Source: Aristolochia californica (lineage: Eukaryota > Streptophyta > Magnoliopsida > Piperales > Aristolochiaceae). Taken from it: DNA of 64,000 nucleotides. Below the pieces are notes generated by a model. It was not told where the DNA came from. It made no database searches and was given only the letters and a program-made list of their open reading frames with translations. This document shows, one piece after another, positions 1 through 64,000 of the stretch (positions are counted from its first letter, which is position 1; every line of letters begins with the position of its first letter). The DNA is taken from contig JARWKL010000002.1 in NCBI GenBank assembly GCA_029961685.1, positions 37,726,908 through 37,790,907 on the forward strand. Direction: 5' to 3'. A program made the translations under genes and the position numbers.

Positions 1-2300
1 TTTGGTCAGAAAATAAAAATTCTCCGGTTTGATAATGCCAAAGAATATGTTTCCAAAGACCATGACTCTTTTTATCAAGAAAATATCATTATACATTAAA
101 CATCATGCACCTACACTCCTCAATAAAATGGTGTAGCCGAACGAAAAATTCAACATATTCTTGAGGTAGCTCGAGGTTAATTACATGCCATGAAAATTCT
201 ATACTTTTATTGGCCTCATGCCGTCCTTACGGCTTGTTTTCTTATAAATCATCTACCTTCTACCGTTTTTTGTAATAAATCTCCTGACTCTAGATTATTA
301 CCGAATGATGATCCATTTTCATTACCTTTGAAAGTCTTCAAATGTCATTGTTTTGTTCATAATTCATTACCTAGACACAACAAACTTGATCCTAAATCCA
401 TCAAGTGTATCTTTTTGGGATACTCTCGCACACCAAAGGGTTATGTTTGTTATAGTCCTACTCTTCAACGTTCATTTGTGTCCAAGGATGTAACATTTTT
501 TGAAGACTTCTCATTATATTCTAATAGCACTCCTCCTGGTTTGTCCTCAGTACCAGGTTCCCCTCGACTGGTGGTGCCTCGTTATAAGAAGATTATTCAA
601 CCCCAGAGCAAGTGGCCGACACCACACCTGCTGAGTTAACAAATCCACTAGTGGTAAGTCCTTTATCACCAGTTATTTTTGTTCCTCAATATGATACTCG
701 TCCTATTACTATAAGGAAAGAACCTCGATCATGCACAAGACCTACTTCTCATCCCATTTCAAATTTTGTGTCTCATCATCGCCTCTCACCTTTATGTTGT
801 CAGTTTCTTTCTTCTATTTACTCCATATCAGTTCCACAGTCATATCAGGAGGCTCTACTACATCCAGGGTGAAAGGCAGCAATGGATGAAGAAATGAAGG
901 CTCTTAATGTCAATCATACATTATCACTGGTTTCTCTTCCCACAGGTAAAAACCCGTTGGTTGCAAGTGGGTTTATACTATCAAACATAATTCGGATGGG
1001 TCAATTGCACGACTAAAGGCTCGACTGGTAGCCAAAGGTTATACTCAGTGTTATGGAATTGATTATGAAGAAACCTTCTCTCCAATGGCAAAAATGAACT
1101 CAGTACGTATATTATTATCTCTGGCGGCCAATTCATCATGGCCAATATATCAACTTGATGTGAAAATGCATTTCTTAATGGTGATATTAAAGAAGAAATT
1201 TACATGCACAAACTACCTGGGTATGTGGTTGAGGGGGAGTCCGTATGCTGCCTTCAAAAATCTCTATATGGTCTAAAGCAGTCCCCTCGGGTATGGTTTG
1301 AGAAATTTAGTCAAGCCATCATACGGGCCGACTTTCACAAATGCTCTGCAGATCACTCAGTATTTATTGAAAATACATCGAGAGGTAAGGTGATTTTGGC
1401 TGTATATGTTGATGATATTATTTTAACTGGGAGTGATTCCAAGGGCATTCAGAAAACAAAGGAGAAAATATGTGTTGAATTCAAGACGAAGGATCTTGGA
1501 CTAATCAAATATTTTTTGGGTATTGAAGTATTACAATCCAGACATGGGATTGTGTTATCCCAAAGGAAGTATGCCCTTGATTTACTATAAGAGACATGAA
1601 TGATGGGATGCAAAACAGTAGACACTCCTATGGACTCAAATACAAAATTATGTGGAGGCACTGGAGAAGATGTAGATATTAGGAAATATCAAAGACTAGT
1701 GGGACAACTTATTTACCTGTTTGTAACAAGGTCGGATATTTCATACGCAATAAGTGTGGTAAGTCAATACATGCACAAGCCACCACTTAGTCATTGGCAA
1801 GCACTTGAAAGAATACTACGATATATAAAAGCAGCTTTAAGAAGGGGGATTCTCTATAAAAACCATGGTCACTTCAACATCAAAGGATTCTTAGATGTAG
1901 ACTAGGCCGGATCCCCGGATGACAGAAAATCTACTTCGGGATTTTGTACGATGGTTGAAGGGAATTTGGTTACATGGAAAACCTAAAGGTAAAATGTAGT
2001 AGCACGATCGAGTGCAGAAGCAGAATACAGAGCCATGACACACACTGTTAGTGAACTCATATGGATAAGATCTCTTCTCACTGAATTGGGATTCTACAAA
2101 GAAGCTCCAATAGATCTATATTGTGACAATCAAGCAACAATACACATTACATCGAAGCTAGTCTTCTATGAAGGACAAAGCATATTGAAGTGGATTACCA
2201 TTTTATACGAGAAAAGTTCCAAGTTGGTTTCTTATCTCTGAAGCATATATCATCACTAAGTCAAGTTCCAGATAATCTCACCAAGCTGGTCACTCACAAG
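1..2300 (+). pseudogene. copia polyprotein remnant (integrase-RT-RNase H)
   Basis: The integrase end is visible at 1-180, with the NGVAERK motif read through a stop. The post-integrase region follows at 190-639, with the KCIFLGYS motif typical of copia. Reverse transcriptase spans about 880-1900: LDVK, the [10 protein letters not shown] block, and the catalytic AVYVDD box near 1400, followed by TDTPMD-like and YLFVTRSDISYA motifs. RNase H follows at about 1900-2240, with DRKSTSG, SSAEAEYRA and a DNQATI block. Breaks include stops near 855, 1590 and 1905 and frame changes near 870 and 1190. The family assignment is secure; no function remains. Confidence 0.9.
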
Positions 2301-2354
2301 ATTATGTTTATCATATACAGCAAGTTGGGCATTTATGATGTCTTCTCACCCCCA

Positions 2355-2367
2355 ACTTGAGGGGGAG
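2355..2367 (+). other. polypurine tract of copia element 1
   Basis: A purine-rich run (cttgagggggag) lies immediately 5' of the LTR start. It is the expected primer for plus-strand synthesis. Near-identical tracts precede the LTRs at 12202 and 54305. Confidence 0.75.
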
Positions 2368-2965
2368 TGTTACAATGTGGGACCCACCATGGTGCTCGAG
2401 CTAGTGGGACCCACCATGAGGAAGTGGGAAACCAAGAAGAGTCATCACCCAAGCAAGCATGAGTTAAGGAATTAAGAAGCACAAACTGAATTGAGTCAGA
2501 GGACTTGAAGATCAAGTGGGACCCACAAATATCTCACGAGTTGTCAACCTTATCAAGATGAGTTGGAAGATCATGAGGAACCCACAAGGATAAGTCCATG
2601 AGCTGGCCTTCTCCCTTATTTTCACATGAATGAAGAAAGAGACCTCGTTCAACTCATATTAGTCTCCTAGTAGATTGGTTTGGATAGACTTATCTTAAAG
2701 AGTTAGAGTTGGAATGTAATTAGGATTGAAAGACTAATTGTATAAGGACTCTACCTCCTCCTCTACTATAAATAGAGTTGTAATTCGAAAAAGTTACACA
2801 TCTCATTCTCATGTTACTTTCTCCCTCTCTCTCTATGCTTGGCGCAACCTCTCTTTACTCTTTTATTTTTTCTTCTCTCTACCCGAGAGCTCTTCTTCCA
2901 TTTTCTTCTTTTTCTTTCTTCTTTCTCTTGCTCGGAATTATGGAAAAGGGATCCTAAATTTAACA
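2368..2965 (+). repeat. 3' LTR of copia element 1
   Basis: This 598-bp segment begins TGTTAC and ends TTAACA, a matched inverted end pair, directly after a polypurine tract. A TATA-like box (ctataaatag) at about 2764-2773 would be the LTR promoter, followed by a pyrimidine-rich leader. No second copy of the LTR is in the window, so the right boundary rests on the terminal TAACA. Confidence 0.7.
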
Positions 2966-3094
2966 ATGATTTTGAGAATAAAAAACATACAAGAGAAATA
3001 TCTTAATAATTAAGCACATAGTTGCTTCAAAACTTGATGGAGGACAACCCCTTTCCTTACTCTTTTGCATAACTTTAGAGCAGCTTAACAAAAC

Positions 3095-3120
3095 CCTAGA
3101 ATCTCATTTTAGATTCTAGG
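3095..3120. repeat. short perfect inverted repeat (10-bp arms)
   Basis: Arms at 3095-3104 and 3111-3120 are exact reverse complements around a 6-nt loop. No U-tract follows and no function is evident. Confidence 0.6.
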
Positions 3121-3675
3121 ATTTCATGATTAAAAAGTATTGGTTGAGGTGAAGAAGAGGATAGAAGAAGAAGAATAATAAGTAAAAAAAAAAAAAAAAA
3201 GAGAAAGAAGAGTTTAGAGGGAAAGCAATGAGAGAGCTCAAGTACGGTTTTGAACCACACAAATGGAGCTCAATTATGAGGTCCTCCTCCCCATTATGTC
3301 ATATTTATGATGAAGAGCACTTCACCATTACCCAAAGGGTGGTTCCTCTTAATGGCGAACTGCCCTGGCGAGAAGCCACTCAACCTCGTAAGTACAAGAT
3401 ATGTCATTAAGTGTTTCTTCAACACAATTGTTGTCTTCCTCTTAATGGAAAACTGCCCATTGGGTAATGGAAAATTGCCCATTAAATATGGGCGGCCTAA
3501 TGGTGAATTTTCCTTTGAGTAGGAGTTTCTTTCTCTTGAGAAGCCATAGAGTAATTTGAATTAGAATATATAAGATTTTAACTCTAATCGTTGCTCAAGA
3601 AACCTTGTTTGCAAAAATTCTCTAATATGCACTATTACTCAAGATTACAACAAAGATTGTAGCTCTTTTTAAGCC

Positions 3676-3698
3676 AAGTGTAATACCCAATTACACTT
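3676..3698. repeat. short perfect inverted repeat (9-bp arms)
   Basis: Arms at 3676-3684 and 3690-3698 are exact reverse complements around 5 nt. The function is unknown. Confidence 0.6.
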
Positions 3699-5220
3699 CC
3701 CAATCTCTTCCAAAGAGATTCTCATATAGCTAGATTCTAGTTCTAGTGGGTTTAGAGATTAAAGTCTCTAGAAATCCTTTTGAAGAAAGTTAAAAATACA
3801 AAAGGGAAACAAAAACATACACCTTATTTGGAGATGTAGACAATCCTAAAGTTTTTCCAAGCTTCCATCACTTTAAGAATGAATATGAATGTATTTGGAC
3901 CCTTGAAGGAACTAGGAATTCCATGAAATGCAATAGATTTTGAATGAATTTGGCTAGAATTAGAGTTTTCTCTCAAAAAAATGGTAGGATTAGAAGTTTT
4001 CCCTTAAAAATACTTCTTAGATGCTTAGGTTTGCCAATAAAGATTCAATGAGTGCTTAAGGATGAGTTTGGATCCATATTTATAAGATTTTTTTATGAGA
4101 CTGGTCGTTTTAGACCATTGTACAAAAAAGTACACATAAGGGTTGATTAATCATACCATTATTCGATTAATCGCCCTCCAATGACTATATATTAGAGTTC
4201 CTATTGCCTTAGGATAGAACATAGCATCGAGTAATGTGTTTTCTAAACATTCTTTAGCAGATAAATCATTCATGTTGCTATGGGTTGATAGATCATGTTT
4301 TATACATCATCCTGATAGGATTTTGGTTAATCGATCATGTCCACATAGATTGGTCAATCATGTGTATAACTTATGCCTGCAATATTCTATGTGATCAATC
4401 AAGGGGGTTGATGGATCATGTGTTATAAACCTCGCCATCAGCATGTGTTCTTGCTTTCAATATGATTGCTCATGCAGCTAAGTATACGATGGATCATGCT
4501 ATTTTGTAGTATATACATTTAACCCCCAAGCATGATAATGGTCAAATTTACATGAATGAAGGATTCCAAAAAATTGAAGGAGCTTTGAACATATGGTTTT
4601 GGTAAGAGTTGAATGTCCTATGCTCCGAAACAAACTCATATCTAAGGTTTGGAATTTTGATGGTTGTCTTTTTTTACAATGCTAAAGTTCTTTAGATTTT
4701 ATTTTTGACACTTCAAATCTAGGCCTTCGATCTTCTTTCTTGTTGAATGTGCTTCTTCAATATAACTTGATTCTTCATTTTGACACGAGGTCTTATGTTG
4801 GATTTGTTGATTCTTCCTCTTAGACCTTGTAAATGAGTCACTCGAAGGAAATGCATTTAAGATGAAATAAATTGACAATTATCGGTTACTTGCCTTAAGT
4901 TTGTTATCATCAAATTTTTGACATAAGTCAACCGAGGTCAATAGCAAAGAAAAATTAGACGTTTCAAATGCAGAAGTCAAATAATTTTGACGCATGACAA
5001 ATCAATACATGGGCCAAAACAAAATAAACCCAAATCTATGTAGAATCCTAAAAGCACAAGGAAACAAGCATAAATAAATTGGAAAATGAACACCACTAAA
5101 CCATCTCTGATCACTTCAAAAAATTAAACCAGCGGTTCCAGGAAATAAGCAAAGAAAATTAATTCAGCAACATGTAATCTCATGGTAGAAACTTAGTTTC
5201 ATACCAATATTTGAATATTT

Positions 5221-7163
5221 TGATTTGATAATTGCCAAATAGTACCTTTTTACTAAATTTTAGACTCTCTGTCAAGAAAAGGGCATTATCCATAAATCTT
5301 CGTGTATCTACACCCCACAACAGCATGATGTGTTTAAAAAAAATAGATATCTATTTAAGGTTTCCGATAGAAAAATGGACATCTAGTTAAGGTTGGTAGG
5401 ACAATCATGCTCTATATAAATGTCCCTTAGGTTTATTGGTTATATGTTGTTCTTACAACTTGTTTGTTAATTAATTGTAAGTCATCTAATGTCATACGTG
5501 ATCAAAAACCTTTTTCAAAATTGTCTCCTGGTACAACACCATTTCCATTGCCACCACATGTGTTTGGATGCACCGTCTCCGTTCATTATATGGAGCCCCA
5601 TCAAAACAGATTTTCTCCCTAGGCAATTAAGTATATCCTTTTGAGATACTCAAAAACTCAAAATGGATATACGTATTACTCTCTTGTTCTTAAGAAGACA
5701 TTTGTTTCAGTTGATGTTACTTTTTATGAGGACCGGCTATACTTCTTGCGTAGTTTTCCCCTTGGTTTTTCACCCACTACAGGTATGCCCAAGCCAAATG
5801 TGCCTAATGATCATCACATTCATCATGAGGAGCAAACACATGAGATTCTTCTCTCCTCTTGTTGACCACTTGCCTATGCAGTCTCTGGATGCTCCTAAGG
5901 TAAGTTCTCCTTCATCTTCTCTAGTTGTGTTTGGCCCACCTTATGGTACTGGTCTTATCGCCCTTCATAAATAATTATGTACCACTACTCATCCACCATC
6001 CACTTTACATCCCACCTCTCATTTCGTTTCTACACATTGTTTGTCCTCCAACTATGTTACCTTTTTTTCTTCCATATCTTCTCAGGTTCCTAGATCCAAG
6101 ATGGAAAGCTACCATGGATGAAGAGATTCATGTCATGTATCAAAATTCTACCTAAGAATTGGTTCCTCTTCCTGCCAGTAAGAAACCAGTCGGTTGCAAG
6201 TGGGGTTTTACACTTTAATATAATTTGGATGGGACTATTGCCAGATATAATGTACATTTGGTGGCTAAAAGTTATACTCAATCATATGGTGTTGATTATG
6301 ATAAGATATTCTCACGAGTGGCCAAAATGAATTCTGCTTGGGTTCTTATTTCTCACGCGACCACTTTTAAGTGGGAACTACGTCAATTGGATGTCAAAAA
6401 TGTTTTCTTAAATGGCGATCTTTCAGAGGAGGTATATATGGCTTAGCACCATGGGTATGTGGTTGAGAAGGAGCAGGTATATCAATTAAAAAAGCAATTT
6501 ATGGGCTCAAACAAACCCCACGAGGCTAGTTTGATAAGTTTACCATGGTTGTCACTAAGTTGGGTTTAAGAGATATGAGAGCGATCACTCAATATTTCTC
6601 AAAAATACCACTCAAGGGAAGATTTTCATGGCAGTATATGTTGATGATATTGTTATCACTAGGAGTGACTACAATGGAATTTTGCAAGTCAAAGAAGACT
6701 TAAAAAGAATTTTTCAAACCAAAGACTTGGGGCTTCTTAATACTTCTTGGGCATAGAAGTTCTACAATCGAAATAGGACATAATTATGTCATAAAGAAAG
6801 TATGTTTTTGATCTATTACAATAAACCAAAATGCTCAAGTGCAATCCGACCGATACACCTATGGAGCCCAATGTTAAATTATGTGCTGAAGGTGGTAGTG
6901 ATGTTGATATTGGACGGTTCCAACGATTGGTTGGGAAATTAATCTATCTCTCGGTTACAAAACCTGATATATCTTATTTAACCAGTTTATGCATTGTCCT
7001 CAACAAACTTATTGAGAAGCATTAGAAAGGATTCTTCGATACTCAAAGAAATATCCTGGTCAACGGTTATTATTCAAGAGTTGTGGACCTACATACATGG
7101 CAATCTTTATAGATGTAGACTAGACAGGTTCACCAAATGATAGAAAATTCACCTCTGCTTATT
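5221..7163 (+). pseudogene. copia polyprotein remnant 2, left part (integrase to RNase H)
   Basis: A second, more decayed copia polyprotein. Integrase traces start near 5221 as a degraded FDNA-type block. The post-integrase region lies at about 5560-5870. RT spans about 6160-7030, with a VAKSYTQ-like block, LDVKNVFLNGDLSEEVYMA at 6390-6446 and a VYVDDIV catalytic box near 6640. The start of RNase H (DRKFTSAY) is cut at 7163 by the LTR element inserted at 7164 and resumes at 11783. Frameshifts and stops are frequent. No 5' LTR was found. Confidence 0.85.
7159..7163 (+). repeat. 5-bp target-site duplication, left copy
   Basis: The word ttatt here is repeated at 11778-11782 just after the 3' LTR. 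Removing the insert and one copy restores an open copia RNase H frame (TSAY followed by CTTVGGNL). This independently confirms the insertion boundaries. Confidence 0.85.
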
Positions 7164-7491
7164 TTTTATGTACGCAATAACATTATTATTTTAATTTTTT
7201 TCTTTAATTTACTTTATTTTATTTTAGTTTTAGGCCATAGGGGTATTTTGGAATATTTCATTTATAGGGGTATTTTTGGAATATTTTATCTTAAACCCTA
7301 TAAGGGTGAACCCTATTTAAGGGGTAAGAGTAATGAGAAAGGGAAGCATTGATTTTAGGTTAATTTTAGGTTAAATAGGCTTGGAGCTCTCCTTGACGAG
7401 TTCTAGGGTTTTCAAGCTTCCTTTTGGCTTGATCTTCGTCTTTCTCTTCTTCCTCCCTACGAATCCATGTGTCAGATCCAGTACCGTAACA
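7164..7491 (+). repeat. 5' LTR of the gene-capturing element
   Basis: It aligns along its length to 11427-11777. It starts just after the target duplication and ends gtaaca immediately before the primer site. Relative to the 3' LTR it lacks about 5 nt at the extreme start and one copy of a 10-nt ccctacgaat duplication. A tract of repeated tttattttag and ggggtattttt words occupies its left half. Confidence 0.85.
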
Positions 7492-7493
7492 AC

Positions 7494-7508
7494 TGGTATC
7501 AGAGTGGG
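7494..7508 (+). other. primer-binding site, initiator-Met tRNA type
   Basis: The sequence tggtatcagagtggg starts 2 nt after the 5' LTR. It matches the common plant LTR-element primer site complementary to the 3' end of initiator methionine tRNA. This identifies the flanking repeats as true LTRs. Confidence 0.85.
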
Positions 7509-7509
7509 A

Positions 7510-7832
7510 ACACAATAAATGATTCTTCATTCCAAGAATTATGACACAACGAATTGGAAGCCCTACTTGCATTGTATAGAGCATCTGACGAAAGATGGCG
7601 TGCATCTTCCATTGAACGTTCTACAATGGAGAAACTCACTGCAGCAAGGGAGAAACACGATGCTGCAGGAAAGAACACAATGAATGATTCTTCGTTCCAA
7701 GGATTATGTATTGCTATGCACAACGAATTGGAAGCCCTACTTGCATGGTATAGAGCATCTGACAAAAGATGGCGTGCATCTTCCATTGAACGCTCTTCAA
7801 GGGAGAAACTCGTTGTCGTAGAAAAGAAGGTC
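7510..7832 (+). repeat. tandem duplication of about 160 bp
   Basis: Two adjacent units (about 7510-7675 and 7676-7832) share the succession cacaat.aatgattctt, gaattggaagccctacttgcat, tatagagcatctgac and agatggcgtgcatcttccattgaacg. Both read the same peptide words (NELEALLA, YRASD, RWRASSIERS) in one + frame from 7554. The unit is not recognisable as a domain; it could be a residual gag segment. It sits directly downstream of the primer site. Confidence 0.8.
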
Positions 7833-8800
7833 ATACGACCTCAAATCTCCAAGCACGACATATGCACAGAAGCGGCAGCAGAAGCTATCTCGGACAGGTA
7901 GAAAGGCCAAGGGCCAGGAAATTTCAATATGTCTGAGCAGGGAACTCCAGCGATGGGACAAAATTGATTTTTGGATCATGGAAATCAGATGAGAGGGACC
8001 CTGCACATCAGAAATCGAAGTAGACATCAAATCCAAAATCGGCCTCGAAACTTCTGAAATCATACGACGGGAACTCAAATTTTGGGAAATCGGAAGGGTA
8101 TTCTACCAAAACCTCGTCGGTAATGGCTGTTGTGGGTTCGACCTCAAAAAACACCTCCTCACGGCCAGCAGAATGTCTCCCAGAACAGGAGAAGGTAATA
8201 TTTTCGACGATTCTTCCGGAAAGGATGTGTTTTCGAGAGCCCTCTGTCTCAGAAAATCCCCAAGCGGCGAAGCCCAAAAGGGCTACTCTTCGCCATCAGA
8301 CACTGAGGAGGCTCCGTCGGTGCCATTGGTAACAAGTCCGGTGGGATTTGACTTCTGGCCACCATCTCTCAGTCTCAATCTAGCTCTCAGTAGTCCAGCA
8401 AGGAACCCACTTCAACGTATTTTGGGGTAAGCTTCTAAAATGCCATCGAATTTTATGTCTAAACGATTTTTCCATGGGAGTGAAGGGGCTCCAAGGGGCT
8501 GAGCGACGTTGCTCAAATTTTTGGCCTAGAGGTTCTCTGTTCCGTGACACAGAGAAACAATACCCAATTGAAGGTATTCGGGCTTGGGTGTATGAATTTC
8601 GAGATGAACTTTTTTCTGGGGATGTTGGGATTCATAGAAATAAGTTTATGGGGACTGCTGAAATTTTTTTTTTGGGGGGCTATGTTTTGTTGTTGATGAG
8701 CACAGTCACTGTGCGTGGGTTCGTTGATCAATTGACTCGGTGAGGCTGTTTAATCTTTCTAGTAACGAGACCACCAGCAGTGTAAATGTCCCGTCTTTGT
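7833..8800 (+). other. unidentified interior of the gene-capturing element
   Basis: This stretch between the tandem duplication and the poly(A)-binding-protein fragment is less AT-rich than its flanks. It contains several overlapping short frames, such as 8123-8332 and 8173-8430 on +. I recognise no domain. By analogy with the rest of the element it may be a further captured gene piece or the remains of gag. Confidence 0.5.
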
Positions 8801-8802
8801 TT

Positions 8803-9166
8803 GTGCTTAATGGGATGCTCCTGCATGATAAGCAGCAGATGTTGCTCAAGCTGTTGAGGGGCTTAATTTTTTGGGTCCCATGTCTGTAGTAATGAGAGAC
8901 GGAGAGGGGAAATTCCAATATTTTGGATTTGTTAATTTTGAGAATGCAGCAGATGATGCTCTTACCGTTGAAGGGCTTCATGATATAAAAATTGAGGACA
9001 AGGAGTGGTATATTGGGAAGGCTCTAAAGAAATCAGAAAGGGAGATGGGATTGAAGGGATGGTTTGAACAGATTTATAAGGCGAATGTAGACAAGTTCCA
9101 ATGGGTGAACCTGATTGACAGCATAGATGATGAGCAGGTGAACAAATTGTTTTTGAGTTTGGTCTA
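8803..9166 (+). pseudogene. captured poly(A)-binding protein fragment (RRM2 end, RRM3, RRM4 start)
   Basis: The + strand reads LNGMLLHDKQ (the end of PABP RRM2) at 8803-8835. It then reads VVMRDGEGKFQYFGFVNFEN and EDKEWYIGKALKKSERE (RRM3 RNP motifs and the following linker) in the frame of 8871-9167. SIDDEQVNKLF from the RRM4 start follows. Plant cytoplasmic poly(A)-binding proteins show this exact order. A deletion removes the start of RRM3, and the frame stops at 9165. The fragment has no introns, so it entered through RNA. In the intact protein these domains bind mRNA poly(A) tails; this piece cannot be functional. Confidence 0.85.
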
Positions 9167-9190
9167 ATTACTTCACGCAAGGTTTTTGTA

Positions 9191-9829
9191 GTGAACTTGA
9201 TAAATGTGTTGAGTGGTATATATGCTATCATAACAGGTAGTTCTAAGGGGCTTGCTGTGATAGGAGATTCACAGGATAGTAAGTTAAATTTACCATTTCT
9301 TGGTTCTGCAAAGTATGGAGATAGATTTCTTCGTTCTGCACAGAAAGCTATTGCCAGTGGGGAAATGGTTTATGTGAACCTTGAGTGGACAAAAGTAGTG
9401 CCCCTCCCAGACGACCGGGTGGAGTATGAGTTGTGGACCAATAGCAATGATGAGCGTGGGCCTACGTGTGACATGCTGATGCAATTTAAGAAGAATGCAG
9501 CAATATGCATTAGTGCTGTATCTAATGGTAAGAATGCATTTATGCTGAATGATTATGCTATTCGTGCTGAAACTACTAATGAGTTTGCTGAGAAAGATGA
9601 ATCAGTGTTGTATGTTTCTGCTATTAGCAGTGACTTAGTTGAGATTGAAGAAATAAAGTTTAGTTCTATTGAAGATGTCAAACCTGCAGTAGAACCTACA
9701 ATTGAATTTGGCAATCTTTGTGTTGAGTTAGAATGCAAAGATGACGTTGCAAATGGTGAAAGTTTGTCGGTTCATTCTATTATTAAGGTGAAATCAAGGG
9801 TTGAAGTTTTGACAACAAAGCAGGCATGA
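9191..9829 (+). pseudogene. chimeric open frame: VSR fragment plus unknown segment plus ATCase start
   Basis: This 212-codon frame crosses several captured pieces. Its middle (about 9340-9490) matches vacuolar sorting receptors, with GEMVYVNLEW followed by DDRVEYELWTNSNDE from the receptor luminal region. The segment at about 9490-9795 is unrecognised and acidic (words such as DESVLYVSAISSDLVEIEE). The last codons, VEVLTTKQA, match the aspartate carbamoyltransferase sequence that continues after the stop at 9827. The frame shows no sign of being a translated gene, but its openness across three origins is notable. Confidence 0.75.
9340..9490 (+). pseudogene. captured vacuolar sorting receptor fragment
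   Basis: The words GEMVYVNLEW, PDDRVEYELWTNSNDE and CDMLMQFKKN match the conserved block of plant BP-80/VSR receptors, where the usual form is EYEFWTNSNDECGPKC. Those receptors sort storage and lytic proteins to the vacuole. The first conserved cysteine of the block is replaced by arginine. The sequence just upstream (about 9278-9340) may also derive from this gene but aligns poorly. Confidence 0.75.
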
Positions 9830-10046
9830 AAATTTTCTACAGCAACAAAAGGAGAAACACTTGAAGCTACCATACGAAATGTCAAAGGAACTTTGACAGT
9901 GGTGCTGCCAGAAGAGCTGCATCAACAGCAGGTATTCCTGTTATTGATGCTGGGGATGGTCCAGGCCAGCACCCTCTATGGGTTTTGTTGGATGGGGATA
10001 GGATCAGAAGAGAGACAGGCAAATTGGATGGCATTCGTGTTGCCTT
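9800..10046 (+). pseudogene. captured aspartate carbamoyltransferase fragment
   Basis: In two frames the sequence reads VEVLTT, then KFSTATKGETLEATIR, then after a small deletion GAARRAASTAGIPVIDAGDG, PGQHP and IRRETGKLDGIRVAL. These match the plant plastid aspartate carbamoyltransferase (PYRB), including the PGQHP catalytic-domain motif and the KLDGI block. The enzyme makes carbamoyl-aspartate in pyrimidine synthesis. A stop at 9827 and a frame change near 9898 break the copy. It joins calnexin in the same frame at about 10046. No intron interrupts it. Confidence 0.85.
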
Positions 10047-11214
10047 AGGATGGAAACCCAACGAGTTTGACAATGAATCTTCCTACACCATCATGTTGGG
10101 ACCTGATAAATATGGGTCCAATAACAAGGTGCATTTCATCCTCAAGCATAAGAATCCCAAGTCTGGGGAGTTTGTGGAACATCACCTTAAATTTCCTTCT
10201 TCTGTTCCATCTGATAAGCTAGCCCATGTTTACAATGCAATATGGAAACCTGACAATAAATTGTGGTTTCTTGTGGATGGGGAGGGAAAGAAAAAGATCA
10301 ATTTTCTATCTGCTACTGATTTTGAGCATTCACTTATCCCAACTACAACAATACAAGATCCAGATGAGAAGAAACCTGAGGATGGGGATGAGAGAGCTAA
10401 GATTCTAGATCCTGATGCTATAAAGCCTGGCGTTTGGGATGAAGTTGCCCCAATTGAAATTGAAGATGCGGAAGCAGCGCAACCAAATGGATGGTTGGAT
10501 GGTGAACTACAGGAGATTGACAACACTGAAGCTAAGAAGCCCGAAGATTGGGATGCTGATGAGGATGGTGCATGGGAGGCACCGAAGATTGATAATCCTA
10601 AGTGTGAATCTGCTTCTGGCTGTGGTGAGTGGAAAAGACGTATGAAGAGAAACCCAGTTTATATGGAATGCCCCATTGATTGATAACCCTAACAATAAGG
10701 GTGTCTGGAAGCCCAAGCAGATTCCTAACCCTGAGTACTTTGAGCTTGGTAAACCTGACTTTGAGCCCATTGCAGCTATTGGAATTGAGATATGGACAAT
10801 GCAGGATGGGGTACTTTTTGACAATATTTTGCTAGCTGGGGATGAGGAGACTGCAGAATCTGTCAGGGTGACTGCATGGAAGCCTAAGTTTGAATTGGAA
10901 AAGGAAATGCTGATTGTAGATATTCTTTTCTTAGCAGCATATAAGTTCAAGATTATTGTTGTCATTGAGATGGGAGGGAGTTAGCCTAACCTTACTATTG
11001 GCATTCTGGTTTCTGTGGTTGTTGTCATTGTAATAGTCATTTTTAGGGCTATCTTTGGTGGAAAGAAACGAGCTCTTGTTCGAGTACCGCTCAAGGAAAA
11101 GAAAAGCTCTGAAGCTAAAGGTGACAAACAAGGAACTAGTGGTGACAAGGAAGATAAAAATGAGAAGGAAGATATTGCTGCCCCACGACCAAGGAGGTCT
11201 AGAAGGAACACATA
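10047..11214 (+). pseudogene. captured calnexin fragment (lumenal domain to C-terminal tail)
   Basis: Starting at GWKPNEFDNES, the sequence follows plant calnexin. It shows the GPDKYGSNNKVHFI lectin block and the KPEDGDERAKI, KPGVWDE and KPEDWDADEDGAWEAP proline-rich arm repeats. These are followed by CGEWKR, PNPEYFELGKPDFEPIAAIG and IEIWTMQDGVLFDNIL. After an internal deletion come the transmembrane segment (PNLTIGILVSVVVV) and a KEDIAAPRPRRSRRN tail. A frameshift with stops near 10680 and a stop near 10982 break it. Calnexin is an ER membrane chaperone. The absence of all introns shows capture from spliced mRNA. Confidence 0.92.
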
Positions 11215-11426
11215 AAACTACAATGGGAGATCCAAAATTTTGAGGAGAGTTGGTTATGTAGTATTGATGTTAAAAAAAAAAAATTGCTGCTTTGGTTGGA
11301 TGCTCTAGTTTTGTAGCTAGAGAGCTGACACAGATACCGCGGATGACACTTGAGAATGGATGGAGACATCGGCACGGGCAAGCAGACCTACCTTCGAGCT
11401 TGAGGACAATCTCGTCTTCCAGGGGG

Positions 11427-11777
11427 TGTAACGTTATGCACGCAATAATATTATTATTTTAATTATTTGTCTTTAATTTACTTTTATTTTATTTCTGTTT
11501 TAGGCCATAGGGGTATTTTTGTAATATTTCATTTATAGGGGGTATTTTTGTAATATTTTATCTTAAACCCACCCTGTAAGGATGAACCCTATTTAAGGGG
11601 TAAGAGTAATAAGAAAGGGAAGCATTGATTTTAGGTTAATTTTAGGTTAAACAGGCTTGGAGCTCTCCTCGACGAGTTCTAGTGTTTTCAAGCTTCCATT
11701 TGGCTTGATCTTCGTCTTTCTCTTCTTCCTCCCTACGAATCCCTACGAATCCATGTGTCGGATCCAGGATCGTGACA
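11427..11777 (+). repeat. 3' LTR of the gene-capturing element
   Basis: It begins tgtaacg and ends cgtgaca, a nearly perfect inverted end pair. It is preceded by a weak polypurine run (ccaggggg at 11419-11426) and followed by the ttatt duplication at 11778-11782. It aligns to 7164-7491. Confidence 0.85.
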
Positions 11778-11782
11778 TTATT

Positions 11783-12201
11783 GTACAACAGTTGGAGGTA
11801 ATCTAGTTATCTAGAGAAGTAAAAAATAAAATGTGGTAGCAGGGTCGAGAGCAAAAGCCGAGTTTAGATCAATGACACATATAGTAAGTGAACTATATGG
11901 CTCAAATCCTTCATGACTGAGTTGGGGTTCCTAGTAAATAAACCAATGCAACTTCATTGTAATAATCAAGCAGCCATTCACATTACAACTAACTTAGTGT
12001 TTCATGAAAGAGCAAAACAAATCGAGAAAGACTATCATTTTGTTCGTGAAAAGCTGCAAGTTGGTGTTATATCTATGTAATATATTCGATCCAAGAATCA
12101 ACTAGCATATATCTTCACAAAAGTCATTGTTGCAAAACCATTCTTAGGGACATGTTCCAAGTTAGGAATTCATGATGTTTTCTCACCAGCTTGAGGGAGG
12201 A
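11783..12201 (+). pseudogene. copia remnant 2, right part (RNase H end and polypurine tract)
   Basis: This is the continuation of the RNase H frame broken at 7163. It reads through SRAKAEFRSMTH, a CNNQAAIHIT block near 11960, and the usual copia tail ending in a polypurine tract (ttgagggagg, 12191-12201). It is decayed by stops and indels. Confidence 0.85.
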
Positions 12202-12493
12202 TGCTAAAGAAGATAGTGACACTTTATGTAATTTAGAGAGTGAGTGGCATGAGATGTAATTATATTAAACTCTTAGCTCTTTACTTTACTCATGTACTAG
12301 GGTTTTATGCCCTCAAGTCTATAAATAAAAGAGTAGGAGGAAAACAAACATAACATGGCCTCAACCCTAATTTCTTTCTTGCTCTCTCTTACTCGATCTC
12401 ATTTCCTTTCTCTCTTTTTCTCTCTTCCCTTCTTCTCCCACGTTCTCTTTACAAACCATAAATTCTCTAAACATACAAACCTAGAATCTAACA
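12202..12493 (+). repeat. 3' LTR of copia remnant 2
   Basis: The segment starts tgctaaag right after the polypurine tract and ends tctaaca. A TATA-like tctataaataaaag lies at about 12319-12332, followed by a pyrimidine-rich stretch. No partner 5' LTR was found, so the right end is inferred from the terminal TAACA. Confidence 0.65.
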
Positions 12494-13700
12494 ATTTAGA
12501 CCTCCTAATACTCTCATTTTGTGCTAGAGACTTGATTTGAATGCTTGCACACATAAATAGAATAAAATTTGAATAAAAATATTGAAGACAAAATTAAAAT
12601 AAAAAATCTAATTTAAGCTTGATACAGACTTTATAGTAATGATACTCTAGAGTACATTGGATTGTTTCTTGGGAATGACCTTCGATGTAGTGACAACTAA
12701 ACTATTAAGCGAACCACCAAAAAACATCTTACACTATTTTTAGCCATTTTTTGTAACTTGAATTTGTTGAACTATTGCTTGAATTCCATATACATGGTTT
12801 TCAATTATGCTTTACTCCAACCAAACCATTAAATTGTTTTGTATCTATCCAATTGTTTGATTACTAAAAAAATAAAAAAACTATAAATTTCAAGTAAAAA
12901 AAATTCATTTCAACATAAAACCAATTGTCTATGCAAGTACATTAAACTAAACTAAACAAAAGCCCAACCTAACAAAAAAATAAGTGTCTTTGAAAAAAAA
13001 ATATTAGTGGCTATTGACCATTTAAATATAGAGGTGTTGCATTGTTGCATTCACCTTGAGTCAAGGATGAACTTGAAAGCAAAAAGAAAAGATATAACAA
13101 TAATGTTTGATGAAGAGCTCTCAAGTCAGGAACTTAGTTAATAAATTTTTTCTCACCAAATGATGAAATTATGAGAGAAAAGAAAAGAAATAGAAACTTC
13201 AACGAAAATTAAATTATAAAATTTTCAAAATATTAATATTTTTTTTCATGTTCTACGTATATCAAAACAAGGAAAAACTATATTTCTCTTCTATTTTCTC
13301 TTTCATTTTCAATGGGCATCCAAATAAAAAAAATCTCTTTTATTTTATTTTATTTTTTCTTTTTCTTTCTCTTCTCTTTGTTTTATTCTCTTCACTTTTT
13401 TTCCAAACACAGTCGAAAAAGTTTGAATGGTACGAATTTAATGCTCCCAATGTATAGGGTAATGGGGGAGCTCTTACAAAAGTCTTGACATTGGAAACTC
13501 AAAAAATTGATATTTGAGGGGAATAAGTCATACTTTGACTATACGAATTGTTTTCCTCGATTCATTCAATTCATGTTGTGACATGCACCTAACAAGAGAC
13601 AGGTGGATGCGTACACACTTGAAATCGAAGGTTAAAATGGTAACGCAAACCGATTCAACGTAAAATGGTAACGCAAACCGATTCAACGCATGCGTCAGTG
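12494..13700. other. AT-rich intergenic region, no gene
   Basis: No coding sequence is supported. The region is rich in A and T runs and separates the copia LTR from the promoter of the DENN gene. It ends in an exact 28-bp tandem duplication, annotated separately. Confidence 0.5.
13633..13688 (+). repeat. perfect 28-bp tandem duplication
   Basis: Units at 13633-13660 and 13661-13688 are identical (taaaatggtaacgcaaaccg and 8 more bases). They lie about 0.8 kb upstream of the likely transcription start of the DENN gene and could duplicate a regulatory word. The identity implies a recent origin. Confidence 0.9.
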
Positions 13701-14460
13701 GCCCCCAGGAAGCGCACCATGCACTCAATTAGGTGTTCTAAAGTGCCGGGCATCAGAATTCCCTCTTCGAGGAATGAATCATAATGCTGATGTTATTTTA
13801 TTTGCGTGACGGTTTTGGGACCACCACGTAAACGTTAGTGGATTTGCACTTGTTGTCCAAACGTCGCAGATTGTGGGCCGATGTCTTCGAGTGTCTGAAT
13901 AAAGCGGAATCGCATGATACTTGTCTAGAGGTGAGTGTTCCCTTTTCCTTCCTTGTCTGATTAATTATCAATCCATGTGATCTACCTTCCTCTTCCGACA
14001 GTAATTGGTTAACGCTACCGAACGAAACTTGAAATTGTGACTTTGGTTACACCGTTAGCCATTCGACACAAGCAAAGGGCCTTTTCCTTGTATGTTTTCA
14101 ATTACTTTAATGAAAATATTGTATACTTGGCGCAATGGATGTCCTTTTAGTCGAGACAAACGAGGTGAAGGGGTCAGACCGGGACCTAACGAGTTTAATG
14201 TGAGCAAAACCTGACCCGATGAGGTGATCAGGTCTGATCACTTAATCATATTTAACAGTCACTTGAACAAGAATGACTTCAGTACTTTTTTAAGTAATAA
14301 AATCGATTACGCCTGCGCCAAATCTTGTCTCCACTAGATGACATGGCTAACCAGGTGGGGTCGGCCGGTCCGGTATTAAGACACTAGCAACAAACGAAAT
14401 AGGGTGGTCCACCATTAAGCAATCGATGACATGGCGAGAGTAAGAACTCCCCTGTCAAAG
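13700..14460 (+). promoter_or_regulatory. probable promoter region of the DENN gene
   Basis: This is transposon-free sequence of more balanced composition, just upstream of pyrimidine-rich DNA that looks like a 5' UTR. I see no convincing TATA box at a fixed distance. The assignment rests on position and composition only. Confidence 0.35.
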
Positions 14461-14575
14461 AAATTCTCGCTCAAACAATAAAACTCACTCTTTTACCTCT
14501 CGTTTTTCTCGCTCCTCCTACCGCTCCGGGGACTCCGCTGGCCGGAACATTTACGGGGCTCTATTTCCTACCTCG
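14461..14575 (+). other. probable 5' UTR exon 1 of the DENN gene
   Basis: A CT-rich leader (ctctcgtttttctcgctcctcc) ends at cctcg followed by the donor gtaacc. It precedes a second noncoding exon with strong splice sites. The left edge is arbitrary because the transcription start cannot be read. Confidence 0.4.
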
Positions 14576-15172
14576 GTAACCGATGCTTTTCGGTTCCTCT
14601 TGTAATTTGTTTTCCTTGTGGAGCTGCCTTTTCTTTATTTACACCTGCGATTAATAACTGTAGTACTCGACGTGTCTTATCCTTCCTACTTCTCTATTAT
14701 CATTTGTCATTTGATGATGTGTGAGCGATCACCGACGTTTTCGTTTGTAAGTTTCTTCTGCGGAAGTATTAGCTTTTTGAGTGCTGCTTAATCCATCCAT
14801 TTTTGACCGATAATCTGCCATTTTTCGCAGCTTTGTTGAGTTCTGGTGCTGCTTTGACGTTTCTATTATTCTTCTTTTTCTATTTTTTTGTATTCGTTTC
14901 CTTCATGATTTTCATGGATTAAAGCGCTTGAGTTACTTATTATTGCTTTTCGGTTTTCTGCTTGAACTCTATTGACTTTTTGAAACAAATACGGGTGATC
15001 ATGTATTTTCAGTTATCTTCTCTCCATAAAAATTTTCTTATTGCTTGTTCTTTACCTTAATATATTGTCTGATTGCCAAAGGCATGTAGTTTAGAGAGCT
15101 CTACTTAATCTGCTTTGGTCAAAGTGTGTGTGCGTAATCGCAATTTCACTTGGTTACTTGTCTTTGCTGCAG

Positions 15173-15285
15173 GTGTAATCTTTGAGAGCTGTTGATAAGG
15201 TCAGGTGACTTGGGGGGTGATGAGTAGATAGGAAGCGAATCGGAGGAGACAGTTTCACAACATAAACCATCAGTTACGTTTGAAG
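15173..15285 (+). other. probable 5' UTR exon 2 of the DENN gene
   Basis: The acceptor ttgtctttgctgcag precedes 15173 and the donor gaag/gtaggt follows 15285. Stops occur in all frames, so it would be noncoding. The acceptor before the coding exon (ccag at 16871-16874 or tttag at 16902-16906) completes the chain. Confidence 0.5.
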
Positions 15286-16348
15286 GTAGGTAATGAAATG
15301 GTGTTATTGGCTCTTTAAATATGGAAATAACTTTTAGTAAAGCAAAATATTTTGGTTCATGATTGTTGGCTAGTATATCTAAACTGATTGATATGAACCA
15401 CAAAAAAATCTCCTAATACATAAGAATAAATTACCCCACCACTTTGAGTGTGTGATTCTTCCTCCTACTACTGTTCTCGTCCAACAAGGGTGTATACTGG
15501 ATGTCATTCCACCAAGATAGCTACACAATGCTTCTCTTATATCTTTAATACATTGTATTGGGCTTGGAATTATATCAGCAGTGAAGGCTTCTGTGTTGCT
15601 TTTCCATGTCGTTCTAAATACCGTGCTTCTTGAGCTTTTTTTTTTTTTGTTGGAACAATTGTTGAACACTTATATTGGATAGTTTTTGTTATGTAAGGAA
15701 TATAACTGTGAGTCAAATAAATGAGTACTGGCTTGTAGGAAATATTATTGAGTTATGGAAAACTAAGTACCTTCTGAACATGAGGTTAGGATCTAAGTTG
15801 TTTGTTTAATTGATTGTAGTGATATCTGTTATTTTCAACACTAGAGCTGATGGCGTTGCATGCTTTTTCTTTGGTCTACCCTAGTACCTTAATTACACCA
15901 AAGTCAGAGTATTATTTACTCGAGTAGTCCATTTACGTGGTTTTTCTTAGCCTTGTTACTGTGCGTCACTGTGTAACATCAATTTGGATCTTATCATTCG
16001 TACAACTGTATTCTTTATTTCATCTGGTTGATGCCTCTGGTTCAATCTTCCTATAGTTGGGATAGTGCTCTTGGCTCATAACTGAGAGAAGAGGTTTTAG
16101 ATGATGACTGAAAGTAGATAGAAAACTAAGTCAACATGATTCAAAAGCTCCATCTATAGAAATTGGATGATCGTGTTTGATTGTGAGAGAGAAAGGGCAA
16201 ATTTGGAACTTTTTCTGATTTTGTTTTGACTAGCTTTGTGATGTCTGGTTTACCTCCATCTTGTATGACTTTAATTATCCTGGAGTGTGTACATGGTGTT
16301 GGAACCTGTGGTTCCTAGCTTCGAACACCATGCTAAGCTTTTTATTGT

Positions 16349-16507
16349 ACAGCTGGTCCATGGAGAGAGGAACTTCTCATTAGGTCACCCTTTTGTACGA
16401 ATGATTGCTAATGCTTGGACTTCTTGGTCATACAGATGGTCCACAGAGAGATGAACTTCTCATCAGGTCACCCTATATAAGAATGATTGCCAATGCTTGG
16501 ACTTCAT
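16349..16507 (+). repeat. diverged tandem repeat, about 77 bp times two
   Basis: Copies at 16349-16425 and 16432-16507 share acag.tggtcca, aacttctcat.aggtcaccc, gaatgattgc.aatgcttggacttc and more. They lie in the last 5' UTR intron of the DENN gene. No function is visible. Confidence 0.8.
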
Positions 16508-16911
16508 GACCTCTCCTGAACATTTTGAGCCTGTATAGGAAATGCCAAGAAAGTGGTGCTTTGCATTAGTTGCAAGTGCCTGTCTTTTGTCTGATTTTCT
16601 TGTGACCCTCCTGAGCAGTCAATATATGAATTATCTTGAAATGTCAAGTTACACATTTAGTGATAATTTCTTTCGTTGGTTATTGGCTTCTTTGTTATAC
16701 CTGCTTTTTCAAACTACTTTGTTCTATTTGTTTCTGAGTCAGTAATATTTTATAAGATCTGCATTTCCTTCTTTTATGAATGATGGAATGAGATTTTATT
16801 GAAGGGGAGAAAAAGATCTCAATTCTTTTCTCTGTTTTGATTTCTTTTTAACTTGATTTTCTGCTATATACCAGATATTGAAGGTTTTTGAAACATTAAT
16901 ATTTTAGTTCT

Positions 16912-17226
16912 ATGAAGATGTCCAAGCCTGAAGGCTCAGGAAGTCCTGGATGGTCTTCCTCCTACTGGATGCAAACAACCGAGGATGTTGCAAGAGCTGT
17001 TGCAGCTGCAGCTGCAGCTGCCACTACTCGCTCCCCACGTCCTTCTGTGGTCTTTTCATCCAAAGATGATAATGGTGATAGTCAACTTCAGAAGCTTCAG
17101 AGACATGTTGCTAGAGTATTGAAAGGGTTCTCACCTCCTCCAGAAGTGAAGAAAAAAGGAACATACAATCCAGAAGTTCTGACCACTCAAAAACGTCAAT
17201 GGGCAAACTTCCAGTTGCAGTCTTTG
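16912..17226 (+). CDS. DENN gene coding exon 1
   Basis: This exon encodes residues 1-105. The start is the first of two close ATGs (16912 and 16918), just after an acceptor. It reads MKMSKPEGSG, SSYWMQTTEDVARAV, an Ala run, then KLQRHVARVLKGF and ends at QLQSL. The donor ttg/gtaagt closes it in phase 0. Intron 1 (4.2 kb) holds an antisense copia remnant. Confidence 0.9.
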
Positions 17227-20200
17227 GTAAGTTTTTCTGCTTAATCTATGTTAATCTCTGTGGACCATGAACCTGTGGTTCATTGGCCTTTTAGTGTCTG
17301 TGGTCCATCCTTTACTTTTTTAAAGGTATAAAGTGTTCAGTCACATCTTATACTATTTTTGAAGGGTTTCATTTCTATGTGTAGCAGCATGAACTGGTCA
17401 TTGGCATTAAATCTTTACTACGAATCTCAGCAATAAAAAAATAGTAGTGTTGTTCATATGGAGTCTCACTAATACCTTTTTGTGGGCCTCCTTCCCCTTA
17501 TTCTCACTTCTTGCCCTTCTTACTCTTCTCTTATATGTGCTTGAAGTTTTTGCCCCCATCTCTTATAGGTGTTTGTATTTTTGTTTAATAGAATCTCCTG
17601 TCATTCCAAAGGAAAGAATGGCGACCATAATCTATTCTGTTAATGCATATTTTGAATTGGTGGTGACAATTTTACTAATGAATAAAAATACATTAGTGAG
17701 GAAGAGGTCTCAATCCTCAAGGCAATGAGGAAGAGAACAGCTCAAAACATTAGGATGCAAAAAGGTATTGCTTACAATGACATGAAGGTCAGATACACCT
17801 TCCTTTGCTAGAGAATCTGAGGTACTGAATGGATCACACGCTGGCTTGTGATAGTTGATGATGAGTGAATGTCTACATTCTCATCAAATGGCCTAATCTC
17901 CAAGGGGACACCAATTGCTACGGCATGAAAGCATGGCCATAGGTGAATCTCCCATACATAACTAACTATCTGATGGGAGAATCATTGTGGAAAAATCTGA
18001 AACCAGTTAGGATGATGCAGATTCCACTTCTTTTGAAACATATGCACCTACTGGACCTGAGGAAACCAGTATGATGAAATACTCATGATCTCAATTATGT
18101 CTACCATCAAAGTTCAATTTTAGACTTCCCAAAGAGGGTGGTTTCCAAGGGACAGGGGGAGAATAATGCTCCATACAATTTTCAATTAATTATCGATGTA
18201 TTCCCTTAGCCAGGATCTGCTTCTAGTGATTATTTTTTAGAATTATTGGGCAGCATAACAAAGTTGTGCATCCAGATTTTCTGTTGAGATCTAGGGAAGG
18301 TGAAAACCCCTGGAAGTAGTGAAGTACTTAGAGATGCGAAAAGGAAAATCACCAAATCAATCAAGTTAACCTAAATTGAAATGCATATGGTAACAAGTCG
18401 GGTTCTCGAGTAGAGGATGAGAAGGAGGAAAGGAAGAAGAAGAGGAGAATCAAGGAGAGGAAGAAAGAAGAAAAGACAGAAAGAGAGAGACGACTAGAGA
18501 GAGATGGAGCTCGAGAGAGTTTGAGAGAAGAGAGAAAGGCTAGGGACGAATTTGAGAGAAGAGGGGAGACTTATCTTTATCAAAATAAAATAAAATTATC
18601 TTCTCCTTACCTTGAGCCTCTATTTATAGTTTATAAAGGAAAGTTACAATGACTACAATGCCCTTAGGGCTATAAGTTTTCAAAAGGAAAAGACATAAGT
18701 AGACATACATCATTTTACTTAATTACACCATCTTTATGAGAATAGCACTTAATTACCCTTTGTGCCACCTCCTTGACTTGGGTAAGGTTATTAACTTAAT
18801 GCCACTTAAGGTGTCTTCCAACAATCATGTAGGTTATGTCTAACTTTCATTGGTGTATCTACTAGTCTAGCTCCCAATAAGCCATAGTCATGTAACATAT
18901 TTGTTATGTAACATATGTGTTATATACTTCCTTTGAGATAACACCAATCCTTCTTTTCTTCTTGCCACTTCGATCACCAAGAAATATTTCAAGGCCCCAA
19001 CTCTTTAGTTTGAAAGAGAGTATCAAGTAGACTTTTAACTTCTTCAATTCTAAAGATATCACTACCAGATAATACAATGTCGTCCACATATACAAGTAGG
19101 ACTATAAGCCCAGAGGACATCTTCATTGCAAATAACAAATGATTGCAGTGGCTTCTAGAGAAGCCCATAGAGATCACTACTTGGTTAAAATTTTCAAGCT
19201 AGGCACAAAGGCTTTGTTTCAGGCCATAGAATTTTTTTTTGAGCCTAGATACCTTGTACATCTCCCCTTGAGCAACATACCCTGGAGGTTGCTCCATGTA
19301 TACTGCCTCTTCAAGGTCACCATACAATAAAACATTCTTGATGTCTAATTGGCATTAGGACCACTCCTGATTAACAACAATAGATACTAGAATACGTACT
19401 AAGGACAACGGAGCAACTGGGGAAAGTTTTAAAAACATCAACTCCATAAGTTTGCATGTATCCTCTTGCCACCAGACGAGGTTTATATCTCTCAACCGAG
19501 CCATCAGCTTGGTTGACTGTATACACCCATCTACATCTAACAACTATAGCAACTGAAGGTAAATCACATAACTGCTACCATTCGACATCCCTAGCTTGCT
19601 TCCACTGTGGGGAGGACATAGCATCCTGCACTGAAGAATGACCAGTGCACGCAGAAATAGACAATGCAAACTTTCTGTAGTTGTTGGACAAATGGTCATA
19701 TGAAACAAAGTGACACAATGGATGACGAGTACCTTTTTGGACACCCTTAAAGCAATAGGTAGGTGTAGTTCACTTACCTCAGGATCCTGAGACAAAGTGG
19801 AGTCATGGCCTGGCATGAGAGAAGAAGCCGTAGGTTGAGAGGAAGACACTTGTCGACGTTGACACACATGCTCTGGTTTCTCAATAGTGGTACTTAGTGT
19901 AGGTCTAATACAATCATTGATTGGGAGTAGAATAACTGACTCGGGGTTTCTAGGAGATGGTACATCAATATAAATAGTAAACTCGAAGAAGGGAGTATCC
20001 TAAAAAAATGTATATCTGCAGATACAAATGCCCCTTTTGTGTGATAGAATACCCAAGGAAAACACACTTAATTGCTCGAGGAGACAACTTATCTTTGGAT
20101 GATCCTAGAACATGAGTGAAACATACACATCCAAAGACACAAGGGAAAATAGAAAACAATGGAACAAAATGCAACAAAATCTGAATAGGAATTTTACCTT

Positions 20201-23200
20201 CAAGAACTGACGAAAGCATCCTATTGATCAAGAAACACATAGTAAGCACTGCATCACCCCAACATCAAAGTACACATGTGAAATGACCAAAATACCCCTG
20301 ATTTCATACTCTCTGACAAACTTAATTGCACATGAATCATTGAATTGAACATCATCAATAAACAGCACACTCTTCCACACTGAAAGGAGAACAACGACCA
20401 ATCTTTGAATCTGTCTCTTCCTCTTCCTTGACTACTCCCTCCTTCAGCAACTTTGTCCAGCCTTAACCTTACCTGATGATGACCTCAAACCTGACTTTGG
20501 CGGTGGCTCTCTGAATGTCTGCCTACTCTGAATTCATCACTCTGAAAATTCCAGTGATAGGGAAGATGGTTGAAATCCCTCACACTGTCACTTATCACTC
20601 CCTAGCACATGGCTTGAATTGATACTGAATTCACACTTCTTTTCTAATGAGCTTTGCCTATCTTTCTAGTGTAGTTTTCATCACCTTTAAAAGTGTGTAT
20701 CAGTTTCTTAGTCTTATTTCTAGTGTATTGTTTCATCAACTTAAAAATTAAGTTTCAGTTTCCTGGTTTATTTCTTATATGTTGCAACTATATTCCTTCT
20801 TTCCCACTGCTAACCGTGAAAACATAATACTTAAGCTCAACTCATATCTCACTGTGCTTTGTCATCATCATTGTCATTATAGTCGTGTTCTTCTTGATCA
20901 ACTTGATTATTATTTTCTTCCAAGTGGCAAAATTTTGAAGAGGAGGGAAAAGTGGGCGACCACCATCACCTTAGACTTGTCTGAATTTTGTTGGCTTTGC
21001 CTATATGAATCCTTTTCCTCCATTTTGATCTGTCACAACTTGCGTCACGGGTTAGCCAATTCATGACTACAGGCAGAAAGCCTCTTATTCTTCTTAGCCA
21101 AGATGTCTGCACATCATGATGTGCTTGAGAAGGAAATTGTTTCCCAGTCGAGTTAGTATACTTCTATGTTACCTCTATGTAGTGTATATTTAAGATACTC
21201 AAATTTCTGCCAGCTTGATAGTTTAGATAAACCAGCACTTGCTAGTTCAAATATGATATGTTGTTCCTGGACCAATGTAATTGGTCCAACAGTATTCTTT
21301 TTTCTGCTGTGTTTTGGGTTCATATATTGTGGAGGATAACTTTCCTGAATGCTTTTCTGGGTAATACGTCTCCAAATATTTTTAAAATCTGCAGGATCAA
21401 AGGTCAGTGAAAGAGCCATCCAGGCTTTATGAAAGCATAGTTGTTGTAGGTCTTCACCCAAACTGTGACATCAAGGTCCTTCAGAAGCAGATGTTTGAGA
21501 AAAACCTTGAAGGCTCAAAGACCTTACAAATTGCATCCAGTTTTCAGAATCAAGCAAATGGGAAACCAAATATTGAACCTCAGGTGCTGATACCTGAAAC
21601 CTTCTTAGTGAAATACTTGTATTGGTTCAATAGTTTTCATTGCTTAGTGTTTACTAATGCTCATACCTATCATGTTATTAATGCAGTGCTATGTCTATGG
21701 ATCCCGATTTCTGGTTTGCTTGTTTGATTATGTTTTTCACATGCCATTTCATGCAAAATATTTTTTATTTTTGTTTTTACAGGTTTTATTTGTCTATCCT
21801 CCTGAAAAGCAACTTCCACTCAAGTACAAGGATCTTTTGTCCTTCTGTTTTCCTGGTGGTTTGGAGGTTTGTGTCAACTTCCAAATTAATATAATTTAAA
21901 GTGCTTTTATGCAAATTAATGAAAATTTTATGTTATTTTATATGCCGCCAATAGTTCTTACGTTCAGTGAGTTAGTGCCAGGTTCATGCGGTGGAAAGAA
22001 CTCCTTCAATGAGTGCATTGAATGAAATACTTCTTGGACAGGTATTGGCCTGTTTCCTGTACTTGGGCTTCCTTCCACAAGTCTCATATTAGAAGACAAA
22101 ACCACGTGTGATGGTTTATTTGACTGGTTTATATGAGATATAGATGGTGACAGAAATTTTTTTATCATTTTATATTTTGCAGGAACACCTCAATCAGAGT
22201 GATTTATCTTTTGTATTTCGTTTACAGGTAACTTGTAAGTTACACTTTTCATTGTTTCCCCTTCTCTTCTTTTTATTACACAATTCTTTGGCTGATAAAT
22301 TGGCAAAATTTGGAACCTCTCAGCAATCTCTCATTGTTTGGGAAGACTTCCCCTCGTGTAATCAGCTCGTTTGAGCTCTCATAATAAAATTTAGCATAAT
22401 TTAAAAAAAAAAAGTGTGCTTCATATTGATTTTCTTCTTTTTCCCATTTAAAAAAATGATTTTCTTTTTAATGATTCTTTAGATTGAATTCTGCCAAAAT
22501 TTGTTTTTTTTTATGTTTTTTTTTTTTTTTGAGAAAAGGTGCATTTTCATTAAGTCAAAAGGCAAACAGCAACTAACAAACAAAATCAAGGAGGGGACCC
22601 TTTACAATGAGGAATTGGAGGGAACCCCCTCTTTAGCTTGAGAATCATCAACAAAATTTACTAATCTAGGAATAGGAGATCAATTTACTAACAACTTTTT
22701 TTTTTTTTTTTTGGCAAATCTTGAATTTCTGAAAAACAGAATTAATGACTCCTAGGAGGGTTTTTGTTGCCCGAACCCCAAGAGATAACTGAGCGAGAAT
22801 TGCCTTCAACATGGAAGGTCCCTTGAAAAATCTCATGGAAAATTTTCTGTCCATCCCTCAAAGCTGGAAGTTCAGTTGTTGTTGAATCAGGTTGGCTGTC
22901 TTGAGTCAATATTGTTGGAGTTAAAGACTCTTGATTGTAAAAGTTTAGTTTGCAGGTAAAGATATCTCTTGAAATAGATACTAAGAAGTAACCAAAGTTG
23001 TACAAGCCACCGGTCTTTTGAAAATGGAGCATGCCTAGTTTTAGTTCAGCCTTGTTTTACTGGGTTTGCCACTTGGTTGAACCAGAGTGACGTTCATAAC
23101 TGATGTATATACTCTTGAATTTCATGGAGTAGGGGAGAGGACACTGCCTTCTGATACAAAGATTTATCAGTGCTTTAGGTGTAATTCTATCTAATTACTT

Positions 23201-26200
23201 ATTCTTTACAAATTGAATCCTAAATACAAAGTGATTTTTATTTTTATTGTTTTTTTAGTTCTCTTTTGATAATACTGCTGACATGCTGGTGAGACAAGTG
23301 TCTATGGTGTCTGCTATTGGATTTTCCTAGCAGAAAGTATAAAGGGTTTGTTGTTGCTTTCCCTAGGTGGCTGATGACTCTACTCTATATGGATGCTGTG
23401 TGTTAGTTGAAGAAATTGTTCAGAAGGGTTCCGGGTTGATATCAATGATTTCTGAGGAAGAACCTCCCTGCTCATCTCTGGGTCGTCTTCTGATGACAAC
23501 ACCACGGTGTTACTGTATTCTCTCAAGGCTTCCTTTCTTTGATTTGCACTTTGGCGTGCTGAAAAGGTGCATAGTTTGATTTCTTTCTTGTTCAATTTTG
23601 TCATGTCACTTTGGATTATTTTGAAGAGGTGCATATTTTGATATTGGACGATTTTTTTCTTTCTGTTTTGTGGTTTCAGGTTTTCTTTTTAATCTTCCTT
23701 TTATTTTGGCCTTTTTGTTAGAGGCCTTCTTGGAATTTTTATTTTCTCTTCTTTCTTCTTTTAATGAAATCTCTTTATTCTAAAAAAACAAAAGGAGAAA
23801 CAATTGGGATCATTTTTTTAATTTTTTATGTGAATCTGATGAGCTTTATTGATAGAATTAAAGAGAGAGACATTCCCGTTACAATAGGAGATTGCAGAGA
23901 AGCTCAATTTTTAGCAAGAGAGTCAGCTAAGGAATTGGCTGATTTCGGAACAAGAGACCACTGCGGGTAGGCTTACATTACTGAAATTCTGCTTGGCTGG
24001 CCTACCCAACTACCTCGTATCCTATATGTGCTGTCCGACCTCCGTATGCTCTATGATCGATGCCATCTAACAACGCTTTCTTTGGAAAGGTTCCGAGGAC
24101 ACTTTCAAATATCATCTTGTTAGTTGGAAAGAGGTTTCTCTCTAGGCCCCGAGGTGGGTTGGGTATTCGCCCCACAAAAGATATGAATTGCACCCTCCTC
24201 AAATGGATATGGAATTTCAATACAAAACACTGCTGCTTGTGGAGGAACATGGTGGGTTTCATGCTTCACATTCTGGCCATTGGTGGTAGGAGGGAGGCGC
24301 TCATCGCTGTCTATCCTCGATCTGAAAATCTATATATAAATTGCTCCCCATCTTCAAAACGCGACGTCCTTCTATGCCGGGAATGGGCGAACCCTCCTTT
24401 TCTGGAATGATGAGTGGTGCGGTCCATGTCCTTTCATTGAGGTGTTTCTGGGCTCTCTAGGATCTTCTCGTGGTTAACTAGCTTGGTGGCTGAAGCGTGG
24501 AGCAACCAATCTTGCAATTTGCACATTCGTCGGGGTTTAAATGACGAGGAAGCCGATGCCCTATGCTCGCTCTTATCCAACCTCAACAACATTATCTTGT
24601 GTGATTAGATCCATGATAAGTTGATTTGGAAGCTTAATGCAAATGGTATCTTCTCGGTTGCCTCCGCTTATTGCCACATTAGTGGAGGGGATTCACCACT
24701 CCCAATAGTACCTACGTCTCTGCGGCACTTGTGAGGATTCAATTCAACATGTTCTCCTCCACTGCAACTACTCTTAGGGTTTGGATGGCCATGTTTCAGA
24801 AAATTGGCATCCAATTGGGCCTGCACCAGAATCTCTTTGGCACCATTCAGAGGGTGCTAGGGACTAGTTTGCCTAAAATTGGCAAATTGCTTTTCTTTGC
24901 TTGCCTAGCTCACGTCCTTTAGTGTCTTTGGCTGGAGCGCAATAACCGATGCTTCAATTTGAAGTTCAGCAATATCGATAGCACCATATCTTCCATTGTG
25001 GGTCTTATCTCTAGTTGGCTGCACACCAGGAAGGAATTTCCCCCCATGCGAGAATTTCCCTTTTGATGGAATTGGCATCCTCTTGGCACATATGTCGGGT
25101 CCTCAAAAATCTCCTGCCATGGCTGAATGGACTCCTCCCAGTGATTGCATCAAGCTGAACTTTGAGGGCAGTGCCTTGGGGTGCTCGGGTCTGACAGGTG
25201 CCGAGGGTGTATTTAGAAATCACAGAGGCGAAGTCATCCTTTCCTATGCTGGTCCGGTCGGTATTGTGGATTCTAACACCGCTGAGGTGACTGCCCTTCA
25301 TTATGGTGTTAAAGTTTTCAAGGATCTACTTCATGGAATGCTCCTTATTGAAAGGGATTTCCAGAGTTGTCATGAGTTGGTGCTTGAGTTCCCCTTCCCC
25401 TCCATGCCTTCATTGGCCCCCCTATCCTCTATCTCATACATTGTATCTACCATTTATTGTTCATGACATCAAGTATCTAGATCGGCCAATTCCTCAGCTG
25501 ACAAATTAGCTAAGCTTGGGACCTCTCTGCAATCTCTCATTGTTGGGATGATCCCCCTAATGTGTAATTCAGCTATTTTAATATAATCAGCACAATTTAA
25601 AAAAAAAAAAACCGAGCCAAGGGCGTAAGACCAGGTAAGAATTGAGTGCGTAACTCTCACTAACACTCCCTACCGCACATTGAGCCCTCCTAAGGGTTTA
25701 AGTATTCCTCTACTTCCATATGATGCAAAAAAACACCAGAAATAGACATTTGCCATAATATCCTCCCTCTATAGAGAATGGACCAGAAATAAACTGAGAG
25801 ATAAACTCAGCAATCACAAACGGGAAACAACTGTTCATTTTAAATCTTCTAAAAATAGAATGCCATACACTCCAGCTAAAAGGACAATGCAGCAGAAAAT
25901 GAGCTACCGTTTCCTCCACATCGCCACACAATTTGCACAAACTAGCCAACACTGCTTGACCTCTTTGAACAAGTTTATCCCTGGTTAAAATTTTGCCTTG
26001 ATCAGCATGCCGGATAAAATGAAGAACCTTTGGAGGAGCTTTGTACTTCTAGACTGCAGAGACCTTGGAATAGTTATTAGTGGCCGGGTAAGTCTTGTTG
26101 TTAAGGAATAGTCTCACCTGGATTAGTGAGATCAAAGATCTTGAGTTTATTAATTGGAAAAAAGGTTTTCTAAGTTGGCTAGTCATTTTGGGATGGGCCT

Positions 26201-29200
26201 TGGACCCAATTTAACATGGTATCAGAGCAAATACTCATATGTAGGCCTCCACCCAAATTATCCACGTGCCTACACGTGAGGGGCTCTACCCAAACTATCC
26301 ACGTGCCTACACGTGAGGGGGAGTGTTAAAGAATTGTCCCACATGGATTAGTGAGATCAAAGATCTTGAGTTTATTAGTTGAAAAAGAGGTTTCCTAAGT
26401 TGGTTAGTCATTTTGGGATGGGCCTTGGACCCAATTTAACACTTGTAATAAGAAGTAGCAGTAAAGAAGCCTGCTGATTCTAGACACCAACTAGGTAAGA
26501 CCTTGCCATGATCCTGAGTAAAAACCAAGTCTAGTTGTGGAAGCAATGGGCAGAACTCTTGGATTTCAGCATCAAGGAGAGCACGGTGAAAATTGAGGCA
26601 CCAACCTCTTGATGCTGTATGTGCCACCAGTGAATGATAAAGAGAAATAACTGACCTTCCGTCATGAATTTAGTACGAGATGTGACACTAAAAAATCTCC
26701 TTGAGACGACAAACCGCCTTCCACTTTTTTTTTTTTTTGAAATGGTGCTGAATTTTATTAGAGAAGAAAAATATACATCAAGGGGGGGGATACCAAACAA
26801 TGAGGGATCGGAGGGAGTTTTAGCAAGTTTATTGGCAAAAGGGTTCACCGATCGGTTTACATGAGTCCAAGAGAAAGATATTATGGAAACAATATCATAA
26901 ATGGAGTGAAGAACATGCCAATGGCGCAAGGGGGGAGTGGCTGAGCCCGAACACCAACCAATGACAACACTGGAATCCCCTTCAATGAGTAGATGATCTG
27001 AGAGGTGATCCTTGAAAGTGATCAGCTCATGCAAAAGGGCCGGAAACTTTAGCAGAGGTTGAGTTAGCAACACCTAGAGGACCATCATAAGAGAGAATAA
27101 TCTCCCCTGAGGAATTTCAAAAAACACCACCGAAACCAGCTGGCCTCGGACAACCGATGGCACTGCCATCGAAACTTAACCTGATGCTGCCATATGGGGG
27201 GGGGGGGGTTCTCTCTGCTTTGGCAGGAGGCTTGGAGGGACTGGACATAATGCACTAGGATGTTCCAGTGCATTTGAAGAGACATGCCTGTAAGGGAAGA
27301 GAATTCTTTTCTGGAGTGTAGCCAGCTGGAAATGAGGCCCACGACGGAGTTGATAGTGTTGTCCATGCTATTGAATTTTTGGTTGAATCGCCAGTTGTTG
27401 CACTCCGGCCAAATGCACTAAGGCACATGGGCAAGGCAGGCAGAAAGGAGGGTCTTACCAAGCTTTGGAAGGGGGGTTCCCATGACCATGGGGATGGTCC
27501 CATTGAGGTCGTGCTGAAGGCCGAGCTGGAGACCGATCTGTTGGAACATAGCCATCCAGATCCTCCACGAGAAATTGTAGTGAAGGAGCACGTGCTGGAC
27601 AGACTCGTCACAGGAGCTGTAGAGGGGACAGATAATGTCCGGACTGGTGTGGCTGCATTTGTGAAGGTTGTCAACAGTAAGGATCTCGTCCCGGATGGCG
27701 GTCCAAATGAAATTTGATTTTGTTTGGGGCGGAGATTTTCCAGACAGTGGCTGCACTGTGCTCGGGAATATTGGGGGTTCATCCTCTGACATGGTTGTGT
27801 GCAGAAGCAACCAAGAAGAGACCACTGGCGTTGGGCTTCCAGATCATCTTGGATCTGCTCTCGAAGGACTATGCTACCAAGGGTGGACAAAAGAGTGCAG
27901 AGAGCATCAGTTTCATCCTCTCTCAAGCCGCACCTAAAGTGGAAATTCCATGATTGGTTTCCCCAAGCATCGGCCATAGTGATGTTCTGACGCATAGATA
28001 TCCCGAATAAGGAGCTGAAATTGTCCACGAGAGGGCGACTGCCACACTAGGTGTCATGCCAGAAAAGGAGCTTCTGGCCATAGCTGGTGAAGAATGACAT
28101 TGCTGATTTGAGTAAGGGAAGTAGAGGGCAGAGTGATTTCCAGATCAGGGACATGCGATGCTGGTTTCCTCTCTCCGTCCACCACAGACCCGGCCACTGT
28201 AGCTTGAAGGCAACCATATTTCTCCAAATAGTTCTGTGCTAGATGTTGAAATTCCAGACCTATTTGAGGAGAAAGGTGCGGTTCATCTCATTTGTGGAAT
28301 GGATACCAAGGCCCCCCACCAGGCGTGGAAGACAAACATCCTTCCAATTCACAAGGTGCTATCTGAAAGCGTCGTCGGATCCACGCCATAGAAAGCGCTT
28401 TCTAATGGCATCGATTCTCTTGCAAACAAATGTTGGACAGCGCATAAAAGAGAGGTAATAGTTGGGTAGGCCAGCGTGGCTGGATTTCAAAAGAGTTAGT
28501 CTGCCTGCAGCGGAGAGAAGCTTGGAGTAGTCTAGGGAGCAGCCCAGGAAGTCCGCCATGTTTTGCAGGGTGTCATCATCAATGTGATAGTCAATGATAG
28601 TTTTATGCCAATTGATCTGGTGCCCTGAGGAATGTTCTAATAAACCAAGAAGTGCTCGGAATTTCCGGACATGGTCCATTGTACCCACACCAAAACAGAT
28701 GGTATTGTCGGTGAATTGAAGGATTGGGATGTCAAAAGTGGCATTATCCGCAATGGGTAGAATCCTTCCCGAAGCTTTGGCTGAGTTAACCAAGGAGGAA
28801 AGGTACTCGACTATAATGTTGAACAAAAGTGGGGATAGGGGGTCTCCTTGTCTGATACCACGGGAACCCTTAAAGAACCCACAAATAGTGCAGTTGATGA
28901 AAATAGAGTAAGTAGCAAAGGAAACACATCTTTTGATCCAAAAGCGCCATTTCTGTCCAAACCCCATTTTGCCTAGAAGGATGTTAAGGAGCTTCCAATT
29001 GACCCTATCAAAGGCCTTTTCAAAATCTAGTTTGAGAGCGAATCGGAATTGTTTCAAAGTCCTGAAGTAATGAAAGAGTTCATGACCGGTCATTGTTGAA
29101 TCAAGAATGTTGCACCCCTTGATGAAGGCACACTACCCATGGTGAATGACAAGGGGCAGCACAACTTTAAGCCTATTGGCTAGTAGGCGAGCAAGGATTT

Positions 29201-32200
29201 TGTAGGTGCTGGTGGTGAGGCTAATTGGACGGAAGTCTGAGGGTTGTTCCACATTGGACTTCTTTGGTATGAAGGGAATAAAAGAGGCTCCCAAGCTTCT
29301 GCATGTTATACCACGGTGGAAGAAATCCTGGACCATGGCGATGACATCTTCACTGATAATGGACCAGCAATGACGGTAAAATTCCCCATTATAATCGTCT
29401 GATCCGGGCTCACGGTCATGTGGCAGACCAAGGGTGGCCATTTCAATCTCATGAGTGGAGAATGGAAGCTTGATTAAATCGGCAGCAGCAGGCGGGATTT
29501 TAGAGAGATTAACATTCTGAATGTATGGGTGGGATGGGCAGCTTTCTATATACAGACATGAAAGAAAACCCACCAAGGGGTTAGTAGTGGAGGGCCGGTC
29601 CGATGTTACTTCGCCATCAACACATAGCGCAATAATTCGATTGGCCCAACACATAGCAAAGGCTACAACGTGATTTTTTTTGAATTGGTGTCACCCTCAA
29701 AGAGCTATTTAAAGCGGGCGCTTTGTTTCCAACGGACGAGCTCATTGTGAGCGAAAGTTTGGACTTGGTTTTGAATGGAAAAAAACGCTGAGAAATTTCA
29801 TTGGGAGAGAGACACCTGAGTTCTTCCGCAACATCCAGGATAGAAAGCTGATTGAGGAGAGAATTCTTCTCAACAGATTGCATGGACTGACACCCCAAGG
29901 ACCAAGTTTTGAGGTGCGTTTGAGCAATTTCAACTTCTGAGGGAGAGACCATTCTCTCAAGCCATTAAGAGCAAGGCCCTTCCAGACATGCATGAGAGCA
30001 GAATCGAAGGTGTTGTCATTGAGCCAGTAGTTGTCAAACCAAAAGGGTAAAGGGCCCCATCTTCCAAAATGGGTGTCGAGCAGGATTGGCCAGTGGTCAG
30101 AAACTGTGCACACAAGAACTTTGCCATTACATTGTCATAGAGACGCTTTCACTCATCATGCGCTAAGAAGCGATCCAGTTTAGATAGGATAGGGGGCTGG
30201 CGACCGTTGGACTAGGTGAAGGATTTTCTAGATAGTGCGATCTTCTCCAATTCACAGTAGCCGATGAAATAAACAAAGTGGTGCATGGAGGTAGAAATTC
30301 TAAGGGCTGGAGGGGTTTTCTCGTGGCAGAAACGAATGACGTTGAAGTCACCAACAAGGAGGGGAGTGGCGAATGTTGGTAAATAGTGAGGAGGTCATCC
30401 CAAAAGAGTTGCCTATCTCGATATTTAGTGCGGCCATAAACGCAGATGAGGCACCAGATATTGCCAGTGTTCTTGTCTTGTAGTTTGACGCCAATTGACT
30501 ATGTTCCCAATATATTATGAATGACCTCAATGACTCCCGGGTCCCAAATGAGAAGGATGCCGCTAGACAGGCCAACTGCATCAACATTCAACCAGCCAAA
30601 ATCCCGAGAAGGCTAGGGGTCCTTAACAGTTGCATTGGAGAGGGAAGAGACTTTTGTTTCTTCAAGAATGGCAATGCTGGCTTTAGTGGAAGAGAGAAGA
30701 CTTCGAATGGTTGCCCAGTGCTAGGTAGAACCAACTCCGCGAGTATTCTAGGATACCCCTATCATTTATCATGCTTTTCCTGGACTTTGGACGAGTGCTG
30801 ATCACCAGGTAGGGGCCAGAGTAGACTACCCCCATCAATTTAGCTAGTTCCATCATCTACAAGTTTTAGGATTGAACTTGTGCTTCTCATATTGAAGAGC
30901 TTCCACAAAGCACTGAGAGCATTCATCGGGTTTTGGAAAAATGAAGCCCCTTGTTTTTGGATTTCTAGGGTATCAATTTTGGACACTAGGCGCACTTTGT
31001 AGAATCTGTCTGGGTTGAGCTCGATTATGATGTTGGTAAGTGGCAATGATTGGGGGGGGGGGGGGGGGGTACTCTTCGGTGTTTGATTCGGAGTTGGAGT
31101 GGTATTGGAAGTTTGTAAGTTGGTGAGGGAGAGAAAGAGGAGGGGTGCCCATAATAGGAAGGAAAGCCGTTGGGGTAATTTCGTTGGAGTGATCGGAAGA
31201 TATAGGGGGGCTGGATTTGCATTTGGGCGGCGTGTCAGGTGTGCTTGTGAATGGGGTTCACTTGCCAAGGGGGGATCCAAGTTGGCATTTGAACTCAGTG
31301 AGTTGGTGACTGGGCGAGGTGTTTGATGAGTTAACTCATCAGAGTCGCGGTTTGGCTTGTTGTTTTGCCGGAAATCTGCCATATCGTCAAAGGATACATT
31401 GATCTAGAACCTGGCATTATTGACAACAATGCAGAGGAATTGGTGACCGCTTTGAAGACAATGGGGGTTGATCAGGAGGCCTGCCTCGTCCAGACGATGT
31501 CATTGTTTGGTGTCTCGATCTAGGGATATGAGCATTCCAAAGATGGCAGTGATGCTCATGAAAACTTTGGATTACCATAGCTCGGCTGGGAGGCCATGTA
31601 TGTTTATCCATTGACTGAAGGGGCTGTGGGGAGCCTTTAATTGATTCCGTGATGCTCGAGCCGAGGCAAGGGCTAAGGATTTATCTGAACTTGTGTAGAG
31701 GTGGACCAACCAATCTTGGGTGGCGAGGTGTGAGATGCGTGGAGTATAACTGAGTTGAAGTTGGTAGTGGTGATAATGATAGATTGACCAAGTGCAGAGC
31801 GGCCATCACACAGGATACTGGAAGGGAAAGAGATGGTAGCATTGGGTCGTGATTAGGGGTGGCTTCGAACCGAGCTGGCTTGCTAGTGGCTCGAGTTCGG
31901 CTCGGTTTGTTTCGTTATCTCTCGAGCTCGAGCCGAACTCGAGCTTCAAAATAAAAAAAACGAGCCGAGCTTGACCGAAGCCAGGTTTGGTTCGTGAGCC
32001 GGCTCAAGGTGAGTCAGGATCGGTATTAGGATCAGGATCGGGATCTGGAGTAGGGGAGCGGGAGCGTGAGCAAGAGCGGGGGGGGGGGGGGGGGGGGGGG
32101 GGAATTTTTTCCTCCCCTCATCACCATCGAGCCCCTCCTGTTGCCTATTGTCGCCGCCTCTAACGCCGTCGACAACTGCTTGCCGGCCGCCTCTGTGGTC

Positions 32201-35200
32201 GTCCGTTCGATTTCTTCCTCTCCTTGCCGTCGCCTCTGTTTTCGTCACTGCCACTTTCGTCACCGCCGCTGTTGTCGCCGTCGATGCCGCCGCTTTCGTC
32301 ACCGCCGCTTCTTTCGTCACTGCCGCTTCCGTCGTTGCCGCCATCGCCGTCTTCCCCGACGACAGGTCCTCCCTGGCGCCGTAACCCCCTTCCCTCCGCT
32401 TCGTCTCGGCGGAAAACCAGAACTAGTAAGTTCAGGGGAGAAATTAGGGGAAAAATAATCTCCCCCCCTCCCACCCGCGAAGATGATTTCACACGTGCGA
32501 GATCATAAAGTAAAAATAAAAAAAAAACTTTTTCCTTAAACTCTCCTTCCTCATAGCTTTTGAACAAATTAAAAATACATTTTATAGAAATAAGTTTCGA
32601 TGAACTATTAGTATCTCATGTTTTTTTTAAACATTTTTCTAATTGAAAATTCTTATTAAAAAATCATATAATTTTCTAAGTAAGATTTTCCTGCCAAGAT
32701 GGGGTAGAAAATTGTATAGAAAATTTTTGAAAAAGTATTTAACAGTTGATGCTGTAATACTTTTAGCATGAAACAATTTTCATTGCAATTTTGTGTTTGA
32801 CAATTTATTTGATTAAAAATTTATCGATAAGTATAATAATATATTAGATTGATTATTAATTTTTATTTATTTCCCTAGAAGAGGCAATAAGAGGTATATT
32901 TAACTTTCCTAAGAAAAATTTAAAATATTTCTTGTAATTTTCTAATAAGTCACTAATAGTAATAGGATTTTATTTAAAGGATTTATAGTTCTTACTTAGG
33001 TGATTGTAAATTGATATTGATATTTCATTTAATTTTGTTGTGTTTGATTATTGTATGGAGTTTATTCATAATGTTATGCAGGGTATGGAGTGTTTAGACT
33101 ATTTTATGGAGTGTATAAACAACTTCATGGAGTGTTTATGGAATGTATAGACAATTTTATGGAGTGTTTATGAAGTGTTTACGGAGTATTTATGCAGGTA
33201 TTATGTATATAGATTATACCCAATTTTAAGTAGAGGTCATGCCGAATTTTATATAGGTATTATATACATAGATTATGCTCAATTTTAAGTAGAGATCATG
33301 CCCAATATTATACATGTATTATATATATATGTTATGCCCAATTTTATGTAGAGGTCATGCCCAATTTTATGTAAAATGTATACATAATTTTATATACAAT
33401 TTATTTTATATATATTTTTGGAAAAGTTTTATGTTGAAGCTCGAGTTCAGCTCGAACTCAGTTAAAATTTTTGGGCTTGAGCTCGATAACAATTTTAGGC
33501 TCGAGACGAGGTTCGGCTCGAAGCTTGGTTTGAAATATTTAAATCAAGCTCGGCTCGAACATAGGCAGGTTCGGGCTCGGCTCGATACCACCCCTAGTCG
33601 TGACAGTCCAAATTCAGGGGCTGGTAACTGTGCTGGAGGAACATGGGGCGTTGCTTGTTGTCTCAGAGTGGGTAGTGATTGTGAGTTCAAAGGGGATGGA
33701 AGTGGCTGGAAAATCAATGGAGGCAAAAAAGGATTTTGTGTATGGTTATGGGGGAGCGGGAGTGGTGGGGAAAGCAATGGTGGGTTTACCGGTGGTTATT
33801 TCTCTTGGAGTAGAGTCGAGGTTGGTGAAAGGCTAACCAGGCAGTCGTGAAGTGCTCTCTAGCTGAAGTTTGTGTTGGTTAGGTCCGCAACATAAATGCC
33901 ATAATGAGGTTGTCACGGTGTTGGGCAATCTTACATTCTCTCTGACCACGAAAACTGATGACGGAAATGTAAAAGACGAAACAACTAATCCATAGTTCTA
34001 GAGTCTTGTTCGAGTAGTTCACTCCATGGTCATCCTCATTAGTTGCCAGCAGTGTACGGCTGTCGCAACGATTGAGATGTAGATGAAAGAGCGCTTGGTT
34101 CCATTAGCAATGGTAATGCGGACGACAATTCCAGAGGCACGATTAATCTTCTCCACCGTAGCAGTAGTATTTCTGTAAGCAAAATGGACAAAATCAGGCT
34201 TGTGCTGTGATTGTCTTCGCTTGGAAACAGTAATCCTGTCGTTGTGGTTGTCACCTTAGTCTTTTGTCCTTGGTGCATCGGTTGAGGTAGCACCGTGTCT
34301 TGTCTTCAGGATGCTATCTTGGTTACTGCAGGTTGAACTCGGGAGTTGTGGCTTCGCAACAGCCATAGGGTCGTCATGCTGGAGGCCAGCGCTTGCACTG
34401 ACGACAAGTGAGGGGAGATTGTCGTCAGAATTGGCCACCATAGTGGTCGTGGTCGTTGCAGATGGAATCACCTCAGTCGCAAGGGCCATTGGGATGCCAA
34501 TTATTCTTGTCAGCATCAAGCAACACAAGCCTTCCACAAATCTGAATAACGAGAAACACAAGAGTTTGAAGACAACCATGAAGAAGCATCATAGTTGTAC
34601 TTTTTGCAGTAATCATCATCCACAGGGAATCTTTTCACACATAAAACACTATGACCACTTGCATAGAAATGACTTGTTAGTGAGTTCAACCTTTTGATCC
34701 CTAGGCTTCCATGCAAACTCTTCCCAACGTACTAAGGAATACTTTTTTTTTGAAATGTTGATAACTTTATTTTAAAGAGGAGGAGGATACATCAAGGGAG
34801 ACCTCCCCTAACAACAAGAGATTGAAAGAAGGGGGTGGGGGGCAGTTTAGCACACAAATCAGTAGCCGAATTGGCTGATCTAAGTACATGAGACCAAGTA
34901 CAAGAAATGGTGGAAACAATGTCCAAAATATCAAGAGAAATCTGCTAGTGATGCCATGGGTGAAGGATGAGGTGAAACACCATCTGATGTTGACTTTGGA
35001 GTCTCCCTGCACGATAAGAACACTGAAGCGGTCTTGAAAAATATCGCAAGCCGTGAAGGAGATGAGAGAGCTCAGCAGTGCTCGAGTCAGTAATACTGAG
35101 AGGGCCAAAGCAAGAGAGTATGTCAGTGCCTCCCGGATAAAAAATCACCCCTCCAAAACCAGCCAAACCCAGGTTCCTAAAGGCGCTGCCATCAAAGTTC

Positions 35201-38200
35201 ATCTTATAATATCTGGTGGGAGGAGGTGCCCAAACAACAACTCGGTGGGAGGTAGAGGGGATGTCAAAGCATCTCTGATCAGAGACGGCCTGTAGCCGAC
35301 CAATGCTGCAAGCAAAGTAGAACATAGAAGATAAGTACTCAACAATTATGTTGAAGAGGAACGGGGAGAGGGGGTCTCCCTGACAGATGAAGCCATAGAC
35401 TGTGCCATTGAGGAACAAGGAGTACAAGGTCGAAGAGACACAACTGTGGATCCAAAACCTCCATTTGTCTCCGAACCCCATTCGCTACATAATGTTATCC
35501 AAGAGGGACCAACTAACCCGGTCGAATGCTTTCTCGAGGTCCAACTTGAGAACAAACCGTGGCTGACCCATCTTGGCAAAATGATCCACAATCTCATGCG
35601 TGGCCATAACTGAGTCTAGTATGTCACGGCCTCTGATAAAATCGCTCTGGTTTCAATGGATGATGGAAGGAAGAACAACTTTGAGACGATGAGCCAGAAT
35701 GCGGGCGATGATCTTGTACGGACTTAAAATGAGACTGATCGGCCGGTAGTCCTGAGGGCGTTCCACACTAGCTTTCTTGAGGACTAGAGCAATAAGGGAA
35801 GCACCCACGCTCTTAAATATGATTCCACGATCATAGAAACTTCGGACCATGGAAATGATATCCTATCTCAAAAGAATACTTGAAATTATCTTCAGTCTCC
35901 CCACCTTAAAAATCTTCATTGGATTGTTTCTAACAATGCAACAAGCTTTGAGGACAAAGAAATAGGGACAAAAAATTACTAGGAGTTCCCTAGAGAATAG
36001 ACCTTATCATTGTTGAATGGGAAAAAGTCTCAGCCAAAAAGTTTTAAGAAAAGTATTGGGTTATAAGATTGGGCAATAAGCCTCCAAAGTGGCTAGTCAA
36101 GGATGGAACTGGGCTTAGTCTAGTAGTGGTATCAGAGTAAGATGTGCACATGGGCCAAGGCTCAATTTGTGCTTACCAAGTTTTTTAAGTATTGTGTGCT
36201 CTGTAGGATTGGAGTTTCTATGGTGTGGGCTTTGTTGGAAGTTGTGTCCTCATCTCGAGCCATTATATGTAAGCCTCAACATGGGGTGGGGGGTGGGGGT
36301 GTTGATTCTTAAAAAGTCCCCTCGTTGAAAAGTATTAAGAAAATAACATCAGCTTATAGGTTGGGCAATAAGCTTCTTTAATGGCTAGTCATTTTGTGAT
36401 GGAACTGGACTTAAAATAATAATAACAACTGCACAACTTGCCATGGAAAGGAACTTTCCTTTCCAGGAAGACAGCCTACGCTCCTCATACTCAATAATCC
36501 TGTTCTAGATACTAGTAGGAGGCTTGCCAAAAAAATAATGGGAGCCCATAATATGTCTTAGGAAGGGGAAGAGGGCTACATCTCAAAACAGACGCATAGC
36601 CAGAGACACTTTCTTCATCTGGATTCATACCAAATATACTGGTTTTACTCCAGTTCGCTGCTTGGCATGATAACACTGATTATATCAACAGTAAGTCCTT
36701 GACATTTCGTAAGTGGTTCAAGGACCCTTCACAGAAACAAATGACATTATCCACAAACTGAAGCAAATGGAGTACAAGTATTTGAACTCTCTATAGGAAA
36801 GCCCATCATTTGCCAACAGCCACAACATATTTTAAGATAGCCAAAAGACCTTCCCCAACTATATTAACAAGGAGAGGAGACAAGGGTTCTCCTTGACAAG
36901 CTCTCTGAGATCCCTCAAAATAACCTTTCACTGAGGCAGTCAATAATATTGAGTAAGAGACAGAAGAAAGATTACTATGTATCCAGGCTTCCCACTTAGA
37001 AGGGAATCCCATCTTAGACATAATGTTATCCAAAAAATTCCAGTTGACATGGTTAAATGCCATCTCCATGTCAAGCTTGATAAGGGGGACCTGCTTTACT
37101 CTCTTTCTTGCAATCGTGACAAGTAAGTTCATGAGCAATGGGAACAGAATCTAAAATTTTCCTACCCTTAATAAAATAGGTTTTGTGAAGGATTCTGTGG
37201 GTGTCATCAAAGCTTCTTTCTCTGGTCCAATTGGTATGTGTAATGCGATGGAAGCTTCTTTCTCTACACTCATTTCTTGGTGTTCTGGTGATTCCACTCC
37301 TGCTTGAACACGATGATGAGATAATGCATGTGTGTTCTGGTTTAACTGTTTCTTGTCATCATGTTTTAAAACAGCAACCGTGTTGCTGATTCTTTAGCTA
37401 AATCAGGTTTAACAAGGACTAGTTTATTAGTCAGAGAATCCTTCTGCGATGGGGTTTGAGGTTTTTCCTCTCCCCCTCCTTTGTAATTTCCTTGTCATGA
37501 ATCACCTTGTTATTTAATGTGCTGTAAGCATCACTGATAACATGAGGGAGGACTTTGCAAGTCTTATAGAAAGTTACCAGGGCAATGATATTATAATTAC
37601 TAGTAATGAGACTAATCGGCCTATAGTCAGCAGGCTTATTAGCCCCCTCTTTCTTCAGCACTAGCACTATAAAAAAAGCTGCCATATTGGATGAGATGAC
37701 CCCATTATGATAAAAATCATGAAAAGTGGCCTGGACATCTTCCTTAATAAAGTGCCAACTGTCCTTATAGTATTCAGTGGTGAAACCGTTTGGTCCAATG
37801 ACTTTGCTGTTCAACATCAGTTGGAAGGTTGCTTCAATTTCCTTCAACATGGAAGGGTGAATTAAAACATCAGCCATAGAACTGATGACAGTTGAGAAAA
37901 ACAAATTAGCAGGAAAAGGCCTGTCCAGAAACATTAGTATAAAGATTCTGAGAGAAATTTAGTGAAGTGCTCATGATCACATCCCTATCAGTCTATCTAT
38001 AGTCAAACAGGAAATGGTATTAACCCTCCTATGCGATGATGCTATCACATGAAACATCTCGTACTAGCGTCACTCTCTTTTATCCTTTTACACTAGGCTC
38101 TTTCCTTCTAGTATTACTTTTTTTTTTTTTTTTTGAAAAGATGCTGATTTTAATTAAGAGAGCTCAAATGAGCAGGTTACAAAGGGGCAAGCCTTCCTAA

Positions 38201-41200
38201 ACAATGAGAGATTGCTGGGAGGTTCCAAATTTTGCCCATTTATCAGCCAAAGAATTGGCTGATCGAGGAATGAGGTTCCAATTACAATGAATAGATGACA
38301 CAATGGTAGCAATACAATCGGTGATAGGCCACTGGCGCCAGGGGGGGGGGGGGAAGCTATCTTTGAGCACCAACTGATGACAGTCTTAAAATCTCCTTCA
38401 GTAAACAACTTGCCATGGAGATGCTCTTTGAGGATTTGAAGGTCGAATAGAAGAGCAATCACTTCAGCAATATTTGAACAGCAATGCCCACCGACCCTGC
38501 ATAAGATAGAATAGGGTCTCAACAGTTGTCTCTGAAAACATCACCAGCTCCAGCCGGCCCAGGACAAACTAAATCACTGCAATCAAAATTGAGTTTGATG
38601 CAGTTGCAAGGGGGAGGATCCCAGGTGGCCATAATCGGAGTACTACACGGGCTTGCCATATGCGTTATCAAACCCCAATTTTCCAGAAGGGAAACACTCG
38701 ATAGAGAGGCAAACTCCTTCCCGGGTTGTAACCAACTCGAGATAAGGCACATTGCATGAGAAGTCGTGTTTTCCGAGGTGCTAGTCTTGGAGTTGAATCT
38801 CCGGTTATTGCGCTTGAGCCATAGGCACCATGGGACATGCGCAAGGCATGCCAAGATAATTAGCTTTCCAACCTAGGAAGGTGGATCCCCATAACTATCT
38901 CATAGGTTCCAAAGAGGTCCTGATGTAGCCCCATTTGGAGTCCAATCTTCTGGAAGATCTTCATCCAGACATGCCAAGAGAAATCACAATGTAATAGAAC
39001 ATGCTGGATTGTTTCATCGTTCGTACCACAGAGGGGACAAGTACGATCGGGGGCTGTGTAGCCTCTGCTATGGAGGTTGTCAGAGGTGAGGATCTGTTCC
39101 CTTATGGCCGTCCACACGAAAAATTTGATTTTACTAAGCGCCGAGAGCTTCCATGCCAAGTTTGCCTTGTGCTTCTGCATACTGTAATCTTGCTTTCTGA
39201 TATGAGAGTAGGCGGATGCAATTGTGAATCAACAATTAATACTGGGTTTCTATGTCAATTTATCAATTGCATGTTAATGGATAGTAATGCTGTTGAGTCT
39301 GGAGAGGAGAGAGCAAAATGTTAATCCCCGATGAAATGTTAGACTCCATGAGCGGTCTCTTCAAGAATTTTCCACTGAGCAGGAGAGTTCCCTCGCTACC
39401 CTAGAGAGCCCTGGGAAATCCTCAGAGAGGGGGTGGGGGCCGCACCATTCATCCAACCAAAAGAGGAGGGTCCTTCCATTGCCTGGGTGAAAAGAAGTTG
39501 TATATCTGAATATTGGGATGACTTTTGAATTGATTTCCATATCAGGGATAGGAGGCGAGTAACACCATCCTCCCTCCACTAGGCACCCAAAGGTTGAAGA
39601 TAGAACCTGACCATATCTCTCCATAGGCTGTTATGCTTGATGTTGAAGTTCCAGATCCATTTGAGCATAAGGGCAGTGTTCATCTCCTTCGTAGGCCGGA
39701 TGCCTAAACCACCCCGATTGCGGGGCATGCAAATATCCTTCCAACTCACCAAATGATATATGAAGGTGTCCCTCTGATCCTCTCCAGAGAAAACGCCGAT
39801 GGATGACATCAATCCTGTAGTAAACGGAGGCCAGATAGTGTACGAAAGATAATAAATAGTTTGGTTGTCTTGCCAAACAAGACTTGAGGAGAGTGAGTCG
39901 CCTTACAGTAGATAAAAACTTGCCCCTCCAAGTAGCTAGTTTCTTTTCAAATTTCTCAATAAGGGGGGACCAAAGCGTCATCCTAGGCCGAGAATCCAAG
40001 AGAGGGAGTCCTAGATATGTATTTGGCAAATTTCCCAATGAGCACCCCAAATAGTCAGCCATACCTTGAAGCATAGATGAGTCGATGTGATAGCCTAAGA
40101 GAGTGGTTTTCTTCCAGTTAATGTTCTAACCAAAAACCAATTCAAATAGTCCCAATATAGGACACAGTTTTCGGATCTGATCCATAGTACCAATCCCAAA
40201 AAAATGGTATCGTCTTCAAATTGAAGGATTGACACATCAAAGGCTACAGAGATCGTCGTGGGGAGGTGCCATCCCAAGTTCTTGGCTGAATAGATCAATG
40301 AGGATAGATATTCCGCTACCACATTGAAGAGCATGATTCCCATGGATCCCTTAAAATATCCACAGACCATTCCGTTGAGAAGAACGGAGTAGCTTGCAGA
40401 GGAAATGCAACTTTGAATCCAGAAACACCATTTTTCCCCGAATCCCATCTTCCCTAGGAGAGTGTCCAGAAGCTTCCAATTAACTTTGTCAAAGGTTTTC
40501 TCGAAATCAAGCTTGAGGATGAATCTGGGGAGCTTTAAAGCCTTAAAATGGTGGATGAGCTCATGACATTCCTTGGTCGAATCTAATATATTCCTTCCCT
40601 TGATAAAAGCACTCTAGCCATGATGAATGGCAAAAGGGAGAGCCCCTCTGAGGCGATTGGCAAAGAGGCGTGCAAGCACCTTGTAGGCACTGGTGGTGAG
40701 ACTGATCGGCCGGAAGTCAGATGGAAATTATGGCCCTTCCTTTTTAGGATGAGGGCAATAAATGAAGCTCTGATGCTTCTAAATCTGATGCCATGCTGAT
40801 AAAATGAGTGAACTATGCAGGCAATGTCATCTCTAATAAAGGGCCAACATCGGCGATAGAATTCCCCGTTGAAACCATCCGGGCCCGGAGCGCGATCCGG
40901 AGGAAGATCCAGTGCTGCTTTTTCAATTTCCCTACTGGAGAAAGGGAGTTTGATGAGACTAGCTACAACCGAAGGAATAGCCTGGAAATGAACCCTTTCG
41001 AAGAAAGGGTGGACTGGCTGGCAATCAGAATATAAATATGCAAAAAAGTTCACCAGTGAGTCTGAAATAAGGGATCAATCCGAGGTAATCTCACCATTGA
41101 TGCTGAGCGTGGTGATGCAGTTGGCTCTTCTCCGTGCAGAGGCGACTACATGGAAGAATTTAGTATTGACATCCCCATCGACGAGCTACTTAAATCTTCC

Positions 41201-44200
41201 ACGTTGCTTCCAGTGCATGAGCTTAGTATGAGTGAAGGACTGCATTTGCCCTTGGAGGGCATATCTTTGGGTTATTTCCGAGGAAGAGAAGCTTCTAGAT
41301 TCCTCCTCAGAGTCAAGAGTGGCAATCTGAGAAAGGACGGCAACAATGGTTTTAACATCTTGAGTTTGGCTAGGAAAGTACAACCGCTTGGGCCAACAAT
41401 GGCCATCTTCTCCCAGAAGGACTGGATAGAGGGGATCGCCATCCAAGCATTGTTGAATATGACAGAGGAGGGGGGTGGGCGGGCAACTGTTGAAGTGGGA
41501 ATCTACCATAATCAGCCAATGATCGAAAAACAACCCTATTGAGAACTTTGCCTGTGGCATTGCTATACAACTGGAGCCAGTCATTGTTGGCTAAGAAGCA
41601 ATCAAGCTTGGAGAGGACGAGGGGCTTTTTGCCATTTGACCAAGTGAAGGTCTTCCCAGATAGAGTAATCTCATCAAGGTCCCAACTGCCAATAAAGTCT
41701 GCAAATAGCCTCATGGAGGTAGTGATTCTCTGGGAGGGTGGGGATTTCTCATGGCCGAAGCACCCGTAAGCATAAGAGGAATGGGCCACCTCTGACAAGT
41801 CCTCAAAAGGTCATCCTAGAAGAGATGTCTCTCACGGATAAGGCACCAAATATTCCCTGATCCTTTGTCTCTCAGCTTGATTCCAAGGGAGTGAGTGCCA
41901 CAATAACGATTGAGCACCACAATGGTATTGGTGTCCCACACCATCAGAATGCCGCCAACCGATCCAATCACATCCATAGAAATCAATCCAAGTTCTTTAA
42001 GGGTCACAACTCGCGGATATATCCAAGGGGGTAGAGAAGTTGCCTTGGTTTCTTGAAGAATAGCAATTTTTGCCTTGGTTGAGACAAGGAGGTCCTGAAC
42101 TGAAGCGTGACAATGCACAGATCCAATTCCACGAACTTTCCAACAGAGAATGATCATTGATCACTTGTCTTCTTCTTGGACTTCTCAGACAAGTGTTTAT
42201 CTCCTCGGAGGGGTTCCGTGTAGATGATGCCCATCACCTTGGCAAGTTCCACTATCCGGGCCTAGGTTTTTGGGTAGAATTTTTGCTGTTCTGTCTGGAG
42301 AGCAGCCACATGATTTTGATCTCTTTCGCCCGGCTCTGAAAAGATGAAGTCCCCTATCTCTGGGTTGCAGGGGTATCTAGTAGTAACACTGGGACCTCCA
42401 TGGGGAAGCTGTCTTGGTTGGCCTCTATTCCGGCACAGGTAGGTGACAAGGGGAGGAGGAGAAGGAATTTTGGGGTGAGGATTTCTCGGAGGTGAGGGAG
42501 GGGGAGAGTTCATTATCTGAGTGGTGGTGGCTTGAGGGGTGTGAGGACTGTGGGGGTGATTTATAGGAGGGTTTGCGGGGCTTTTGATTGGGGGGGAGAT
42601 GGGGGTGTGGTTATTTCGGGGGATAAGACAGGAGGGTGTGGATGGTAGCAGTAGGTATCTGGGGGGGGGGGGGGGGGGGGGGGTATGGCAGGCCGTAGGA
42701 GGGAGGGACTATTGAGGAGGTAGCTGGAATAGCGTCAGTGCCAACTGTAAGATTGGCTGGGTGACGCATCTGCTGGAGAGAAGAGACCAGGGTTGCTACT
42801 CTCAATGTGTGGACAGGCTGTGAAGAATCTCTAGATTCAGCTGCAGGGCTCGAGGTCACACTTCTAAAGTCTTCCATATTTGCCAACTCAATGCGGATCC
42901 AGAATCGGGCATTATTCACCATAATGCATCGGAAGTAATGTCCTTCGCAAGGACGTATAGGATTGAAGAGGATCCGGGCCTCATCAAGGCGATGCCAGTG
43001 TTTAGTAAGAGGGTCCAGAGCAATTATGGAGCCAAACTCCGAGATGATGCCCATGAAGACTTTGTTGTGCCATAATTCCGCAGGGAGGTCGGTGACTGTA
43101 GCCCATTGCCCAAATTGACTAGAAGGAGTCGAGGGGAGCCATTCTGATATCCCAATGATGCCCAAGGGGGTGTGGGAGTGAGAGCAAGGGCCGCAGAAGA
43201 CTCTAGTTGGGTTTCAAAATGAACAAGCTAGGATTGGGGGTTGAGGTAGGAAATTCTGGGTGTGTAGGGGAGGTGAAGCTCATCGATTAACCATTGAAGG
43301 ATGCTGCATTTGACGATACTGGGGGAGGTGTGGAGTAGGATAGAGCGGGCCAAAGATTTTTGCCCTTTATGGAGCAAGTTGGGAGGGTTTTGGATGTTTC
43401 TAAGTGAATAAGGTGTGTTGGGACATGGTGGCCTGAAAAGAGGTTATGGATGGTTGGGTTAGGGGGTTTCGAAGGAAGGAGAGGTCGGCTCAGGGGGGTG
43501 TTTTGTGTCTGGTAGGGCTCGAAAATAAGGGGTGGTGGTGGTGGTGTCGCTAGAGCTGGATGCTCCCCTTGCCGGAGTCGGAGTCAGAGAGAGGCTTTGG
43601 ATGGCTTTTGCGAATTCCTTCTAGCCGAATCCTGAGTTGGTGGCCTTGGGAATATAGATCCTGGCGAGCACTGTTGAGCCACGACGATGGACGACACGAC
43701 ACTCTCTTCGTTCCCGTAAGGAGCTCACCAACCGGAAGAAAATCGAATCCTGTGTCCAAAGTTCACAGGTTCGATTGGCTTCATTTGTGACTCTTTGGAA
43801 TTGAAGAACAAAGCTTGAGATGACTTCCATCGGAACGCAAATGAAGGACATCTTCGATCCGACGGCAGAGGAGATGCGAATCACCAGTCCGGAGCTCTGG
43901 GCGACTATCTCCATTGTAACTCTGTTCTTTCCGTAGCTGAAACGGAAAGGATGGTTCCTCTTCTTTCGCCGGGAGATCCTCTTCCAGCTAGTGTCAAAAC
44001 CTTTTGTCGGAGGTTCAGGAGTCTCGTCGGAGGGAAGCTCCGAGAAATCCGAGCGTTTGGAGTGATTTTTTGCTGGATCGGTGATTGTGTACCTTCTGTG
44101 TCTTCTCGGCGAGACGCCATCATTCCATCAATCGGTGTCAGAGAAGGTGGCTGAGTCCTTGCCGAAAGTCGGGCGTTGTGGGTTCTAGTCACCGGCCGTG

Positions 44201-47200
44201 GGGATGGTGACCGGTGAAGGGTCCCAACTCATTTCAAATAACGGCACACGTTAGCGCATACGAAATCGCCATGCTCTCGGCGCATGTTCTGTACCTCTTT
44301 GTTAAAGTTCTAGTATTACTTTTCTTGAGTACAACATTTGGGAAGTCCTCCTGAAGGAAACCTCTTGTCAATATTTCAACATTTGATAGAACTATATTTG
44401 TTTCTATTGTCAATATCCTGAATGCTTAGAAGAAGAAAATTCTTTTTGTCCATGAAACTAGATTTATATGTTTGCCTCCCACTCTTTGAATTTGCATTGG
44501 ATGTCTTTCAATTTTCGGGAGAACCTTATAGCAGCTGAATCCTGAACACAACAACTCTTCCACCATTATTCCAGCACATGGCAGAAAGGACTTGTCTTTT
44601 AGCCACATCACCTCGAATCTAAATTGGAGGGGACCCCATGATTGAACATGAGATTCATATAGAATTAGGCAGTGATTTGATGCGGGTCGTGGAAGCACAT
44701 GAGCTGCACCTAGGGGAAACTGATTAAGCCACTCCTGAGAGGTCAGAAAAGATCCAATTTAGACTGTGTATGTGAATTGTTGAGTCGAAAAAATCCCACA
44801 TTGAAAAATGGGAAGATAATGTAATGGGTTATAAGGTTGAGCAATAGGCTTCCTAAGTGGCTACAAATTTTAGGATAGAACCGTGTTCAACCTAACACCC
44901 AACAGTGGTATAGAAGCTACTTGTTTGTATGGACCAAGGCCCAATTTGTGCTCCCTAGGTTATTTGTGTGTTGTGGGTTCCATGAGGTAAGGAGTTTGTG
45001 TTCTGGGCTCCATAAAGTAGGAGTTTGTATGCACTGTTGAGTGTTTGTCCCTACGTCTCAGGCCCGTTATGAGTTAGCCTGTGTTGAAGAGCAAATATGG
45101 AAGAGTCTTACATGACTCTCATAATAAGAAGTTTTATAGAGCCACAATTATTATGGAAGGAGGTCTCACAAAAGAGTTTTAGTTTCAAGGTGTTTTAGTT
45201 ATGTGTCTTCTATTTATGTTGAGTTATTTAATTATGCTAGGACTTATCTTTAAGTGTTAGAGTTTGGGTGTAATTGGGACAAAGGTAGTTTAATTGTAAT
45301 TGGACTCTACTACTTTCCTCTATTATAAATAGGGGTTCTTGTACTCTGATTACAACAAGTCAATGAAGTATTTATCTTTTCCATAAATTCAACATGGTAT
45401 CAAAGCAGGTACTGTGAGTTGAATCGGTCAACCCATAGAGATAATGGGATCCTTTTCTGATCTATTATCTCTAGTAGTTTAGGTTCGTATTTATCTTTTT
45501 TTTCTCTTTTTAGTCCCTATACTTATTGTTTGCTTTGCGTTTTCACCTCTATACTGAGCGTTTTCATATTGCATATTATATTTTGATGGAAAGATATTTG
45601 AGTCTACTTTCCAACGAAAAACGAATTTTGGCAATCAGAGTTTTCTACAAAGAGAAATCAACATTTGAAGCAGCAAAGGTCAAATTGCAAAAGAAGTTCG
45701 AGCAGCAGCAGAAAACTTCAACTTCTGAGTTATTTTATGCTATTAAGAATGGGACTTTATATGGAGAATTATATATCAAAAGAAAGATTTGTAAGTCTGT
45801 TTTCTTACCTATTCAACCAATTCTTGATCTAAGTTTTTTATATGGAGATATTGATCTTGGAAGAGTCAATGGTTATGCTTGCAAAAGGAGAAATAGTACT
45901 TAGTTCTACCAGATTACAGAGACTAAAATCTATCAGATTATTTATCTCAAAAGAAGTATATTTTATGAAGCGAAGTTATACTTGGATGAAAGGTATTTAA
46001 GTCTAGTTTTAGAAGGAGAATATTTCATGTTAATCTGATATATATTTAAGAATATATTCGCATTGGATGAATCAAAGGTCGTGCTGGTATCCTGTTGCAT
46101 TGAAAAATCCGAATTTAAGCCAATTTTTTGCATCACTTTTTGAGTTGCTGTTATCGATCAACAATATCAGGAAAATATCTCACTTATGCTTTCCTTGGTT
46201 ATACGTGTTCGGGTCTCGAGTTCTATACATATTTCTTCTGCGACTTAGCTATATTGGTATGATATCTTACTCGGTTCTCTATCTCCGACTGGATTATTAT
46301 TTTGGATTATTACTCGGTTCCAACATACTATTTGGTGCAACTTCCTTATTTACTGATGGACTCGTTGTGGACTATTTCATGTGTCCTTATTACTCTTAAG
46401 GACGTTCATTACTTACTAGTTATTTACTGCTATACTACTGCAAATTTGCTACATTTTATTTGGGTATTGACCCATTTCCGCTACTGCTATTGTGTCTCTT
46501 TGATTGAGATATTATTTCTGAAGAAGAACTCCTCAGTTGCTTGCCTTGGGTTCATTATTTGTTGACTATCGTTGGCATTGGTTTGTCTGATGCGAAATTT
46601 GAATTTTTTAGAAAAATAAAGCACATGAAGGCCTTAGCATCTTATCTCCCTCTTTACCCATTACCCATTGGTTGTTTGGCAGCCTTTTATCGCCATCTTG
46701 TGAATGACAGATATTACCCATTTATCACCCATTTCTACCTTTGAGAGTCGGTGCCGGGGGTGGGACATCGTGATTGAGGAGTTTATTACTTCATATATAT
46801 TATTTGGTTCAAGCTGGGATCACTGCCATTATCTCCCAGCTTGAGGGGGAGAAGTAGAAGAAGAAGTACAAGAAAGAGGTATTTTATTCCATATGTTTTG
46901 GTAAGTTTTATGTAGCCAAAATATTCAAGACAGGGGGAGCACAAAAGATGAAGTTTTTGCATCTATGAAGAAAGTTTTGCAATAAAGAAAATTGAAGACC
47001 AAAAATCATTTTCATTGTAAGCTGAACTATAAACTCCACCTTGAGAGGGAGTGTTGGAGAGAAAATATGGAAGAGTCTTGCATGACTCTCACAATAAGAA
47101 GTTTTACAGGGCCACAATTATTATGGAAAGAGGTATCTCAGAAGAGTTTCAGTTTAAAGGTGTTTTGTTATGTTAGTCTTTTATTTATGTTGAGTTATTT

Positions 47201-50200
47201 AATTATGTTAGGACTTATCTTTAAGTGTTAGAGTTTGGGTATAATTGGAACAAGGGTAGTTTAATTGTAATTGGACTTTATTACTTTCCTCTATTATAAA
47301 TAGAAGTTCATGTACATTGATTACAATAAGTCAATGAAGTATTTTTTTTTTCCATAAATTCAACAACCTGGATGTGAGGGAGAGTTTTGTGTGGGAAAAA
47401 ATCCCATTGAGAAGTCAGAAGAAAAGTTAATCGGTTATAAGGTTGAGGCAATGTCTTTTAAGTGACTAGTTATTTTGGGATGGAAATGTAACACCCAACT
47501 TTTCAATGTAGGCCTTTTTTCCACTCAACATGAATGAACACTTATGCCTTTAAATTCAACATTAAAATATTTTTTGTTTTACTTAAGTTACTCTACTTTT
47601 TCAAATTCAGTTGTTATTTTGCTATTACTATAGTTCTTTTAGTGTTTCAATTCTTGACAACTGCACCCATTTTCTGTAGCATCTTCACTGAAGAAAGGTT
47701 GCAGAGATTGACCAAAGGTATTGATGTGTTGGCTTTGGCATCATCCGAGGAGCAGAATCTGGGGGAAGAGATGCGTGGATGCAATGAAACAATTTCGCCA
47801 AAACAGAGCTCTATGGACACTAGTAATGATACAATGGAAAGTTCCGAAAAGACTGTTGAAAATTCTTTCTGCAGGTGTGTCACTGATAACAATTATGAGC
47901 CCTATCATCAAACAAATGATGAGGAGGCTCTAGAGAAGAAGATTGCATTTCAAGATCAGTCTGAGACAGAAGAGGCGGAGGGTAAAAGGAAACCTGGAGT
48001 TGTCATGCAAAATTCTAATTGCTCCATGAAACGATCTAATGAAAAACGCTTACCTGAAGCTGTTTTACCTCTCTTGTGGCATTACCAGACTGAGAGCTCT
48101 GATTCTTCTGCCAGGTGATTCAGTATATGTTGAAGCCTGCCCCTCTATAACCTACCAAAAGAAAAAGAAGGCTCGCCAGGGCACTACTCTATGATATATA
48201 ATATTGCATTGAGGAATGATTTTGGTTTGTTCTCTCATTTGTCCTGTAATCAGGGATGGACATATTCATCATTGCTCATTTTTTTCTTTTTTCCCTCTTT
48301 TACAGTATCCAGGGATCTCCCAGGGAGGACAGATATATTTGGAGTAATATGGAGGAAGGTGAGCAGGAGGAACCATCATCATCCGGTCACGAAGATTTCA
48401 ACGACCATAATGACATTCTTGAATGGGCTAAGGTAGGCAATATTTTAATTTGAGTCTGCTTTGATAAAAATAGGTTACAGTTTGTTTTACGAGAAAAAAT
48501 AAAGAAAAATTAGAAGAGAAATATGGATAGAGAAGGAGGCTTAAAATTGGAAATCAGATCTGCTCAAAATCAACCTTTTCAAAAGATGCTCCTACTTTCT
48601 GATGACTATGATTCTTTCTCAATATTGAATAAAATAATCTCTCAAGAATGTTTCTGAATTTAAACTCCAATACATAATACACTATTTGGACTTTTGTCCT
48701 TCTCACTCACAATTTATGTCTTGGACTTACAGCAGTATATATCTTAAACCGTTGCTTCCTCATATATGCTCTTTCTGGTGTTTAATTCTTGAACACTATT
48801 TGTCTTTTCTTTTTTTTTAAAAAAATCTGTTATTTATTTTTCAGGCAAACAATCATGGATCTTTGCAAATACTATGCGAATACTACCAGTTACGTTGCCC
48901 TGCTCGAGGTTCAACCTTAGTATTTTACCCCCTCGAACACCTTCATCCCTTGGAATTTCATAGAGCTGCAGAAACAGTGCTTCACACTGCAGGTTCAACC
49001 ATTGACTTAAGATCGTGCTCTACAAGTTTGGAAGTGGCCGAGGTATTATCTTGCCATGATTCACCTCTTAGGGTTTTTTATTTTTATGTTTATGTTTATT
49101 TATTTTATGTATTTTATTTTTAAATGTTGATTTACATAAGCATACTATAGATATGAGACTTGAATGCAAAAGCTTACACTAGAAATTCAACTCTTACTAA
49201 AGCAGCTTTGTCAGGAATTCCAAATTATTATCTTTCTTTTTTGCCTTCTTGTACTAATTTTGCTAATAAAACGGAGGAGATCGTATGTTGTTTCCTTAAT
49301 GGAAGAAGAGTGTCTCTTGTGCGCCCCTCTCCACACTAATTGGAAGGCGATTGTTCATATGTCCACTCCCTCTCCACCCCCCTGGGTGGCTATTTGGGCT
49401 CCCCCCTGCCTGTCATTTCTAACTCAACTTTGATTGCAGGGGTCTCGGGAATCCTGGGATGGCCGGTTTTGGCTGGGTGATATTTGACCCCTGCGGCACA
49501 GCTCTTATCTCCTACTCCGGGCCCCTTGGCATCACTGACTCGATCATGACGGAGCTCTCGGGTCTTCTCCGTGGCCTTTGTATTTTTCAGAATTATTTTA
49601 GTGGCCCATTCATTGTGGAGGGTGACTCCCAAGTGGTTATTGGATGATGCTCCTTCTCTACATTCCCTCTATGGCATCATTGGCAGTTATTTCTTGATAT
49701 TATGGATCTCATCTCCTCTATCCCTTGTTCCTAATCTCATGTACTTAGATCAACCAATTCGGCTGTAGATTGTTGTGCTAAATTGGGTCCCTCCCTTCAA
49801 TCCCTTGTTGTAAGGGGAGGCCTCATTTGATGTACTTTTTGCTTCTTCTTGAAATAAAATCATCACTGTATAAAAAAAAAAGAACTTTTGATCAGTTTCT
49901 TTACCATTTGGTGAACTGGCCAAAAGTTTGTCTTCCAAAGGATAAAAGTGGCTTTGGTAATCCCATTTACTTGATGAATCAAGCACTTTTGGTGTTATGC
50001 TGATGACAGAACTTCCCTTTGAGGTAGTTTCTTGACATGCTTCTGCCTTGTGGAAGGCCATCCTCAGGCTGAAGAATATGTTTCGGCAAGGAATTAGTAT
50101 CATATCAGGTGGGGTAATAGGGTTAGATTGAATTTATGTAGCTTGGTCAATGACAAGTAAGTTTTGGTTGTGGATTCTTTTTGTCATGGTGCTTGTTGTT

Positions 50201-53200
50201 TGTATTTTAGAAGAAACTATAGGCAGACCAAATGTCTGGGGTGTCAACATTGCTGTTCACATTGGAGTCATGTTGGAGGGGGAAGGGGATGAAATAGTGT
50301 GGAAGTTGGGTTTGGAAGTGTCTAGTACTTGCTAAGGTTAAATGGTGAGTTCTCAAGGGTAAAACTTTTACAACATACGGATTGTAGCATTGAGCCAAGT
50401 GGTTCAAGGCAGTCAGGGCAAATCTGTCTTTGAGAAAATGAGTTTGTAGGAAGGACTCCTGAGGAATAGCTGGACCATGACTGCCTCGCTTTCAAATCCA
50501 AAACAGCTTCTTTTGGTGTTTGGAAGCCCCTTAAAGATGTGTGTTGAATTATATGTATGGGTATTTTGATTCTTTTACGTCACTCAATGTATTCCTCTAG
50601 ACTAGGAAAGTGTTCTATTTCATGTAGTGGGTATAAGTTTCAATTTTCAGCTTTTTATTATATGTAATTAGGGAGATGTAAGGAGTTTAGTGTAAAGATG
50701 AATTTTTTATCCATGTGCCTTATTATTCACCTAAGTGATGTTTAACAGAAGAAAGGTCGACTTTTGACCTCCTAACAAGTGTTGGAAACTTCTGTACTCT
50801 TCATCCATCACTTGTGCTCTCCTTACTCTCTCCTTTTCTCTTTCTTTCTTCTTAATTTAATAGAAGAAAGGTGTCAAAGCATTAAGATCTACTTCCATAG
50901 AGTTTCCATCATTATTCTCTCCACTTTTTAAGCCTGCGACTTCTCCAGGAAAGGGGATTTTTTGATTTCTCTACTGATTGAAGTTCAAGTTTAGATATTT
51001 CCTATAACTTTTCTGCCATAGCCCAGGGGTTGATAGCTTGTGCTACTAATTGAGTAGTTTTATAAAGTTTTTGTTCTCCTAGAGCCATTTCTACCCTTTG
51101 TAGGTCTTCATACCTATTAATAGGAGAAAATTCGAATTTAAAACTTCCTCCATTGAAATCTTGTCTGATAACACTACGGGCCAAGTTTCTATCTGGCTCT
51201 TGACCCGAAAAGAATTCAGAAACCTCAGTAGCTCTAACCTCAAAGAAAATTGGCAGCTAGTCGCTGGGTTGTCTCAGCCTTCCTGCCCACCGATCATGGC
51301 TACCTGGGCCCCTCTACCAACGGGCCATTTCAAGCTAAACTTTGATGAAAGTGCTCTTGGTTGCCCGGGCCATACTAGTTATGGAGGGGTCATTCACGAT
51401 GCAAATGGTTATCATCTTTTCTCCTTTGCGGGCTCTCTTGGCATCTCCGACTCCACAACTACAGAACTCTCTGGATTGCTAAACGGAATTAAAGTATTCA
51501 CTAGCCGGCTCGCGGGCCCCCTCTGCATCGAAGGGGACTCAAAGACTGCCATTAACTGGTGTGCAAAATTTATTAGATCTCCGTGGCGTCATTGGGATAT
51601 GTATTCAGAAATCTGTAATTTAATTTCTTCATTAAACTGTAATTGGAAGTACATTCCTTGCTCTGCCAATCATTTGGCAAACATTCAGGCTAAGACAGGT
51701 ATTTCACTCCAACACCTTGTGGAGGAAGGCCCTCCTAGCTAGGTTTGTTTGTTGTTTTCCCTCTCTTTTATAGTATATACACCTCATTTAAAAAAAAAGG
51801 TCTCCCTACCTATGATTTTACTTCTCAACTTATCTATATGCTGACATCATCATTGCTATCAACTAATTTGGTTATTTTTGCATGGAATTTCAGCTATTAA
51901 GGAGTAAATTGAGTAGTGGGTTAGGTTTGAAGTTCTAGTTTCTGCCTCTATCCTACACAAGCCCCACCTTATCTATGTAGGCAAATTATTGTGTGATTAT
52001 GTGCCGGTTGGTGTGTGAACTCATCTAAGTTGATTTATGTGTGGATTGGTTTTTTTGTGGTATGTCATGGTTGATTGAGGTGAAGTTATTACTCTTGTCA
52101 AGGATTCTGTAAATTTTGAAGGCAATACCATTCAATCACTACAAAAAAGTGGAATGGACAATTATTTGAGCTGGTTCAAATTTGTCCGCATGTATTTTAA
52201 AGATAAAGAAAGCCATGTATTTTAGGGAGCTGAGATAGTTGTGATTCGCATTGAGTTGTTTAGAGGCAATCTGTGGACATAGAAGGGATAGAGGAAGTAT
52301 CAATCGAGAAACTTGTGGCTGTGGTGATGGTAGAAGTGATAGGAGATGTGTCCATTGTGCCACATTAATCACTTCTCAGATAAGTGTCGGGACAAGTTTG
52401 AAAAACACCCTTGGGCCAATTTTAGTGTTTGAGAAGGTGATGAAACTTCAGGAGGCTATTAGTATGTATTATTCTTGGTGCTCCAAATAACTTTAATAAT
52501 CAACAAAGAGGATGTCAGACTTGACCTTGTCCACGACATTCATGATCCATAGTCATAACCACCTTGGCTATTTTTGGTATGTCTGCTTTTCACGCATCTC
52601 CTGCCATGTTGAGGGTGATTGATTCCTATTCATCTTCTCACATGTTAGGTATGTCTTCCATATTTACTTCTCTTAGTCAGTCATCCATTTTTAGACATGT
52701 TACCCTTGTTGATGGTTCCTCCTCACCTGTTAGTGGAATGGGCAAAGTTCAGCCTACTTCATCCTTACTTTATGAGTCAATTTTGTTTTTTCCTAAATTC
52801 CTTGTTAAGTTGTTTTTTTGCCAGATTATAAGATTTGATTGTTTGGTAACCTTCTTTCCTACTTATTATGTATTTCAGGACCTCGACGATTCCTTCAAGG
52901 CGTGAGAGAGGTCTCTACCACTTGGAAGGTTCACCAGTGCAGTCTTCTTTAACGCTTAAAGTAGATGCATCACTCTTCCAGTAGCACTTGCGATTAGGAC
53001 ATCTTTCTCTAATCGAGTTACTTCAGATGTTTCTAGCTTTGCCTTCTAGTTTGTCCATTCAGTGTGAATATTATCAACTTGGGAAGAGCCGTCACACATC
53101 TTTTCCGTCTAGTTAGAGTCATAACAATACTAGTTCACTTGAAATAGTCCATTCAGATGTATGGGCTATTAGGTACCTAGCATCTTTGTTTTTAGTATTT

Positions 53201-53350
53201 TGTTTCCTTCATTGGTGACTTTAGTAGGTTCACATGGGTGTATCTCTTATCAGAGAAATCTGAAGTGTTTGATAAATTTCACAATTTTTATAGTGAAATA
53301 AAAAACATTTTGGTGCATCTCTTAGTGTATTTTGTTTAGATAATGGGTTC

Positions 53351-53388
<38 letters not shown>

Positions 53389-56300
53389 AAGTGAAGTTTT
53401 ATTCAGCAAACAAAGAAACGGCAAACAAGCTAGGGGAGTACTCCCTTTACAATAAGGGATTGGAGGGAAGCTCCTTGTTTAGCAAGCAAATGAACAACAT
53501 AATTAGCAAACCTGGGAATGTGAGACCAATTACAAACAATATGGGGAACAATATCCATAATTTATTGAAGACATCCCAATGTTACCAAGGTGGTGTGTAG
53601 GAGGAGTCACACCAACCAATCACCACTTTGGAGTCACTCTCAGTATGAAGTGGGCTGCTAAGATGGTCATGAAAGACATTGAGGCCGTGATGGAGAGCCT
53701 GAAGCTTGATGGTGGTGGAGTCAACAATTCCCAAGGGTTCGAGTAAGTAATGAGTTGGATGCCTGCTGAATCACAAAGACTCCACCGTAGGCAGCCTTGC
53801 CAAGGTTATCAAGGGATCTTCCGTCAAAGTTAGGCTTGAGGAGGCCCGACTGAGGAGGTTGCCATTCCTGAATGATGGAAGGCCTGGAGGAGATGCTCAT
53901 ATGGGCCAAAGCTCTCTAGTTGTCTCGAAGATAGGAACCCGAAAAGGATACAAATTCTTTCCTTGTGTGAAGACAAGAAGAAATCTGACCAATGATGATG
54001 GAAGTAACCCTCTTAGGAGATTCGAGCTTTCTGTTGAACCTTTTGTTATTACTTTCCTTCAAAGTCCCCATGGAATAAAAACAGCGGAGGCTGAAATAAG
54101 CAGCTTGCCCATGTTGGGAATAGAGGTCCTTATGAGCGATCTGTTGTGCGTTTGACAAATAATGGTCTCAAGGTGGTAACTCCTTATGTAAAGTCTTCAT
54201 ACCAGTTGGGAGATATATTTACCAAGCCTTTGGAAGATGTGAACATGTATCCTTTAATGACAAGCTGGGATTGTTTGATATCTACTCTTCAGCTTGAGGG
54301 GGAGTGTTAAAATACATGTCCGGGGGTATTTTGGTCATTTTCATATTTTTCACATTACTTTTTTCTCTTATAGTATGACTATTAGATAGAGAAGGTCTTA
54401 TTTTATCTCTAGTTAATTTTTCATTCAATTTAGATTTGTATTTTAGGAGATATGTAATTTTGAGTATTGAGTGGCATTTTTGTCCTTTAGTAAATTTTCA
54501 CTTAAACCCTGATTATAAGAAGCTGGAAGAGCCTTTTTGGCTCGGATTCCAAGGCAAAAAAGTTGCCCCTCTTCTAGAACTCTTTTTTCCTCTTCTATTT
54601 TCTACAGATATTTTGGGCCCTCATTGAGCAAATGAGATACCCACTATTCACGTGGCTTCTTTAAATGTGTATGTGATCTTATTTTGGGATGCAACAAATG
54701 GGTTTAGTGATAATGGTCACATACTTTGGGGATTGCCTACCTGTTATTTAGGATTTTAAAGGCTCAATAAGAACAATTATCGTAAGTTTAACTATCATTT
54801 TTCCTAGTTTTAACTTGATTTAGAGAGATTCATGATTCTTAAATTCATCAGCTAGTGGATGCTTTATAGTATGACTTATGTCTTTTTTACAGGCACACAA
54901 TGCACTCTTGGCAGAAGAGGAGGCAACTGCTTTATCTGTTTGGGCTGTTGCATGCATATGTGGCAACTTGCGCCTTGAAAATGTAAGTGGTAGTTGCACG
55001 ATACATGGTTAAGAGAGTTGAGCTTTCATTACCCAAAAGGAGATTTATACTTCCCAAAGACCAATATAGATTCCAGAATTTTAGCTAAAAATGATCCATG
55101 TTTTTACCACCAAGCTACGTGTATAAATTTCAAATCAAACTATACAACAACTATGCCTGGTATGGAATACTAAAATTAGCAAAAAGTACAAACAAGAATG
55201 GATTTCTTTAAGGTTAGAGCTGTAGGCAACTGACGCTTCTTTTATTTAAATAATATTTGATTAAAAATAAAGCACAAAGATGTCCTTTGCAGAAGAACAA
55301 AATAGTAGCAAAAATATCTTAGATCTATTCCTTACGATAATATCTTAGATGAGTTTACATTTAAGTGCCCATTTTATATGGGATTTACTAAAACAAGCCT
55401 CTATGGGACTTCGACACTCTCATTCAAGCAGGAGAATAAATGTTAGTGTTCCCAGTTTGGAGCAAATTTTCTGTCTTAGATCATGACCAAGTGGCTGTAT
55501 AAAAGTCGATAGATATTATTAAAGGGGCAATGTCCTAATTATATCTGTTTTAGAGAGTTCTTGATATAAAGATATTGACTGAAATACCCTTACTAAAAGA
55601 ACTCTCCAAAACTGAAAATCACAAAGGGGTTGGAGCAGAAGAGTTTCAGGGGCAGAGAATTGCAAAGATAAATGAATTATTTGAATGTAAGCTAGCCAAA
55701 TTTTGTGGAAGTCAACTCAGGACAGGTGGAAAGAAAAACCGGAGAACAGCATGAACAAAAATGAAAATAAAAGTAATCGGATGTCTTTTTTTATAATAAA
55801 ACAGACTATTGTCTCGCCTTTATAAAAAATTGTATTCAAGGCTTCTTTTAAGATAAAAATGATTTAGCTTCATGATTCTGTTCACTCTTCCACCTAGTTG
55901 TGAAAAAAATATTGTATACGTATGTCTTCCTTTCTTTTTTCAGTAAATGTCTCCTTCCTTTTGTTGATTGGGACATTTAACATAAAGATCCTCTGGAATT
56001 TTCAGGTTTTAATGATGTTTGCAGGTGCACTTTTGGAGAAGCAAATCATGGTGGTTTGCTCTAATTTGGTACGAAGAAAAATGCTCTTAGGGAACTTCAC
56101 CTGACTTTCAGAATATACTTTTATTTTTACAGAAGAAAAAAATTTGTATGTTTAACAATTTTGTTGTTGATTTGAATTTTTTTTTTTTTTTTGTTCTCCA
56201 TAACCTATTGATTTCTAGTTTTTATCTAGAAAAGTTAGAAATTTGAATATGTGTGTCAGTTGCCTAGCTTTTAATAAATTCTTTTGCCTAGTTGTGATTG

Positions 56301-57503
56301 TTTTTAGGTTTATGGTATTTTTGGCCTTTTGGAAATACCTTTGGATTCAAGTGCAAGTCCTTGAATTTTTTTGTTTCTGCTGTCCATGTTTGCGGTTGCT
56401 TCCCTTTATGTCCTTTTTCCTCTTTTTTTTTGCTCTTTTTTTGAGAAAGAGATGATTTTATTAAAACACGTGACAACATGCTAAGGGAGCAAACCATTTA
56501 CAACAAGGGATTGAAGGGAAGCTTCTTGCTTAGCAACTAAATCTACTACAGAATAAGCATATCTTGGAGTATGAGACCAAATACAATCAACGTGGGTAAC
56601 AAAATCCGTAAACTCATGAAAGTCATCCCAACGACGCCAAGGAAGGGCGGAGACGGAGGCATACCAATCAATCACCACCTTGGAATCTCCCTCAAATGAA
56701 GAGAGCCGCTAAAGTGGTCACGAAAAATAATGAGCCCGTGGAGGAGAGCATGGAGCTTGACAATCGTGGAATTAGCAATCCCCAAGGGGCCGACGAAGGA
56801 AATGATTTGGGAGCTAGTAGAATCATGCAAGAGACAACCAAAGCCGGCCTTGCCAAGATTACCAAGAGAGCTTCCATCGAAGTTGAGCTTGAGGAGACAC
56901 CGAGTTGAGGAGGCTGCTATTCCTGGATGATGGCCTAGCAGAAATGTGCATCTAGGCAGAGCTCACCAATTGTCACAGAGGGAGGGGCTCAAAAAAGGGG
57001 AAAGCTCCTTTTTGGTATGAAGCCAAGAGGAAATTTGGTCGGTGATAGTGCTAGAGACCCTCTCAATAGACTCAAAACTTTCCGTTGAAACATCTGCAGT
57101 TCCTTTCCTTCCAAAGGCCCCAGGGAATGAATGCAGTGCAAACAAAGATTGGCAACTTGCCCATCTTGGGAAAATGGAACTGCAGAGTTATCTGGGTTGT
57201 TCAATGGCCTGAAGCCGTTTCATCAGAGAATGGAAGGACCTTTATTTGTCGAAGGCGATTCACAAGTTGTTATCAGTTGGTGTAAGAAGACATGCAAACC
57301 CCCATGGCGGCATAGGAATCTTTTTGATGATATATGTACTTTAATTTCCCAAATACAATGCAAGTGGAATTATATTCCTAGATCTACAAATCACTTGGCG
57401 GATAGTCAGACTAAAACAGGTGTTTTTCTCCAACAGCTTGTTGTGAAGGAAGGTCCTGTTTAGTACGGTTTGTATTATTCTCTCTCAGTAATATATTCAC
57501 ACC

Positions 57504-57543
<40 letters not shown>

Positions 57544-60500
57544 CTTGCCCATCTTGGGAAAGTAGTCCCATGGAGCATCCGGCTGGCCGAGGTGAAGTTA
57601 TCAAGCATGTAGAGTTGAAGGCCAATGCGGCTGACGATGGACGTCCAAGCCTGCCAAGAGAAGGGGCATAGAAGGAGAAGGTGATTGCCCGTTTCATCCA
57701 TAGTGCCTCAAAGAGGCAAGGAATGTCCACGGTGAGATTGCCTCGCCTTCTAAGATTGTCAGCCGTGAGAATTTTGTTGAAGTATCCACTCCAAAGGAAG
57801 AATTCGACCTTAGGAGGGGTGCTGAGGCACCAAATGAAGGCCACATCATGCTCTAAACTGGGGGGCTTCCAGCCTCTGAGGAAATAATAGGTGAAGGAGA
57901 CTGAGAATGAGCCGCTTTTGTCTGCCTACCAAATCCATTTGTCACTTGACTGGGCACGAACCCTGGTCTGCTGAATGATCTCCAATAGGCGGGAGGCGTC
58001 GAAGGCCTTAGAAGCATCAAGACCTCTTCGGTGATGCAGATTCCAAGACCCATCATGCCAAGCCTCAGCCACAGTAAGTGCTGGCTGGCTGGAGACAAGA
58101 AAGAGGCTGTTGAAAGAATTCTTTGGCGACCTGCTGTCAGTCCACCAATCTGTCCAAAACCAGATAGTCTGATCATTACCCATGTGATACCCAATGGCCG
58201 AGCAAAAAGCCAGGAGGAGAAGAAATAAACCTCTAGATCGGGGATAAGCATCTCCTACGCCTTCCTGCAGTAAATTTGGTATGGCTGAGGGAGGGGGTTC
58301 TTCATGGCAACTGGATTGGGGTGGTTGGGAGTTAGTGTAAAGTGGTGGGTGAGATTCCTGGTTGTCAGCACGTGAGAACAGAGGAGTGGGGTCAACGAGG
58401 GAGGATGTTGAGGTTGGGAAGCAAAGGAGGGAGTCAACGGTTGGGGAGTGAATGATTTCACCTGAAGAGCTGAGTTGGGGTGATAGGTCTGACATGGGGC
58501 AGAGGGTGTTGGCAGCTTTGGTGGCAGCACTGGTAGCACCTTTGGCAGTTTTGGCAGAGGGGCAGCAGGTTTTTCTGAGTGGTTTAGAGATAGGGAATTT
58601 GAATTTGAGTCAGAGGTTGGTAGTGAGGTTGAAGAGTTCGAGGCAGCGAGTGGGGTGCCAACTTGAGGGCGAAGGCTCAGGCGAGCTTTAACTCGGCCAT
58701 GGTACAGTAGGTAACTCAGTGGACATGAGCTTCCTTCCTGTCAGTGAGGCAATGGCCGAGAGTCAGCAGGAGCCATGACATAAAAGACGATTTTGGTCCA
58801 GAAGAAGTCATCACCCATTGTGATCTTGACGAGGGAATGGCTAGTCCGGTGCTTCGTCGGGGCGATGAAGAACTTGGCAACGTCGAGTCTGGTTCTCCGG
58901 GCGGTATCCTCAGCCATTTTTAGTGGTTGACCAAAGTAACAATCAATCAATGTGAGGGTGTTGTCATCCAAAGTTTCACCGGCAGACCCCAAATCAAAAT
59001 CCATTGACCAAAGGGGTTGGTTGGGAGAGAAGGCCTCCATTCCAAAATCGATGACAGTGAGGGGTGTCCTTGCAGAGGGAGGTTCAACGCAGAAGTTGTC
59101 TTCAGGCGATTGGAAGAGGAGCCACTGGAGGGAGCACAGGTAAGATACCCTCGGCCAGCAATCAAGCTGGAGGTGAATGCTGAATCAGGAAGCGAGACTA
59201 GAGCAATCCCATTGGGGTGAGGACAATGTGACAACTACCAGCAAGGCGAGAGACTGTCGTCCCACCAGAAGGGAATTAGCAGGTAGGAGGATGGTGTGGT
59301 GGGGGTATCCTCCGTGAAAGTGGGTAGTGTGGAAGAGGGAACTGAGTTCGGCAGTGATTTGGAGTTTGGTAAAGGGGGAAGTGGGTCACCTAGTTGCCAA
59401 GAAAGTTTGGGTTTGGGGCGGGTGAAGGGTCGGCGGGGGGGGGGGGGGGGACGGGCATGCTGCTTGAGCTTGCAGAAATAATCCAGGAAAGAGATCCATC
59501 TGAAGGAAACACCAGTGTGTTCAGGGATATAAATCCTAGCCATGACAAGGTGACTGCAACACTGAATAATCTTGCATTCCTGAGTGTTCCTGTCTCTGAA
59601 TACTAAGAAACAGAAGGTGACTGCCCCAACATTCAGCTCCTTCAGTCTGGGCGCCGAGACGTTCTCATTGGTGACAGCGTCAAATTGTTGAATGAAGGAG
59701 GTGCAGGCGGTCACAGGTGAAGCGAATGAAGGCTCCTGTCTGATCCTCCATCGGTTTCATTGTGAACTCAACACCACCATAGGTGTAACGATACTCCTGA
59801 TGTGTCCCTTAATTCTGACGCCTATGCTTCTTAGTTCGAACCATTTCCCCTCCATGTTTGTCGATGTCCATCTGTTGATTGGTTCTCCCACTGTCGTCAT
59901 GCTGCTGATGTGCAGAGAAGCTCCTCCCAGTAATCCATTGCTCGAGTGCAGACATCAGGGCAAGGTAAACCATTGCTCCCCACCTCCCGCTCATCCCTGA
60001 TTTTCTTCCCCCGGGCTAGGTCCAATCTGTTTGAATCATCCCTGTCCCTATCCATTGTTTTCCTGCAGTTATCTTCTCCGACTCTCGACGTACACAGAGA
60101 CCATCGCCATCCTTCTCCTTCTCCTTGGTTTCTGTCAGCTCTTGTCACCGACCAGTGACGCGGTCACCGATTACGAACTCCGTCGCCAACTTCGTCTCTC
60201 ATTGACCCTCAGTTTTTTTTCCTCAACCTGTTTGGCGTTAATCTCTGCTTTCCAGCCTCTTTTTCTGGTCTGCTCTGTCACTTGCTTGGAATCCACCTTC
60301 CCAAGCTTATGCAATATGACACTCTTTTGGCTCTTGCTAATAGAATAATGCAAGGAGTCTATTGAAAGAGAGCATAGAGTTTGTTCTATATTTTATTGTT
60401 AGATATCAAGTTTTTTTCCTTTATTTATGAAATGAATTTTTGCCTTTCTTTTCCTGGTAGTTTGAAATGTTCTTTTTGAACTATTTTGTGTCATTTTAGA

Positions 60501-60979
60501 GAAGACTACTGCCCATCTTACATAGCCATTCATTTCAGAAACTATAATTGATTTTCATGTGGTTTTCCTTCCTTGCTAGTATATATGGTTCTAGTAATGC
60601 GATTTCTGTTTTTCAGGGAGTCTTATCTGCTTCAGTATTATCAATTATTCCACTAATCCGTCCCTACCAGTGGCAGAGTCTTTTAATGCCAGTATGTATA
60701 TATACCTGTAACTTTTTGTGATTCATTGTTAACTTTTCCATAAAATTTGTCTCTACTTTATAGCAGGTCTAATAAATTGTACTTTTTTTTTGAAATACTA
60801 ATAAATTGTATGTGTACATAGCAGAATGTGAGTTTATAGTTTAATTTGTTGTTTACTAGAGTTGTTTTTTTTTGTTTTATTGTTTTTAAGTTTTTTGTCA
60901 TGTTGTCAATATCCTATGTCTTGTTCAGGTTTTGCCAAATGACATGCTGGACTTCTTGGATGCTCCTGTACCATATGTT
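16912..60979 (+). CDS. DENN (AEX-3) domain protein gene, 13 coding exons, 3' end outside window
   Basis: Thirteen exons (listed separately) join into 644 clean codons with GT-AG borders and consistent phase. The protein opens with a Ser-rich segment, an Ala run (residues 30-37) and a KLQRHVARVLKGFSPPPE block. The upstream DENN part follows (YESIVVVGLHPN; VYPPEKQLPL; CFPGGLE; HAVERTPSMS). The central DENN part follows (CYCILSRLPFF, residues 283-293; WAVACICGN; AGALLEKQIMVVCSNL; RPYQWQSLLMPVLPNDMLDF; LDAPVPYV). An acidic Ser-rich insert of about 170 residues separates the two central blocks. It looks like the plant family of Arabidopsis AT2G20320 and AT5G35560. DENN modules generally act as Rab guanine-nucleotide exchange factors in membrane traffic; the plant substrate is not evident here. 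The downstream exons were not found before 64000. Confidence 0.92.
18388..18823 (-). repeat. probable 3' LTR of copia remnant 3
   Basis: On the minus strand it begins tgttggaag and ends cttgttacca. It holds a TATA-like ctataaatag at about 18629-18620 and a purine-rich GA tract on the + strand (18420-18560). No second LTR is present, so the ends are inferred. Confidence 0.5.
18824..20275 (-). pseudogene. copia polyprotein remnant 3
   Basis: Recognisable pieces in minus-strand order are the post-integrase block at 20249-19965, an RT segment with SIVVNQEW and VDGCIQSTK-like words at about 19543-19355, and the YVDD box at 19177-18989. The TKELG motif follows before the copy ends. No integrase core or RNase H remains. 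Confidence 0.8.
21395..21583 (+). CDS. DENN gene coding exon 2
   Basis: Residues 106-168 begin DQRSVKEPSRLYESIVVVGL, the start of the upstream DENN domain. The acceptor is aatctgcag and the donor cctcag/gtgctg. Both ends are phase 0. Confidence 0.92.
21783..21866 (+). CDS. DENN gene coding exon 3
   Basis: Residues 169-196 run from VLFVYPPEKQLPLKYKD to FPGGLE. The borders are tttttacag and ggag/gtttgt, phase 0. The introns on either side are only 199 and 115 bp. Confidence 0.92.
21982..22041 (+). CDS. DENN gene coding exon 4
   Basis: This 20-codon exon (VHAVERTPSMSALNEILLGQ) has borders gtgccag and gacag/gtattg. It is too short to be obvious as an open frame but is strongly supported by the continuing upstream DENN sequence. 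Confidence 0.9.
22183..22227 (+). CDS. DENN gene coding exon 5
   Basis: This 15-codon microexon (EHLNQSDLSFVFRLQ) has borders attttgcag and ttacag/gtaact, phase 0. It continues the upstream DENN domain. Confidence 0.9.
22270..22413 (+). mobile_element. 5'-truncated LINE 3' end (sense) in DENN intron 5
   Basis: The RNase H tail SLADKLAKFGTSQQSLIVWE is followed by a short 3' UTR and a 12-nt poly(A) ending at 22413. The word LADKLAK is the conserved last block of the LINE-encoded RNase H seen in the other copies of this window. The 5' limit is approximate. Confidence 0.7.
22516..22900 (-). mobile_element. 5'-truncated antisense LINE (RNase H end) in DENN intron 5
   Basis: A T15 run at 22516-22530 marks the reversed poly(A). 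The minus strand then reads IPRLVNFVDDSQAKEGV-like tail words and, after a second T17 run at 22696-22712, an RNase H stretch (GTFHVEGNSRSVISWGSGN). The internal T run splits the domain and may be a small secondary insertion. No frame is intact. Confidence 0.75.
23367..23566 (+). CDS. DENN gene coding exon 6
   Basis: Residues 232-297 plus two bases begin VADDSTLYGCCVLVEEIVQK. They enter the central DENN domain at CYCILSRLPFFDLHFGVLK. The acceptor is ttccctag and the donor gaaaag/gtgcat. It splits a serine codon with exon 7 across the 24-kb intron 6. Confidence 0.92.
23812..23965 (-). mobile_element. short antisense LINE 3' fragment
   Basis: The minus strand reads the SANSLADSLAKN-like RNase H tail and a 3' UTR ending in a T-rich run at 23812-23825. 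It abuts, head to head, the sense LINE that begins at about 23966. It lies at the start of the 24-kb intron 6. Confidence 0.6.
23966..25611 (+). mobile_element. 5'-truncated sense LINE (RT end, zf-RVT, RNase H, poly(A))
   Basis: The sequence starts in the post-catalytic RT region (GRLTLLKFCLAGLPNYLVSY) and continues through GGLGIRPTKDMN. It then reads a broken zinc-binding RVT region (about 24540-24920) and an RNase H with KLNFEGSALGCSG and NTAEVTALHYGVKVFK. It ends in a LADKLAKLGTSLQSL-like tail and an A13 run at 25599-25611. Stops and shifts are frequent. It is one of the longest sense copies in this gene. Confidence 0.85.
25715..26098 (-). pseudogene. zinc-binding RVT region of host LINE E
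   Basis: The minus frame 25952-25710 reads CKLCGDVEETVAHFLLHCPF then WSVWHSIFRRF, the Cys/His region found downstream of plant LINE RT. The upstream part (PPKVLHFIRH, KILTRDKL) runs to 26098. There the frame is interrupted by a TRIM and resumes at 26447 (FTATSYYK). Confidence 0.8.
26217..26230 (+). other. primer-binding site of TRIM a
   Basis: The sequence tggtatcagagcaa follows the 5' LTR with no gap and matches initiator-Met tRNA priming. Confidence 0.85.
26256..26320 (+). repeat. tandem duplication inside TRIM a
   Basis: A unit of about 34 bp containing tatccacgtgcctacacgtgaggg occurs twice in the 107-bp interior. Each unit holds a CACGTG core. It makes up most of the element's unique sequence. 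Confidence 0.8.
26750..30840 (-). pseudogene. LINE 1 ORF2 remnant (endonuclease-RT-zinc region-RNase H)
   Basis: RT is the best-kept part. The minus frame 29654-29133 holds LPHDREPGSDDYNGEFYRHC and PSDFRPISLTTSTYKILARL. The minus frame 29093-28359 holds LKLDFEKAFDRVNWKLLN, GIRQGDPLSPLLFN and the altered catalytic FTDN box. The zinc-binding part shows CPLYSSCDESVQHVLLHYNF, with one His/Cys position changed. RNase H reads HLLIEGDSSVVIGWCSGSAT and ends at NPFANKLAK. It is non-functional. Confidence 0.85.
32078..32102 (+). repeat. G25 homopolymer
   Basis: An uninterrupted run of 25 G lies inside the hAT-like element. It is the longest of six G runs in the window. Runs like this are prone to length error in sequencing. 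Confidence 0.9.
32220..32350 (+). repeat. GC-rich degenerate repeat (cgtcaccgccgct type)
   Basis: Units such as ttcgtcaccgccgct and ttcgtcactgccgct recur several times. They create spurious long open frames on both strands (Ala/Thr/Val-rich on minus). They lie inside the hAT-like element. Confidence 0.75.
33060..33380 (+). repeat. AT-rich minisatellite-like repeats
   Basis: The left half repeats atggagtgttta words (about 33057-33195). The right half repeats a unit of roughly 60 bp containing tattatatacatagattatgcccaattttaagtagagg (about 33195-33370). Both sit near the right end of the hAT-like element. Confidence 0.8.
34746..35870 (-). mobile_element. LINE 2: truncated antisense LINE with RT-RNase H internal deletion
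   Basis: The poly(A) is the T run at 34743-34750, and an 11-bp duplication (aaggaatactt at 34735-34745, aaagaatactt at 35871-35881) flanks the copy. The minus strand enters RT at the FYDRGIIFKSVGASLIALVL block. It passes LDLEKAFDRVS-like words and CQGDPLSPFLFN, then jumps from RCFDIP directly into the RNase H (WAPPPTRYYKMNFDGSAFRN). The catalytic RT box and the zinc-binding region are deleted, yet one frame (35481-34945) crosses the join. Confidence 0.85.
36011..36427 (+). mobile_element. TRIM element b
   Basis: Direct repeats at about 36011-36125 and 36300-36427 share tgttga, agtc.c...gaaaagtatt and ataggttgggcaataagcttc-type words. They also share the tggctagtc and gatggaactgg words. A primer site tggtatcagagtaag lies at 36127-36141, and a purine-rich ggggtggggggtgggggtg precedes the second repeat. 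No coding sequence is present. A clear target duplication was not seen, so the ends are approximate. Confidence 0.75.
37185..37515 (+). mobile_element. small sense LINE 3' fragment inside LINE E RT
   Basis: The + strand reads NSNRVADSLAKSGLTRTSLL, the RNase H tail of a LINE, then a stop and a 3' UTR-like stretch. It sits between LINE E RT blocks (DAYSTL on the right and FIKGRKILD on the left) that adjoin in related RTs. No poly(A) or duplication is clear, so the borders are estimates. Confidence 0.5.
38154..42157 (-). pseudogene. LINE 3 ORF2 remnant
   Basis: ORF2 probably began at MIILCWKVRGIGS (42157), a typical plant LINE endonuclease start, with LQETKATSLP shortly after. RT shows LPPDRAPGPDGFNGEFYRRC and a catalytic box changed to FEDD in the frame 40448-40095, where RQGDPLSPL is missing. 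The zinc-binding block reads CPLCGTNDETIQHVLLHCDF with its Cys and His residues in place. RNase H reads KLFTEGDFKTVISWCSKIAS, with a G13 run on the + strand (38341-38353) inside it. Confidence 0.88.
42262..44192 (-). pseudogene. LINE 3 ORF1 remnant
   Basis: The ARIYIPKATNSGFG block lies near 43650. A DUF4283-like segment lies in the minus frame 43165-42611 (FGQWATVTDLPAELWHNKVF, HWHRLDEARILFNP, RFWIRIELANMEDF). It then enters a proline tract encoded by the C23 run (+ strand G at 42661-42683). ORF1 of plant L1 elements binds nucleic acid. The frame is broken before and after this segment. Confidence 0.75.
45082..45394 (+). repeat. 5' LTR of nested element
   Basis: It pairs with 47052-47365. 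It begins tgttgaagag and ends aattcaaca, followed at once by a Met-tRNA-type primer site. Confidence 0.9.
45526..45903 (+). CDS. uncharacterised frame in the nested LTR element
   Basis: This 125-codon frame contains a Lys/Gln-rich KLQKKFEQQQKTSTSELF stretch and ends RVNGYACKRRN. I recognise no domain. It may be a gag remnant or a chance open frame; position in the 5' half favours gag only weakly. Confidence 0.25.
   Translation: MFALRFHLYTERFHIAYYILMERYLSLLSNEKRILAIRVFYKEKSTFEAAKVKLQKKFEQQQKTSTSELFYAIKNGTLYGELYIKRKICKSVFLPIQPILDLSFLYGDIDLGRVNGYACKRRNST
47052..47365 (+). repeat. 3' LTR of nested element
   Basis: It pairs with 45082-45394 and follows a polypurine tract. The TATA-like ctattataaatag is retained near 47292. 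Confidence 0.9.
47680..48114 (+). CDS. DENN gene coding exon 7
   Basis: Residues 298-442 begin SIFTEERLQRLTKGIDVLAL and then become acidic, Ser-rich and low in complexity, ending at LPEAVLPLLWHYQTESSDSSA. The acceptor is tttctgtag and the donor gccag/gtgatt, keeping phase 2. The exon contains an internal tttctgcag/gtgtgt at about 47875 that resembles both splice sites, but the frame is open across it. Confidence 0.88.
48306..48432 (+). CDS. DENN gene coding exon 8
   Basis: Residues 443-485 begin SIQGSPREDRYIW and end DHNDILEWAK. The borders are ttttacag and ctaag/gtaggc. This acidic segment belongs to the insert that divides the central DENN domain. Confidence 0.9.
48845..49042 (+). CDS. DENN gene coding exon 9
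   Basis: Residues 486-551 contain ANNHGSLQILCEYYQLRCPA, LVFYPLEHLHPLEF and STIDLRSCSTSLEVAE. The borders are atttttcag and gccgag/gtatta, phase 0. Intron 9 (5.85 kb) follows, with LINE and copia insertions. Confidence 0.92.
49310..49879 (+). mobile_element. 5'-truncated sense LINE (RNase H) in DENN intron 9
   Basis: The + strand reads NPGMAGFGWVIFDPCG, SYSGPLGITDSIMTELSGLL and GPFIVEGDSQVVIG, then a decayed tail with AKLGPSLQSLVVRGG and an A run at 49870-49879. These are the successive blocks of LINE RNase H. Frameshifts occur near 49440 and a stop near 49645. Confidence 0.85.
49880..51139. other. DENN intron 9 sequence, nothing recognised
   Basis: No repeat boundary, coding block or splice-supported exon was seen in this stretch. 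Confidence 0.4.
51140..51798 (+). mobile_element. 5'-truncated sense LINE with open RNase H frame in DENN intron 9
   Basis: A continuous frame (51161-51742) reads the linker and whole RNase H, with a poly(A) at 51790-51798. It is the best-kept RNase H in the window. The left boundary is approximate and no target duplication was identified. Confidence 0.85.
51161..51742 (+). pseudogene. LINE RNase H domain, open frame
   Basis: The 193-codon frame holds the expected acidic residues in KLNFDESALG, TELSGLLNGI and IEGDSKTAINWC. The last block reads SANHLANIQAK, with Asn where related copies have Asp. The start codon is simply the first Met of the truncated copy, so this is not expected to be a translated gene. 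The domain would act on RNA of RNA-DNA hybrids in an intact LINE. Confidence 0.7.
53354..54120 (-). mobile_element. 5'-truncated antisense LINE inside copia element 4
   Basis: A T31 run (53354-53384) is the reversed poly(A). The minus strand then reads an RNase H with decayed tail, LLKPNFDGRSLDNLGKAAYG, and the upstream linker SSCLHTRKEFVSF and FYSMGTLKESNNKRFN. The long T run suggests a relatively young copy. A target duplication was not identified. Confidence 0.85.
54305..54606 (+). repeat. possible 3' LTR of copia element 4
   Basis: It starts TGTTAAAA directly after the polypurine tract cttgaggggga. The end at ctaca (54606) is a guess based on a CA terminus, and no partner LTR is visible. 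Confidence 0.4.
54893..54982 (+). CDS. DENN gene coding exon 10
   Basis: Thirty codons (AHNALLAEEEATALSVWAVA, then CICGNLRLEN) have borders ttttttacag and gaaaat/gtaagt. It is core central DENN sequence. Confidence 0.92.
54983..56005. other. DENN intron 10, nothing recognised
   Basis: AT-rich intron without identifiable transposon domains. It is bounded by exons 10 and 11. Confidence 0.6.
56006..56068 (+). CDS. DENN gene coding exon 11
   Basis: Twenty-one codons contain AGALLEKQIMVVCSNL, a hallmark central DENN block. The borders are gaattttcag and atttg/gtacga. Intron 11 (4.5 kb) carries an internally deleted antisense LINE. Confidence 0.92.
57174..57542 (+). mobile_element. very short sense LINE insertion with 19-bp target duplication
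   Basis: The duplication acttgcccatcttgggaaa lies at 57155-57173 and 57543-57561. The insert starts inside RNase H (TAELSGLFNGLKPF) and continues through FVEGDSQVVISWCKK and STNHLADSQTKTG. It ends with a stop at 57461 and a 34-nt A run (57508-57541). It inserted into LINE 4 in the opposite orientation. The long A tract and exact duplication point to a late insertion. Confidence 0.95.
57926..58495 (-). pseudogene. in-frame ORF1 / post-RT fusion in LINE 4
   Basis: One frame of 189 codons starts in the Pro/Ser-rich ORF1 tail (SSSGEIIHSPTVDSLL). It continues without a stop into the post-RT region (TIWFWTDWWTDSR, NLHHRRGLDASKAFDASRLL). The whole endonuclease and RT, roughly 2.5-3 kb in related copies, are missing at the join near 58250. 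Confidence 0.75.
58741..59714 (-). pseudogene. LINE 4 ORF1 remnant
   Basis: The minus frame 59714-59235 holds CKIIQCCSHLVMARIYIPEH, matching the ARIYIP block of LINE 3 ORF1. It ends in a proline tract at the G16 run (59435-59450). The minus frame 59040-58741 contains QPLWSMDFDLGSAGETLDDN and a DDFFWTKIVFYV segment of the nucleic-acid-binding region. Shifts separate the frames. Confidence 0.7.
60617..60691 (+). CDS. DENN gene coding exon 12
   Basis: Twenty-five codons (GVLSASVLSIIPLIRPYQWQ and SLLMP) have borders gtttttcag and tgcca/gtatgt, phase 0. Confidence 0.92.
60929..60979 (+). CDS. DENN gene coding exon 13
   Basis: Seventeen codons (VLPNDMLDFLDAPVPYV) end at the donor gtt/gtgagt. The next expected block of the domain was not found before 64000, so intron 13 exceeds 3 kb and the gene continues to the right. 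Confidence 0.9.
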
Positions 60980-61209
60980 GTGAGTTTTCTTAGCTGCTTA
61001 TTTGCTTTTCTAGCCTTTATGCTAGTAGTGTTGCCCTAATTAGTGCATCTCTTGTTTTCCGTAGCTGCTTTCCATATTCTTTTTGTTATTCATGGATTAA
61101 CATAACATAGTTTTTTTTTTTAAAGTCGAGTATAGACCATTCTAAAATGTCTAAACCAAATTAGAAGGTCATCTCCCAATTGATAACCATGAGATTTTTC
61201 TTAATACTT

Positions 61210-61480
61210 GTCTATGTAGGAATATTCCCGCTAACACCTTCTCACATCCATGCTTACACAAATGGACAACAGGTCTGAGACGTGGACAGTACAAATAGGT
61301 TTGGTTTCCTTCAACCATCAGAGGTTTAGTAAACCTTTGGGAATAATTTTGAACTCCCTCCAAAAGATCACAAATGTCAGCTTCCAAGGCATCTGCCTTA
61401 CTAATAGGGCTTCAAAAAGCAAAATTCGCGGCACCATGATGGTCATGTAAGACGGCACCAATACCTGCGGAAGAATGAGC
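61210..61480 (-). mobile_element. antisense LINE RNase H fragment in DENN intron 13
   Basis: The minus strand reads KADALEADICDLLEGVQNYS and PLMVEGNQ, resembling the Glu and Asp blocks of LINE RNase H but more diverged than the other copies. No poly(A) or duplication was found. Confidence 0.45.
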
Positions 61481-61502
61481 AAAACGCTCCTCAGTACATG
61501 CA

Positions 61503-61722
61503 TCACTTAATACTGACTTTTAGACTCAATAGCTCTCTAACTTCTGACTTGAATTAACTATATCTAAACCAGAGTCACTTCTAGACTTATAAGTTACCTA
61601 TTAATCACTTAAAAAAATAATTACACAAGAATGGCTAAAATTCACCTCATCAATGTGTCACTTAATGCTGAGTCTAGATTTAATAAATTTCTAACTTCTG
61701 ACTTGAATTAACTACCAGAGAC
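61503..61722 (+). repeat. diverged direct repeat of about 60 bp
   Basis: Copies at about 61503-61562 and 61660-61722 share cacttaat.ctga, ctaacttctgacttgaattaacta and neighbouring bases. The origin is unknown. Confidence 0.65.
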
Positions 61723-62168
61723 GAATAAGGGATGAATGAATTGATATGAAAGTACATAAATACCCCCACATCATATTTTTTAAGACTCCTCAAGTTGGAG
61801 CATATATAAGAGGTCTCAACTTACAAAATTTCACAAATTTATGTTCCCTAAGAGCCTATGTAAACACATCTTCAACCTGATACATTGACCCCATTTTAAG
61901 GGTAGCGATCTTTACTCTCATTACAACGTCTCAAAGAAAAGACTGTCCACTTCAATATAATTATTGTTTTCATGGAACACTAGATTAGTTGCTATGATTG
62001 TGTGATCGTCACACTTCATAACCATAGGATTATTATTTTCAAATCCAAACTCTTCAGGAATTCCTCTGGGATGAGTTTATGTATCCCAGCATTTATTTCT
62101 GAATTCCTTTCGCTATGTTCAGGGATGTGTCTTCCTGTGTGGGAAAGTTATGATGCAAGCTTGTTTAG

Positions 62169-62226
62169 TCTTCATACCTTGGCTGATCTAGTCTCAGTCT
62201 TCATACCTTGGCTGATCTAGTCTCAG
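62169..62226 (+). repeat. perfect 29-bp tandem duplication
   Basis: Units at 62169-62197 and 62198-62226 are identical (tcttcataccttggctgatc and 9 more bases). They lie in DENN intron 13. Confidence 0.9.
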
Positions 62227-62589
62227 AGGAATTATAGACATTTTCAGCAAGAATCTTCTTCATGGGAGTCTTTGGCTATGAAGTCTTTATCTCAGATTGT
62301 TGTTTGGGTGAAGTCTTTGGAGTGATTTAATGCCATTTCTAGGGACACGTTGAGAAATAGTTGGCTCAGATTGCTTTACATCATTTGATTTCTCTTCCTA
62401 GGGTGGTTGAATGGTCTCCGCTGATCTTTGGGGAACCCTAGACCTTCGAGTGTTGAAGGTATATTTAGGGATTTTTTTTCGGTCGAATCTTGACCTCTTT
62501 TTCGGTGCCTATTTGTATCTCTGACTCCTCTTCAGCAGAGCTGGGGTAGCTTCATGTTGAAGGAGATTCTAAAAGTGTGATGGCAAGAA

Positions 62590-62818
62590 ATCTCCTCCTA
62601 GGCGGTATTGGCATACTCATGAGATTCAAGACTTAGCTAGTCTCTTTGTTTGTAAATGGAGTTTGATTCCTACATAACTAATAGCTTAGCTGATTCTATA
62701 GCTAAGGAGTGGGTCTCCCTTCAACGTCTCATTGTAAGAGATTCCCCTTCTTTATGTTTGTTTTCCTTCGTTGCCTTTTGGCTTTTTAATATAATTGCAC
62801 CTATTCTAAAAAAAATCC
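62590..62818 (+). mobile_element. 5'-truncated sense LINE 3' end in DENN intron 13
   Basis: The RNase H tail (SLADSIAKEWVSLQRLIVRD in the frame 62656-62850) is followed by a pyrimidine-rich 3' UTR and an A run at 62811-62817. The tail matches the other LINE copies. The left border is not defined. Confidence 0.65.
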
Positions 62819-63091
62819 AAATTCTTTATGTATTGAATTTACCCACATAAGTTCGCTGGTTGTGTGCATCATAACTCTATATGGAGCCTCTATACTAGAC
62901 CAAGCTATAATATTTTGTTTTTTATATTTCCAACTCATCAAATTACCACACAACAACAATTACTTGTGGCCATCTTCCTGTCTGATTTTGATTCTGCATT
63001 ATCAACATTCGAGTATCCCATGGTTTTCTCTGTCATAATTATTCAGAAAAAGGAAAAGCGGAGTGAAGAGAGCAATTTAGGAGATTTTTTT

Positions 63092-64000
63092 TGGTAAACG
63101 TGCGCTGATTGCGATTTCCCGTAACGTGCGCCATTAATGATTGTATCGTGTGCCGTTAGCGATCGTATCATGCGCCGATCATTTCAAAATTGCTAACGTG
63201 CGCCAAAACCCCAAAATGAGAGAGAGAGAGAGCTCCCTAGACGGTCATCGTCCCTACGGCTGGCGACCAGACCACTCTTGACGACCACCACCACTCAGGC
63301 AAGGCTACCGCAAGCATTTCCGACGCCGGTAGAAGACGGGATGCTACTGCAACGAGAAGAAACGAAAGAAATGTCTCTCCACGGCGAAGAAGAAAAACCC
63401 ACAGAAGGTCGGATCCGTCCTACCACCGTTCCAGCGAGCTTTCTGAGGCTCCGATAGAGAACTATGAAGCTTGTTGGATGATGGTCTCTCGTCGAAAGAA
63501 GCGAAATAATCTTTTCCGCTTTAGCTACGGAAAATGCAGTGTTACTGTTGAGAGAGTCATCTGAAATTTGGTCCGGTGATCCGTATCTCCTCAACTGACG
63601 GATCAAAACTTTCATCATCTGCGTCCCAGTAGAAGCATTCCACAACTTCAGGCTTCAGTTCCAGAGAGCTACCACAGAAACTTAGAAATCCCGTGAACTC
63701 TGGTCACGGGACTCAATTTTCCTCTTCTCGGTGACTACCTTTCGTGGCCACCGGGAATGTCGGGTCACCCACAGAAGATGAACCTCTGTTTTGGCCAGAT
63801 TGTTCATACCCGAGGCCACAAACTCGGGTTTTGGCTGAAATGAGCTAGCCGCTGCACTCCAAAGCCTCTCCTCGGTGCTAGACCCAGTAGAAGAGCCAAT
63901 CCTTCCCGGTGATGCCAGAGTAAGATTCCCACCTCTCCTCTCCGCAACCCAATGCCATCAAATCACCCCACCCCCCGACATCCCCTCCTCGAAAATTCCT
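63092..64000 (+). mobile_element. possible 5' end of a sense-oriented LINE running off the window
   Basis: Starting near 63092 there are repeated cgtgcgcc..tta.cgat words. They resemble the start of LINE 3 (minus strand from about 44290: cgatttcgtatgcgctaacg, then tgtgccgttatttgaaatga). GC-rich sequence with a GA microsatellite (63219-63234) follows, as in LINE 5' UTRs here. No ORF2 sequence is in view, so the identity and orientation are inferred from that similarity. Confidence 0.45.

Follow-up and report, generated by a model that had tools for sequence, protein, structure and literature searches.

Pieces of several host genes joined within an LTR retroelement family of Aristolochia californica

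The element analyzed here belongs to a family of long terminal repeat (LTR) retroelements of Aristolochia californica that is likely to be Bs1-like, capturing host mRNAs by serial template switching with open reading frames favoured. Family members are LTR-bounded insertions with 5-bp duplications; their donor sets are partly shared and partly different, the calnexin introns are lost, and adjacent donor pieces are in the same reading frame more often than expected.

In the window (i.e., the whole 64,000-nucleotide stretch of DNA analyzed), a non-autonomous LTR element occupies positions 7164-11777, exactly the interval given in an earlier note made from the letters alone, and is nested in a copia element that we place in Ty1/copia by its motifs (Table 1). 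The paired LTRs and 5-bp duplication claimed in that note were both found: 308-309 of 328 aligned LTR sites are identical (~94%; K2P 0.060-0.064 depending on the alignment), and TTATT lies on both sides. In silico removal of the element and one TTATT rejoined the host copia frame (DRKFTSAYCTTVGGNL); with both copies retained the frame was broken. At sibling insertions the family LTR starts with TGTTATG or a similar sequence, while the 5' LTR of the window has TT in place of TG. The suggestion that this 5' LTR was a truncated copy was rejected once the sibling insertions had shown the family LTR start.

Table 1. Features of the element and its insertion site in the window.
Feature	Position	Strand	Remarks
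Host Ty1/copia element upstream of insertion, RT/RNase H side	6600-7158	+	Frame restored across insertion point
Target-site duplication TTATT, left	7159-7163		
5' LTR	7164-7491	+	LTR comparison; sibling insertions show where the family LTR starts
Primer binding site TGGTATCAGAGTGGG	7494-7508	+	One mismatch to TGGTATCAGAGC; 2 nt after 5' LTR
Family leader	7508-7901	+	Tandem duplication 7508-7637 / 7673-7811
Leader tail	7902-8473	+	Within long ORF in siblings
Segment common to many family members and N-terminus of protein record P0241	8474-8832	+	
Poly(A)-binding protein piece (RRM3-RRM4)	8833-9190	+	One frameshift near 9152
Segment A	9191-9319	+	Also in siblings
Vacuolar sorting receptor piece	9320-9496	+	Codons 153-212 of A. 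californica VSR3-like, 73%
Segment B	9497-9802	+	Open in chimeric frame; other subfamilies have segment B without VSR
Aspartate carbamoyltransferase piece	9803-10047	+	PYRB chain residues 93-182; one stop, one frameshift
Calnexin piece, codon 117 to natural stop	10048-11215	+	No introns; one frameshift and one inner stop; 72 nt deleted
Calnexin 3' UTR	11216-11271	+	Matches last block of parent gene, 92%
Run of 12 A	11272-11283	+	
Remnant like end of Ty3/gypsy pol (FELEDNLVFQGV, stop)	11284-11431	+	Reaches 3' LTR
3' LTR	11432-11777	+	LTR comparison; sibling insertions
Target-site duplication TTATT, right	11778-11782		

The Met-tRNA-type primer site proposed earlier is also present, and its tRNA is presumably of the initiator-Met type. 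The site counts as evidence because it lies 2 nt from the LTR; the 12-base pattern alone, found 6 times in the window against 4.4 expected, is no evidence. No gag-pol domain was found among 8 ORFs of the window or in the further pieces searched, and the element is therefore non-autonomous. The earlier statement that element proteins are lacking thus holds for gag-pol domains in the ORFs searched, with the short pol-like tail at the 3' LTR, whose FELEDNLVFQGV we take to be a Ty3/gypsy pol-tail motif, as perhaps an exception. A search of Rfam gave no match. Elsewhere, a gypsy-type RT was noticed ~4 kb downstream of an LTR-plus-leader copy (L063), and integrase domains are present in locus L052; either may be nested. 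We infer a Ty3/gypsy partner acting in trans.

Pieces of all four host genes named earlier, i.e., poly(A)-binding protein (PABP), vacuolar sorting receptor (VSR), aspartate carbamoyltransferase (ATCase) and calnexin, were found, all in the sense orientation. The PABP piece matched PDB chain 6r5k, presumably yeast Pab1, with an E-value of 5.5e-20 (Pfam RRM, 0.0022, below the Pfam cutoff), and its last part was assigned by a motif that we take to be that of PABP. The ATCase piece matched PYRB chain 6ypo, which we take to be that of Arabidopsis, with an E-value of 2e-26. The calnexin piece had Pfam matches of 1.7e-65 and 5e-21, was sister to the A. californica gene in a tree of 29 (support 100/100) and had changed at 19 of 144 invariant sites.

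The leader tail, segments A and B and the segment shared with P0241 are without assigned donor. The record P0241 carries the name endoplasmin homolog. Segment A was considered as decayed VSR and rejected, its frameshift-aware score being 26 against a mean of 26.4 and a maximum of 37 in 20 shuffles. For segment B, neither a PDB or Pfam match of note nor a homologue was found, and its predicted fold is uninformative (confidence 37.6). The leader contains a 118-codon ORF (7545-7901) with no known domain.

Calnexin, one of the four donors, was compared with its parent for introns. The parent is an intron-bearing locus (L065), over whose main exon the A. californica protein P0001 is 100% identical. 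Three introns lie within the captured span, two with visible GT...AG ends and one deduced from length. None of the three is present in the window, in agreement with the earlier claim, or in the three sibling copies inspected, and block positions of the remaining calnexin copies are consistent with intron absence. The earlier expectation that junctions fall at exon-exon borders failed at the left calnexin end, the one donor end compared with its parent, which lies mid-exon.

Absence of introns would also be expected if LINE-made processed pseudogenes had landed serially in an LTR element that then spread, and the 12-A run after the calnexin 3' UTR, a possible trace of an mRNA tail, fits this explanation as well. 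The pieces are, however, mostly internal fragments, joined end-to-end and all sense in the window, and there is no second A-run of ≥10 in the element, so that we consider this origin quite unlikely. Read-through transcription of neighbouring genes (i.e., classical 3' or 5' transduction) is known for some retroelements (PMC13317346). It would be expected to add a single neighbour each time at the end of the element, whereas the window has four donors inside the LTRs, which makes it the least probable of the explanations considered.

Retained parental introns, or an LTR pair absent from other loci, would have refuted the earlier note. Neither was seen, the introns being compared for calnexin, and both the LTR and the chimeric interior recur at many other loci, with 4021 first-look candidates for the LTR. 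Five of seven sibling insertions examined have identical 5-bp duplications of their own (GTCAC, GAGAG, GAAGG, TATGG, and CAGGT). The earlier note had asked whether siblings share captures or hold different ones, and both are seen. All four donors recur, at 85-89% DNA identity, in the sibling at C438:8.29 Mb, while siblings with their own 5-bp duplications carry beta-glucosidase and NAP1 (GH3 3.1e-10, NAP 5.2e-13 and RRM 9.1e-16, sharing a 347-codon ORF), beta-galactosidase (1.7e-18), HSP70 (4.7e-27), or H+-pyrophosphatase and PPR (2.3e-15 and 9e-8, in a single ORF). A further subfamily joins GOGAT (5.2e-11) and EF-2 (3.1e-28) in a single ORF. In L060, a candidate piece of an M16 peptidase was left uncounted, as its Pfam match (3.4e-4) falls short of the cutoff and PDB gave no match. 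Four donors in one element, which the earlier note had thought unusual, are thus confirmed but are not the limit of the family, given that sister copies hold at least 8 more.

Nor were the four captured in this copy. As, in the window element and in C438 alike, the two LTRs resemble each other more closely than the donor pieces do between these two copies, the captures were inherited and predate the window insertion. The captured codons are also more decayed than insertion age predicts (27 of 180 sites changed; P about 0.002 for post-insertion decay alone, assuming that invariant sites carried the common residue when captured and that LTR and captured codons change at the same rate), and are therefore older than this copy. 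An apparently greater age of the C438 LTRs was discarded, as bases outside the LTR had raised their K2P to 0.124; when only LTR columns are compared, C438 (0.077) and the window element (0.064) show no clear difference. The order A-VSR-B-ATCase is itself old, because four copies that are 73-76% identical have it, and these copies weaken the suggestion that the window element arose recently as a hybrid between two sister subfamilies.

The same old order could be read as an already-chimeric host gene family captured once and eroding since. Against this, the PABP part is common to subfamilies that differ in what comes after it, and the other three donors are absent within 3.9 kb at the intron-bearing calnexin locus; we regard a single capture as very improbable. 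Assembly mainly at the DNA level, by recombination or gene conversion among nearby copies and processed pseudogenes, is unlikely, albeit less so. It would find ample homology in the 4021 first-look LTR candidates, and six matches of one subfamily cluster within C221:14.37-14.50 Mb. Reverse transcription would nevertheless be required for the first entry of unrelated spliced mRNA, and assembly from DNA predicts neither sense orientation nor an excess of joins in the same frame.

Such an excess was found. Of 62 copy-by-join cells, 45 have adjacent donors in one frame, compared to 21 (one third) expected, although the cells are non-independent because related copies have inherited joins in common, and the donors outside the window came from ORF scanning, so that in-frame joins are favoured in the sample. 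A first total of 66 became 62 when 4 cells from L052 and L053, every one in frame, were subtracted for overlap with L043 and L034; loci repeating the window or another locus (L001, L031, L064, L066, L069, and L009), gaps ≥800 nt (one, L082, in frame) and the NAP1-to-PABP-linker join of L056, which shows differing frames and whose linker we take to be PABP by its motif, were excluded. This count over all copies supersedes smaller tallies (7/7 and 9/9) in which all joins appeared in frame. The PABP-to-VSR join keeps the frame in only 5 of the 10 copies, and two of the three window joins were scored out of frame because frameshifts sit within the pieces. Sibling ORFs reach 510 codons, and a predicted hybrid ORF spans the pieces in siblings and is interrupted by stops and frameshifts in the window. 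The sense ORF was longer than the antisense ORF in 11 of 11 segments, and in 10 of them it surpassed the maximum from 200 Markov sequences; the antisense ORF was above the Markov 95% point in 5. Pairwise dN/dS for the ORF shared by 9 copies ranged from 0.46 to 1.74 (36 pairs), so that any conservation of the protein is weak at best, and codon changes between copies appear close to neutral. Together, these observations suggest that selection acts on whether a join leaves a single frame open, and not on the amino acids.

Under mRNA capture by template switching, Ty3/gypsy proteins acting in trans would probably mobilize the element, and the family would take in stretches of spliced host mRNAs again and again. 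During minus-strand synthesis in the particle, reverse transcriptase may leave the element RNA for a host mRNA packaged with it and then return, or may switch onto the RNA of a sister element. The outcome would be sense, intron-free patchworks that later transpose as units. Frame selection might arise if the host destroys untranslatable RNA. A bias toward capture of ER-bound mRNAs was considered, given calnexin, VSR and the Bs1 donors and the occurrence of Ty1 RNA at the ER (PMC3945221); it is unsupported, as by our own sorting roughly one donor in two is translated at the ER.

We also propose, tentatively and as something more doubtful than the capture itself, a standing mRNA-capture cycle in which a join survives only when it lengthens a single open frame, regardless of the protein encoded, so that element RNA is translatable end to end, mimics host mRNA and escapes RNA surveillance or silencing. 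If so, many new chimeric reading frames would arise as a by-product, some of them annotated as genes (e.g., P0241). Caution is needed with gene models in such genomes, as these can turn out to be chimeras made by elements. A few cases of multi-gene capture by LTR elements are known; with many capture products in one plant family of elements, capture steps can be ordered, junctions compared and selection on chimeric ORFs addressed.

Helitrons are DNA elements that capture genomic DNA with introns. Pack-MULEs are described likewise as DNA elements capturing genomic DNA, introns included (PMC4717578). The window element resembles both as a mobile patchwork of host genes and differs in having LTRs, a primer site and no calnexin introns. 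In maize B73, 425 intact gene-fragment LTR elements are reported, none of which combined two or more standard nuclear genes under the conditions used in that report (PMC2774510); like the window element, these are LTR elements holding host gene fragments. The soybean TRIM GmaRetroS15 is described with 5-bp target-site duplications and exon-only pieces of three genes, and gene-fragment TRIMs are given as 1,172-1,449 bp long and mostly in more than one copy (PMC4717578). LTRs, 5-bp duplications and host gene pieces lacking introns (for the window element, in calnexin) are common to GmaRetroS15 and the window element, which, in contrast, measures 4.6 kb, is made of longer pieces and has chimeric frames of considerable length, and is thus not a TRIM in the sense of a very short element without coding capacity. 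The comparison with maize Bs1 made in the earlier note holds: Bs1 is described as having an interior from pieces of three host genes that form a chimeric gene (PMC13317346), and by description both are gene-transducing LTR elements with several host gene pieces inside. Unlike Bs1, the element in the window has four donors, with further ones in sister copies, and belongs to a large family with several structural classes.

The element proposed in the earlier note was recovered at 7164-11777, bounded by LTRs that were identical at 309/328 aligned sites (K2P, 0.060; 308/328 and 0.064 in another alignment), with the proposed 5-bp duplication (TTATT) at both ends. The host copia reading frame was regained when the flanks were joined with a single TTATT and lost with both TTATT copies. 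The Met-type primer site was also located, 2 nt past the 5' LTR, although its pattern by itself is no rarer than chance. All four named donor pieces, from poly(A)-binding protein (PABP), vacuolar sorting receptor (VSR), aspartate carbamoyltransferase (ATCase) and calnexin, lie on the sense strand; no donor was assigned to 8474-8832 (a segment common to many family copies), 9191-9319 or 9497-9802 (segment B). Directly after the primer site, the leader carries a tandem duplication (7508-7811) that is also present in many family copies, and no known domain was found in the 118-codon ORF of this region. No further copy of the element was found within the 64-kb window. A second short LTR element (45082-47365) has LTRs that are 90.5% alike, an inner part of 1.65 kb with ORFs judged by eye only, a PBS-like TGGTATCAAAGCAGG at 45395 and flanks (GCCTG/ACCTG) resembling a mutated 5-bp duplication.

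Features of the window element and captures in sibling copies (contigs of A. californica assembly G000)
Feature	Position	Strand	Content or basis
5' LTR	7164-7491	+	LTR-LTR alignment
PABP piece	8833-9190	sense	
VSR piece	9320-9496	sense	
ATCase piece	9803-10047	sense	
Calnexin piece	10048-11215	sense	plus 56 nt 3' UTR
3' LTR	11432-11777	+	LTR-LTR alignment
Sibling copies	C329:32.95 Mb, C35:14.84 Mb		PABP, GH3 beta-glucosidase, NAP1
Sibling copy	C1:61.25 Mb		PABP, beta-galactosidase
Sibling copy	C1:49.39 Mb		HSP70
Sibling copy	C221:19.60 Mb		ATCase, H+-pyrophosphatase (H+PPase), PPR
Sibling copy	C221:14.41 Mb		PABP, longer VSR, GOGAT, EF-2, then gypsy-type integrase pieces

The claim that the pieces are intron-free was checked on calnexin. 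This piece matched two loci that contain introns, at C329:42.34 Mb and at C1:6.19 Mb, with an identical four-block split. At C329, GT...AG introns were found at block edges q912/913 and q1027/1030 of the query, and a third was inferred by length (183 nt vs. 73-76 nt in three intron-free copies). The window is continuous across all three parental intron sites. The capture's left end, however, falls mid-exon in the parent, not at the exon-exon border that had been expected. The parental gene is 100% identical to the A. californica protein over the main exon, and in the tree the captured piece is placed with A. californica (support, 100/100; tip, 0.31 vs. 0.023). The C1 locus (G000:C1:6188593-6190241), a gene or pseudogene, shares about 87% identity with the captured piece.

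Genome-wide searches for the LTR and interior revealed many other loci, with siblings holding both shared and different captures. For each query 40 candidates were scored, from at least 4021 first-look candidates for LTR plus leader, 687 for 8474-9190, 300 for 9190-10050 and 54 for calnexin, and only some places were checked for LTRs. Seven sibling pairs were inspected for 5-bp duplications, and five had identical ones: GTCAC, GAGAG (within GA-rich sequence), GAAGG, TATGG and CAGGT. None was established for C438 and C329:9.30 Mb. The sibling at C438:8.29 Mb has all four window donors at 85-89% DNA identity to the window. Given that LTR-LTR identity is higher in both copies (308/328 and 280/302), the four-donor patchwork predates both insertions. 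With K2P restricted to LTR columns, the window copy stood at 0.064, compared with 0.035-0.086 among six siblings. The window copy has decayed, with frameshifts and stops within its donor pieces. Its calnexin piece is changed at 19/144 sites invariant in 108 plants (real calnexins: median 1, maximum 7) and its VSR piece at 8/36; the pooled 27/180 exceeds the about 7% predicted from the LTR age (P about 0.002), so that capture probably predates the window insertion.

The C13:11.54 Mb copy contains PABP, segment B, ATCase and calnexin, with no match to the window's VSR stretch, and intron-free calnexin copies fell into at least four classes in our own sorting by block structure. Beyond the window's four donors, eight were found at DNA loci, including PPR at C221:19.60 Mb, which matched at 9e-8 over the whole sequence with single stretches each below passing. 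No 3' LTR was seen within 8 kb at C221:14.41 Mb; at C438:7.107 Mb, GOGAT and EF-2 immediately precede an LTR that has a pol-like tail ahead of it, as expected of a 3' LTR, and a VSR match lies 1.2 kb upstream of GOGAT. Six PABP-VSR matches of one subfamily occupy about 130 kb at C221:14.37-14.50 Mb, as if multiplied locally. Endoplasmin is known from an A. californica protein record (P0241, "endoplasmin homolog," 530 aa) whose N-terminal start is the family segment 8474-8832, followed by HSP90; element chimeras therefore seem to have entered gene annotation.

We compared the protein-match frames of every neighboring donor pair across the retrieved copies, counting overlapping loci once. Neighbors shared a frame in 45 of 62 cells, which share joins by descent, vs. 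21 (one third) expected: PABP-GH3 (5/5), GH3-NAP1 (3/4), GOGAT-EF-2 (8/8), VSR-GOGAT (5/7), ATCase-H+PPase (2/2), H+PPase-PPR (2/2), PABP-ATCase (5/8), ATCase-calnexin (5/9), PABP-VSR (5/10) and, partly as composites of other joins, VSR-ATCase (1/2), PABP-calnexin (3/4) and VSR-calnexin (1/1). The same frame was the commonest offset in 11 of the 12 joins and tied in the remaining one; later indels can also put a cell out of frame. The VSR-ATCase join of the window keeps one frame, while PABP-VSR and ATCase-calnexin scored out of frame because of frameshifts inside the PABP and ATCase pieces; at the ATCase-calnexin border proper both donors are in one frame. The longer ORF was on the sense strand in 11/11 segments, the longest (510 codons, C1:61.25 Mb) exceeding the maximum of 228 in 200 Markov sequences, although the HSP70 ORF (160) was below its Markov maximum (193) and antisense ORFs were above the Markov 95% point in 5/11 segments. 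Pairwise dN/dS across nine copies was 0.46-1.74, values pushed towards 1 by several copies lying partly outside the reference frame. Given the frame excess, ORF lengths and dN/dS, an open frame seems to be favored without clear conservation of the encoded protein. Selection for translatability, as a hypothesis, would fit the open frames.

Jumps between element RNA and mRNAs packaged alongside it (template switching) would place sense, intron-free inserts within LTRs and would also yield a mid-exon break, 3' UTR and many joins; abnormal switching between two RNAs within one particle is described in PMC13317346. Ty3/gypsy proteins likely act in trans. An LTR-plus-leader copy at locus L063 (G000:C2:7370100-7374100) is followed, about 4 kb downstream, by a gypsy-type RT, with Ty3/gypsy-type gag-pol about 2-4 kb downstream; this gag-pol could be a candidate helper element or a nested insertion.

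A literature search, with subscription papers mostly outside its reach, returned no description of the present family. A maize survey reports no element holding more than one standard gene (PMC2774510), a TRIM with three gene fragments is on record (PMC4717578), and Bs1 carries three host genes (PMC13317346), in contrast to the four donors of the window element.
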